Part shown: positions 1 to 39,743 of the stretch, piece by piece
Numbering within the stretch: the stretch's first letter is position 1
Layout of the letters: the number at the start of each line of letters is the position of its first letter
Notes under the pieces: generated by a model
Databases searched by the model: none
What the model saw: the letters and a program-made list of their open reading frames with translations, nothing else
Told to the model about the DNA's origin: nothing
Program-made: the position numbers and the translations under genes
IMG/VR virus record: IMGVR_UViG_3300042923_000542
Span: 1-39,743 of that record
DNA from: a virus
Length of the DNA stretch: 39,743 bases
Reading direction: 5' to 3' (one strand)

Positions 1-127
1 ACTTGGAAAAAATGCTCATAGAAAATACACTCATTCAATTATCGGATTATTGTTATTTTCATGTTTAGGGATTTATATAAATTTGATTTTTGGATTAGGA
101 ATTGGAATTGGTGCATTGATACATTTA
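1..127. repeat. Terminal overlap, left copy (circular genome)
   Basis: These 127 bases are identical to 39617-39743. The reading frame of a DUF457-like gene continues without a break from the right end into the left end. The exact length of 127 equals a common maximum assembly k-mer, so I infer a circular contig and not a biological terminal repeat. This fits P22-type headful packaging, which yields circularly permuted DNA. Confidence 0.9.
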
Positions 128-244
128 ATATGTGACGGTTCCACAATGGTTGGATTACCTTATTTATTATATCCGTTTAAATATAACCGTGAACATTGGT
201 ATTTTACAAGAAAGTTACCGTGGAAAGAAGAAGCAGCTCCTTAA
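1..244 (+). CDS. DUF457/YdjM-like membrane protein, 3' part (5' part at 39450)
   Basis: This is the C-terminal part of a 136-aa protein that starts with GTG at 39450 and wraps through the circular join. The joined product has hydrophobic membrane segments near the N terminus and in the second half. Between them lies the D-C-D ... HRKYTHS pattern typical of the DUF457/YdjM family of inner-membrane, metal-dependent-hydrolase-like proteins. E. coli YdjM is LexA regulated, but I see no LexA box here. The function in a phage is unknown. The stop codon overlaps that of the convergent gene by 4 nt. Confidence 0.75.
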   Translation, partial: LGKNAHRKYTHSIIGLLLFSCLGIYINLIFGLGIGIGALIHLICDGSTMVGLPYLLYPFKYNREHWYFTRKLPWKEEAAP

Positions 245-274
245 ATTAAGGTAAGCTGCTCATTTTTTTGCAAT
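232..274 (+). terminator. Terminator of the DUF457 gene
   Basis: AGCAGCT and CCTTAA pair with TTAAGG and AGCTGCT around a short loop, then a run of T follows (262-270). The stem spans the stop codons of the two convergent genes. Confidence 0.6.
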
Positions 275-420
275 AAATTCTGATCTATTTGCTTTATTAT
301 ATTGTATTGCCCTCTGTAATAAGCCAACTCAACACCGTAAGACTTATTATAATCATAAATGGTAACTATTCTACCGACATACTTCTTATAAAAAACTATA
401 TCACCTTTTTTATATAACAT
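241..420 (-). CDS. Small hypothetical protein, 59 aa
   Basis: The ATG at 420 is preceded on the minus strand by a good ribosome-binding site (GAGGTGAT, 5 nt spacing). The product begins MLYKKGDIVFYKKYVG and looks like a small SH3/KOW-like beta-barrel by its KGD-V opening, though I cannot assign a family. It is rich in Tyr, Lys and Ile and ends in a Gln/Asn-rich tail. It is convergent with the DUF457 gene, sharing 4 nt, and lies in the same direction as the integrase. Function unknown. Confidence 0.7.
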   Translation of the reverse strand: MLYKKGDIVFYKKYVGRIVTIYDYNKSYGVELAYYRGQYNIIKQIDQNLLQKNEQLTLI

Positions 421-469
421 AAAATCACCTCAATTTTAGTATATGTAAATTGGTAATTATTATGTGAAA

Positions 470-520
470 AGCATACCTTTTTAGTTTAACAAGCAGGCTT
501 GTTAGTTATTTAGGAATGCT
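470..520. other. Probable attP of the serine integrase
   Basis: A perfect inverted repeat TAACAAGC / GCTTGTTA (487-494, 497-504) flanks a non-palindromic dinucleotide AG at 495-496. Outer arms AGCATACCT (470-478) and AGGAATGCT (512-520) are inverted with 8 of 9 matches and a one-base offset. A dyad of about 50 bp with a central dinucleotide is what large serine integrases use as attP, and such sites often border the int gene. The integrase stop codon is 17 nt away. There is no T-run on either strand, so a terminator is less likely. A third arm copy AGGTATGCT lies at 530-538. Confidence 0.65.
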
Positions 521-536
521 AATAAAAATAGGTATG

Positions 537-1937
537 CTATTGATAGAAGTACATATCTATCTTTTCCGGTGTTATAAATATGCTCTGTATAAATTCTTGT
601 AATAGTGCCTTTTTTATCTGAACATCTTCTGTACTATTTAATTTATCCCATGTATTCATTATTTTTATTTTTATTTGTTTTGCATTTTCTTTTTGCCGTT
701 CTTCTTCATTAATATTTTCGTCCGATTGGATTTCGCTTAATTCCTTTTCTAATCTTGTTTTTATTTCTGCATATTCTTCTAAAGAAAATACATTTGAAAG
801 ATAGGCCCTTTTTGATCGCTCTAATTCATTTTGCAGCTTTAGTTTTTTATTTTTTACAAATGTTGTTATTTCGTTAATCTTTGTGTCTACTACATTAATT
901 GCAATATCTGTTGAAACAAGTATTTTACGAAGTTCATCAAGTATATGTTGTTCAAGTTTATCATGTTGGTATAGTTTTGAATGCGTACAATCGTCTTTTT
1001 TATACCTAGCTCTGCGACAAGTATACATATAATATGTTTTACTGCCTTTGCCACCAAATGACACCATTTTGCTGATTCTCATTGGGTTATTACATATACC
1101 GCACTTCGCCAATCCCAAAAGAAGATAATTATTATAGTGTTTATTCCTATAAGCTGTTTTTTGTTTTTTACTACCTATTATATTTTGAGTCTTAATAAAA
1201 TAATCTTCCGGTATTATTGCATCAAAAGAATTTTTATATATTTCTCCGGCCCATTTTAATGATCCAGTATAAGTTTCGTTATTTAATATGTAATTTATCT
1301 GGCTACTGTTCCAACTTCCTCCAGGCTTCATTGTAGGGATATCATTATTATTAAGGTAATTTGCAATATGTACGGTTCCAGTTCCAGAGTTATACATCTC
1401 ATATATATTTTTTACTATATTAGCCTGATCCTCTACAATTTCAACTTTGCCACTTATATTTTTATATCCATAAGGCATCATATTAACTGCAAATCCTTGT
1501 CTAATTTTTTCACCTTGCCCTTTTTTAACTTCCGCTGATAGATTTCTAACATAATACTCCGCTAAAAGTTCTAAAATACCTTCTTGGAAAAATCCAATAG
1601 GACTGTTTTCTATAGGCTCAGTCATAGATACAACATTAACACCGGATTTTCTAAGTTGCGTCTTTAATCTTTGACTAAGTTCAACTTTACGTGCAAATCT
1701 ATCAAATTTATGCACTAATATAATGTCAAACAGTTTCTTCGGAGCATCTTGAATCATCTTTTGAAACTCCGGTCTTGCTTCTATTTGTCCTGTTATTCCT
1801 TCATCTGAATACACTTTATATATTCCGATATCATTTTTATCACAATATTCAGTTAATTGATTAATTTGGGCAGAAATAGAAAATCCTTGAGTTGCTTGTT
1901 CTTCTGTACTAACTCTTACATATAAAGCAGCTTTCAT
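537..1937 (-). CDS. int: Large serine integrase (site-specific recombinase)
   Basis: This 466-aa protein integrates and excises the phage through a covalent serine-DNA intermediate. The N-terminal resolvase domain (about 1-140) has the nucleophile Ser10 in YVRVSTEEQA and the conserved FDRFAR segment near 78-83. A recombinase domain follows (about 150-260), then a zinc ribbon with Cys279, Cys282, Cys307 and Cys317, and a long coiled coil near 345-430. The length is typical of the short end of the family. The ATG at 1937 has a GTGAGGT ribosome-binding site. The probable attP lies just past its 3' end. No dedicated directionality factor can be named; the two excisionase-type HTH genes are candidates. 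Confidence 0.95.
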   Translation of the reverse strand: MKAALYVRVSTEEQATQGFSISAQINQLTEYCDKNDIGIYKVYSDEGITGQIEARPEFQKMIQDAPKKLFDIILVHKFDRFARKVELSQRLKTQLRKSGVNVVSMTEPIENSPIGFFQEGILELLAEYYVRNLSAEVKKGQGEKIRQGFAVNMMPYGYKNISGKVEIVEDQANIVKNIYEMYNSGTGTVHIANYLNNNDIPTMKPGGSWNSSQINYILNNETYTGSLKWAGEIYKNSFDAIIPEDYFIKTQNIIGSKKQKTAYRNKHYNNYLLLGLAKCGICNNPMRISKMVSFGGKGSKTYYMYTCRRARYKKDDCTHSKLYQHDKLEQHILDELRKILVSTDIAINVVDTKINEITTFVKNKKLKLQNELERSKRAYLSNVFSLEEYAEIKTRLEKELSEIQSDENINEEERQKENAKQIKIKIMNTWDKLNSTEDVQIKKALLQEFIQSIFITPEKIDMYFYQ

Positions 1938-2078
1938 TAGTATACCTCACGAAATATTTTTTTGGAGTTTGTCGACATAAATCGAACATATTCTTTTGTG
2001 GAAACTATTTACAAAAATTCTTGTATCACTTTAAAATTAGTTAACATAACTAAACATATTGGTATTAACGATATTAAC

Positions 2079-2113
2079 AAAAGTCCTTGAAAAGTCGAAT
2101 TTCCAAGGCTTTT
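2079..2113 (-). terminator. Terminator between cI and int
   Basis: AAAAG-T-CCTTG pairs with CAAGG-CTTTT. Read leftward, it would end the cI transcript before int and is followed by CTTTTG. It may also work rightward. Confidence 0.5.
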
Positions 2114-2164
2114 ATTGTTTGAAGTACCTTATTTTATTTGTTACAATAATCGAACAAGTATGTT

Positions 2165-2195
2165 ATAACCGTTATCTTTAATAGATGGCGGTTAT
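2165..2195 (+). promoter_or_regulatory. 13-bp hairpin with TAACC/GGTTA arms
   Basis: ATAACCG pairs with CGGTTAT, then two T-G wobbles, then ATCT pairs with AGAT around a TTAAT loop. The wobbles only pair in a rightward RNA. The arms also carry the TAACC/GGTTA half-sites of the repressor operators, so it could be an RNA hairpin, a distal operator, or both. Confidence 0.4.
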
Positions 2196-2219
2196 TGTAT
2201 TAATAAGGGAGTGTAAACC

Positions 2220-2240
2220 ATGATTTACAAAATTTTGTAA
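2220..2240 (+). CDS. Possible six-codon leader peptide (MIYKIL)
   Basis: An ATG with a strong AAGGGAG ribosome-binding site opens a frame of only six codons. The end of the frame coincides with a 16-bp perfect palindrome. It could be a leader peptide, or chance. Confidence 0.25.
   Translation: MIYKIL
2225..2240. promoter_or_regulatory. 16-bp perfect palindrome, possible operator
   Basis: TTACAAAATTTTGTAA is self-complementary over all 16 bases and ends 11 nt before the -35 box of the LexA-controlled promoter. It is unlike the TAACC/GGTTA operators, so another regulator may bind here. Confidence 0.4.
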
Positions 2241-2251
2241 TAAAAAAATAC

Positions 2252-2279
2252 TTGTTCCTGCCATAATTTGTGGTATAAT
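2252..2279 (+). promoter_or_regulatory. Promoter of the SOS-controlled micropeptide
   Basis: TTGTTC (2252-2257), a 16-bp spacer and a perfect TATAAT (2274-2279) place the start of transcription near 2286, just upstream of the LexA box. Confidence 0.7.
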
Positions 2280-2290
2280 TTAATACACCT

Positions 2291-2308
2291 ATAGAACATG
2301 TGTTCTAT
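2291..2308. promoter_or_regulatory. LexA (DinR) box
   Basis: GAACATGTGTTC at 2294-2305 matches the Gram-positive LexA core GAAC-RNRY-GTTC at every position. It lies inside a longer perfect inverted repeat ATAGAACA-TG-TGTTCTAT. It sits about 8-19 nt past the predicted transcription start, where bound LexA would block transcription. Confidence 0.75.
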
Positions 2309-2332
2309 ATTTACAAATGAGGGGGCATATAA

Positions 2333-2416
2333 ATGTATATAAATTTAGGAGTAACATACATAGAAAAAATTAGCATTAACGGTATAGAATATATAAATCT
2401 TGACTTTATTTTATAG
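2333..2416 (+). CDS. SOS-controlled 27-aa micropeptide (copy 1)
   Basis: The ATG at 2333 follows a strong GAGGGGG ribosome-binding site by 7 nt, behind a good promoter and a consensus LexA box. The product starts MYINLGVTYIEKI and contains INGIEYINLD. It is 16/27 identical to the peptide at 6493, so selection is acting on the protein. Its last 11 nt overlap the 3' end of the convergent repressor gene, and I see no terminator in between, so its mRNA would run antisense through cI. I infer an antirepressor or induction peptide. No known family is recognised. Confidence 0.7.
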   Translation: MYINLGVTYIEKISINGIEYINLDFIL

Positions 2417-2753
2417 CTTCTATAGCTTTAATGATTTTATTTAGATCATCAGGTGAGATTCCTTTTTCTTTCGCATCTTTTATTACTGTGTAGTATTCTA
2501 CCCCTAAATTTTTTAATTGTTCTGGGATATCATCAATCTTAATAGTTTTAGGATTATCAGTATTACCTAGTAAGTAATCTAGCGTACAATCAAATATTTC
2601 AGAGAATCTTCTCAATATATTTAGATCGGGTTCTCGAATTCCTCTTTCATATTGAGAAATATTATTTTTAGATTTGTTAACTATATTCCCTAATTCTTCT
2701 TGAGTAAACCCTTTTTTAATTCGTTCAGATTTCAATCTTTCACCAAATTTCAT
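2406..2753 (-). CDS. CI-like phage repressor (XRE family), 115 aa
   Basis: This DNA-binding protein should hold the lytic promoter shut in the lysogen. The N-terminal 60 residues form a classic XRE helix-turn-helix (GFTQEELGNIVNKSKNNISQ...), and the C-terminal 45 residues are a short helical tail. There is no S24 LexA-type peptidase domain, so RecA-driven self-cleavage is not possible, and no ImmA-like protease gene is seen nearby. I chose the ATG at 2753 because GGAGGGG lies 6 nt upstream; longer in-frame starts would run into the operators. The -10 region is good but no -35 box is clear, as expected for a weak maintenance promoter. Confidence 0.88.
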   Translation of the reverse strand: MKFGERLKSERIKKGFTQEELGNIVNKSKNNISQYERGIREPDLNILRRFSEIFDCTLDYLLGNTDNPKTIKIDDIPEQLKNLGVEYYTVIKDAKEKGISPDDLNKIIKAIEAIK

Positions 2754-2779
2754 AATAAACCCCTCCAACATTATAATTA

Positions 2780-2824
2780 TAACCACATTACGGTTACTTT
2801 TAAAGCAAATAACCAAAACGGTTA
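2780..2824. promoter_or_regulatory. Operators O1 and O2, repressor promoter side
   Basis: TAACC-N7-GGTTA (2780-2796) and TAACC-AAAAC-GGTTA (2810-2824) lie just upstream of cI. O1 covers one of two overlapping TATAAT matches (minus strand, 2776-2781), so CI or Cro bound here would control cI itself. Confidence 0.7.
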
Positions 2825-2854
2825 AAAATTTTAAAAATATTTTTATTTTATGTA

Positions 2855-2883
2855 TTGACAATAACCGAATTGGTTATTATAAT
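2855..2883 (+). promoter_or_regulatory. Rightward lytic promoter with operator O3
   Basis: TTGACA (2855-2860), 17 bp and TATAAT (2878-2883) form a perfect sigma-A promoter. The spacer is exactly filled by the perfect palindrome ATAACCGAATTGGTTAT (2861-2877), so repressor binding would exclude polymerase. It drives cro and the early genes. Confidence 0.92.
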
Positions 2884-2893
2884 AATAGTATAG

Positions 2894-2908
2894 TAATCAA
2901 AACGGTTA
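2894..2908. promoter_or_regulatory. Operator O4
   Basis: TAATC-AAAAC-GGTTA is a one-mismatch copy of the TAACC-N5-GGTTA operator, placed at the transcription start of the rightward promoter and just before the cro ribosome-binding site. Confidence 0.7.
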
Positions 2909-2924
2909 CGGAAGGAGGTAACAA

Positions 2925-3167
2925 ATGTCTAAAATCTACAACATTGAACGGATAAAAACATTGCGAGAGAACAATAATTTTACTCAAAATGAAATATCCG
3001 ATCTACTAGGGATAACTGCACAAGCATACGGTAGAAAAGAAAACGGTAAACGTAATTTTTCAATATATGAAGCACAGGTACTTGCAGATTTTTATAGTGT
3101 ACAAATGGAAGAACTTTTTTTTAACCCTGTCAGTAACCAAAATGTTCACAAAATAAAAGCTTCATAA
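2925..3167 (+). CDS. Cro-like XRE regulator, 80 aa
   Basis: This is the first gene of the rightward early transcript, diverging from cI across shared operators, as cro does in lambdoid phages. An XRE helix-turn-helix occupies residues 7-62 (NFTQNEISDLLGITAQAYGR). The ATG at 2925 follows GGAGGT by 6 nt. The position implies that it turns down cI transcription and balances lytic growth. Confidence 0.85.
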   Translation: MSKIYNIERIKTLRENNNFTQNEISDLLGITAQAYGRKENGKRNFSIYEAQVLADFYSVQMEELFFNPVSNQNVHKIKAS

Positions 3168-3220
3168 ATATTATATGAAAAAATAATCAAAAAGTTTACT
3201 GGAAAAGAAAGGTGAGTGAT

Positions 3221-3394
3221 TTGAAAGAACTAAGGATAAAAGCAGGATATTCAATAAAAGATGTAGCTTTAATAACCGGAGTATCAGAAAGCACTATTTA
3301 TAAAATCGAAGAAGGAAAACAAAAGCCAAGACCGTTATTAGCAAGTAAACTCGCAGCACTCTACAAAGTATCAATACAGGAGGTACTAAAATGA
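3221..3394 (+). CDS. Third XRE helix-turn-helix protein, about 57 aa
   Basis: This is a minimal XRE domain (YSIKDVALITGVSESTIYKI). TTG at 3221 has the better spacing from AAAGGTGA, but GTG at 3212 would add three residues. It shares 4 nt with the next gene, so it belongs to the early operon. It may be a second-level early regulator; its target is unknown. Confidence 0.75.
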   Translation: MKELRIKAGYSIKDVALITGVSESTIYKIEEGKQKPRPLLASKLAALYKVSIQEVLK

Positions 3395-3546
3395 AACCAT
3401 TACCACCAATTTTTTTAAAAATAGTAGGTCAAGAAGGTACTAAAACCACAGAAGAAATTATAGCTTATCTAAACTCGAAAGGAGAAACAAATGCTAAAAA
3501 ACTTGACAATAAAAGAACAAAAGAGGATTTACAGCATCATGGATAA
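3391..3546 (+). CDS. Small hypothetical protein, 51 aa
   Basis: The ATG at 3391 follows AGGAGGT by 5 nt. The product starts MKPLPPIFLKIVG and ends in a charged Lys-rich tail. It shares 4 nt with the HTH gene before it and 56 nt with the next gene in another frame. No family is recognised. Confidence 0.6.
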   Translation: MKPLPPIFLKIVGQEGTKTTEEIIAYLNSKGETNAKKLDNKRTKEDLQHHG

Positions 3547-3646
3547 GGACATTAAAGCAAACAACATAAGGTTAGGAGTAAAAACAACAAGACAATACAT
3601 TTTAGATCGGTTGCCAATAGCAATAAGAATAGCAAAGGGGGTATAG
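3491..3646 (+). CDS. Small hypothetical protein, 51 aa, overlapping frame
   Basis: The ATG at 3491 follows AAAGGAGA by 6 nt. The product starts MLKNLTIKEQKRIYSIMDKD. The overlap of 56 nt with the preceding gene is unusual, but both starts have strong ribosome-binding sites, so both are kept. It is basic and mostly helical. Function unknown. Confidence 0.6.
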   Translation: MLKNLTIKEQKRIYSIMDKDIKANNIRLGVKTTRQYILDRLPIAIRIAKGV

Positions 3647-3647
3647 T

Positions 3648-3791
3648 ATGGGGCCAGAAGATAACTGGGGCAATAGTCCAACATCACCAAACTATGAGCC
3701 TACTAAAGAAGAATTAGAAATGTTCTACGGTATCACAGGACCAATAAAGAAAATCGAATGGAGTTCTGATAAACAACCATTCGAAGATTAA
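3648..3791 (+). CDS. Small acidic protein, 47 aa
   Basis: The ATG at 3648 follows AAAGGGGG and lies one base after the previous stop codon. The product is acidic and Pro/Asn-rich at its N terminus (MGPEDNWGNSPTSPNYEPTK). Tight spacing places it in the early operon. No family is recognised. Confidence 0.6.
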   Translation: MGPEDNWGNSPTSPNYEPTKEELEMFYGITGPIKKIEWSSDKQPFED

Positions 3792-3839
3792 AAAATATTT
3801 CGTAATTTAATTTTATCACATGAAAGGAGTAATAACAAT

Positions 3840-4376
3840 ATGGATAATTTAGCATTTCAATTGATAGATAGTTTAGCACAGGAGAATGTACCTTTTATAG
3901 TAAGTGACGATTTTAAGGCCGAATGGACATTAAAAAGAATATCAGAGGACAGAGCAGAAACCCAAAGAATGATAAGTGTATGTGAAAACATGATAAATGA
4001 GTATCAAGCAAAGATTGAAAAGCTTACAGAACAACACAACAAAAGAACATCTTACCTTGAATCACAGCTACAAAGATATTTCAACGAAGTACCACATAAA
4101 GAGACTAAAACACAAGAAACTTACAGATTACCATCCGGCACATTAAAACTTAAAAAACCTGCTCCTGAGTTTGTAAGGGATGAAGAAGAATTATTAAGAT
4201 ACATGGAATCTCACAACTATCAAGATTTCATACAAGTTAAAAAGTCGGTTAAGTGGTCGGAACTGAAAAAAGACCTGGTAGCAGATGGGAAGTACGCAGT
4301 AGACAAAGAAACAGGTCAAATAGTGCAAGGAATAACAGTGCAAGAACGTGATCCCATATTTGAAATTGAGTGCTAA
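3840..4376 (+). CDS. Gam-like host-nuclease inhibitor, 178 aa
   Basis: The protein resembles the Mu Gam family (Gam_2), which binds DNA ends and shields phage DNA from host exonucleases. A long coiled coil covers about residues 30-85, followed by KLKKPAPEF and a C-terminal module with IQVKKSVKWSELKKDL. The ATG follows GAAAGGAG. It sits directly before a Rad52/DdrA-like gene, and the two would form a recombination module. No exonuclease gene is found nearby. The family call rests on overall pattern. Confidence 0.7.
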   Translation: MDNLAFQLIDSLAQENVPFIVSDDFKAEWTLKRISEDRAETQRMISVCENMINEYQAKIEKLTEQHNKRTSYLESQLQRYFNEVPHKETKTQETYRLPSGTLKLKKPAPEFVRDEEELLRYMESHNYQDFIQVKKSVKWSELKKDLVADGKYAVDKETGQIVQGITVQERDPIFEIEC

Positions 4377-4381
4377 TTCTT

Positions 4382-4456
4382 AGGATAAAGGCCTTTGCCG
4401 AGGTCGCTAAATCCGAACCGGTATGCAATCGCCTTTAATCCTTAATTATAAGGAGG
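4382..4456 (+). ncRNA. Riboswitch-like structured leader RNA
   Basis: The 86-nt gap between the two recombination genes folds into a rod. AGGATAAAGGC (4382-4392) pairs with GCCTTTAATCCT (4431-4442) with one bulge. Inside, TTGC pairs with GCAA, CCG with CGG, and GGTCG with CGAACC around a 7-nt loop. The 3' arm overlaps a second hairpin, TCCTTA-ATTA-TAAGGA (4439-4454), that hides the ribosome-binding site AAGGAGG. The two folds exclude each other, as in a translational switch. The ligand is unknown; a protein such as the downstream gene product could be the trigger. Confidence 0.55.
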
Positions 4457-4462
4457 ATAAAT

Positions 4463-4987
4463 ATGTTTAACCCAAATGAACATTTAATTGATTTAAAAGG
4501 TAAGAAGTATCTGCAAGTAATGTATAGGTTGGTATGGTTCAGAGAAGAAAAACCACTTTGGAGCATTGAAACCTTTGTAATAGCTTTAGAAGAAAACAAA
4601 GCAGTATTTAGGGCAGAGATTAAAGACGAAAACGGCAGAGTAATTTCAACAGGCTTCGGATCTGAAACGCAAAAGGATTTTAATGACTTCATAGAAAAGG
4701 CAGAAACAAAGGCAATCGGTAGAGCATTAGCAATGCTTGGGTACGGTACACAGTTTGCACCGGAACTTGACGAAGGCGAGAGAATTGTTGATAGTCCAGT
4801 AGAAATGCACAAGCCAAGCCGAGAAGAACGCATTAAACAACTTATAGAGTTGGCAGCAACAAAAGGTTATACAGTATCAGATATATGCAAAAAAGCCGGA
4901 ATATCGGACATTAAGTTTATTAAAAATGAGTTTATAGAAAGCTTTAGTGTAGGCTTTGCAAAATTACCTGATAAACAGGGGGCATAG
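4463..4987 (+). CDS. Rad52/DdrA-like single-strand annealing protein
   Basis: The 174-aa product has a central segment with the pattern G-FGSET ... EKAETKAIGRALAMLGYGTQF (about residues 60-98), which recurs in phage Rad52/DdrA-like proteins that anneal single-stranded DNA. The C-terminal 60 residues form a small helical domain that may bind DNA or SSB. It follows the Gam-like gene and shares its likely job in recombination. Translation is probably controlled by the structured leader upstream. The family assignment is from memory of the motif. Confidence 0.6.
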   Translation: MFNPNEHLIDLKGKKYLQVMYRLVWFREEKPLWSIETFVIALEENKAVFRAEIKDENGRVISTGFGSETQKDFNDFIEKAETKAIGRALAMLGYGTQFAPELDEGERIVDSPVEMHKPSREERIKQLIELAATKGYTVSDICKKAGISDIKFIKNEFIESFSVGFAKLPDKQGA

Positions 4988-5014
4988 TCCCCTTGCTACA
5001 TAAAATTTAAGGAT

Positions 5015-5033
5015 TGCGTAATAAACTTACGCA
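5015..5033 (+). promoter_or_regulatory. Perfect hairpin before the zinc-ribbon gene
   Basis: TGCGTAA pairs with TTACGCA around TAAAC, ending about 6 nt before the AGTGAGG ribosome-binding site. There is no T-run, so it is an operator or an RNA hairpin and not a terminator. Confidence 0.4.
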
Positions 5034-5048
5034 GAAAGTGAGGATTTT

Positions 5049-5366
5049 ATGAAGGATATAAAATTGTTAGAGACTTGCAATAAGTGTGGAGAACATTTAA
5101 CTCTCATGGAAAGTCAAAGAGTTGGAGATGGAACATTATGGGTAGTAAAACGCTGTTTGCATTGCGGAGGACATCCTGTAGAAGAAGTAGCAAGGCTGTT
5201 GTCTGACATTGAAGAAAACGCCTGTAAAAAGCAGATACCGATGCAAGCATATTATGAGTATGATGATGAATTTACCTGTCCTGCTTGCGGTTTTGAGGAC
5301 GATGGTTATGATGTAAAAAGATTAAAGGTATGCCCCGATTGTGGGCAAAAATTACAATGGGATTAG
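5049..5366 (+). CDS. Double zinc-ribbon protein, 105 aa
   Basis: Two pairs of knuckles stand out: CNKCG with CLHCGG in the first half and CPACG with CPDCG in the second. The N-terminal half resembles small phage zinc ribbons of the Lar/restriction-alleviation type. It probably binds nucleic acid or a host protein. The ATG follows GTGAGG. It is followed by a run of small early genes. Confidence 0.7.
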   Translation: MKDIKLLETCNKCGEHLTLMESQRVGDGTLWVVKRCLHCGGHPVEEVARLLSDIEENACKKQIPMQAYYEYDDEFTCPACGFEDDGYDVKRLKVCPDCGQKLQWD

Positions 5367-5403
5367 TTTCGCAATATAAGTAAAATACGAAAGGTTGATG
5401 AAA

Positions 5404-5556
5404 ATGACTAATGAATTAACTAAAACACTACAGTATGTATTTGACAATATAAATAAACAATCTACAGAGGAATTAGTTAAACATATTAAACCGTATGCAG
5501 CAGAGATACAACAGATCGTAAAAATGGAAGAAGCTTGTTTTGAAGAAATAGCGTAA
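5404..5556 (+). CDS. Small hypothetical protein, 50 aa
   Basis: The ATG at 5404 follows GAAAGG. The product starts MTNELTKTLQYVF and is acidic and helical with no recognised motif. It ends 11 nt before the next start, in an operon-like arrangement. Confidence 0.6.
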   Translation: MTNELTKTLQYVFDNINKQSTEELVKHIKPYAAEIQQIVKMEEACFEEIA

Positions 5557-5567
5557 GGAGGTATCAA

Positions 5568-5798
5568 ATGTCAGGTTTTTGCAAATGTGGATCAATAATC
5601 ATCCGAGGTAATTGTACAAATAAAAAATGTAAAGAGTATATAAAACCTTTGGTAGACGAAGCCACATTCTCTCAAATTGAATTTATAAAGAACCTAGCTG
5701 AAAGACTTGGTGAAGATATAAATATTGATTTTACAGTTATGAGTAAGAAAGAAGCTTCAAACCTTATAGAAAAATTACTTGAACAAAGCGAGGTATAA
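5568..5798 (+). CDS. Zinc-knuckle protein with a DUF3072-like segment
   Basis: An N-terminal four-Cys knuckle (FCKCG ... NCTNKKCK) is followed by a helical segment TFSQIEFIKNLAERLG ... MSKKEASNLIEKLL. This second pattern, common in phage and bacterial DNA-associated proteins, resembles DUF3072. The ATG follows AAGGAGG. It may act in replication or repair, but no function is established. Confidence 0.65.
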   Translation: MSGFCKCGSIIIRGNCTNKKCKEYIKPLVDEATFSQIEFIKNLAERLGEDINIDFTVMSKKEASNLIEKLLEQSEV

Positions 5799-5799
5799 C

Positions 5800-5967
5800 A
5801 TGAAAGATTATATTATGGTTTTAACAGCTCTATTGCCGATTATAGCCTTTGTATTAGCAGTAATAGCAATAGTATATACCTGGATAAATAAAGAGTTTAA
5901 AAGCCGGAAACAGATGCGTATAAGCATAGTTGGGTACGGAGACAGAAAGCATAAATGGACAGCATAA
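5800..5967 (+). CDS. Small membrane protein, 55 aa
   Basis: The ATG at 5800 follows GCGAGGT and lies one base after the previous stop codon. A single transmembrane helix spans about residues 5-27, then a basic tail. A further upstream in-frame ATG would overlap the previous gene and lacks a ribosome-binding site. Function unknown; it may be a superinfection-exclusion type protein, which is speculation. Confidence 0.6.
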   Translation: MKDYIMVLTALLPIIAFVLAVIAIVYTWINKEFKSRKQMRISIVGYGDRKHKWTA

Positions 5968-5968
5968 A

Positions 5969-5991
5969 AGGGGGTTGCAGCCCCCTCTCTC
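5969..5991 (+). terminator. Terminator of the first early operon
   Basis: GGGGG pairs with CCCCC around TTGCAG right after the stop codon. The T-run is poor (TCTCTCT), so termination may be partial. Confidence 0.5.
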
Positions 5992-6119
5992 TAAACAGAC
6001 TATATAGCCGACAAGCCATGCTAGTGCTGTCTTAATATTATATGCGAAATCAAAATTTATATGTACATAGAAAACTGAATAATGGATGGCGACTTTTTAT
6101 AAAATATTTCCAGTATGTA

Positions 6120-6148
6120 TTGACATTGACTAGAATAGACTATATAAT
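6120..6148 (+). promoter_or_regulatory. Second early promoter
   Basis: A perfect TTGACA (6120-6125), 17 bp and TATAAT (6143-6148). The repeats TAGACTATA (6136 and 6156) overlap the -10 box and the start site. It drives the HTH gene at 6189. Confidence 0.88.
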
Positions 6149-6171
6149 AATAGTATAGACTATAAAGTCTA
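6136..6171. promoter_or_regulatory. Operator repeats TAGACTATA
   Basis: TAGACTATA occurs at 6136 and again 20 bp later at 6156, two helical turns apart. The second copy is half of a perfect inverted repeat TAGACT-ATAA-AGTCTA (6156-6171). This looks like an operator, perhaps for the HTH protein encoded just downstream. Confidence 0.55.
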
Positions 6172-6188
6172 AGAAATGGGGGTGTTAT

Positions 6189-6359
6189 ATGGAAAGTGAA
6201 ATACTAAATAAAGAAGAATTGGCTGAACTCTTAAAGGTAAACATCAGAACAATTGATCGGTTAAGAAAAGAAGGAATGCCAAGCTTCAAAGTAGCATCGA
6301 ACATAAGGTTCGATAAGAAATCTGTTTTAGAATGGCTTAAAGCCAGGGAAGAAAATTAA
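6189..6359 (+). CDS. Excisionase/MerR-type HTH protein, 56 aa
   Basis: The product is a compact winged HTH of the excisionase family: LNKEELAELLKVNIRTIDRL, then FDKKSVLEWL. The ATG at 6189 follows a G-rich ribosome-binding site (ATGGGGGTG). With its own perfect promoter and operator repeats it is likely autoregulated. It could be a replication-switch regulator or the directionality factor for the serine integrase. A probable antisense RNA ends inside its 3' end. Confidence 0.75.
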   Translation: MESEILNKEELAELLKVNIRTIDRLRKEGMPSFKVASNIRFDKKSVLEWLKAREEN

Positions 6360-6431
6360 AAGGACAGCCGCCATCCTCCAAGATACTCGACTGTCCACTG
6401 TCGAAACACCCTTATATAAGGTATGCTTCTG
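6351..6431 (-). ncRNA. Probable antisense small RNA (about 80 nt)
   Basis: A minus-strand promoter at 6438-6466 points at this stretch. At its end GGACAGTCG pairs with CGGCTGTCC (nine pairs, one wobble) and is followed by TTTTAATTTT, a textbook terminator that works only on the minus strand. The hairpin loop exposes TTGGAGGATGG. The RNA would be antisense to the mRNA downstream of the HTH gene and to its last codons. It may control the HTH gene or micropeptide copy 2. Confidence 0.5.
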
Positions 6432-6437
6432 CTATTC

Positions 6438-6466
6438 ATTATATCATGTCAGCAGACTTCCTTCAA
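6438..6466 (-). promoter_or_regulatory. Promoter of the antisense RNA
   Basis: Read on the minus strand, TTGAAG (6466-6461), 17 bp and a perfect TATAAT (6443-6438) form a sigma-A promoter with a start near 6431. Confidence 0.55.
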
Positions 6467-6491
6467 GGGTATAAAAGAAAGGAAGTTTTTC
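6456..6491 (+). promoter_or_regulatory. Hairpin hiding the micropeptide-2 ribosome-binding site
   Basis: ACTTCCTT (6456-6463) is complementary to AAGGAAGT (6479-6486), which contains the ribosome-binding site, and TTTT follows. This could mask translation or act as an attenuator. Confidence 0.5.
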
Positions 6492-6492
6492 T

Positions 6493-6576
6493 ATGTATAT
6501 TCATTTAGAAGTATCTACTATTTTCTCAATTGTTATCAATGGAATCGAATATTTCAATCTGGATTATAAAGTGTAA
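6493..6576 (+). CDS. 27-aa micropeptide (copy 2)
   Basis: The ATG at 6493 follows AAAGGAAG by 7 nt. The product starts MYIHLEVSTIFSI and contains INGIEYFNLD. It has the same length as the LexA-controlled peptide at 2333, with 16 of 27 residues identical, above all INGIEY and NLD. No LexA box is visible here; instead its ribosome-binding site lies in a hairpin and an antisense RNA starts nearby. By position it may modulate the excisionase-type HTH protein. No family is recognised. Confidence 0.65.
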   Translation: MYIHLEVSTIFSIVINGIEYFNLDYKV

Positions 6577-6594
6577 AAAGAAAGTGAGGTAATT

Positions 6595-6771
6595 ATGTAC
6601 CAATTAGAAATATTTACAAATCATATGCTAAATGACGGTAGTTATGATTCTATATCGGTTAGCTTCTCAACTCTTGAAGAATTATTACCAACTGCAAAAT
6701 TATTTATAGATCAAGGATATATAGTACAGATTGATAACCCGGCAAAAATATCTGAAAATCCTTACAAGTAG
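6595..6771 (+). CDS. Small hypothetical protein, 58 aa
   Basis: The ATG at 6595 follows GTGAGGT. The product starts MYQLEIFTNHML and has an alpha/beta pattern with no known motif. It sits just ahead of the replication initiator and is probably cotranscribed with it. Confidence 0.6.
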   Translation: MYQLEIFTNHMLNDGSYDSISVSFSTLEELLPTAKLFIDQGYIVQIDNPAKISENPYK

Positions 6772-6779
6772 GTGATATA

Positions 6780-7535
6780 ATGGCTAACCCACAAAAAGAA
6801 AACGGTTATTCACCCATAGCAAATGAGATATTTGAAGCACTTGCCAAAACACCTTTAAACGGAACACAAAGAAGAATATTAGATGTTGTATTTCGTTATA
6901 CGTATGGGTTTAGCCGAAAAGAACATGAGTTATCAATAAGTTTTTTAGTTAATGCAATGGATCTTAAAATGTCTCAGGAAAAACAAGTAAGAAGAGAATT
7001 AAAAGCATTGATTGATATGAAAGTACTTATTGAAAAAGAAAAACCACAAAAAAACAGTTCCAGGGTATTAGCATTTAATAAAAATTATGAAGAGTGGTCT
7101 ATTAAGACCAGTGGTCTAATTAGTCCAGAGGATAAAAAAGTCCAGAGGTCTAAAAAGTCCGAAAGGAGAGGTCGAAAAAGTCCGAAAGGAGAGGTCGAAT
7201 TAGACCACCAAGAAAACAATAAACAAAAAACAATTAAAAAAGAAAAACAAGAAAATCCCAATACAAATTTAATTAATTATTTTCGTGAATCTTATAAAAA
7301 GAAATTTGGAGCAGCATATTTACCAAGTTGGGCAGTAGACGGAAAAATTATAAAAGATTTTTTAGATGCTGAATACACAATAGAGTATTTAAAAAAGTAT
7401 ATTGATTGGTTTTTAGAATGTGATGATAAATTTCTTAAAAATAACGGTTTTAAAATTCCTCTTTTAAAAACAACATTAGCAAAATATCAATCAACAAACG
7501 AAATATCTAAAGACCATTATAGAAAATGTGAGTGA
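6780..7535 (+). CDS. Replication initiator, Phage_rep_O type, 251 aa
   Basis: The N-terminal 105 residues match the phage replication protein O domain: NPQKENGYSPIANEIFEAL, then RRILDVVFRYTYGFSRKEHELS. This winged helix binds the phage origin. A charged Lys/Glu linker follows (about 130-165), with near-repeats of RRGRKSPKG type encoded by a short tandem repeat near 7145-7197. The C-terminal domain likely binds the helicase encoded next. In lambda-type phages the origin lies inside this gene, so the repeats may be origin iterons. Confidence 0.85.
   Translation: MANPQKENGYSPIANEIFEALAKTPLNGTQRRILDVVFRYTYGFSRKEHELSISFLVNAMDLKMSQEKQVRRELKALIDMKVLIEKEKPQKNSSRVLAFNKNYEEWSIKTSGLISPEDKKVQRSKKSERRGRKSPKGEVELDHQENNKQKTIKKEKQENPNTNLINYFRESYKKKFGAAYLPSWAVDGKIIKDFLDAEYTIEYLKKYIDWFLECDDKFLKNNGFKIPLLKTTLAKYQSTNEISKDHYRKCE
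7145..7197 (+). repeat. Short tandem repeats inside the initiator gene
   Basis: AAAAAGTCCGAAAGGAGAGGTCGA occurs twice in tandem (7154-7198), and related AAAAAGTCCAGAGG copies occur just upstream. Lambda carries its origin iterons inside gene O at the same linker position, so this is the best origin candidate. Confidence 0.5.
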
Positions 7536-7544
7536 GGTGAGACT

Positions 7545-8828
7545 ATGGAACGCATACCACCACAGAACCAAGAAGCGGAAAAAAGTGTATTAGGTGCAAT
7601 GCTTTTAGATAAGTCAGCTATAAGTGAAACAATCACCATTTTAAACGAATCAGATTTTTATAATCCGGCTCATGCAAATATCTATAAATCAATAATCGAA
7701 CTTTTTAATAGTAACAAACCAGTAGACATTGTAACAGTATCAGCAAAAGGGCATGATCTGGAATATTTAAGCGAACTTGCAAGTAATGTACCAACTACTG
7801 CTAATGCAAAACACTATGCCGGACTTGTAAAAAGTAGAGCAATAAGAAGAGAGTACATAAAAGCAGCACAAGAAATAATAGACCTTTCATACACTGGTGA
7901 ATTTGACAACATAATAGATTTTAAAAATGATGTCATGCAAAAGATTGATATTGAGATTAAGGATCTAAAGAAAAGCGAATCAGATATAAAGCAGATAGGT
8001 ATGAAAGTATTTAATAGCATTGAAGAACGGTACAAAAACAACAATGACAATAAACTACAGTATGGCTTTGGATGGCTTGATAAAAAGACAGGTGGAGCAC
8101 ATAACAAAGATTTAACCATATTGGCAGCAAGACCAAGTGTAGGTAAAACAGCCTTTGCAATGCAAATAGCTTTAAACATGGCAGAAAAACAAAACAATAT
8201 TGCAGTATTCAGCCTGGAAATGGGTTCAGATCAGTTAGTTGAAAGAATGTTATCTAATTATTCAAAAATAGATACGCAAAAAATAAGGTTCCCAAAGTCA
8301 ATGAATGACACTGATTGGACACTGTTAGGTCAAGCGAGTAATGTAATGGATTTACCAATAAGGATATTTGATGATGTATTCAAGATTGAAGAAATAAGGT
8401 CAAAGTGCAGGGATTTAAAGATAAAGAATCAACTTGACTATGTAATTATTGATTACCTTCAACTTTGCGACACAATGAAAAAAGTCGGCAGCACAAACGA
8501 AAGAGTATCACATATAAGCCGACAATCAAAACTCATGGCAAAAGAATTAAACGTGCCTATCTGTATGCTATCCCAATTAAGCAGAGCAAATGAACATGAC
8601 AACCGCAGACCAAAGCTGACAGATTTAAGAGACAGCGGAGCAATAGAACAAGATGCAGACAATGTATTTTTCCTGCATGATGCAAATTACGGTAAATATA
8701 CAGACGATCAACCATTACATTCATCTATTGAATTAATAGTAGCAAAACAGCGTAACGGTGACAGAGATATATTTGCAGAGGTTAAATTCTATAAAAAAGT
8801 ACAGCGTTTCTATGATGATAGGGGGTAA
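7545..8828 (+). CDS. dnaB: Replicative DNA helicase, DnaB family
   Basis: This 427-aa protein unwinds DNA at the phage fork. The N-terminal domain begins PPQNQEAEKSVLGAML as in bacterial DnaB. The ATPase core has Walker A ARPSVGKT (195-202), Walker B VIIDYLQL near 300 and the DLRDSGAIEQDAD motif near 365. The length is close to the family norm of about 440-450. It starts 9 nt after the initiator gene, in the usual initiator-helicase order. With its own helicase the phage would not need a separate loader if the initiator provides that role. Confidence 0.95.
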   Translation: MERIPPQNQEAEKSVLGAMLLDKSAISETITILNESDFYNPAHANIYKSIIELFNSNKPVDIVTVSAKGHDLEYLSELASNVPTTANAKHYAGLVKSRAIRREYIKAAQEIIDLSYTGEFDNIIDFKNDVMQKIDIEIKDLKKSESDIKQIGMKVFNSIEERYKNNNDNKLQYGFGWLDKKTGGAHNKDLTILAARPSVGKTAFAMQIALNMAEKQNNIAVFSLEMGSDQLVERMLSNYSKIDTQKIRFPKSMNDTDWTLLGQASNVMDLPIRIFDDVFKIEEIRSKCRDLKIKNQLDYVIIDYLQLCDTMKKVGSTNERVSHISRQSKLMAKELNVPICMLSQLSRANEHDNRRPKLTDLRDSGAIEQDADNVFFLHDANYGKYTDDQPLHSSIELIVAKQRNGDRDIFAEVKFYKKVQRFYDDRG

Positions 8829-8831
8829 CAG

Positions 8832-8966
8832 ATGATAAAAATAACTATCACAGCATTTATGAAACTGGATACCAAAACTAAATTAGAAGTATTAAAACAA
8901 GTAACTAAAGGAAATGTGCAAATCATTGATTTTGAAGAGGAGGTTACGCAATGCCTAAAAAAGTAA
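8832..8966 (+). CDS. Small hypothetical protein, 44 aa
   Basis: The ATG at 8832 follows AGGGGG, three bases after the helicase stop codon. The product starts MIKITITAFMKLDTKTKLEV. It overlaps the next gene by 16 nt, a sign of coupled translation. No family is recognised. Confidence 0.6.
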   Translation: MIKITITAFMKLDTKTKLEVLKQVTKGNVQIIDFEEEVTQCLKK

Positions 8967-9241
8967 CTACACAGGAAGAAAGTTGGAGTAAAAAATTAGA
9001 GCAGCAGCAAAAACGCGGACATTACATAGCAGTATTAAAACAAAAACTTAGTATTGGCAAAGAGGTGGAACTACAGTATAGAAAAGATGCAGGAAAAGAG
9101 AAGTTTGTTGACCATAGAGCGAAAATCGGCAAAGTAGTTTATATAAATGATTGTTACTTTACAGTATTAGATATAAGAGGATTTAAAGAAAGTATAAAGT
9201 GGAACGCAGTATTTTGTAGTGATGTAAAGGTAATTGCGTGA
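8951..9241 (+). CDS. Hypothetical early protein, 96 aa
   Basis: The ATG follows GAGGAGG. The product has a basic, Gln-rich N terminus (KKLEQQQKRGHYIAVLKQKL) and a beta-rich second half that may be an SH3-like or OB-like fold. It lies between the helicase and the radical SAM gene. No known motif. Confidence 0.6.
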   Translation: MPKKVTTQEESWSKKLEQQQKRGHYIAVLKQKLSIGKEVELQYRKDAGKEKFVDHRAKIGKVVYINDCYFTVLDIRGFKESIKWNAVFCSDVKVIA

Positions 9242-9279
9242 TATATAAAGATAGCGAAATAGTTGGAGGTGAGAAAACA

Positions 9280-10260
9280 GTGAAAATATTCAAGTATGAT
9301 CGTCAAATTGTAGGACTTTATAACCTTGAACCACATCTTCAAAATATAGCTCAAGAAAAAATCCAAATGTACCACGAAACAAAAGGCGATCACACGGAAC
9401 CATATATAGGCTTGCAGGATCCGAAATATGACTTGATCTATGCATCTAGTATATTTACCTTCACGGAGAAAGAATTCGTGCCGGAAAGAGCAATCTGCGG
9501 TGGCACAGGGTTTGATATTTATAGAAAATTACCTGCCGAGATTGAAGTAATGAAACCCCGGAAAAACTGCGGTTTCTGTTCCAGGGGATGTAATAATAAA
9601 TGTCCATGGTGTGTAGTACCTCTGAAAGAAGGCAAGGCCCATCCCGATGGAGACATATACGATATTTGGGACGGCAAATCCAGTGGATTAAAACTTTGGG
9701 ATAATGATATTCTTCAGTTGCCAGAACACTTTGAGCTGATTGCCAGCCAGATCCATAAAGAAAAGTTAAAGGTTGATTTTAACCAAGGGTTAGATATAAG
9801 ACTGATCAATCAAGATATTGCAAAGTTTCTAAGCACTAAATATATGCGACATGCTGCTTATCATTTCGCTTTTGATAGTTCAAAACTTGATCAGGTAGTA
9901 ATTGATAAAGTTGAGATATTGAAGCAACAGGAGATAAATCAAAACACATTCTATGTCCTGGTAGGATTCCCCGGAGGTCACATTAAGACGGTCAAAGATG
10001 ACATTGAAGATGCTCTTTATAGGCTGAATTTGCTCCGATCTTTGGGGCAAAGGGCAATGGTAATGAGGTATAAGAAAATCTATTCTAATCAGCCTGAAAG
10101 CCTAATCAACAGCAACACAGAAAAGCTCTACATGGCAATAGCAAATTGGGGAAGTTCACACGGACAGTTTGCAAAAACAGATTTCTTCAAAGATTACTTA
10201 AATGGGGATCGTGGCCGGGGATATAAGCAGTATTTTCGAGAAATTGGGTTAGTAAGTTAG
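9280..10260 (+). CDS. Phage radical SAM protein, 326 aa
   Basis: Residues Cys104, Cys108 and Cys111 form the CxxxCxxC site for a 4Fe-4S cluster in SRGCNNKCPWC, followed by VVPLKEG, the usual form in phage radical SAM proteins. Two more Cys (97, 100) sit just before it and may hold a second metal. A SAM-barrel follows (DFNQGLDIRL, LVGFPGG). GTG at 9280 is chosen because GGAGGTGAG lies 6 nt upstream; a GTG at 9238 lacks a site. Codons are richer in G and C than in neighbours, which suggests recent transfer. The substrate is unknown; DNA or nucleotide modification is one option. Confidence 0.8.
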   Translation: MKIFKYDRQIVGLYNLEPHLQNIAQEKIQMYHETKGDHTEPYIGLQDPKYDLIYASSIFTFTEKEFVPERAICGGTGFDIYRKLPAEIEVMKPRKNCGFCSRGCNNKCPWCVVPLKEGKAHPDGDIYDIWDGKSSGLKLWDNDILQLPEHFELIASQIHKEKLKVDFNQGLDIRLINQDIAKFLSTKYMRHAAYHFAFDSSKLDQVVIDKVEILKQQEINQNTFYVLVGFPGGHIKTVKDDIEDALYRLNLLRSLGQRAMVMRYKKIYSNQPESLINSNTEKLYMAIANWGSSHGQFAKTDFFKDYLNGDRGRGYKQYFREIGLVS

Positions 10261-10405
10261 TTCGGGATTTTGGGCAATCGTGAACCAAACCAAAACCGGA
10301 GAAGGCACGGCAGAGGTTTAAAAATAAATTATGAAAGTGAGTGTAACATATTTAGACTATTTACCAACAACATGGGGATTGCTCTTCATCCCCGGAAAGG
10401 ACAAT

Positions 10406-10648
10406 ATGAAACACTGTCCAGTATGCAACAGATTAGTGCCTAGAGGTCATGGATATAAGTCAAATCAAGTCTATTGCTCAATAGAGTGTTTTGCAAAAAG
10501 GAATATACTTGATAAAGAAAAAATCATCCAAGAATTGAATAAAACAAACAATGTAACAGTAACAGCAGAACTTATGGGAGTAGGTAAACAAACTTTATAT
10601 AGATGGCTAAAGGATTACAAAATAAAAAGAAAGGTGGTATGGGAATGA
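10406..10648 (+). CDS. Zinc-finger plus HTH protein, 80 aa
   Basis: The N terminus carries CPVCNRLVPRGH ... YCSIEC, a zinc knuckle, and the C terminus a Fis/resolvase-like HTH (NVTVTAELMGVGKQTLYRWL). I chose ATG at 10406 because GGAAAGGA lies 5 nt upstream, while ATG at 10331 has no good site. It overlaps the next gene by 4 nt (ATGA). It should bind DNA; the target is unknown. Confidence 0.7.
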   Translation: MKHCPVCNRLVPRGHGYKSNQVYCSIECFAKRNILDKEKIIQELNKTNNVTVTAELMGVGKQTLYRWLKDYKIKRKVVWE

Positions 10649-10941
10649 ATATTCTTAAGTTAGTAGATGAGGAATTAAAAAGTGCAAATGAAAAGTTTCC
10701 ACCGTTCCAATCAGAACATGAAGGTTACGCGGTATTACTGGAAGAAGTAGAGGAACTGCAAGAAGAACTGGATAATATTAAGTTAAACATAGCTAAATTA
10801 TGGAGTCATATCAGAAATGAAGCAGTGTTAAATTATGATGTAAGTAATATTTTACATCATTCAGAAAACGCAATTGAAGAAGCAGTACAAGTATCTGCAA
10901 TGTGTCTAAAGTTAAGAAGTTTTATTAATGGAGGTAAATAA
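10645..10941 (+). CDS. MazG-like protein, 99 aa
   Basis: The product is all-helical with LLEEVEELQEEL and EEAVQVSAMCLK, the spacing seen in phage MazG-like NTP pyrophosphohydrolases, but not all metal-binding residues can be identified. Such enzymes clear nucleotides or blunt alarmone signalling. ATG at 10645 is used, coupled to the previous gene. It is directly followed by SSB. Confidence 0.55.
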   Translation: MNILKLVDEELKSANEKFPPFQSEHEGYAVLLEEVEELQEELDNIKLNIAKLWSHIRNEAVLNYDVSNILHHSENAIEEAVQVSAMCLKLRSFINGGK

Positions 10942-10943
10942 GT

Positions 10944-11342
10944 ATGAACAAAGTAATTTTACTCGGAAGGCTCACAAAGGAACCGGAACTTAAATATACC
11001 TCAGGAAACAACACAGCAATATGTACATTTTCTTTAGCAGTAAACCGAAGAATGGCGAAAGAAGGACAGCAAACGGCAGACTTTATTAATTGTCAGGCAT
11101 GGAGCAAAACGGCAGAGTTTATCGCAAAATATTTTCAAAAAGGCCGTCAGGTTTCTATTGTAGGAAGATTACAAACAAGAACATGGGATGATAACGAAGG
11201 TAAAAAGCACTATATAACAGAGGTAGTAGTTGAGGAAGCTTACTTTGCGGATAGTAAGAAATCAGATGACCAAGAAGGTTCAAGGCTAAGTGATTTTGAT
11301 AATGGATTTATACCACAGGATGACGGGGACTTGCCATTCTAA
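10944..11342 (+). CDS. ssb: Single-stranded DNA-binding protein
   Basis: The 132-aa protein has the full OB-fold signature: NKVILLGRLTKEPELKYT, FSLAVNR, FINCQAWSKTAEF and VVGRLQTRTW-like IVGRLQTRTW. The acidic C-terminal tip DDGDLPF binds partner proteins, as in bacterial SSB. It coats ssDNA during phage replication and recombination, and partners with the Rad52-like protein. The start is the ATG at 10944 after GGAGGT. Confidence 0.97.
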   Translation: MNKVILLGRLTKEPELKYTSGNNTAICTFSLAVNRRMAKEGQQTADFINCQAWSKTAEFIAKYFQKGRQVSIVGRLQTRTWDDNEGKKHYITEVVVEEAYFADSKKSDDQEGSRLSDFDNGFIPQDDGDLPF

Positions 11343-11382
11343 CAATATATTAAGAATTGTGAAATATGAAAGGAGTATGACT

Positions 11383-11601
11383 ATGATTGATACAGTAACA
11401 CAAGCAATGGAAATGATGATGAAAAAGTTTAAAGAAGAATTTGGGGCAGATGTAAAGTTAGAAGAAGGTGACGAAATAACAGGGGTTTTTAATGACGGCA
11501 TTGTAATAGTTGGAATAGAGGATAGACAATTAAAAATAAAAGTGTCTGCCGGAGAACCTTATAAATTTGACTTTGATTTAGATTTAGTTGAAAAGGAATA
11601 A
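11383..11601 (+). CDS. Small hypothetical protein, 72 aa
   Basis: I chose ATG at 11383, 7 nt after AAAGGAG; a nearer ATG at 11377 is too close. The product has an N-terminal helix rich in Met, then a beta-rich acidic domain (VKLEEGDEITGVFNDGIVIV). No family is recognised. Confidence 0.6.
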   Translation: MIDTVTQAMEMMMKKFKEEFGADVKLEEGDEITGVFNDGIVIVGIEDRQLKIKVSAGEPYKFDFDLDLVEKE

Positions 11602-11655
11602 ATAGTCAGTTTAAGTAAAATATGAGGGGTTCAATCCCCTCTAGGGGGTGATATT

Positions 11656-11979
11656 ATGTTTCCAAAGCCTAAGATTAAAAAGAAAAAGGCTCTGAACAAT
11701 CCCAAACCCACCGCAAATGATGTTTGCATGATATGTTCAAAGCCTTTCGCTCACACCCACGAACGTTTTTTCGGAAGTGGTCAAAGACAATTATCTATCA
11801 AATATGGTATGCAAGTCAAGTTGTGTCAAGAACATCATATGGGATCAATGGGGCCACATCATAATAAAAAGTTTGATGATGAGCTAAAAAGAGAAGGTCA
11901 AATGCTATTTGAATTATACATAGGCACGAGAGAAGAATTCAAAACGATATTTGGAAGAAGTTATTTGGAGGTCGCATAA
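11656..11979 (+). CDS. HNH-like nuclease-fold protein, 107 aa
   Basis: A treble-clef layout is visible: CMIC near 27, THERFFGSGQR, then LCQEHH and GPHHNKKF. Proteins with this pattern (C-x2-C ... HE-FG ... LC-HH ... H) are frequent in Firmicute phages and resemble HNH or Ref nucleases. It ends one base before the DUF1064 gene, with which it may act in DNA processing. Catalysis is not shown. Confidence 0.6.
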   Translation: MFPKPKIKKKKALNNPKPTANDVCMICSKPFAHTHERFFGSGQRQLSIKYGMQVKLCQEHHMGSMGPHHNKKFDDELKREGQMLFELYIGTREEFKTIFGRSYLEVA

Positions 11980-12315
11980 ATGAACAAGTACAGAGCAATA
12001 AAAACAGAAGTTGATGGGATTGTATTTGATAGCAAAGCAGAATCAATAAGGTATCAAGAACTTAAACTACTTTTAAAAGCCGGAGAGATTAAAGACTTAG
12101 TTTTACAGCCTGAGTTTGAATTACAGCCACAATTTAAGAAGGGTAAGGTAAATTATCGGTCAATAAAATATATAGCTGATTTTGGCTATTATGACATTAG
12201 GAAGGGATATAAAGTAATTGAAGATGTAAAAGGGGTAAAAACAAAAGAGTTTAAAATTAAACAAAAGATGTTTGAGTATAAATACAATGATCTGCATTTA
12301 ACTTTAGTGGGGTGA
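11980..12315 (+). CDS. DUF1064 nuclease-like protein, 111 aa
   Basis: The protein begins NKYRAIKTEVDGIVFDSKAE and contains LKLLLKAGEI and DVKGVKTKEFKIKQKMF, the DUF1064 pattern. The fold is PD-(D/E)xK-like: Glu near 24, Asp near 68 and E-D-V-K near 85. The family is thought to act on branched DNA, like RusA, and sits in phage recombination modules. The adjacent HNH-like gene supports this. Confidence 0.8.
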   Translation: MNKYRAIKTEVDGIVFDSKAESIRYQELKLLLKAGEIKDLVLQPEFELQPQFKKGKVNYRSIKYIADFGYYDIRKGYKVIEDVKGVKTKEFKIKQKMFEYKYNDLHLTLVG

Positions 12316-12321
12316 GGGTAA

Positions 12322-12522
12322 ATGAAAGTAAATATTAAACATTATAACTTTGATGGTTCTCATTTTATTTGGTTTACATGGTTAAATAACAAACAGTATG
12401 CTTTATATTGGGAATGTCAACCTTTTTTATGGTGGAAACCAAGATATGAAAAAATAAATGGTGCTGTAAGGTTTGGATGGCTATGTTTTGCAATAGGATG
12501 GTCATGGAAAGAGGTGGGTTGA
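12322..12522 (+). CDS. Trp-rich small protein, 66 aa
   Basis: The ATG follows GAGGG. The product has ten Trp in 66 residues (for example FIWFTWL and WECQPFLWW) and many Phe and Tyr. It may be a small beta-barrel or membrane-associated protein. Its stop codon overlaps the next start by one base (TGATG). No family is recognised. Confidence 0.6.
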   Translation: MKVNIKHYNFDGSHFIWFTWLNNKQYALYWECQPFLWWKPRYEKINGAVRFGWLCFAIGWSWKEVG

Positions 12523-12863
12523 TGTATAGCGGTCAAGATTTATATAATGCTTCAAAGGAACAACGAAAAGAATTAATCAATGCAGTAAATGATATGAAAT
12601 CTTCCGGCAGATACCTAGCGACAGCTGAAAGAGATTTTAAAATTGCACTAAGAAAAGAAATTCTTCGGCTCCACATAGAGGATAATGTAGCATGGACAGC
12701 GTGTGAGAACTTGGCAAAAGGTGACGAAAATGTAGCAATATTAAGATTCAAACGAGATGTGCATAGGTCAGATTACGAGGTAGCACTCGAGCGGATAAAT
12801 GCAATTAAATTAGAAATCCGATTACTAGAAAATGAAATAGCAGAAGAGAAAAGAGGGGCATAA
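12522..12863 (+). CDS. Helical hypothetical protein, 113 aa
   Basis: The ATG at 12522 overlaps the previous stop codon and follows GAGGTGGG. The product is almost fully helical with a charged C-terminal coiled coil (IKLEIRLLENEIAEEK). Its place just before the late regulator recalls small structural or regulatory proteins of Firmicute phages. Function unknown. Confidence 0.6.
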   Translation: MYSGQDLYNASKEQRKELINAVNDMKSSGRYLATAERDFKIALRKEILRLHIEDNVAWTACENLAKGDENVAILRFKRDVHRSDYEVALERINAIKLEIRLLENEIAEEKRGA

Positions 12864-12880
12864 AACATAAGGGGGTACAT

Positions 12881-13411
12881 ATGGAAAATTTAGAAGATAT
12901 ATTAAAGGGATATCTCGAAAAGAAATCACGGATCATGGTATTAGAAATAAAAATATTAAAAGCTAAAGAAGAACTTGAAATTGCAAATACACCATATATT
13001 GAAGATGAAAAAGATGCTATAGCAGGAATGCAAATGTCAGCCGTTACAATAAATCCAGACAAGCCGGGGCCTACAAATAAATTCTCATCAACCGTAGAAA
13101 ATACAACAATCCACTACAAAGACGAAATAAAAATAGGCAATGAATTTGAGACACAGGCTATAAAAAGAGATATAAAAATATGGGAAAAGGAAATATATGA
13201 ACTAAAAGCAGAAACAGCCATAATAGATGCAGCTCTAAAATCCCTAACAAAAGAAGAGGAATTCATAGTACACTGCTTTTACTTTGAAAAAATGTATTGG
13301 AGAAATATCACAGACATATATAAAGTTAATTTTCCGACATTCAAAGACGAAAGAACACTAAAAAGGGTAAAGGAAAGTGCATTAGAAAAGTTAAACAGAG
13401 TTGTTGCTTAA
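12881..13411 (+). CDS. ArpU/sigma-like late gene regulator, 176 aa
   Basis: The C-terminal part (TKEEEFIVHCFYFEKMYWRN, then a final helix KRVKESALEKLNRVV) resembles the sigma region-4-like HTH of ArpU/RinA-type phage late activators. The N-terminal half is a charged coiled coil. It sits last in the early operon, directly before a late promoter that has a -10 box but no -35 box. Position and fold both suggest that it turns on the packaging and structural genes. Confidence 0.7.
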   Translation: MENLEDILKGYLEKKSRIMVLEIKILKAKEELEIANTPYIEDEKDAIAGMQMSAVTINPDKPGPTNKFSSTVENTTIHYKDEIKIGNEFETQAIKRDIKIWEKEIYELKAETAIIDAALKSLTKEEEFIVHCFYFEKMYWRNITDIYKVNFPTFKDERTLKRVKESALEKLNRVVA

Positions 13412-13517
13412 ATTGTCACGGAAAATGCTCATTATGTCATGGTTTTGTCATTTTCATCCAGTAAATTATATTGTAATATTATAATAGGCAAAAGAAAAAA
13501 CGAAGCGAAGCACAAAA

Positions 13518-13594
13518 GATTTTTTAACACGTTTTGATTTTTTAACAAAAGATAAATTTTACTAAAGATAAACTTCCTCCTTTATAGATATAAT
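13518..13594 (+). promoter_or_regulatory. Late promoter with activator-type direct repeats
   Basis: A perfect TATAAT (13589-13594) has no recognisable -35 box 17 bp upstream. Instead GATTTTTTAACA is repeated at 13518 and 13536, and AAAGATAAA at about 13550 and 13564. This fits activation by the ArpU-like protein encoded just upstream. Transcription would start near 13601. The repeats might instead belong to a packaging site. Confidence 0.6.
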
Positions 13595-13599
13595 ACTTG

Positions 13600-13635
13600 A
13601 AAGCCGTGGTGATTACTGCGGCTTATTTTATTTTT
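13600..13635 (+). promoter_or_regulatory. Leader hairpin of the late transcript
   Basis: AAGCCG and CGGCTT pair around a 12-nt loop and are followed by TATTTTATTTTT. It sits right at the predicted start of the late mRNA. It may be an attenuator or may protect the 5' end. Confidence 0.35.
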
Positions 13636-13647
13636 GGTGGTGATGTA

Positions 13648-14742
13648 TTGGATTGGTATATTAAAGCTATAGAACTTCGAAGAATCGGATTGTCTTATAA
13701 TAAAATATCTGAACAATTAAATATACCACTAAAGACAGTACAAAGCCGATTCAGACGAGACGAATTGAGGGGTAATACTAATATTATTCAAGAAAAACCA
13801 ATTGAAAACCTACAAGACAGCATACTCAAAGAATTACAAAAAGAGTGTGCTATTTTTTATTTATGCGATAAATACAAGATAAGCGAAAGAATTTTATCAA
13901 GTGTGCTGCAGGATCTAAAAGACGAAGGATATTTGTTAAATGAATTTGATAATAAAGTAAAGCTTTGCAAGAACGCAATACCGGAAGAAAACAAACATGA
14001 AGAAAACTGGAACGGAGAACAAGTAATAAAGTTTGGTGTAACCTCTGATAATCACCTCTGTAATAAATGGCAACAGCTTACATTCTTAAACCATTTATAT
14101 GATGTATTTGAGTTTGAAGGAATAACCACGGTATACAACGGTGGAGATATGTCAGACGGATATTATAAGAATAGACCAAGTCATATATACGAATTAATGC
14201 CCGGATTAGCCGGAGCAGATGCACAAGCAGACTACATAATAAATAAATACCCTAAAAGAAAAGGTATCACAACAAAATTTATAACAGGAAACCATGATGA
14301 CACACACATAATGAACGGTGGAGTAAACATTGGAAGGATAATAGCTAAAGATAGACCGGATATGACGTATCTAGGCATGGGAAACGCAAAGATAAACATT
14401 ACACCTAATTGCATAGTCGAACTAAATCATCCAGGTGATGGAGCTGCTTATGCTTTAAGCTATAGCCTACAAAAGCTAATAGACAGTATGCAAGGTGGAG
14501 AAAAACCAAATATACTACTAAATGCTCATCATCACAAAGCAATGTACCTTCCAGTATATCGAAACATACACGCATTTGAAACAGGTACAACAGAAGCACA
14601 GACACCTTTCATGCGCTCAAAGAAGATAGCAGCTAATATGGGCGGTTGGATTATTGAGGTACACGTAGACAAAGAAGGTACGATTAATAGGTGTAAAGGT
14701 GAGTTTATAGCACTATATAAACCGATAGAAAATGATTATTAA
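13648..14742 (+). CDS. Calcineurin-like metallophosphoesterase with HTH, 364 aa
   Basis: The N-terminal 30 residues hold a resolvase-like HTH (LRRIGLSYNKISEQLNIP). The catalytic domain has the full metal-binding series SDNH (133-136), NGGDMSD, TGNHDD, ELNHPGD and NAHHHK. I chose TTG at 13648 because GGTGGTGAT precedes it and an upstream TTG at 13597 would lie before the transcription start. As first late gene it may process DNA or nucleotides during packaging; such enzymes occur near terminase in several phages. Confidence 0.8.
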   Translation: MDWYIKAIELRRIGLSYNKISEQLNIPLKTVQSRFRRDELRGNTNIIQEKPIENLQDSILKELQKECAIFYLCDKYKISERILSSVLQDLKDEGYLLNEFDNKVKLCKNAIPEENKHEENWNGEQVIKFGVTSDNHLCNKWQQLTFLNHLYDVFEFEGITTVYNGGDMSDGYYKNRPSHIYELMPGLAGADAQADYIINKYPKRKGITTKFITGNHDDTHIMNGGVNIGRIIAKDRPDMTYLGMGNAKINITPNCIVELNHPGDGAAYALSYSLQKLIDSMQGGEKPNILLNAHHHKAMYLPVYRNIHAFETGTTEAQTPFMRSKKIAANMGGWIIEVHVDKEGTINRCKGEFIALYKPIENDY

Positions 14743-14754
14743 TATATTAGGTTG

Positions 14755-14810
14755 CTGACATAAGTCAGAGGGCATATATCCCGAAGTCGATAGGGTGGGA
14801 TCGGGGATAT
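14755..14810 (+). promoter_or_regulatory. Two leader hairpins before the mini-gene cluster
   Basis: CTGAC-ATAA-GTCAG (14755-14768) is perfect, and ATATCCC pairs with GGGATAT (14776-14782, 14804-14810). The second ends about 5 nt before the ribosome-binding site of the next gene. No T-run follows, so these look like mRNA processing or translational elements. Confidence 0.4.
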
Positions 14811-14819
14811 AAAAAGAAG

Positions 14820-14951
14820 GTGATTAAAATTGGGATTATCAAATGGATAGAAACAAAGAAATGTATAGAGTGTTATTGGTGGGATAATTTCAATAAAAGG
14901 TGCAAGTTAAAAATATGCAAATATCCTTCTAAACGAGGTATAAGAGTATGA
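14820..14951 (+). CDS. Cys-rich mini-protein, 43 aa
   Basis: The frame contains CIECYWW and later two more Cys (RCKLKIC), a likely zinc knuckle. GTG at 14820 sits inside the ribosome-binding site AAGAAGGTGA, so the true start could be a rare ATT at 14829. It overlaps the next gene by 4 nt. Function unknown. Confidence 0.5.
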   Translation: MIKIGIIKWIETKKCIECYWWDNFNKRCKLKICKYPSKRGIRV

Positions 14952-15121
14952 AATGTCTTAAATGTGACAAAGAATTAATACCTACTTACATAAACAGATA
15001 TAAATGTCCTATATGTCAAACTACCTATTATGCAAGTGACTTTACAATAGAATGCAAGTGCGGTTACAACTCAAAAGGGATATATGATATGAGTAAGCAT
15101 ACATGCGGAGGAAAGAAATAA
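14948..15121 (+). CDS. Zinc-ribbon mini-protein, 57 aa
   Basis: Three CxxC or CxC pairs are present: MKCLKC, CPICQ and CKCG, plus a final Cys near the end. The start overlaps the previous stop codon, and the stop overlaps the next ATG (TAATG). Probably a small RNA/DNA-binding or structural zinc protein. Confidence 0.65.
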   Translation: MKCLKCDKELIPTYINRYKCPICQTTYYASDFTIECKCGYNSKGIYDMSKHTCGGKK

Positions 15122-15201
15122 TGGACATTGGAACATTGTTAGCTGGTATAGCAATTGGGTTAGCAATAGCGAGTATACTTATAATAATAGCTGATTTATG
15201 A
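15121..15201 (+). CDS. 26-aa single-span membrane peptide
   Basis: The ATG follows GGAGG by 8 nt. Almost the whole product is one hydrophobic helix (LLAGIAIGLAIASILIIIAD). It belongs to the mini-gene cluster. Function unknown. Confidence 0.6.
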   Translation: MDIGTLLAGIAIGLAIASILIIIADL

Positions 15202-15241
15202 AAAAAGTAATAAGTATATAAATTTGCGTAGGAGAAAAACA

Positions 15242-15355
15242 ATGAATAAATTTATAAAGCTAATAGAAACAAATGATACAGCATCCTGGGTATTAACATA
15301 TACAACTATGGGTGCAATAATATATATAGGCATGAAAGCAATGCAATTGATATGA
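15242..15355 (+). CDS. 37-aa small membrane protein
   Basis: The ATG follows TAGGAG. A hydrophobic segment (VLTYTTMGAIIYIGM) could span the membrane. It is followed 12 nt later by the next gene. Function unknown. Confidence 0.55.
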   Translation: MNKFIKLIETNDTASWVLTYTTMGAIIYIGMKAMQLI

Positions 15356-15367
15356 GGTGAGAAAAAC

Positions 15368-15580
15368 ATGGTATTTGAAGTAGGCAAATATTATAAACAT
15401 ACAACAGGTTACACAATAAGTGTAATATGTAGAGCAAATACAACATTATTTGGTGATAATGCATTAATAGTGGAATCTAACGATGTATTAAGACCATTTT
15501 CAGCAGTGGGGGATACAGAAGATCATTCAGTAAATTTTATTGAAGTCGATAAAGAAGAATGGATGAAAAATTTCAGTTAG
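15368..15580 (+). CDS. Hypothetical protein, 70 aa
   Basis: The ATG follows AGGTGAG. The product starts MVFEVGKYYKHTTGYTISVI and is beta-rich, like small SH3-fold phage proteins; it ends with EEWMKNFS. Similar architecture occurs in many phage accessory proteins. Function unknown. Confidence 0.65.
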   Translation: MVFEVGKYYKHTTGYTISVICRANTTLFGDNALIVESNDVLRPFSAVGDTEDHSVNFIEVDKEEWMKNFS

Positions 15581-15592
15581 TAGGTGATAATT

Positions 15593-16033
15593 ATGGCAGA
15601 TAAAAATAAAGTCGGTAGACCAGTAAAATTTGATGCAGCCGATATGACAAAGGCTCTAGAATCATTTATAAGCCAAAATGATGAACCATTAATACAAGAA
15701 TTCATAATGAATTATAATATAAGTTCTAGCCGATTCTATGACATTGCTAAGGATAATAAAGAATTAAAGGATACTATAAAAAGGGCAGTAGATAAACAAG
15801 AGTTATATTTGATTAAAAATGCTCAAAAAGGCTTGATAAATCCTACCTTTGCGATATTTAGACTAAAGCAGAAACAGTTCGGCTGGTCGGATAAACAAGA
15901 GATAGAATCAACCAACACAAACTATAACATAGATGCAGACTATGAACTACTCAAACGTAACGCAACACCTGAGGAATGGGAACATCGAGACGAATTAACA
16001 GGAAAGCAAATCAATGACATATTAAAAAGATAA
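15593..16033 (+). CDS. terS: Terminase small subunit, 146 aa
   Basis: The N terminus KVGRPVKFDAADMTKALESF and an HTH-like region are followed by KNAQKGLINPTFAIFRLKQK and FGWSDKQEIES, a segment typical of small terminases of the P22 gp3/DNA-packaging type. It recognises phage DNA (pac) and feeds the large subunit. I chose ATG at 15593 after TAGGTGAT. The large subunit lies 1.3 kb downstream, separated by mini-genes, an unusual gap. Confidence 0.8.
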   Translation: MADKNKVGRPVKFDAADMTKALESFISQNDEPLIQEFIMNYNISSSRFYDIAKDNKELKDTIKRAVDKQELYLIKNAQKGLINPTFAIFRLKQKQFGWSDKQEIESTNTNYNIDADYELLKRNATPEEWEHRDELTGKQINDILKR

Positions 16034-16063
16034 CAAATGATATACAGAAGCATAATAAAAACA

Positions 16064-16093
16064 TTGCATAAGATATACACAATATGATATAAT
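16064..16093 (+). promoter_or_regulatory. Internal promoter after the small terminase gene
   Basis: TTGCAT (16064-16069), 18 bp and TATAAT (16088-16093) precede the Cys-rich gene at 16125. It could give the following mini-genes expression outside the late phase. Confidence 0.6.
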
Positions 16094-16124
16094 ATAAGTA
16101 TCTTAATAAGGAGGTATTTATATT

Positions 16125-16283
16125 ATGAAAGCAGTACTTGAATTTGAAATGCCGAGACATTGTAAAGATTGTGTATGTGATTGGGAAAACCCCCAGCATG
16201 ATCATTTTTGTTCGGCTTTAGAATATGAGCGTATACCTGACGAGGGTAAAAGAAAAGATTGTCCATTAAAGGAGGCTAAATAA
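16125..16283 (+). CDS. Cys-rich protein, 52 aa
   Basis: The ATG follows AAGGAGG. Cys and His are spaced as HCKDCVCDW ... HDHFC ... KDCP, suggesting metal binding. Such small Cys-rich proteins recur in Firmicute phages. The stop overlaps the next ATG (TAATG). It has its own upstream promoter. Function unknown. Confidence 0.65.
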   Translation: MKAVLEFEMPRHCKDCVCDWENPQHDHFCSALEYERIPDEGKRKDCPLKEAK

Positions 16284-16618
16284 TGTCTCCTAAAGCAAAG
16301 AACAAATCATTTCCACCTGTAAAGGTAACAGAGGAATTTCTAGAAGAAACAAAGAAACAAGCAGAATTAGTCGATGAATATTTATCAGACTATATCCGTA
16401 AGGCTGTAGAAGCCAGAAATAATGCTTGTAAAGTTGTAGAACAGTTTGATAGCACACATAAAAATAACGAAGTAAGTAAAGAATACGCCAATTCTAATCC
16501 ATCAGAAGGAATGCATTTAACGAAAGATAATGCGTATGATGTACTAAGCTCTATATATAGGCAACCCAAGTCAACTATGGTAAAGCCATTGACGAAAGGT
16601 GGGGGTAAGAAGAAGTGA
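16283..16618 (+). CDS. Hypothetical basic protein, 111 aa
   Basis: The N-terminal half (SFPPVKVTEEFLEETKKQAE, then YIRKAVEARN) resembles a ribbon-helix-helix fold, with a disordered basic tail ending in KGGGKKK. It may bind DNA. It is translationally coupled to both neighbours. Confidence 0.6.
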   Translation: MSPKAKNKSFPPVKVTEEFLEETKKQAELVDEYLSDYIRKAVEARNNACKVVEQFDSTHKNNEVSKEYANSNPSEGMHLTKDNAYDVLSSIYRQPKSTMVKPLTKGGGKKK

Positions 16619-16719
16619 GGGAGAAGCTAAAAGAGATTGGAATTATTGGTTTTTGTTTTGGACTTGGTATATCTTTTGTAGTATTACTGTTGTATATGTT
16701 TTTGCCATTTGCAAAATAG
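16615..16719 (+). CDS. 34-aa single-span membrane peptide
   Basis: GTG at 16615 overlaps the previous stop codon and follows AGGTGGGGG. A basic N terminus is followed by one hydrophobic helix (GIIGFCFGLGISFVVLLLYM). Function unknown. Confidence 0.55.
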   Translation: MREKLKEIGIIGFCFGLGISFVVLLLYMFLPFAK

Positions 16720-16756
16720 GGTTTAGCCCAATATAAAACACTATGGAGGGATATGG

Positions 16757-16921
16757 ATGGATAAAGAATATTTATTGATGTTTAAAATAAAAAATGCTGG
16801 ATTTGATTATGAATGGTTTGATACCGAGGAAGAATTGAGAAGCAGAATAAAACAATTAGGAAATCTTGTAGAAGATATAGAAGCATTACATATAAAAGAT
16901 GTTGAACAACTTGATATTTGA
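16757..16921 (+). CDS. Small acidic protein, 54 aa
   Basis: The ATG at 16757 follows GGAGGG; an ATG four bases earlier hits an immediate stop. The product starts MDKEYLLMFKIKNAGFDYEW and continues as an acidic helix. Function unknown. Confidence 0.6.
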   Translation: MDKEYLLMFKIKNAGFDYEWFDTEEELRSRIKQLGNLVEDIEALHIKDVEQLDI

Positions 16922-16931
16922 GCCTATATAA

Positions 16932-17049
16932 CCCTATAAGCAATAAACACGAAGAAGTAGCATAAATAATGCTGGTGAGAAACATAAAACCTTGATTCAG
17001 CAGAGGTGATGTGGGTAATCAATCCCACCTTCTTCCCTATAAGCAATAA
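16932..17049. repeat. Direct repeat CCCTATAAGCAATAA
   Basis: The 15-bp CCCTATAAGCAATAA occurs at 16932-16946 and again at 17035-17049. Between the copies lies a GTGGG/CCCAC hairpin and no clear gene. It lies between the terminase subunit genes, so a packaging (pac) role or a small duplication is possible. Confidence 0.5.
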
Positions 17050-17063
17050 GGAGTGAGTAAGGA

Positions 17064-17162
17064 ATGGATTGTAAAGACTGTATAAATTATGACCCTATCT
17101 TAAATACCTGGCCCTGTAGTGGATGGTGTGAAGATATGAACAAATTCGAGCCTAAACAATAG
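17064..17162 (+). CDS. 32-aa Cys-rich mini-protein
   Basis: The ATG follows a weak AAGGA site. The product is MDCKDCINY followed by WPCSGWCEDM, giving two CxxC-type pairs, probably one zinc site. Function unknown. Confidence 0.5.
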   Translation: MDCKDCINYDPILNTWPCSGWCEDMNKFEPKQ

Positions 17163-17176
17163 GTAGGAGTGATAGG

Positions 17177-17314
17177 ATGGGTAAAATAAAAATTATAGAA
17201 GCAAGAAAATTGATAAGTGAAGCAATAGACGAAACAAATGACAGTGTTTTAATTGATGATTTAAACAAGGCATACGATATTTTGGATGATATTATAGATA
17301 AGTTGAGTCGGTGA
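17177..17314 (+). CDS. Small acidic protein, 45 aa
   Basis: The ATG follows AGGAGT. The product is an acidic two-helix protein (MGKIKIIEARKLISEAIDET). It ends 5 nt before the large terminase gene, so coupling is likely. Function unknown. Confidence 0.55.
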   Translation: MGKIKIIEARKLISEAIDETNDSVLIDDLNKAYDILDDIIDKLSR

Positions 17315-17319
17315 TAATA

Positions 17320-18804
17320 ATGGATGCTAGAAGTATAGCATTACAACGCAAGATAGCAGAAGAAAAAGAATATCATAAGTGCCGGGAATTATTTTACAGT
17401 TTTTGTGTATATATGGATCCGGTATTTTTTATGCCTAATAAACCACACTTGCAAGAGATTGCAGAAGCCTTTCAGAACGTTTCAGATGACATTATAAATA
17501 AATTAGCTATATCATTACCACCAAGAGCAGGAAAGAGCTATATAACCTCTCTATGGTGTGCATGGATGCTAGGTAAGAACAACACAGGTTCTATTATGAG
17601 AAATAGCTACGCAGCAGACCTGGCATATACATTTTCATACGATATAAGACAAATAGTCCAAAGTGATAAATATTTAAAAGTATTCCCTGATATAAAATTA
17701 AAGTCAGATCGTAAAGCTGTAGATGATTGGGCATTAGAAACAAGTAAAAGAGGTGCTTACTTTTGTGCCGGAGTTGGTGGCCCAATAACAGGAAAAGGTT
17801 GTGATATAGCCGGAATACTCGATGATCCTATTAAAAATATCGAAGAAGCAATGAGCGAAACAATAATAGACAAGGTGTGGAAGTGGTACACATCTACTCA
17901 TATGTCGAGGTTTGAAAGTGGATGCCCTGAGATACATATAGCTACTAGGTGGAGCCGTAAAGATCCTATAGGTATGTTAACGGATGAATTTAGCCAAGCA
18001 TATAGTAAAGACTTTACAATAATAACAATACCGGCACTAGATAAATACGGTAAATCATTTTGTGAAGCTATTAAAACAACTGATGAATATTTGAACATGA
18101 AGCGTATAACCGATGATTTTATATGGGAGGCTGAGTTTATGCAAAATCCTATAGAATCAAAAGGATTATTATACCCTATAGAAGAATTAAAACGGTTTAC
18201 AATGGATGAAATAAAAAATAAGAAGCCAGATGGAGTTGTAGGTTTTACAGATACAGCAGACAAAGGCAACGATTATTTATGTAGTCCTATAGGTAGTGTG
18301 TATAATGATTCAACTTATATCACTGATGTAATATTTACTCAGGATGGAGTAGAAATAACGGAGCCATTAGTCGCACAAATGATTATTGATACAAATTGCT
18401 ATATGATGAAAATAGAATCAAACAACGGTGGTGGAAGTTTTTGCAGGAATGTAAGAAACATAATACGTGATAATTCAAAATGTATGGTAATAGATGAACA
18501 TCAAAGCACTAATAAAGAAACTAGAATAATAATGAATGCTGGATATGTTAAGGAAAGCTTTTATTTTAGATCAGATTATGAACCTGGCAGTGACTACGAT
18601 AAGTTTATGAGAGCATTAACCTCATATGTAAAAATGGGTAAAAATAAGCATGATGATGCACCGGATGGAATTACTGGGTTAGCTGAATATGTAAAATATT
18701 TAAGTTTTCCAAATGAAAATAAAAAGAAACGTGATGATTTCTTAGACCGAGAGCCTAAAGATAATTTTGAATTAGATATGAGTTATATCAATATGGGGAG
18801 GTAA
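17320..18804 (+). CDS. terL: Terminase large subunit
   Basis: This ATPase-nuclease motor packages DNA into the prohead. Walker A is PPRAGKS (67-73), and the usual H of PRHGKS is A. Walker B is AGILDDP near 165, with ATRWSRKDP as the coupling motif. The RNase H-like nuclease has FTDTADKGND, KIESNNGGG and HDDAPDGI with its three acidic positions. The 494-aa length is normal. ATG at 17320 follows GGTGAT. Similar terminases are found in headful-packaging phages, which fits the circular map. Confidence 0.95.
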   Translation: MDARSIALQRKIAEEKEYHKCRELFYSFCVYMDPVFFMPNKPHLQEIAEAFQNVSDDIINKLAISLPPRAGKSYITSLWCAWMLGKNNTGSIMRNSYAADLAYTFSYDIRQIVQSDKYLKVFPDIKLKSDRKAVDDWALETSKRGAYFCAGVGGPITGKGCDIAGILDDPIKNIEEAMSETIIDKVWKWYTSTHMSRFESGCPEIHIATRWSRKDPIGMLTDEFSQAYSKDFTIITIPALDKYGKSFCEAIKTTDEYLNMKRITDDFIWEAEFMQNPIESKGLLYPIEELKRFTMDEIKNKKPDGVVGFTDTADKGNDYLCSPIGSVYNDSTYITDVIFTQDGVEITEPLVAQMIIDTNCYMMKIESNNGGGSFCRNVRNIIRDNSKCMVIDEHQSTNKETRIIMNAGYVKESFYFRSDYEPGSDYDKFMRALTSYVKMGKNKHDDAPDGITGLAEYVKYLSFPNENKKKRDDFLDREPKDNFELDMSYINMGR

Positions 18805-18807
18805 TAA

Positions 18808-19068
18808 ATGAATAACATAATTCTAACTGCGATTTTGATAATCGCTTTTTTTATGTCTGTATCTGCTTATATATTAGGCTTAAAACATGGCAAAAGCATA
18901 TCAGATGGTAAAGTGCCAATTATGAATATAAACCCTGTTAAAACGGTCATACAGAAGGTCGAGGAACACAAAGATAAGAAAGAAGCGGATAAGTTAAGTG
19001 ACGAGCTAATAGACATAATGAACTACAGCAGAGAATCAGCATTAGATTCTATAAAGAAGGATGGGTGA
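18808..19068 (+). CDS. Small membrane protein with charged tail, 86 aa
   Basis: One transmembrane helix (about 4-24) precedes a long charged helix (VIQKVEEHKDKKEADKLSDE). The ATG follows GGGAGGT, 3 nt after terL. The layout recalls small phage membrane-anchored proteins; the role is unknown. Confidence 0.7.
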   Translation: MNNIILTAILIIAFFMSVSAYILGLKHGKSISDGKVPIMNINPVKTVIQKVEEHKDKKEADKLSDELIDIMNYSRESALDSIKKDG

Positions 19069-19074
19069 GGTAAT

Positions 19075-19242
19075 ATAGATGAAATTCGCTGTAAAGAGTG
19101 CAGAAAACTGTTAGGATATATTAAGGGAGATTATGAAATAAAATGTCCAAGATGTGGACAAATGAACACCAAAAAGGAGAGTGTCGGGAATGGCGAGAAA
19201 ACAAATCACAATATCAATAGAAACATTAAAAGCTTTGCTTAA
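19075..19242 (+). CDS. Com-like zinc-finger protein, about 55 aa, rare start codon
   Basis: The frame reads IDEIRCKECRKLLG ... EIKCPRCGQMNT, the four-Cys pattern of Com-type phage translational regulators (Mu com). No ATG, GTG or TTG opens it; after GGGTGAGG the only fitting start is ATA at 19075 or ATT at 19084. It overlaps the next gene by 53 nt, as com overlaps mom. A rare start codon or a sequence error is possible. Confidence 0.55.
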   Translation: MDEIRCKECRKLLGYIKGDYEIKCPRCGQMNTKKESVGNGEKTNHNINRNIKSFA

Positions 19243-19435
19243 AAAGGATGATAATGTCATACGAGAAATTGATAAATGGTATAAAGAAAAATATGTAAAA
19301 AAGTGTGTTAGATGTGGTGAAGAATATGAATGCCGTTCATCTATGCCAAGCAGAGTATATTGCGATAAATGTTCTTTTAAAAACGTAGCAGCCGTAGAAA
19401 AATACAAATCCAAAAACAAAACAAAAAAAGTATAG
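19190..19435 (+). CDS. Zinc-finger protein, 81 aa
   Basis: The product has KKCVRCGEEYECR and YCDKCSF, one four-Cys zinc site, then a basic tail (KYKSKNKTKKV). The N terminus (RKQITISIETLKALLKKDDN) is helical. ATG at 19190 is chosen; GTG at 19181 would be too near to AAGGAG. It probably binds nucleic acid. Confidence 0.6.
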   Translation: MARKQITISIETLKALLKKDDNVIREIDKWYKEKYVKKCVRCGEEYECRSSMPSRVYCDKCSFKNVAAVEKYKSKNKTKKV

Positions 19436-19491
19436 ACAAGATTACATATATCGTTTACTATGTAAGCAAAATCAACAAGGAGTGTACCAGT

Positions 19492-19686
19492 GTGGAAAAC
19501 GATATAGAAAAGGTTTGTTTTAATACAAAAGAAGCTGCAAAATATTTAGGTCTTGGTATAACTAAAACACAAGAGTATATTAGAGCAGGTATAATACCAA
19601 GTATACACATTGGGCGAAGATATTTAATTCCAAAAGCAGTATTAGATGAATGGATAAAAAAATCTATAAACAAAAAAATAATGTAA
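19492..19686 (+). CDS. Excisionase-family HTH protein, 64 aa
   Basis: The product matches the excisionase-type winged HTH: CFNTKEAAKYLGLGITKTQE ... YIRAGIIPSIHIGRRYLIPK, then VLDEWIKK. The start is GTG at 19492 after AAGGAG. It sits in the packaging region just before a strong terminator, an odd place for a recombination factor. It could be a regulator of the structural genes or a directionality factor for the serine integrase. Confidence 0.75.
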   Translation: MENDIEKVCFNTKEAAKYLGLGITKTQEYIRAGIIPSIHIGRRYLIPKAVLDEWIKKSINKKIM

Positions 19687-19702
19687 TAATAGAGCTTCTT
19701 AG

Positions 19703-19742
19703 AGAGCCATTCAGCCTTATCGGTTGGGTGGCTCTTTTTTTA
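19703..19742 (+). terminator. Strong terminator before the portal gene
   Basis: AGAGCCA pairs with TGGCTCT, and inner CAGCC pairs with GGTTG, around TTATC. A run of seven T follows. Confidence 0.9.
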
Positions 19743-19764
19743 TTGCTTAAAAGGATGGTGAAAC

Positions 19765-21570
19765 ATGCAAAAAGATTATACCCAAGAATGGAACGAGTAT
19801 CAATCAGGTGTAGACTATAACACTAAAATCAATTACTATGCTAACACTGATTTACGGTGGAAGTTCTACAACGATAAACAGTGGGTAGGAGTAGTAACAA
19901 ACGGACTATCTAAATGGCAATTTAATATATGTAAGTCTGCAATAAACTATTTCACAGCTTTTATTTGCTCGCAAAAAGTAAAAATGCAGTATTCAGCCGA
20001 AAACATACCTGACGAACCAACAGAAGAAAACGAATTAAATATAAAGAAATTTACTGACATTATGAGTAATGTTGCTGATATGAAGTGGGAAAAAGATAAA
20101 ATGGACAGTAAACTTCGACAGCTGATGTTAGAAGCAGGAATAACAGGAGATTATTGCGCTTATGTTTATTGGGATCCTACAAAGGAAACAGGCCAAGACG
20201 AAAAAGGAGATTTCTGCACTGAGCTAGTGGATGGCGGAAACGTAATGTTTGGCAATCCTAATAACCCTATAGTAGAAGCACAGCCATATATCCTCATTGT
20301 AGGCCGTGAAATGGTGTCAAAGCTAAAGGAAGAAGCTAAAGCAAATAAGATACCTCAGGATGATATAGACAGCATAACAGCAGACGAAGAAAGCACATAT
20401 CAAGCCGGAGAATATGGCAAGATTGAACTTGACAGCAAAGGTGAAAACGGTAAAACGCTCTATATTATCAAACTTTACAAAAAAAACAGTGAAGTATATT
20501 GGAACAAATCAACAAAATATTGCCCTATTAGAAAAGATGTAGCAATGGGGATCAAACGTTATCCTATAGCCTGGGGCAATTGGGAGCAGATAAAGAACAG
20601 TTATCATGGTAACCCGGTAATCGAGGGAATCATTGATAATCAGATAGGCATCAATCAACTATTTGCAATGGTAGCATATTGGATGAGAATGGCTGCATTC
20701 GGTAAGGTAGCATATGACAAAACAAGAATAGCATCATGGAGTAATCAGATAGGTTCAGCAATCGGGGTAGAAGGTGACGTAACAGGAGTAGTTCAACAGC
20801 TTCAAGCGGGCAATTTTAACGCTGCAATACTTCAGGTAATAGATATGGCTATTAAATATACAAAAGAGTTTATAGGGGCAAATGACACACTTCTAGGTCA
20901 AGTCAATCCAGAACAGGCAAGTGGAGTGTCAATCATATCAACAGCAAAACAAGCTAGTATGCCATTGGGTAATATGCAAGCATCAAGAGACCAATTTGTC
21001 GAGGATTTAGGCTTAATATGGGGCGAGTTTATGCTAAAGAAGTATAAGAACCGCAAAGTAAGTTATAAACAAGACGGCAAAGTAATGACAGGAGATTATA
21101 ACTCAGAGGGAATGGACAATGTATTGCTACAATGTAAGGTAGACGTTGGACCTTCGTCTTACTGGTCTGAATTATCCGGTTTGCAATCACTTGATAATCT
21201 GCTTACACAAGGGAAAATAAACAAACTGCAGTATTTTGAGAGAGTCGCAAAAATGAATATAATCCCCGATTGTCAAGGACTTATAAAAGATGCACAAGAA
21301 GAAATGAAAATACAAGCACAAATGCAAAAACAAGGAGAAATACAACAACAAGCTGATATGCAAAACCAACAAATGCAAAATGATGAAGCAATGATGCAAG
21401 AAACCCAAGCAAAGGAACAACAATTTGAGCAAATGGCACAGTTTATGGAACAATTACCTGAGGAAGTACAACAAAAGATAATGAGCTTACCTGAAGGTGA
21501 GCAGGAAAAAGCAATTATGCAGTTAATGCAACAAGATGTAAGACAAACAATGAAAGGTGGTGTAAGGTAA
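19765..21570 (+). CDS. Portal protein, 601 aa
   Basis: This ring protein sits at the head vertex through which DNA is packaged. The sequence starts with QKDYTQEWNEYQSG and has the portal-like segment DLRWKFYNDKQWVGV followed by LSKWQFNICKSAINYF. The C-terminal 100 residues are rich in Gln and Met (MQNQQMQNDEAMMQE), like the long helical barrel of P22-type portals. It follows terL and precedes scaffold and coat, the standard order. Confidence 0.85.
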   Translation: MQKDYTQEWNEYQSGVDYNTKINYYANTDLRWKFYNDKQWVGVVTNGLSKWQFNICKSAINYFTAFICSQKVKMQYSAENIPDEPTEENELNIKKFTDIMSNVADMKWEKDKMDSKLRQLMLEAGITGDYCAYVYWDPTKETGQDEKGDFCTELVDGGNVMFGNPNNPIVEAQPYILIVGREMVSKLKEEAKANKIPQDDIDSITADEESTYQAGEYGKIELDSKGENGKTLYIIKLYKKNSEVYWNKSTKYCPIRKDVAMGIKRYPIAWGNWEQIKNSYHGNPVIEGIIDNQIGINQLFAMVAYWMRMAAFGKVAYDKTRIASWSNQIGSAIGVEGDVTGVVQQLQAGNFNAAILQVIDMAIKYTKEFIGANDTLLGQVNPEQASGVSIISTAKQASMPLGNMQASRDQFVEDLGLIWGEFMLKKYKNRKVSYKQDGKVMTGDYNSEGMDNVLLQCKVDVGPSSYWSELSGLQSLDNLLTQGKINKLQYFERVAKMNIIPDCQGLIKDAQEEMKIQAQMQKQGEIQQQADMQNQQMQNDEAMMQETQAKEQQFEQMAQFMEQLPEEVQQKIMSLPEGEQEKAIMQLMQQDVRQTMKGGVR

Positions 21571-21797
21571 TGACTTTAAAAGAATTATATGCTGAATTTA
21601 TATCTGGAACACCAGTAAAGAGAAAAGTGTGGAAAGGTTATTGGAAATATAGCTATGGTGCAATAAAAATGCATTGTAAAGATGGAAAAATAATTGATAT
21701 AAAGGATTCTGAAGATATTTTATTCACAATATCAGGCATTCTTGCAAATGATTGGGAAATTGCAACAAATGAAAATTGTTCAATACCAATAATCTAA
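21570..21797 (+). CDS. Tad2/DUF2829-like protein, 75 aa
   Basis: The pattern LKELYAEFISGTPVKRKVWK, then GYW, and final ILANDWEIAT matches the small DUF2829 family (F-x-G-x-V-x-R-x-W near the start, DWE near the end). Members of this family, Tad2, block Thoeris defence by sequestering its signal molecule. The length is slightly short for the family. The ATG overlaps the portal stop codon. It sits between portal and scaffold like a moron. Activity is not shown by sequence. Confidence 0.6.
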   Translation: MTLKELYAEFISGTPVKRKVWKGYWKYSYGAIKMHCKDGKIIDIKDSEDILFTISGILANDWEIATNENCSIPII

Positions 21798-21830
21798 ATT
21801 AATGATTCAAAAAATATCTAAGTAGTTTCA

Positions 21831-21854
21831 AGTACTCAAAAGAGTGCTTTTTTA
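21831..21854 (+). terminator. Terminator after the Tad2-like gene
   Basis: AGTACTC pairs with GAGTGCT (one G-U) around AAAA, followed by six T. Confidence 0.75.
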
Positions 21855-21895
21855 TTGAAAAATATGCCCTACCATAGGCAGAAAGAAGGATTTAT

Positions 21896-22765
21896 ATGAC
21901 GTTTTTTAACAGATTCAGACAACCATATCTGAATTTAGACTCAGGAAGTAATTTAGGTGGAGGTGGAGAGCCTACACCAGTAAGTAATGAACCAACACCA
22001 AGCGAGCCAAGTAACGAACCGTCCCCCACACCACAGGGAGGAACGGAAGAACAGCCTAAAATCAAGGTGAAATACAACCATCAAGAGTTGGAATTACCTT
22101 ATGAAGAAGCTGTAACACATATCCAAAAGGGTATGAACTACGAGAAAGCAATAGAAAGAACAAAGGCAGAAACAGCACAAGCGGCGAGAGATGCTTACAT
22201 TGCAGAACAAGGATATATCTGGAATGATAAACCAATCAAGACAGAATCCGAGTATAAGCAAGCACTAAAAGAAAAAGAAATATACGAAAAATACCAGCAA
22301 CAGGGATTGCCGGAAGAAGTAATCAATGAATTAGTTGAAAGCAAGAAAGACAGAGAAGAACGCAAAGCCGAGAAGCAATCCCAAGCAGAAAAGGAACGCA
22401 AAAACGCTGAATATGCTGAATTCTTCGAATATTTCAAGAGTGAAAACGGTAGGGAATTTAACGCATCAACTGATACCATTCCAGATGAAGTTTGGGAGTT
22501 AACAGGTAAAGGCAAGACATTAACTGATGCTTACGCTATACATCATACAAAGGAATTAAAGGCCAAAATTGCTGAGTATGAGTCGAAGCTACAAGCACAG
22601 GAAACCAACAGCCTAAACGCAAGTTCAAGTCCTGGTAGTGTAACTGGAAACGGTAGCGCAAAAGGTGATTATATCAGTTTTGAAACATTCGAAGCTAATA
22701 AAGGCGATCAGCGGTGGGTAATCAAAAATCTAAGCAAAATTAACGAAAGCCGCACCAAATGGTAA
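21896..22765 (+). CDS. Scaffolding protein, 289 aa
   Basis: The N-terminal region (15-50) is a Gly/Pro/Ser-rich flexible stretch (EPTPVSNEPTPSEPSNE). The middle is a charged coiled coil (KDREERKAEKQSQAEKERKN). Length, composition and position between portal and coat gene fit a capsid scaffolding protein that guides procapsid assembly. No sequence-level family match is claimed. Confidence 0.75.
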   Translation: MTFFNRFRQPYLNLDSGSNLGGGGEPTPVSNEPTPSEPSNEPSPTPQGGTEEQPKIKVKYNHQELELPYEEAVTHIQKGMNYEKAIERTKAETAQAARDAYIAEQGYIWNDKPIKTESEYKQALKEKEIYEKYQQQGLPEEVINELVESKKDREERKAEKQSQAEKERKNAEYAEFFEYFKSENGREFNASTDTIPDEVWELTGKGKTLTDAYAIHHTKELKAKIAEYESKLQAQETNSLNASSSPGSVTGNGSAKGDYISFETFEANKGDQRWVIKNLSKINESRTKW

Positions 22766-22785
22766 GCGGGAAAGGATGATAATTT

Positions 22786-23634
22786 ATGAACGTAAATAAT
22801 ACAGCTAGAGGGTTTATACCTGAGATATTTGATGCAAGTATTTTCAGAACACTAGAAGATAACTTAGTCTTAGAACAGATTGCAAAAGCACCATTAAAGA
22901 AGCAGGAATCAGGAGATACAAGATACTTTGCTGATTTGGGAGATGCAACAATTTCAGACTACACAGGAACATTAACAGGCGAAGAATTAACAGATTCACA
23001 ATCTATGTTTTTGCTCGATAAAACTAAAACATTTTGCTTTAACGTAAAAGACGTTGACCAGCTTATGGCAAATGTAGATGTTAAAGGCTCACAGACACAA
23101 AGAGCCGGGTATAATTTGAAAGATGCAATTGAAAGACAGGTATTCCAGAATATCGGTGATGATGCAAACGCAGGAACACCACTTGCAGCAACAATCACAA
23201 GTGCTAATGTAATATCTTATATTTCAGAACTTGCTAGAATGCTTTATGACAACAACGTAGAAGATGAAAACTTATTTATGTTAGTACCACCTTGGATGAG
23301 AATTAAGCTTCAGCTTGCAGGAATCCAGTTCCAGATCAATAACGGTATCAATGGCAAAGGTGGAATGCAGTGGTCTAAAGACTTAGGTTTCACAACTTAT
23401 GTTACTAACACTGTTTATAATTCCGGTACACCAGCAGCTCCTGTTTCAACTATTCTTGGTGGTTCATTCCAAGCAATAGGTTTCGACAAGAGAGTTTTAA
23501 GAACTAGAAGTATAGAACTATCTAGCACAAGAGGAACACAAATTGATGGTGGAGCAGTGTTCGGCTATAAAGTAATCAAGCCAAAAGAGTTAGGTAAGGC
23601 TGTATTTACATTCGGTGCCGAAACTTCTATATAA
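22786..23634 (+). CDS. Major capsid protein, 282 aa
   Basis: The protein begins NNTARGFIPEIFDASIFRTL and contains GDTRYFADLGDATISDYTG, the start of an HK97-fold coat protein as in many Firmicute phages. The middle holds MLVPPWMRIKLQLAG and the P-domain-like DLGFTTYVTNTVY. It directly follows the scaffold gene and precedes a decoration-like protein. No cleavage protease gene is seen. Confidence 0.88.
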   Translation: MNVNNTARGFIPEIFDASIFRTLEDNLVLEQIAKAPLKKQESGDTRYFADLGDATISDYTGTLTGEELTDSQSMFLLDKTKTFCFNVKDVDQLMANVDVKGSQTQRAGYNLKDAIERQVFQNIGDDANAGTPLAATITSANVISYISELARMLYDNNVEDENLFMLVPPWMRIKLQLAGIQFQINNGINGKGGMQWSKDLGFTTYVTNTVYNSGTPAAPVSTILGGSFQAIGFDKRVLRTRSIELSSTRGTQIDGGAVFGYKVIKPKELGKAVFTFGAETSI

Positions 23635-23688
23635 TCTAAAACACAAATAATTGGGGATATCCCCACCATTATGAAAGGATGATACAAC

Positions 23689-24075
23689 ATGGCTAATATA
23701 GCAATTACAAATAGTAGAATAGCAACTTTAAACGCTGACCAAGCATTAACCTTTAATGCAGCAGACGTTGATACAATTGATGCAGTACAGAAATTTGTTT
23801 ATACCCCTACCGGAAAAGATAATAAAATTGTTTTAGGTATTCAAGTAGGGCCTACCAATGGAGCAGTAGCATATTCCATTGCAGGAGGAACGAGAGTATT
23901 CGGTACAGCAACAAAAACAGGCTCAACAGCTCAGGCTACCACAGATATTATACAAATTGAAACAGGTAGATATATGCTTGCAAATGGCACTATTGAAATA
24001 ACATTTACTCCGGCAAGTGGCAAGAAATTAACCACAGACCATGCATTAAAAGTATTTGCAATAGAATTACAGTAA
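23689..24075 (+). CDS. Probable capsid decoration protein, 128 aa
   Basis: The product is beta-rich and Thr/Ala/Gly-rich (TATKTGSTAQATTDIIQIET), with the usual lack of Cys. Its position after the coat gene and high expected expression (ATGAAAGGATGATA leader, own terminator after it) point to a capsid decoration or head-fibre protein. No family recognised. Confidence 0.6.
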   Translation: MANIAITNSRIATLNADQALTFNAADVDTIDAVQKFVYTPTGKDNKIVLGIQVGPTNGAVAYSIAGGTRVFGTATKTGSTAQATTDIIQIETGRYMLANGTIEITFTPASGKKLTTDHALKVFAIELQ

Positions 24076-24079
24076 TAAT

Positions 24080-24106
24080 AGGGGGAGAAATCCCCCTTAT
24101 TTTTTT
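24080..24106 (+). terminator. Terminator after the capsid genes
   Basis: GGGGGA pairs with TCCCCC around GAAA, followed by TTATTTTTTT. A GAAA tetraloop and a GC-only stem make this very strong. Confidence 0.9.
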
Positions 24107-24119
24107 AAGAGGTGATTAA

Positions 24120-24392
24120 ATGAAATTCAAAGCACCACCTAACTTACAGTATGTAAAAATATCAAATAAATATGTTCAACGTGTAACAGGTATAAAAGGC
24201 TTTTATTTTGATGATAAAGGCGAATTTGAGACAGACAATGAAGTATTAATCAAAGTATTATCTCAAAACTTTGAAGTGGTTGAAGAAAAAGAAGTAAAAA
24301 CATTCAAGTGTAAAAAGTGTAAATATGAAACAGGAAACAAAGGTGATTTACTCGCTCATTATAGATCAGAACATAAGAAGGAGGAATCATAA
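24120..24392 (+). CDS. Structural-region protein with C2H2 zinc finger, 90 aa
   Basis: The N-terminal 60 residues look like a small beta fold with KFKAPPNLQYVKISNKY. The C terminus has a C2H2-type finger, KTFKCKKCKYETGNKGDLL then HYRSEH, with C-x2-C-x12-H-x4-H spacing. A eukaryote-like zinc finger in a phage head-gene region is unusual. It may help connect head and tail or bind DNA in the capsid. Confidence 0.65.
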   Translation: MKFKAPPNLQYVKISNKYVQRVTGIKGFYFDDKGEFETDNEVLIKVLSQNFEVVEEKEVKTFKCKKCKYETGNKGDLLAHYRSEHKKEES

Positions 24393-24698
24393 ATGAATAA
24401 CGAAGCAATAGTATCAATAGTTAAAATGTTCAAGCGTGGTTCAAGGTTTAAACAAGTATCTTCTTTACATGGTGCGTTTAATGTAGGCACAACAGCCGTT
24501 GCAAAAGCCATAAACGGCAAAGATTGTACAGTTAATGTCTTATCAGGCACAGTATGGATAAATCCAAACGGAACAGCTATAGCAGATGCAACATCAATAA
24601 AACTCACAGGAACAATAGATTTAAACGTAACAGGTAATCTATCCCTTATATCTGATGCAACAGGAGCAAGTGTACAGATAATCGTTTGGGGTGATTAA
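24393..24698 (+). CDS. Beta-rich virion protein, 101 aa
   Basis: It starts immediately after the stop codon of the zinc-finger gene. The middle and end are beta-rich with Gly, Thr and Asn turns (DCTVNVLSGTVWINPNGTA). It resembles head-fibre or decoration proteins in style. No family recognised. Confidence 0.6.
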   Translation: MNNEAIVSIVKMFKRGSRFKQVSSLHGAFNVGTTAVAKAINGKDCTVNVLSGTVWINPNGTAIADATSIKLTGTIDLNVTGNLSLISDATGASVQIIVWGD

Positions 24699-24699
24699 T

Positions 24700-25296
24700 A
24701 TGATACGCGATAAAGGGCAAATAACAGCGAGTCAACTTGGGAATACGAGACAGAACCTTGCTTTGAATTCTGGAATGATGGTTGATGGTGGTAGTGGAAC
24801 ACCAACAAATTTTACTTACTATAGTCAAAACTGTACTATAACTAAAACTGTTAACGCAAACGGCACAACATTGGCAATGACAGCATCTACCCAAAGTGGA
24901 AATAACTCATATGCTGTGTTTGACCAAATTATTGGTGGTGTTAATCCAAACGACATTGTTTCAATATCTGTAGATACAATAGTTGCTAATATTGTTGGTG
25001 GTTTTAAAGGGTATGTAGAATTAAGATTTTTAGATGCTCTAAATATACAAGTAGGCTCTTTGCACTATGTAGTTTATACTAATACATCGAAGCAGACACA
25101 AAAGATAGAAAATAAAATTGCACCTGTTAATACAGCAAAAGTAAAAATAACTTTAACAGCTACAGCTACAAATGCAGGAGATACTGGAAGTGTGACTTAT
25201 AATAATTTACTTGTTGAAAAAGCATCTTCTGTAGGCAATTACATCTCCACAGGTTGTAAATCTACACTTAGCGCGAATTCTCCATTAAATAATTAG
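24700..25296 (+). CDS. Carbohydrate-binding-like virion protein, 199 aa
   Basis: The N-terminal segment NLALNSGMMVDG is typical of phage tail/fibre proteins with a carbohydrate-binding-module-like jelly roll, followed by beta strands with Thr, Val and Asn. ATG at 24700 is chosen after GGGGTGAT. It might bind the host surface or decorate the capsid. Confidence 0.6.
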   Translation: MIRDKGQITASQLGNTRQNLALNSGMMVDGGSGTPTNFTYYSQNCTITKTVNANGTTLAMTASTQSGNNSYAVFDQIIGGVNPNDIVSISVDTIVANIVGGFKGYVELRFLDALNIQVGSLHYVVYTNTSKQTQKIENKIAPVNTAKVKITLTATATNAGDTGSVTYNNLLVEKASSVGNYISTGCKSTLSANSPLNN

Positions 25297-25305
25297 GAGG
25301 TATAT

Positions 25306-25482
25306 ATGATTAAACTTCATACAACATCAAAAACAATCAGTGAAAACGGTGAAATAACCGTTAACTTTACACCTATATCAACAGATACAACCATAGTCAA
25401 TGGTAGTTTAACGCTTATTCTTACAAATGATAAATTCACAGTAGGTAAAGATTATGATAGTAACCTCAATGAAATAGTATAG
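25306..25482 (+). CDS. Small virion-region protein, 58 aa
   Basis: The ATG follows AGGAGGT. The product is beta-rich (TTSKTISENGEITVNFTP) and lies between two structural genes. It may be a minor head or fibre part. No family recognised. Confidence 0.55.
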   Translation: MIKLHTTSKTISENGEITVNFTPISTDTTIVNGSLTLILTNDKFTVGKDYDSNLNEIV

Positions 25483-25492
25483 AGGTGATAAT

Positions 25493-26410
25493 GTGACTAC
25501 AGCACAACAAGTATTCAACATAACAATGGCATTTGCTGATGAAATCGATGACACGAGCGTTATAAATCCCACAAATACAGCCTCTTACAGAGTGCGCACA
25601 CCAGGAATATTAACCGCTATACAAGCTGAATTAATCAAAATCGGCAATATGTATTCAACCTATGAAATCAGTAATAAACCTATAGCAAATATGCTCGGCT
25701 TACTAAATGGTATGGACTATCTCGAATATCTCGATACAGAGATAACAAAAGAAGCTTCAGGAAGTGTAAAAGCATATTATTTTGAGGTGGATGGTGAAGG
25801 AACTGTATATGTAGAGGATTACACTAATGGGTGGAATATACTTAAAACAATAAATGTACCTGATACAGTGACAAATTTCACAGCATTTAAAGGTATAGTT
25901 ACACCGACGGCCGGAGCAACAAAATCAAGGCTACGATTCACAGGCTCATACAGATACCTTATAACTAATTATGCAATGTTTAGTGTACCTTTACAAGAAT
26001 CAAAGGTTCCAGACTTTAGACCGTGGATCAAAAAAACTATGCCATCAGATTTTAATTCAATTGATCAAATAGTAAATGAGTACCCACAAAGACAATATAC
26101 TAAAGATGTTGCGTACAAATGGGAAGGCGCGAACGAGTTATGGATTAATTATTTTTATGAAGGTAATATCCGTATCAAATATAGACCTGTTCCTCTTCCT
26201 ATAACCTCAATAACTCAAACATTACAGGTTGACGATGTAACTGCAAATACTCTTTTACCTTATGCTTTGGGTGCTGAGTTGTTCAAGGAAGAAAACGAGG
26301 ATATATATAAGCATTTCATTCAAAGATATAGAGAATTAAAAGCTTTAAGCATGATAGGAAAGCCAGTATCAGAACAGGCAATAGTTGATGTGTACTCCTT
26401 AGTGAGGTGA
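25493..26410 (+). CDS. Head-tail adaptor, P22 gp4-like, 305 aa
   Basis: Start is GTG at 25493 after AGAGGTGAT; the ATG two bases before it runs into a stop. The N terminus TTAQQVFNITMAFADEID, then GILTAIQAELIKIGNM, and C-terminal LPYALGAELFKEENEDIYKH fit phage adaptor/tail-accessory proteins that bind the portal, often called gp4-like. A central insert (about 95-165) is a beta domain. It is followed by the gp10-like gene, in the P22 order. Confidence 0.65.
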   Translation: MTTAQQVFNITMAFADEIDDTSVINPTNTASYRVRTPGILTAIQAELIKIGNMYSTYEISNKPIANMLGLLNGMDYLEYLDTEITKEASGSVKAYYFEVDGEGTVYVEDYTNGWNILKTINVPDTVTNFTAFKGIVTPTAGATKSRLRFTGSYRYLITNYAMFSVPLQESKVPDFRPWIKKTMPSDFNSIDQIVNEYPQRQYTKDVAYKWEGANELWINYFYEGNIRIKYRPVPLPITSITQTLQVDDVTANTLLPYALGAELFKEENEDIYKHFIQRYRELKALSMIGKPVSEQAIVDVYSLVR

Positions 26411-26414
26411 TAAA

Positions 26415-28172
26415 GTGGCACAAAAGGTTCCAAAAGAGATAAATGTATTCCTTGGTTTGAACGAAAATCCCGATGGGGAAACCCAATTAAAGCTTGGTGA
26501 AAGTCCTTACATGGTAAACTTTCGTATAACGGATAACGGTAAACTTAAAAAGCGAGAAGGATACAAACAGTTATTTGACAGCATTATAAATAAATCAATA
26601 CAAGGTATGTGGTATGGGAAGATAAACGGCTCATACCACTTTTTATTTGCATTAAACGGTAACGTATACGAACATAACCTCACTACATTGATAAACACGA
26701 GCATAGGCACACTGACAGATGCTAAAACACACTTCTTTGCTTATAACAACAAAGTTTATATCCAAAACGGACACGAGTATAAGTATTGGGATGGCACAAC
26801 CTTTGGAGATGTAGCAGGATATCGACCACTTGTGAGAACAGAAACACCACCAACAGGCGGTGGAACAGAATACGAAGAAATCAACGTATTAACCGGAGCA
26901 AAAAGGCAATGGTTTTCGCCTGATGGTACAGCTACAGAGTTTTTATTAGCAGAGGATAATATTACATCACTTGACTATGTAAAGAATCTTGTTACAGGAA
27001 CTAATTACATAGAGGGTACAGACTACTCTAAGGATTTAACAACAGGCAAGGTTACTTTTACCGTTATTCCTACAGGTGGAACACCTAACACTATTGAATG
27101 TGGCTGGACTAAAGGCGCAGGAACAAGATCAATAGTAACAAGTCAAAAATATGCAATGTTCTTCGGTGGAGAGAATGACACTCGTGTGCATATGTGGGGT
27201 GTAAACAATGAAACAATTTACAGTGGCTTAGCTGATGGTGTACCAAGTGCTGAATACTTTCCTGCTAGTAATTCACGGTTAATTGGTTCAGATGAATACA
27301 TCATAACAGACATTGTGCGCCAATATGACAGACAAATTATATTTACCGATAATGACACTTACTTTTCAAATTATGAATTAATATCCGGCATTCCAAGCTT
27401 TCCAGTGTCACCGCTTAACAGTGAGAAGGGTAACATTGCACCAGGTCAAGCGCAAGTAGTAGCGAATAATCCATTCACGATTTTTGAAGGAGTTTATGAA
27501 TGGGTATCTACTTCTGTAAGAGATGAACGAAATTCATTCTATAAGTCTAAGCGTGTACAACCGTCACTAGACGATGTTGATTTATCTAAGGCAATTACAC
27601 ATGACTTTGAAGTAAAAGGTGAGTATTGGCTTTGTGTAGGTTCTACGGTATGGATATATAACTACCGTAATGATACTTGGTACAAATATACCAATATTCC
27701 TGCAACATGCTTTATAACAATTGACCAAGAGTTATATTTTGGCACTACAAACGGTCAGATAATGAAGTTTCAATCTAATCTAAGGAATGACAACGGTGTA
27801 GCAATAGAAGCAGAGTGGCAGATGGGGTTCTACGATTGGGGAGCAGAATGGCTTAGAAAGTTTACTAATAATACATGGATCTCACTAAAAACCGACTCAA
27901 AAGTTAGTCTTGATGTGAGTTGGATAACAGATAGGGATACAGTATCAACAAGTATTCCTGCACCTATTGGATATAACCTCCTAGATTTTGAAGCTTTAGA
28001 CTTTGAAGAATTTAGCTTTGAAACAACACGAAACCCCAAACCATTTAGGATTAAGACAAAAGCAAAGAAGTTCACCTATTTCAAGCTAATATTGAAAAAC
28101 TTCGATCTAAATAAAACCGTAACAGTATTGTCTATTAACACGCTTGGAAGAATTGGCGGAGAATCAAAATAA
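26415..28172 (+). CDS. P22 gp10-like tail hub / DNA stabilisation protein, 585 aa
   Basis: The product has many short beta motifs (VYEHNLTTLINTSIGT, KVYIQNGHEYKYWDGTTFGD), as expected for a beta-propeller tail hub that plugs the portal after packaging. Position after the gp4-like gene fits P22 gp10. The start is GTG at 26415. A shorter segment (about 150-235) looks inserted, with TNYIEGTDYSKDL. A function as nozzle is inferred. Confidence 0.65.
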   Translation: MAQKVPKEINVFLGLNENPDGETQLKLGESPYMVNFRITDNGKLKKREGYKQLFDSIINKSIQGMWYGKINGSYHFLFALNGNVYEHNLTTLINTSIGTLTDAKTHFFAYNNKVYIQNGHEYKYWDGTTFGDVAGYRPLVRTETPPTGGGTEYEEINVLTGAKRQWFSPDGTATEFLLAEDNITSLDYVKNLVTGTNYIEGTDYSKDLTTGKVTFTVIPTGGTPNTIECGWTKGAGTRSIVTSQKYAMFFGGENDTRVHMWGVNNETIYSGLADGVPSAEYFPASNSRLIGSDEYIITDIVRQYDRQIIFTDNDTYFSNYELISGIPSFPVSPLNSEKGNIAPGQAQVVANNPFTIFEGVYEWVSTSVRDERNSFYKSKRVQPSLDDVDLSKAITHDFEVKGEYWLCVGSTVWIYNYRNDTWYKYTNIPATCFITIDQELYFGTTNGQIMKFQSNLRNDNGVAIEAEWQMGFYDWGAEWLRKFTNNTWISLKTDSKVSLDVSWITDRDTVSTSIPAPIGYNLLDFEALDFEEFSFETTRNPKPFRIKTKAKKFTYFKLILKNFDLNKTVTVLSINTLGRIGGESK

Positions 28173-28182
28173 GGAGGTACAC

Positions 28183-30111
28183 ATGGCAACTACAAAATTA
28201 ACGGAAGATTTAAACATCATACAGGGTTTACTAAATCAACCTACAGAAGATGCGCCAACTTTAAAATCAATGTTTGATGAAGCAGGAAACAAGATAAAAA
28301 CATATATCAACGATACTTTGACAACTGAATTAGATGATAACTTTACAACAAAAAGCGAAATAACCACTAATCGTAAATTATCAGCAACAGGAGATTTTAC
28401 AGGTACATTAAATGGAATGGCAATGACAGCAGCAGAACCAGGATTATCAATTGCATTTAATGCGCATTTAACAGATAGTGCATTCGATGTTAAGCATCCA
28501 CCATTAGCTCCTATGGTAGCAGCAAAGGGAGATGGGGTTACGGATGACACGATTGCTTTACAAGCTATTATTGATTATTGCCAAACAAATAATCTTACTC
28601 CTTATTTTCCCAAAGGTACTTACCTGATAACTTCAGCACTATTATATAAAACAACAGATTATATAAAAATTTTAGGGGAAAATCGTTTCGTAAAAATAAA
28701 AGCAACACAAGCTATGAGAAGTATACTTGAAACATCTTTTGCTCAATCAACATATTTTGAAATATCAAATATACTCCTTGATGGTAATAATTTTGCTGAC
28801 TACGGATTATATGGAGAAAAAGTTGACCATCTTGTAGCTGATAATTCTCGAATAATCGGTACAAAAGTTAGTGGACTTGCAATAGGATATGGATGGTGTA
28901 ATGATTTATTAGGTTTAGTAATTTCGGATAATTATGGAAACGGAATAGAATTTCTTAATGTGGGTGGTCTTGGTAATAATAATGCTGTTAATATAGACAG
29001 ATGTAAGGTGTTTAAAAATAATGGTATCGGCATAAAAGCTTTACACGGAAGTAGCTTTAATATTACTAAATCTGTAATAGAAATGAATAAAATTACTGGT
29101 GTATATGGGGCTGATATAGGAGTATTAAATATTGAGGATAATTACTTTGAAAAAAATGGCGAACTAGGTATGATACTTGGGACACATACTATCAAGGCAG
29201 ATATTATATTAAACGGTGGTGAAGTTGGTAGCTATAGTAGTGCGTTCCCTGTTAAAGTTTGCCATATAGAAGGTAATTATACAGAGGGTAGTTCAACAAT
29301 AGACACATTTGTTGCAACGACTTGTAGCGAAGGGTTAGATATAAAAAATAATCACTCATTTAACCCTAAGCCTATATTAAAGTCATATGTTGGGTTATAT
29401 AACAGCATTAAAAATGTAAAAATTGGCACGAATAATAATTTTAGTCCCGCTGAGTTAGTAGATATAAAAACTAATGTGCCTAATTCGTGCAGTACATGGG
29501 AAATCGACGGAGCAATAAAGAAAAATTATCTTCCAATGAATGCTTTGGAGTATGCTAAATCAGAGGTAAAAATATTAAATACATCAACATATTTCAAAGG
29601 GTGTAGAGTATTCAAATGCTTAAAGACTACCGACCTAAGTTATAATAGTTATTTTGTCATTCCTATAAACATTGATAAATACCCCGACTTGGCAGGAAAA
29701 GCAGTATATTTTGGAATGTGGCTGAAACAATCTGAAGTAGGAATGAATGTAAATATTAATATTGGTAGCCAAGGCGGGGAAAATTATCCGTCTAGCATTT
29801 TAGAATGGAGGTATGTAGAAAATCAAATTATTCTACCTACAAGCGGAACAATAAATATAACATTAATATTAGTTACTGATAAAATAAATACATATTTCTT
29901 ATTTACTAATCCAGTGATTTCTATAGTAGGAAATAAGGCTGATAAAATGACAGATGAATTTATACTAAGCAATATAGCGGCGCCAACAGACGGTGATTGG
30001 TTAAAAGGTGACAGAATAATTAATAGTAACCCAACAGTTGGCCAACCTAAATCATGGATATGTACTGTGGCAGGTTCGCCTGGAACATGGGTGAGTGATG
30101 GCAATTTGTAA
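28183..30111 (+). CDS. Tailspike / receptor-binding pectate-lyase-fold protein, 642 aa
   Basis: ATG at 28183 follows AAGGAGGT. After a helical virion-anchor (1-100), the motif VAAKGDGVTDDTIALQAIID, then FPKGTYLI, marks the start of a right-handed beta-helix of the pectate-lyase type. Asn/Gly turns repeat through residues 170-430. The last 200 residues form a separate beta domain and end GTWVSDGNL. It would bind, and perhaps cut, a surface polysaccharide; catalytic residues cannot be assigned by eye. Confidence 0.85.
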   Translation: MATTKLTEDLNIIQGLLNQPTEDAPTLKSMFDEAGNKIKTYINDTLTTELDDNFTTKSEITTNRKLSATGDFTGTLNGMAMTAAEPGLSIAFNAHLTDSAFDVKHPPLAPMVAAKGDGVTDDTIALQAIIDYCQTNNLTPYFPKGTYLITSALLYKTTDYIKILGENRFVKIKATQAMRSILETSFAQSTYFEISNILLDGNNFADYGLYGEKVDHLVADNSRIIGTKVSGLAIGYGWCNDLLGLVISDNYGNGIEFLNVGGLGNNNAVNIDRCKVFKNNGIGIKALHGSSFNITKSVIEMNKITGVYGADIGVLNIEDNYFEKNGELGMILGTHTIKADIILNGGEVGSYSSAFPVKVCHIEGNYTEGSSTIDTFVATTCSEGLDIKNNHSFNPKPILKSYVGLYNSIKNVKIGTNNNFSPAELVDIKTNVPNSCSTWEIDGAIKKNYLPMNALEYAKSEVKILNTSTYFKGCRVFKCLKTTDLSYNSYFVIPINIDKYPDLAGKAVYFGMWLKQSEVGMNVNINIGSQGGENYPSSILEWRYVENQIILPTSGTINITLILVTDKINTYFLFTNPVISIVGNKADKMTDEFILSNIAAPTDGDWLKGDRIINSNPTVGQPKSWICTVAGSPGTWVSDGNL

Positions 30112-30146
30112 TACATATACGGACTATTATAAACAATAACTGTGGA

Positions 30147-30169
30147 AGAGCCTTATAGGCTTTTTTTTA
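30147..30169 (+). terminator. Terminator after the tailspike gene
   Basis: AGCCT pairs with AGGCT around TAT, with A residues before and eight T after. Confidence 0.85.
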
Positions 30170-30187
30170 TTTAAGGAGGTAAAATAA

Positions 30188-31405
30188 ATGGGAGACGGAT
30201 ATAGTGGAGGGCCAGCCGGAATATATAATCCATCAAGTCCTATATATGCAGGAGGTGGTACGTCAGTAATAGATCCACAAGCAGCAATTAAAGCACAACA
30301 AGAAGCATTAAAACAAGCACAAATAGCACAGGCAATGGCAAAACTAAACAGTGCAAGACAGCAATCACTGTCAAATATCGGAATCGAACGAAATAACATA
30401 ACTTCAACATTAAATAATGCTAAAAATTCTTCATTGTCTAATATTGATAGAGAAAAAGCAGCAATAGCACCACAATATTATATGCAAAAGAATACAGCTG
30501 CATCTCAATCTACAATGCAAGGTAAAAACTTTGCAGAATATCTCGCATCAAGAGGATTAACACGAAGCGGAACTGCAGCACAAGCTGAATTGAATCGAGG
30601 TACAGCATTACAAGGTAGACTTGGCGAAATATCAAACGCTGAACAGCAAACAAACAATGACTTGGCACTGCGTAGAACAGAAACAGAAAACAACTACAAT
30701 AATCAGCTTAGTGCAAGCCTTAATAACCTAACACAGCGTGAAACAGACGCACAAAACGCTTATAACTCTGATATGTTACAAGCTGTAAACGGTATCGAGG
30801 GTAACTATCTACAAAGTGTAATAGGGCAAAACAGCGAATTAATGCAAATGGCCCGGGAAGATGCAAAGTATAAAACCCAAAGAGAAGATGCTTTATCACA
30901 ACAGAGTTATGAGAATAAATTAAAAGAAGCACAAGCAAATTTCCAGATAAAGCAAGCTGAAATTGATAATAAGTTTAGAGAGACACAGACAGATATTGAA
31001 AATAAGCTAAAAGAACGTCAAATGACTAACCAAGAAGCACAACAAGCTTTAAGCAGTGCTTTACAACAAAGAGAAATGTCACTTGCTGAATCAAAGTTTA
31101 ATTATGATAAAACTAACAAAGCAATAAGTAAGTTTGATACTAATTCAAATTTTAGTATTGACGATATTTCTCGTTCATTAGATAATCAATTTCTCATAAA
31201 AGACGATTACGGCAAACTAAATATTAGTGATCCTCAAACTCTACGTGCTAGGATTATTGCTTTGAATCTTCCTGATAGTGTAACAGACCAATTATTGCTC
31301 CGGTACGGTTTGAGTACAAACACAGTATCACCAACACAAAGCTTAAATCCTTATTACACTCCGGGTTCAGCAAGTAACCTATCCTCATATTCAGGGGGCA
31401 GATAA
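30188..31405 (+). CDS. Coiled-coil internal virion (ejection) protein, 405 aa
   Basis: The protein is rich in Gln, Ala and Asn and nearly all helical (AAIKAQQEALKQAQIAQAMA; REMSLAESKF). The N and C ends are Gly/Ser-rich. Its place before a 1065-aa protein and after the tailspike fits the ejection proteins that form a channel after DNA release, as P22 gp7/gp20/gp16 do. No sequence family is claimed. Confidence 0.65.
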   Translation: MGDGYSGGPAGIYNPSSPIYAGGGTSVIDPQAAIKAQQEALKQAQIAQAMAKLNSARQQSLSNIGIERNNITSTLNNAKNSSLSNIDREKAAIAPQYYMQKNTAASQSTMQGKNFAEYLASRGLTRSGTAAQAELNRGTALQGRLGEISNAEQQTNNDLALRRTETENNYNNQLSASLNNLTQRETDAQNAYNSDMLQAVNGIEGNYLQSVIGQNSELMQMAREDAKYKTQREDALSQQSYENKLKEAQANFQIKQAEIDNKFRETQTDIENKLKERQMTNQEAQQALSSALQQREMSLAESKFNYDKTNKAISKFDTNSNFSIDDISRSLDNQFLIKDDYGKLNISDPQTLRARIIALNLPDSVTDQLLLRYGLSTNTVSPTQSLNPYYTPGSASNLSSYSGGR

Positions 31406-31406
31406 T

Positions 31407-34400
31407 ATGAGCAAGTATGACTTAGAACGTCAAGCTACACAACAATATACTGGAACCGGTAGCAAATACGATACTGAGCGAAAGTTACTGAATAATTCGT
31501 ATAACTTAGGAAGATATGAAATACCTCTTGAAGAAACAATAGTTGAACAACCTAAAAGCGAGTACGAAAATCTCTCCGCATTGGGAAAAATCAAACGTTC
31601 CATGACTGGTTATGTACCACCTAAAGAATATCTTGATAAAGTAGAAACCGAAGCAACACAAAGAGCTACCGACTTTGCAAAAAGTAAAGGTGGCTCTTTT
31701 GAGCTAGGTTTTTTAGATTCTGCAACACTTGGTGCTACAAGCCGGAATAATGAGTTTAAACCTATGCTACAAACAGCCGAAGAAACAAATCCTATTACAA
31801 CTAATATAGGTAAAGTAGGAGGATATATTTCTCCTGGCGCTTTATCTTTAAAAGCTACAAAACCTATAACTAATGTAATCACTAAAGGCTTTGGTGAAGG
31901 ATTAAGTAAGAGAATTATAGAAGGTGGTATTGCCGGAGCACCTATTGATGTAATACAGGGGTTAATGGAAGGAGATAACGCAAAAGAATTAGCGGGCAGA
32001 GCGGGCAGAGGTTTTATTCTTGGAGCAGCAGGAGATACAGCTTTATATGGATTAGGCAAGGCAGGAAGTAAGTTATTACCTAAAATATTAAAAAGACCTA
32101 CTGCAGATGCTCCAAAAACACCTATAGAACCATTGAAACAGATAGATAATATAAACACTTATAATAAGGTAGAAAGTCCGCTAAAAACCTCTTTAGATGA
32201 ATCGGCAGCAACAATGAATGAAGCTATTGAACCTCTCAAATTTTCTACTAATGTAAGCTTACCAAAAAGAAATCCACTAAATCCTCTACCGGACACAACT
32301 TCGAAAATAGTTTCAAGCCAAAGTAAAAAGAGTGTAAATGATATATTTAGCACTGCATATCGTAGGATTGTTGATACTAATTCACCTATCAAAAAAGTTG
32401 GTGGCGAAACTTATACGTTGGCTACAAACTCAAAAAATGTTGGTGGTACAGTTGATTATATCTTACAAGAAGGACTTGCAACTAAATCTGGTAAGACAAT
32501 AGGTAAGTCTTTGAAAGATGTTGCTAAAGATATTCCAAAAGGTCAAGAAACAAAGTTTTGGGATTATATGTTGCATAAACACAATATCAATAGAGCGGCA
32601 CAAGAGAAGAATGTATTTCTTGAGTACACCCCGGAAATGTCTGCACAAAAAGTTGCAGAGTATGAAAAGCAATTTCCGCAATTTCAGAAGCCATCTAAAG
32701 AAGTACGAAACTTCATGGATAAGTTTATGGAAGAATGGGGGAATAAAACAGGTTTAGTATCTGATGAACTCATGCAAGACCTTAAAACAATGTATCCTGA
32801 CTATATTCCAACACAAAGAGCCTTTGATGAAATAGAAAAAGATGTAGTTAACTTTGGTAAGCGTGGATTTGTGGATCAATCTTCCCCAATCAAAAAGGCT
32901 AAGGGTTCAGATAGAGATATTATAAATCCTTTAGAAAATATTATGAATCAAGTCAATAAAACCGTACGTACAGCAAAATATAATGAGGTTGGTCAAAGCT
33001 TACTTGATACTGTTATGAAATCACCTAATAAAATGAAACAGTTTGCAGAAGTAATCCCGGGGAATGAAGGAATATTTTCTAATAGTGATAATGTAGTAAC
33101 TGTTATGGTACAAGGCAAACCAATATACTTAAAAATAAATGATATGTCATTATTGGAATCAATGAAAGGTTTATATTCTTCATCTCCTGGAGATATAGAA
33201 AAAGCAGCTAAAAAAGTTACCGGAATATTTAAAAGTTTAATTACTCAAAAGAACCCTCTATTTGCATTAAGAAACATAGCAAGAGATATTCCTACGGCCT
33301 ATGTATATGGAAACGAAAAGAACCCTTTAAAATTTGGTAAAGACTTATTAAGTGCTGGAAAAGATTTAGTAACTAATTCAGCCACAACTAAACAATATCG
33401 TGCAATAGGTGGTGGAGGTGCTAACTTTTTCAAAGCAAATGATATAGCAAAATCCGCGGATCAGTTAATAAAAGGTAAAGGTATAATTGGTAAAATAGGC
33501 GATGGCATAGAACTATTTAACAATTTAACAGAATCTACTCCAAGACTTGCAGAGTTTAAAAGGATATTAAAAGAAACAGGCGATGCTAATAAAGCGTTGT
33601 TTGGTGCTAATGATGTAACAACAAACTTTTCAAGAGGTGGAGATATTACAAAATCGGCTGATTCATTTATTCCATACTTAAATGCCGGAATTCAAGGACT
33701 CGATAAACTTGCTAGAAGTTTAGATCCAAGAAACCCCAAACAAGCACTTGCAACACTTATAAAGGGCGGTATTGCAATAACTGTCCCTACAGCCTTTTTT
33801 GATTATATCAATAAAGACAATCCAAGCTATCAGGACTTAGACAACAGAACAAAAGACAATTATTTCTTGATTCCTAATGGTGAAACCTTTATAAAAATAC
33901 CAAAATCAAGAGAATTAGGTGTATTGTTTGGTTCTTTGTTTGAAAGGATAGGCAGACAGGCAAGGGGAGACAGTGAAGCATGGAAAGGCTTTGGCGGTAA
34001 AGACGGTACGGTTGCAACAAATTTTTCTCCTGCAAATCCGATAGAGGATAATATTTTAAGTGCATATCAAGGATTAAAAAGCAATAAGGACTTTGCCGGA
34101 AGAACCATTGTACCACAAAGTATGCAAGATCTATCACCAAGGTATCAGTATGACGAAAAAACAAGTGAAATAGCCAAGAAAATAGGGGATATGGCTGATT
34201 TATCACCTAAACAAATTGACTATATTATACGCTCATACACAGGTGTTATTGGTCAACTAGGACTTCCGGCTACAACAAAAGGAGGGGACATAACTAAAAC
34301 TATAACAAATCAGTTTACATCTGATCCAGTATATAGTAACCAAGTTATTACAGATTTTTACGATAATTACGATAAACTTAAAACAGCTGCAGCTGATAAA

Positions 34401-34604
34401 AACTTTACACAAAAATTACCATCTAAATTAATTACTCCTGAAGAAATACAAAGGAACAACTTCGCAAAGGCCAGTGATAAGATTACTGATCTAAACAAAC
34501 AAATAAGAGCTATACAACAAGGTAATGACGCTAACAAAGAAGAAAAAATGCGGCAGTTAAGAAAACAGATTATAGATATTGCTAAATATGCCAATAATAA
34601 ATAA
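31407..34604 (+). CDS. Large internal virion protein with LPD38-like domain, 1065 aa
   Basis: The N-terminal third has Gly/Ala-rich hydrophobic stretches (GGYISPGALSL, GFILGAAGDTALYGLGKAGS) that may insert in membrane. The second half has ITQKNPLFALRNIARDIPTA and PFDKL-like QGLDKLARSLDPRNP, followed by IPNGETFIKIPKSRELG, the pattern of the large polyvalent protein domain LPD38. Such proteins are packed in the head and ejected with the DNA. It is one base past the coiled-coil protein. A tape measure is unlikely given the absence of tail-tube genes. Confidence 0.75.
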   Translation: MSKYDLERQATQQYTGTGSKYDTERKLLNNSYNLGRYEIPLEETIVEQPKSEYENLSALGKIKRSMTGYVPPKEYLDKVETEATQRATDFAKSKGGSFELGFLDSATLGATSRNNEFKPMLQTAEETNPITTNIGKVGGYISPGALSLKATKPITNVITKGFGEGLSKRIIEGGIAGAPIDVIQGLMEGDNAKELAGRAGRGFILGAAGDTALYGLGKAGSKLLPKILKRPTADAPKTPIEPLKQIDNINTYNKVESPLKTSLDESAATMNEAIEPLKFSTNVSLPKRNPLNPLPDTTSKIVSSQSKKSVNDIFSTAYRRIVDTNSPIKKVGGETYTLATNSKNVGGTVDYILQEGLATKSGKTIGKSLKDVAKDIPKGQETKFWDYMLHKHNINRAAQEKNVFLEYTPEMSAQKVAEYEKQFPQFQKPSKEVRNFMDKFMEEWGNKTGLVSDELMQDLKTMYPDYIPTQRAFDEIEKDVVNFGKRGFVDQSSPIKKAKGSDRDIINPLENIMNQVNKTVRTAKYNEVGQSLLDTVMKSPNKMKQFAEVIPGNEGIFSNSDNVVTVMVQGKPIYLKINDMSLLESMKGLYSSSPGDIEKAAKKVTGIFKSLITQKNPLFALRNIARDIPTAYVYGNEKNPLKFGKDLLSAGKDLVTNSATTKQYRAIGGGGANFFKANDIAKSADQLIKGKGIIGKIGDGIELFNNLTESTPRLAEFKRILKETGDANKALFGANDVTTNFSRGGDITKSADSFIPYLNAGIQGLDKLARSLDPRNPKQALATLIKGGIAITVPTAFFDYINKDNPSYQDLDNRTKDNYFLIPNGETFIKIPKSRELGVLFGSLFERIGRQARGDSEAWKGFGGKDGTVATNFSPANPIEDNILSAYQGLKSNKDFAGRTIVPQSMQDLSPRYQYDEKTSEIAKKIGDMADLSPKQIDYIIRSYTGVIGQLGLPATTKGGDITKTITNQFTSDPVYSNQVITDFYDNYDKLKTAAADKNFTQKLPSKLITPEEIQRNNFAKASDKITDLNKQIRAIQQGNDANKEEKMRQLRKQIIDIAKYANNK

Positions 34605-34665
34605 TATTGCAAAATTGCAAAATTTATTATAACCTTATGGTAAATTATACTATTTAGGAGGAATT

Positions 34666-35337
34666 ATGAAAAAACTTATTATTGGTATCCTTATTGGCAT
34701 GATGATAGCAACATCAACAGTAGTTTTGGCAGAAAATAGAACAATAGAAGCAGCATACAACAATATAAAAATACTTATAGATGGTAAAGAAATCAAAACT
34801 GATACTGAGCCTTTTATAGCGCAGGAAAGAACTTTCGTTCCTGTTAGGTTTGTGGCTGAAAACTTGGGTGCAGAAGTAGACTATAAAAATAACACAGTAA
34901 TAATAAAAAATCTAACAAAAGAATATGCTACACAAATGTTTAACTACACTGACTTAGCTGATTTTTGGAATTGGTCAAATATTCTATTCATCGACTTTAG
35001 TGTTGTCTCTGATGGAATTAATAACAAAGATTTAAGTTATTTAAAAACTATGGAATCCCATTTAAAGACAGTACAAGACCAATATAATAGCTTGGTTAAA
35101 ACTTATACTCAGGACGAATACAAAGGAATATTAAAAGACTACTCTGAGGGAATTGTCTATTTCAATAAAGCATATTCAGCTTTATTAAACTACGGCAATG
35201 GTGGAGATTATAATACCACGATGAATTACTTTAATGATTATCAAAGTATGCAAGAAAAGGGAATAAATTCATTCCAATCAGCATATTCAAAATCAAAGGA
35301 GCAGTATTTTAACTACTACTCGAAAACTCAAAAATAA
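34666..35337 (+). CDS. Secreted protein with copper-amine-oxidase-N domain, 223 aa
   Basis: A clear signal peptide (KKLIIGILIGMMIATSTVVLA, cut near 22-23) is followed by IKILIDGKEIKTDTEPFI and RTFVPVRFVAENLGAEVDY, the Cu_amine_oxidN1 signature of Clostridia. The C-terminal 130 residues are helical and Tyr-rich. The family is a cell-surface stalk module, not an oxidase by itself. It has possible TTGCAA/TATAAC promoter elements upstream and a terminator after, so it may be expressed in the lysogen (lysogenic conversion) or act in lysis. Confidence 0.75.
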   Translation: MKKLIIGILIGMMIATSTVVLAENRTIEAAYNNIKILIDGKEIKTDTEPFIAQERTFVPVRFVAENLGAEVDYKNNTVIIKNLTKEYATQMFNYTDLADFWNWSNILFIDFSVVSDGINNKDLSYLKTMESHLKTVQDQYNSLVKTYTQDEYKGILKDYSEGIVYFNKAYSALLNYGNGGDYNTTMNYFNDYQSMQEKGINSFQSAYSKSKEQYFNYYSKTQK

Positions 35338-35349
35338 ACATCAAGTAGA

Positions 35350-35379
35350 AGAGGGAGCCGAAAGGCTCTCTTTTATTTT
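35350..35379 (+). terminator. Terminator after the secreted protein gene
   Basis: GGGAGCC pairs with GGCTCTC (one G-U) around GAAA, followed by TTTTATTTT. Confidence 0.85.
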
Positions 35380-35398
35380 ACAACAAAGGGGTGTAGAT

Positions 35399-35635
35399 AT
35401 GTCAGACTGTATCTGCTCAAGACAAAAAGAGATTGAGCAACTCAAAATTGATGTAGCGGTTGCTAAAAGTGATATTACTTCGGTAAAAGGTGATATCACA
35501 GAGATTAAAACACAAATTGCAGCAGGATTCAAAAAAGTAGAGGAAGGTCAAAGTAAAATGATATGGTGGCTAATACCAACATTAGCAGCAGCAGTAGTAT
35601 CTCTCGGAATGTTTCTACTAAACCAATTAATCTAA
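35399..35635 (+). CDS. XhlA-like holin-associated protein, 78 aa
   Basis: A coiled coil (about 8-50; EIEQLKIDVAVAKSDITSVK) is followed by one C-terminal transmembrane helix (MIWWLIPTLAAAVVSLGMFL), the layout of the XhlA haemolysin/holin family of Bacillus phages. It anchors or regulates the lysis enzymes in the membrane. It starts the lysis cassette with amidase and holin. Confidence 0.8.
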   Translation: MSDCICSRQKEIEQLKIDVAVAKSDITSVKGDITEIKTQIAAGFKKVEEGQSKMIWWLIPTLAAAVVSLGMFLLNQLI

Positions 35636-35692
35636 AAACTTATTATAAACAGCTTAGGCTTTTATTTTTATTGAGAAAAATGAGGTGAAAGA

Positions 35693-36316
35693 ATGATTAA
35701 TTTAGTAATATCAAGAAGTCAGCAGCCTGGGAATAGATGCGCAGAAGGTGACACAGAACAGGATCATATGGGATTAATTGCAGACGCTCTATTTGACATT
35801 TTGAGCCAAGATAACAGGTTTAACCTATACAATATCCCCAAGTTGACCGGAGGGGATACAGACAACTTATATAAGCTTGTAGACCTATCAAATGAATTTA
35901 TTAATAATAACGGTGGTGCAGGATACCATTTATCTTTACATAGTGATGGTGGATATAAAGGTTCCGGTGTAAGTGGATTTTATTACAGTGAAACAGGCAA
36001 AGCATTTGGTAAGCCTATATATGATGAAATGTGTTCATTAACACCGTGGAGTGATATGAGTTTTACCCAACGTACTGGATTATATGAATTAAAGGTAACC
36101 AATGCCGTAGCATTTTTACTTGAAGTATCATTCCACGATCAGAGCGAACAGGCAAAATGGATACATGCCAATATAAAACTTATTGCACAGACAATTGCTA
36201 AAGGGATCTATAAATACTTTAATTTAGAGATGCCATCTACTGAGCTTGACTATAAAACCTTATATGAAGCCGATGAAAGTAAATTAAATAAAATAAGAGA
36301 AATATTGAAAGGATGA
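35693..36316 (+). CDS. Endolysin, N-acetylmuramoyl-L-alanine amidase (Amidase_3)
   Basis: The 207-aa protein has the zinc-binding scheme of Amidase_3: His in TEQDHMG near 25, a later Glu, HLSLHSDGG near 80-88, and catalytic Glu in AFLLEVSFHD. It begins with VISRSQQPGN, as in clostridial phage lysins. The C-terminal 35 residues form a short helical tail and no separate cell-wall-binding domain is present, so the protein is a compact lysin. It cuts the amide bond between MurNAc and L-Ala. Confidence 0.9.
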   Translation: MINLVISRSQQPGNRCAEGDTEQDHMGLIADALFDILSQDNRFNLYNIPKLTGGDTDNLYKLVDLSNEFINNNGGAGYHLSLHSDGGYKGSGVSGFYYSETGKAFGKPIYDEMCSLTPWSDMSFTQRTGLYELKVTNAVAFLLEVSFHDQSEQAKWIHANIKLIAQTIAKGIYKYFNLEMPSTELDYKTLYEADESKLNKIREILKG

Positions 36317-36321
36317 TTATT

Positions 36322-36519
36322 ATGAAACAATCAAGATGGAAAAGTCCAGTATTTTGGAGTTCAGTGGTAGCGCAGATAATTTCAATAGGTCAATTGACAG
36401 GAGTATGGCAGAAATACGGTATAGACACTGGCATGATAGGAGATGTAGTAGCCGGAGTGTTACAGCTATTTGTATTATTTGGATTTCTAAATAACCCTAC
36501 TGATGCCGAAAATTTCTAG
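36322..36519 (+). CDS. Holin, phi-LC3-like, 65 aa
   Basis: The segment WKSPVFWSSVVAQIISIGQL and LQLFVLFGFLNNPTDAENF matches the phi-LC3-type holin family with two hydrophobic segments. It forms the pore that releases the lysin. ATG at 36322 follows AAAGGATG, 5 nt after the amidase gene. The lysin-before-holin order is less usual but seen in Clostridial phages. Confidence 0.85.
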   Translation: MKQSRWKSPVFWSSVVAQIISIGQLTGVWQKYGIDTGMIGDVVAGVLQLFVLFGFLNNPTDAENF

Positions 36520-36526
36520 TAAGAGT

Positions 36527-36563
36527 AAAAGGCTGGGTGTAATGCTCAGCCTTTATTTTTTTC
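36527..36563. terminator. Bidirectional terminator at the end of the late operon
   Basis: AAAGGCTG pairs with CAGCCTTT around an 11-nt loop, with ATTTTTTT on the plus side and TTTTAC on the minus side. It separates the late operon from a leftward gene. Confidence 0.85.
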
Positions 36564-36866
36564 AAAATAATTAGCAGTATCTATTTTATTTCCATTATAA
36601 TTAGCACAAGAGGTGGATTTATTGTCATATGTATTTTTCATAAACTTCCACAAAGTAATTAAATTTTGTATTTTTGAAATAAACTTATTCACACCTTTAA
36701 AAGCATTTACATTGGTGATATTCCAGTTCGATACAATAATTGATAATGTTTTTTGTTTATCGTCATTTTCTATTTCAAATGCTCCTAAATTAACTTTTTT
36801 AAAAACTAAACAATCTGTCCCATCAATAGTTATTTTATTTTCATCCTTTAAATAGCTTATTTTCAT
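36546..36866 (-). CDS. Hypothetical protein, 106 aa
   Basis: ATG at 36866 follows AAAGGAGTGAGG on the minus strand. The product opens MKISYLKDENKITIDGTDCL, a beta-rich fold, and ends in a Lys/Asn-rich tail. It faces the lysis cassette across a shared terminator and is probably cotranscribed with the gene at 37080. It is outside the late operon, so it may be expressed in the lysogen. Function unknown. Confidence 0.65.
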   Translation of the reverse strand: MKISYLKDENKITIDGTDCLVFKKVNLGAFEIENDDKQKTLSIIVSNWNITNVNAFKGVNKFISKIQNLITLWKFMKNTYDNKSTSCANYNGNKIDTANYFEKNKG

Positions 36867-36918
36867 TATCCTCACTCCTTTCTATACTTCTATTACTTGA
36901 CATACTTAAATCACGTAA

Positions 36919-37080
36919 TTAATTATCTTTTCCCAACGCTTCAATTTCAGTGTTATTGTATTCTTCTTCTATTTCGCTTTCGCTGTATCCCCTTTGATAC
37001 CTACTATACCCTACACATTTATCACAAGGAGCAACTATGCTTGTCGAAAGAAAAAATACACATAATTCACAACTAATCAA
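36919..37080 (-). CDS. Small Cys-containing protein, 53 aa
   Basis: TTG at 37080 follows a perfect GAAAGGAGG (6 nt spacing). The product begins MISCELCVFF and has CDKC later, so it may bind one metal ion with two CxxC pairs. The C terminus is acidic (SESEIEEEYNNTEIEALGKD). It has a good promoter upstream on the same strand. Function unknown. Confidence 0.6.
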   Translation of the reverse strand: MISCELCVFFLSTSIVAPCDKCVGYSRYQRGYSESEIEEEYNNTEIEALGKDN

Positions 37081-37134
37081 GGCTTTACCTCCTTTCAATT
37101 ACTACGCATTTCTTAATTATTTTTCACTAATAAT

Positions 37135-37164
37135 AGTATATCACACTATTTTATATTTAGTCAA
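37135..37164 (-). promoter_or_regulatory. Leftward promoter of the accessory genes
   Basis: On the minus strand TTGACT (37164-37159), 18 bp and TATACT (37140-37135). An imperfect palindrome ATAGTATATCACACTAT covers the -10 box and may be the target of the RHH protein encoded divergently. Confidence 0.65.
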
Positions 37165-37194
37165 GGATAAATCACAATTAATATGAGAATAATA

Positions 37195-37223
37195 TTGATT
37201 AATATAAGGATAAGTGATATAAT
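37195..37223 (+). promoter_or_regulatory. Rightward promoter of the RHH regulator
   Basis: TTGATT (37195-37200), 17 bp and TATAAT (37218-37223). It diverges from the leftward promoter; the -10 boxes are about 80 bp apart. Confidence 0.75.
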
Positions 37224-37241
37224 AAACATGGAGGTGTAACG

Positions 37242-37424
37242 ATGCAAATATTTACAATAACTATTCATAGTGATGCGGTTATAACAAAGCTTGAATCACT
37301 TGGCAGAAAAAAGGGCGAGTATATTACAAAGCTAATAGAAAATGATATTTTAATACAAAACAGGATATCTAAATTAGAGGAAGAAGTGAAAGAATTAAAA
37401 GAAAGGAATAGATTACATGAATGA
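37242..37424 (+). CDS. Ribbon-helix-helix regulator with coiled-coil tail, 60 aa
   Basis: The N-terminal 37 residues (IFTITIHSDAVITKLESLGR, then GEYITKLIEN) show a beta strand and two helices of the ribbon-helix-helix fold. The C-terminal 20 residues are a charged coiled coil. The ATG follows GGAGGT. Placed between divergent promoters it probably represses both. Its stop codon overlaps the next gene by 8 nt. Confidence 0.75.
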   Translation: MQIFTITIHSDAVITKLESLGRKKGEYITKLIENDILIQNRISKLEEEVKELKERNRLHE

Positions 37425-37632
37425 AATAAAATCTTGCACTGGTGGTTTTAATATGGAATTCTTAATAAAATTGAGAGAACTTTTTAAGGAATACAATATT
37501 ACATCAATTTCGGGTGGTTGCATTGAACTAAAAGAAAATAAAGATGATTTTATAATAAGCGGAACAACAATTAAAGGAAATGAAATAGTTACCAAAAACA
37601 TATATATTGATAACTATGAATTAAAAACATAA
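37417..37632 (+). CDS. Hypothetical protein, 71 aa
   Basis: ATG at 37417 follows AAAGGAA and overlaps the regulator gene; an alternative ATG at 37453 would trim 12 residues. The product has an N-terminal helix (MEFLIKLRELFKEYNI) and a beta-rich end. It is the second gene of the RHH operon. Function unknown. Confidence 0.65.
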   Translation: MNEIKSCTGGFNMEFLIKLRELFKEYNITSISGGCIELKENKDDFIISGTTIKGNEIVTKNIYIDNYELKT

Positions 37633-37658
37633 AAAAATTAAAATATAGATATAAAATG

Positions 37659-37686
37659 AAAAGGGCCGGATTAATCTCCGGCCTTT
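37659..37686. terminator. Bidirectional terminator
   Basis: GGCCGGA pairs with TCCGGCC around TTAATC, with CCTTT to the right and CCCTTTTC on the minus strand. It ends the RHH operon and the leftward FtsK operon, whose last gene overlaps it. Confidence 0.85.
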
Positions 37687-37835
37687 ACCTCTAAATAATA
37701 TTCGTTTGTGTTTTCACTTATTTCTACATCTACAATATTATACTTTTTCTTTTGTAATTCTCCCATTCTGACTAACGCTTGGTTGCAATCATCCATATCT
37801 TTACTATCAAATATCAGTTTAATTTGTTCTCTCAT
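37671..37835 (-). CDS. Small hypothetical protein, 54 aa
   Basis: ATG at 37835 follows GGAGGG. The product starts MREQIKLIFDSKDMDDCNQA and has a beta-alpha-beta-like pattern. It overlaps the previous gene by 4 nt, so it is part of the FtsK operon. Function unknown. Confidence 0.65.
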   Translation of the reverse strand: MREQIKLIFDSKDMDDCNQALVRMGELQKKKYNIVDVEISENTNEYYLEVKAGD

Positions 37836-38041
37836 AAACCCTCCACATAATAAATATTAATTCTTGAATCATACTTGCATTTTTTTACTTTCACTAAATC
37901 CCACTTTATAAGCCTAGCCAACATTACCCTACAATATTGGGGTGTAGCATGATTGTAAAACTCTTTATGTAATATCTTAAACTCTGTTTCTCCGTGTTCT
38001 TTAAGATACTTAATTATCATTTTGTCTTTTTCCGTCAACAT
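37832..38041 (-). CDS. Winged-helix DNA-binding protein, 69 aa
   Basis: I chose ATG at 38041 because GGAGGGAG lies 6 nt upstream; the upstream ATG at 38065 has no such site. The product has TEKDKMIIKYLKEHGETEFK, then YCRVMLARLIKWDLVKVKKC, a winged helix. It overlaps the 3' end of the FtsK gene by 32 nt. It may regulate the operon or direct the translocase to DNA, by analogy with small partners of FtsK-type proteins in mobile elements. Confidence 0.65.
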   Translation of the reverse strand: MLTEKDKMIIKYLKEHGETEFKILHKEFYNHATPQYCRVMLARLIKWDLVKVKKCKYDSRINIYYVEGL

Positions 38042-39218
38042 CTGTCTCCCTCCTTTGTTTATCAATAAATGTATGTTTCGTAAGTTCTATTGCTTGATCC
38101 TCCTTTATATACATTGCTTGAAATTCCTCTAATTCACCTCCATATTTTAATAATCCTCTTCCTTTAATGGTTAAATATTCGGCTGTTTCCTTTTGGTCTA
38201 AAACTATCCATGAGTTAGTTGAATCTACACATCTGAATGCAATTCGTATATCTAAATTTGCCTTAATACGACCGGGCAATAAATCGGCTGATGGTCTTTG
38301 AGTACACAGTATATGATAAATTCCGGCTCCTCGGTCTATTGCTAACCTCTTCTGAAAGTGTGTTAGTATACGGTCATTACCTTCTAATTGTGATATTTCA
38401 TCATAAAAATTGACTATGTATTTTAGTTTAGGTGTGAAATTAGCGTTATATGTTGCTATGTCCTTAACTTTTAAACTATCGAATAATTCATACCTTCGTT
38501 CTGATTCCTTGCCTAATTTAATCAGTAACTTTTCTAATTCCTTCTCGGTATAACAAAAGGAATGTACCATGTTGCTATCTTTGAATATACCTAGCTCACA
38601 GCGTTTAAAATCGGTTAAATTTAGTATCATAGTGTCAGGTGTGTTATTTCTAATAAACTGTACTATAATTCCTAGTTCTAATGTTGACTTTCCAAAGCCG
38701 GAAGTTCCTGCAATTAACATATGACGGTCAAGCAATATATTTTTTAATCCTTCCGCGGTATGGCCTAAATTGAATTCACATGGGTGTGATGTAGGTATAG
38801 GGAAGAATGGATAAAAATCTGTTAAAATGTTCGGTGTATAGTGCATGATCATTTTTTTATCGTCATATTCAAACTTTACTTTGGCATTTAATGACTGTTC
38901 AATAGATAGCTTACGTTCAGTAAAATGTGTAATATTAAGACCATCAGGCAGTGAGAATATGTAATCATATCCATATTCAGTTTTTGTTTTGGATAGCCTT
39001 TTAGGAACCTCTCCGGCTGCGTTCATTAACTTCATTGACTTAAAAAGTTTTTCAAATTGGTCCTCTGTGCTAAAGATTGAATATGTAGTTGCTAAAACTC
39101 CGGCTCCTATTAATCCGCTGTATGTGTACCACGGTATATTGATTCCTGCAAAGCCATCCATAACCTTTGCCATTGTACCAAGTGAAGCAAGAAGCATTCC
39201 ATCGGCCTTCATTTCCAT
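38010..39218 (-). CDS. FtsK/SpoIIIE-type DNA translocase, 402 aa
   Basis: A membrane-like segment near the N terminus (about 22-50) is followed by a cytosolic FtsK core. Walker A is AGTSGFGKST (170-179), Walker B is NFYDEISQL near 275, and HILCTQRPSADLLPGRIKAN lies near 313-332. The family pumps double-stranded DNA. The protein is shorter than cell-division FtsK (no long linker or gamma domain) and closer in size to plasmid or ICE translocases. No relaxase is found. It may act in stable maintenance or DNA movement of a plasmid-like prophage. Confidence 0.88.
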   Translation of the reverse strand: MEMKADGMLLASLGTMAKVMDGFAGINIPWYTYSGLIGAGVLATTYSIFSTEDQFEKLFKSMKLMNAAGEVPKRLSKTKTEYGYDYIFSLPDGLNITHFTERKLSIEQSLNAKVKFEYDDKKMIMHYTPNILTDFYPFFPIPTSHPCEFNLGHTAEGLKNILLDRHMLIAGTSGFGKSTLELGIIVQFIRNNTPDTMILNLTDFKRCELGIFKDSNMVHSFCYTEKELEKLLIKLGKESERRYELFDSLKVKDIATYNANFTPKLKYIVNFYDEISQLEGNDRILTHFQKRLAIDRGAGIYHILCTQRPSADLLPGRIKANLDIRIAFRCVDSTNSWIVLDQKETAEYLTIKGRGLLKYGGELEEFQAMYIKEDQAIELTKHTFIDKQRRETDVDGKRQNDN

Positions 39219-39349
39219 ACACCTTTATTCATGTATCTATCTACTTCGCTTTCAGTCTTTGGTTCCTTCCAGTATCCAGAGAATTTACTTTCAATGTCCG
39301 GGGGTATTCCTCTTATTTTATCAAGATACCGTTCTAATTCTTTTTCCAT
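39209..39349 (-). CDS. Small hypothetical protein, 46 aa
   Basis: ATG at 39349 follows AGAGGT on the minus strand. The product starts MEKELERYLDKIRGIPPDIE and ends KGVWK. It overlaps the FtsK start by 10 nt, so translation is coupled and it is the first gene of the operon. Function unknown. Confidence 0.65.
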   Translation of the reverse strand: MEKELERYLDKIRGIPPDIESKFSGYWKEPKTESEVDRYMNKGVWK

Positions 39350-39449
39350 TACAACCTCTTATAAAATATCTCCTACTATATTCTATGCAACATGTTGTAA
39401 AATGTTTCCTCGTATATTTTTAAAAATATTGTTTATTTTAAAATAGAGG
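39350..39449. promoter_or_regulatory. Divergent intergenic region
   Basis: The 100-nt gap between the FtsK operon and the DUF457 gene carries a perfect 10-bp palindrome CAACATGTTG (39388-39397) and AT-rich candidate -10 boxes. No promoter with a clear -35 box was found on either strand. Confidence 0.4.
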
Positions 39450-39743
39450 GTGGTTATTTTCAATATTAAGCTTCATCTGTTTTGGGGTATTGCTTTAATT
39501 ATATTGGGCAAGGTAACATCAATACTATTAATGGCAGGAATATTATTAGGAAGTATTATTTTAGATTGTGACACGAAAAAGAGCTATATAGGAAAGTTGT
39601 TTCCTTTATGGTTGCTACTTGGAAAAAATGCTCATAGAAAATACACTCATTCAATTATCGGATTATTGTTATTTTCATGTTTAGGGATTTATATAAATTT
39701 GATTTTTGGATTAGGAATTGGAATTGGTGCATTGATACATTTA
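39450..39743 (+). CDS. DUF457/YdjM-like membrane protein, 5' part
   Basis: This is the start of the gene that continues at 1-244 across the circular join (136 aa in all). GTG at 39450 has only a weak GAGGG near it; an alternative ATG at 39531 lacks a ribosome-binding site. The first hydrophobic segment is followed by LGSIILDCDTKKSYIGKLF, the DUF457 start motif, and LLLGKNAHRKYTHS. Confidence 0.75.
   Translation, partial: MVIFNIKLHLFWGIALIILGKVTSILLMAGILLGSIILDCDTKKSYIGKLFPLWLLLGKNAHRKYTHSIIGLLLFSCLGIYINLIFGLGIGIGALIHL
39617..39743. repeat. Terminal overlap, right copy
   Basis: Identical to bases 1-127. The last base of the unit genome is therefore 39616. Confidence 0.9.

Follow-up and report, generated by a model that had tools for sequence, protein, structure and literature searches.

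A 27-residue peptide gene with a LexA box beside a protease-less phage repressor, a candidate member of a new antirepressor family

The switch region and its short repressor

The window, that is the whole stretch of 39,743 nucleotides analyzed here, begins and ends with the same 127 bases (1-127 = 39617-39743), and because of these identical ends we regard it as a circular assembly and the phage genome as probably complete. The phage encodes a P22-type portal protein, a serine integrase and a cI/cro-type switch, and between integrase and cI lie a LexA box and a very small open reading frame. The features of this region are the following.

537-1937, minus strand: serine integrase (Pfam Resolvase, Recombinase and Zn_ribbon), adjoining peptide copy 1
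2252-2279, plus strand: peptide promoter, with a poor -35 element TTGTTC (2252-2257), a 16-nt spacer and an extended -10 element TGGTATAAT (2271-2279)
2294-2305, plus strand: LexA (SOS) box GAACATGTGTTC, a perfect match to GAAC-N4-GTTC just 3' of the predicted transcription start
2319-2325, plus strand: ribosome-binding site GAGGGGG, read from the sequence, 7 nt before the ATG
2333-2416, plus strand: 27-aa SOS peptide, copy 1, MYINLGVTYIEKISINGIEYINLDFIL, the proposed antirepressor (ATG at 2333, stop codon 2414-2416)
2406-2753, minus strand: repressor cI, 115 aa, the proposed target, with an N-terminal HTH_3 as its sole Pfam domain and a predicted C-terminal helix pair (PHROG 8)
2780-2908, no strand: putative operator region between cI and cro, with imperfect palindromes TAACC-N5-GGTTA, read from the sequence
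2855-2883, plus strand: lytic promoter PR, TTGACA-17-TATAAT, matching the consensus at 12/12 positions and overlapping an operator
2925-3167, plus strand: Cro-like HTH protein (Pfam HTH_3), the first gene of the rightward operon

The GAAC-N4-GTTC consensus is that of B. subtilis and the clostridia (PMC4234289). The peptide ORF converges on cI and overlaps its 3' end by 11 nt, and no terminator-like site was found on the plus strand between the peptide promoter and the lytic genes (1900-3300). The original prediction had described a perfect Gram-positive LexA box at a promoter, a 27-codon ORF with a strong ribosome-binding site and an ORF end inside the convergent repressor gene without an intervening terminator, and all of this was confirmed. 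The palindromes at 2810-2824, 2862-2876 and 2894-2908, together with a looser one at 2780-2797, are putative operators for cI and Cro. Two further genes of the phage may be mentioned in passing: an early-operon gene for a Mu Gam-like end-protection protein (3840-4376; PHROG 2205, E 2e-36), and an FtsK/SpoIIIE-like ATPase at the genome end (38010-39218, minus strand) that is unusual for a phage of this size.

It had also been claimed that the 115-aa repressor carries no protease domain and is not accompanied by an ImmA-like gene, and this holds across the entire record. The S24 family (PF00717) gave no match anywhere in the window record or in the viral relative G796 described below, with control genomes positive, and the ImmA/IrrE family (PF06114, M78) gave none in the window, in G796 or in G006, the closest phage by portal protein, while matching in the related phage G011 and in nine control genomes. 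In the AlphaFold2 (AF2) model of the repressor the C-terminal helices span residues 85-96 and 101-114 (pLDDT 55-67). The closest structure to the HTH model is PDB entry 9iaq (Z 13.1, rmsd 1.4 over 69 residues), and the best PDB sequence match of the repressor profile is the HTH of ImmR (7t8i). The C-terminal profile matches SinI weakly (E 0.08-0.1), and the Pfam SinI model gave no match; PDB matches of the same profile to PPR and IcmE repeats were discarded as repeat artefacts.

A peptide family and its constant neighbor

The original prediction had called for a search of phage databases. Profile and pattern searches in phage and bacterial sequence yielded a homologous family of seven members at six loci, of which the window phage has two, a further virus one, and bacterial genomes four. 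One locus, L043 in genome G196, came from a scan that screened for LexA boxes; here the box is followed by MIIYIHLGIDSVERYIIGNITYCNLDYKKSDY, which converges on the gene of a repressor that shares 32% identity with the window cI, and the order of serine integrase, LexA box with peptide, cI, cro and early genes is that of the window. Searching with the L043 peptide found MEYYLHLGVDYIYFIVVDGITYYNLDYKE beside the 43%-identical repressor of G127 (L131), and a three-sequence profile run genome-wide found MLHTIRLGINNIPFISIKGILFINLDYPWSDDIFSLFII in G042 (L135) and MIKIIHLEIKSIPFIIRNGTIYINIDYPWSEEEKLLFVEF in G259 (L136), each of which converges on a same-type repressor gene and overlaps it. A first degenerate DNA pattern had no match in viral contigs; a degenerate pattern applied to IMG/VR found L183 on the 42-kb record G796, where a tyrosine integrase, a LexA box GAACATAAGTTC, a ribosome-binding site, the peptide MQIKFVSLGVSTIDHVRINGITYVNLDFIPKK, a terminator-like hairpin, the convergent repressor and cro follow one another. 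Scanning the window itself with the family profile revealed a paralogue, copy 2, with the sequence MYIHLEVSTIFSIVINGIEYFNLDYKV.

Copy 1 scores an E-value of 1.5e-14 against the family profile and 2.6e-11 when left out of it, and the leave-one-out values for the seven members, obtained among about 27,000 frames, lie between 2e-8 and 3e-12; profile matches L137-L158, L205 and L206, with E > 0.002, were judged to be chance. The family is rare, occurring in 4 of 391 Clostridia-class genomes with no new member in a phylum sample of 398. No model in Pfam, PHROGs or NCBIfam matches the peptide, tblastn in phages and plasmids gave no credible match and no recognizable copy in annotated ones, a DNA-level search with window positions 2000-2900 gave none in phages, and the integrase and portal relatives of the window phage lack the peptide module. 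As judged from these searches, the peptide appears to represent a new family of 27-40 residues, absent from all three collections.

The codons of the family point to translation. In a 21-codon core of the seven members, the fraction of pairs that differ is 0.40 at codon position 1, 0.35 at position 2 and 0.60 at position 3. Of 441 codon pairs, 215 specify the same residue, and in 123 of these the codons are not identical. The expected number of same-residue pairs is 138, and none of 2000 permutations of codon positions reached the observed one. By this codon comparison, purifying selection is acting on the protein sequence of the peptide. The AF2 prediction for the L183 peptide with the two window copies gave a confident three-stranded sheet with a mean pLDDT of 92. 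Kinship of the peptide with ImmA was considered and rejected: the top PDB entries in Foldseek include IrrE-type PprI and selecase, but with E-values of at least 3, all VIA-align Z-scores stay below 2, and hhalign comparisons with five ImmA proteins yielded 0.2%. Mimicry of the C-terminal LGVE segment of the repressor was likewise dismissed (hhalign probability 0.7%).

What does not change from locus to locus is the repressor. One of the same type adjoins the peptide at all six loci, convergent at five and divergent at L131; these partners have 111-126 aa, an N-terminal HTH and the C-terminal consensus IPEELKDIGIEYIAVAKEIKDKGIPPExVKKIL, for which a helix pair is predicted. L135, L136 and L183 were found without using the repressor, and yet each is convergent with one, at a distance of up to about 35 nt or with overlapping 3' ends. 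The peptide adjoins an integrase at several loci as well, and small SOS-induced peptides with quite different roles, such as the YneA- and TisB-type proteins, do exist. We therefore considered that the peptide is real and SOS-linked but serves as a modulator of cI or Cro, a co-repressor, a helper of integration or excision, an SOS toxin or an inhibitor of division. The integrase, however, is of the serine type in the window and G196 and of the tyrosine type in L183 and G042, and none was present within the 3 kb read at L131, so that a role with the integrase is unlikely when the repressor type stays constant; furthermore AF2 predicts a beta sheet and no transmembrane helix. Taken together, we consider any such other role unlikely.

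The second copy in the window lies in a different setting, with the following features.

6120-6148, plus strand: second promoter TTGACA-17-TATAAT, with a palindrome TAGACT-ATAA-AGTCTA at 6156-6171
6189-6359, plus strand: 56-aa HTH_17 protein, excisionase-like or a regulator (Pfam HTH_17, E 2.8e-7; PHROGs), 5' of copy 2
6493-6576, plus strand: peptide copy 2, 27 aa (profile E 3.1e-11 with copy 2 left out of the profile)

Copy 2 is 59% identical to copy 1, has no LexA box and is located 3.7 kb from it, on the lytic-gene strand within an early-region transcription unit. The palindrome differs from the cI operators, and the region 6120-6171 is a 71% repeat of the PR region (family D2). As it stands behind the HTH_17 gene and a different palindrome, copy 2 is probably under separate control. 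It would probably reinforce the switch or tie it to another cue, and it may commit the phage to lytic growth.

LexA boxes and Agr-linked relatives

The presence of a LexA box in the window is not significant in itself, since GAACNNNNGTTC with at most one mismatch occurs 8 times in the window against 9.1 expected, and what matters is its position. In 278 kb of fetched clostridial loci there are 9 perfect boxes, about one per 31 kb, and at this frequency a perfect box would fall in the 60 nt before a given start with a probability of about 0.002. In a sample of 89 repressor loci from genomes of the class Clostridia, the 0-200 bp past the repressor stop hold four perfect boxes, about 11 times as many per base as elsewhere. 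Each of these four precedes a small ORF (34, 41, 46 and 53 aa) that has a good ribosome-binding site. Within the peptide family, a perfect LexA box at the promoter of the small gene is found by sequence in the window, L183 and L043, with an extended TGnTATAAT 11-14 nt 5' of the box in the latter two as well. The scan that found L043 sought LexA boxes, and its box is therefore not independent evidence; L183, found by peptide sequence only and bearing a perfect box at the same place, is the clean independent case (P about 0.002). The lack of enrichment across the window might have spoken for a chance ORF behind a chance box, but seven homologues, selection at the codon level and constant synteny stand against this. 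On these comparisons chance is excluded for the ORF, and the explanation as a whole deserves hardly any weight.

No LexA box precedes the peptide at L131, L135 or L136. In G042 and G259 a complete set of agrBDCA genes lies directly beside it instead, comprising AgrB, an AgrD-like precursor with the core ACWLFG[FY], a GHKL kinase and a LytTR regulator, as assigned by Pfam for G042 and by sequence likeness for G259. These agrBDCA-like sets (L216 4559-7340 in G042, L219 6632-9401 in G259) reside on integrase-bearing elements. Such a quorum-sensing regulator gene beside small ORF and repressor is a feature of G042 and G259, and not of copy 1 in the window. The arrangement makes both elements candidates for an Agr-controlled prophage induction system, in which Agr signalling would probably drive the peptide. 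As two relatives have agrBDCA in the place of the LexA box, the peptide has the appearance of an effector that stays the same while its input is exchanged.

Proposed induction and known systems

From the conserved family, the constant repressor and the LexA boxes at three loci we propose, with a probability of roughly three in four, that these beta-structured peptides of 27-40 aa are antirepressors of the adjacent protease-less repressor. LexA binding, Agr regulation, contact between peptide and repressor, and induction itself we infer throughout. In the lysogen, host LexA at 2294-2305 would silence the peptide promoter, and the repressor would hold PR at the TAACC-N5-GGTTA operators. Upon DNA damage, RecA-driven self-cleavage of LexA would free the promoter, and the translated peptide would bind the repressor, most likely at or near the predicted C-terminal helix pair, possibly akin to that of SinI/SinR, that may form its dimerization element. 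The repressor would then leave its operators and the cro-side lytic operon would fire.

The original prediction had allowed for the peptide as antirepressor, for its transcript as antisense to cI, or for both, and it is the peptide half that the family favors. If the transcript acted instead, SOS transcription from 2286 through cI would silence or destroy the cI mRNA, and the promoter may in addition supply cro and the lytic genes by read-through, as a bypass. The geometry in the window fits, with no plus-strand terminator predicted within 1900-3300, but it is the protein sequence of the peptide that is under codon-level selection, and terminator-like hairpins are found at or just past the peptide stop in L183, L131, L135 and L136, thus at four of the five other loci, with a weaker one at the fifth, L043. 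Copy 2, moreover, lies 3.7 kb away on the lytic-gene strand, and at L131 the divergent arrangement means that the peptide transcript is not antisense to the repressor. In view of the hairpins and of L131, antisense action cannot be the conserved function, although read-through may occur in the window, where no terminator was seen. Overall we judge an effect of the transcript rather than the peptide to be quite improbable.

The antirepressor reading has a close precedent in the Salmonella prophages, where GftA, GfoA and GfhA of the Gifsy phages and FsoA of Fels-1 are small antirepressors under direct LexA control (PMC3121763). There, too, a small LexA-controlled antirepressor inactivates a small, uncleaved repressor and couples induction to the SOS response, as the window peptide would do for a 115-aa repressor that has an HTH only and no S24 self-cleavage domain. 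The Gifsy systems differ in being proteobacterial and in the site of the gene, which is found outside the immunity region and shares its operon with a dinI homologue, whereas the peptide gene of the window has 27 codons, a Gram-positive LexA box, a convergent and overlapping repressor gene and a product without match in Pfam, PHROGs or NCBIfam. The Agr-linked peptides of G042 and G259 find a good parallel in the TF-smORF modules of Vibrio and Aeromonas phages, where the small protein that inactivates cI is expressed under a regulator dedicated to it, sometimes a receptor for quorum sensing (PMC10432266). Those smORFs reportedly resemble each other little and belong to different hosts and another protein family, while the present peptides form one homologous family with both LexA and Agr neighbors. 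The same parallel extends to Qtip of phage VP882, a protein of 79 aa.

By its entry title, 9iaq concerns an arbitrium-controlled small antirepressor of Bacillus phages; it shares with the window the HTH and the logic of a small antirepressor in Gram-positive phages, and by the same title its input is the arbitrium peptide and not LexA. SinR of B. subtilis has about 111 aa with an HTH and a C-terminal helix pair, and SinI is its small protein antagonist. Size and predicted architecture of the window repressor are similar, and its C-terminal profile matches SinI weakly. SinI, however, is a helical relative of the SinR C-terminus, whereas the window peptide is predicted to be beta-structured and its family profile bears no similarity to the repressor C-termini (hhalign probability 0.7%), so that it is not an antagonist derived from a paralogous repressor domain. 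ImmA is the usual partner of short ImmR-like repressors, in ICEBs1 as well as in phages; the window repressor resembles ImmR in its HTH, but the phage is without an M78 protease. In G011 (IMGVR_UViG_3300042934_001332) the LexA box precedes an ImmA-like gene instead: a perfect box GAACATATGTTC lies directly before this gene and by the integrase (L029 1597-2158), and transcription of ImmA may thus come under SOS control there.

The claim that an SOS antirepressor this small would be new needs to be qualified. The induction logic is already known, given the LexA-controlled small antirepressors of the Gifsy phages; the apparently new elements are the peptide family, the small size of its members and the exchange of inputs. 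The family is Gram-positive, its peptides have 27-40 residues and occur in Clostridia-type phages and prophages, twice in the window phage, and its members lie beside both SOS and Agr genes. On balance we lean slightly towards the wider reading in which the peptide serves SinR-like phage repressors as a portable antirepressor, its sensor swapped between LexA/SOS and a complete phage-borne Agr system, and its two copies forming an OR gate for induction in the window phage. If so, no smaller antirepressor family is known to us, and it would be the first for which homology reveals a change between SOS and quorum-sensing inputs. It would offer one explanation of how a phage that lacks ImmA, and whose short repressor carries no protease, can respond to DNA damage, by means of a peptide small enough for gene callers to miss. 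Homologous effectors beside SOS or Agr sensors make modular induction inputs directly testable in reporter assays, and the peptide would be a minimal one for studying repressor inactivation without proteolysis.

Other small ORFs with LexA boxes were seen in the course of this work. LexA boxes in L032 were set aside, being located in a PTS/host region. In G006, a LexA-like box GAACATATGTTT precedes a 69-aa ORF just 3' of a repressor with a similar C-terminus (L028 4734-4990); the ORF does not match the peptide-family profile. At L047 (1997-2200), one of the four boxed repressor loci above, an unrelated 41-aa ORF behind a LexA box is convergent with a 174-aa repressor and overlaps its 3' end, which is exactly the layout of the window with another peptide. 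Finally, L059 (1997-2176) and L092 (2036-2235) carry LexA-boxed small ORFs of 46 and 53 aa in tandem orientation (MDLNGIFAIKINGEVVYKNNFL... and MIWNYILKIKLNNKVIYIKDI..., respectively), possibly a second small-ORF family downstream of other protease-less repressors.
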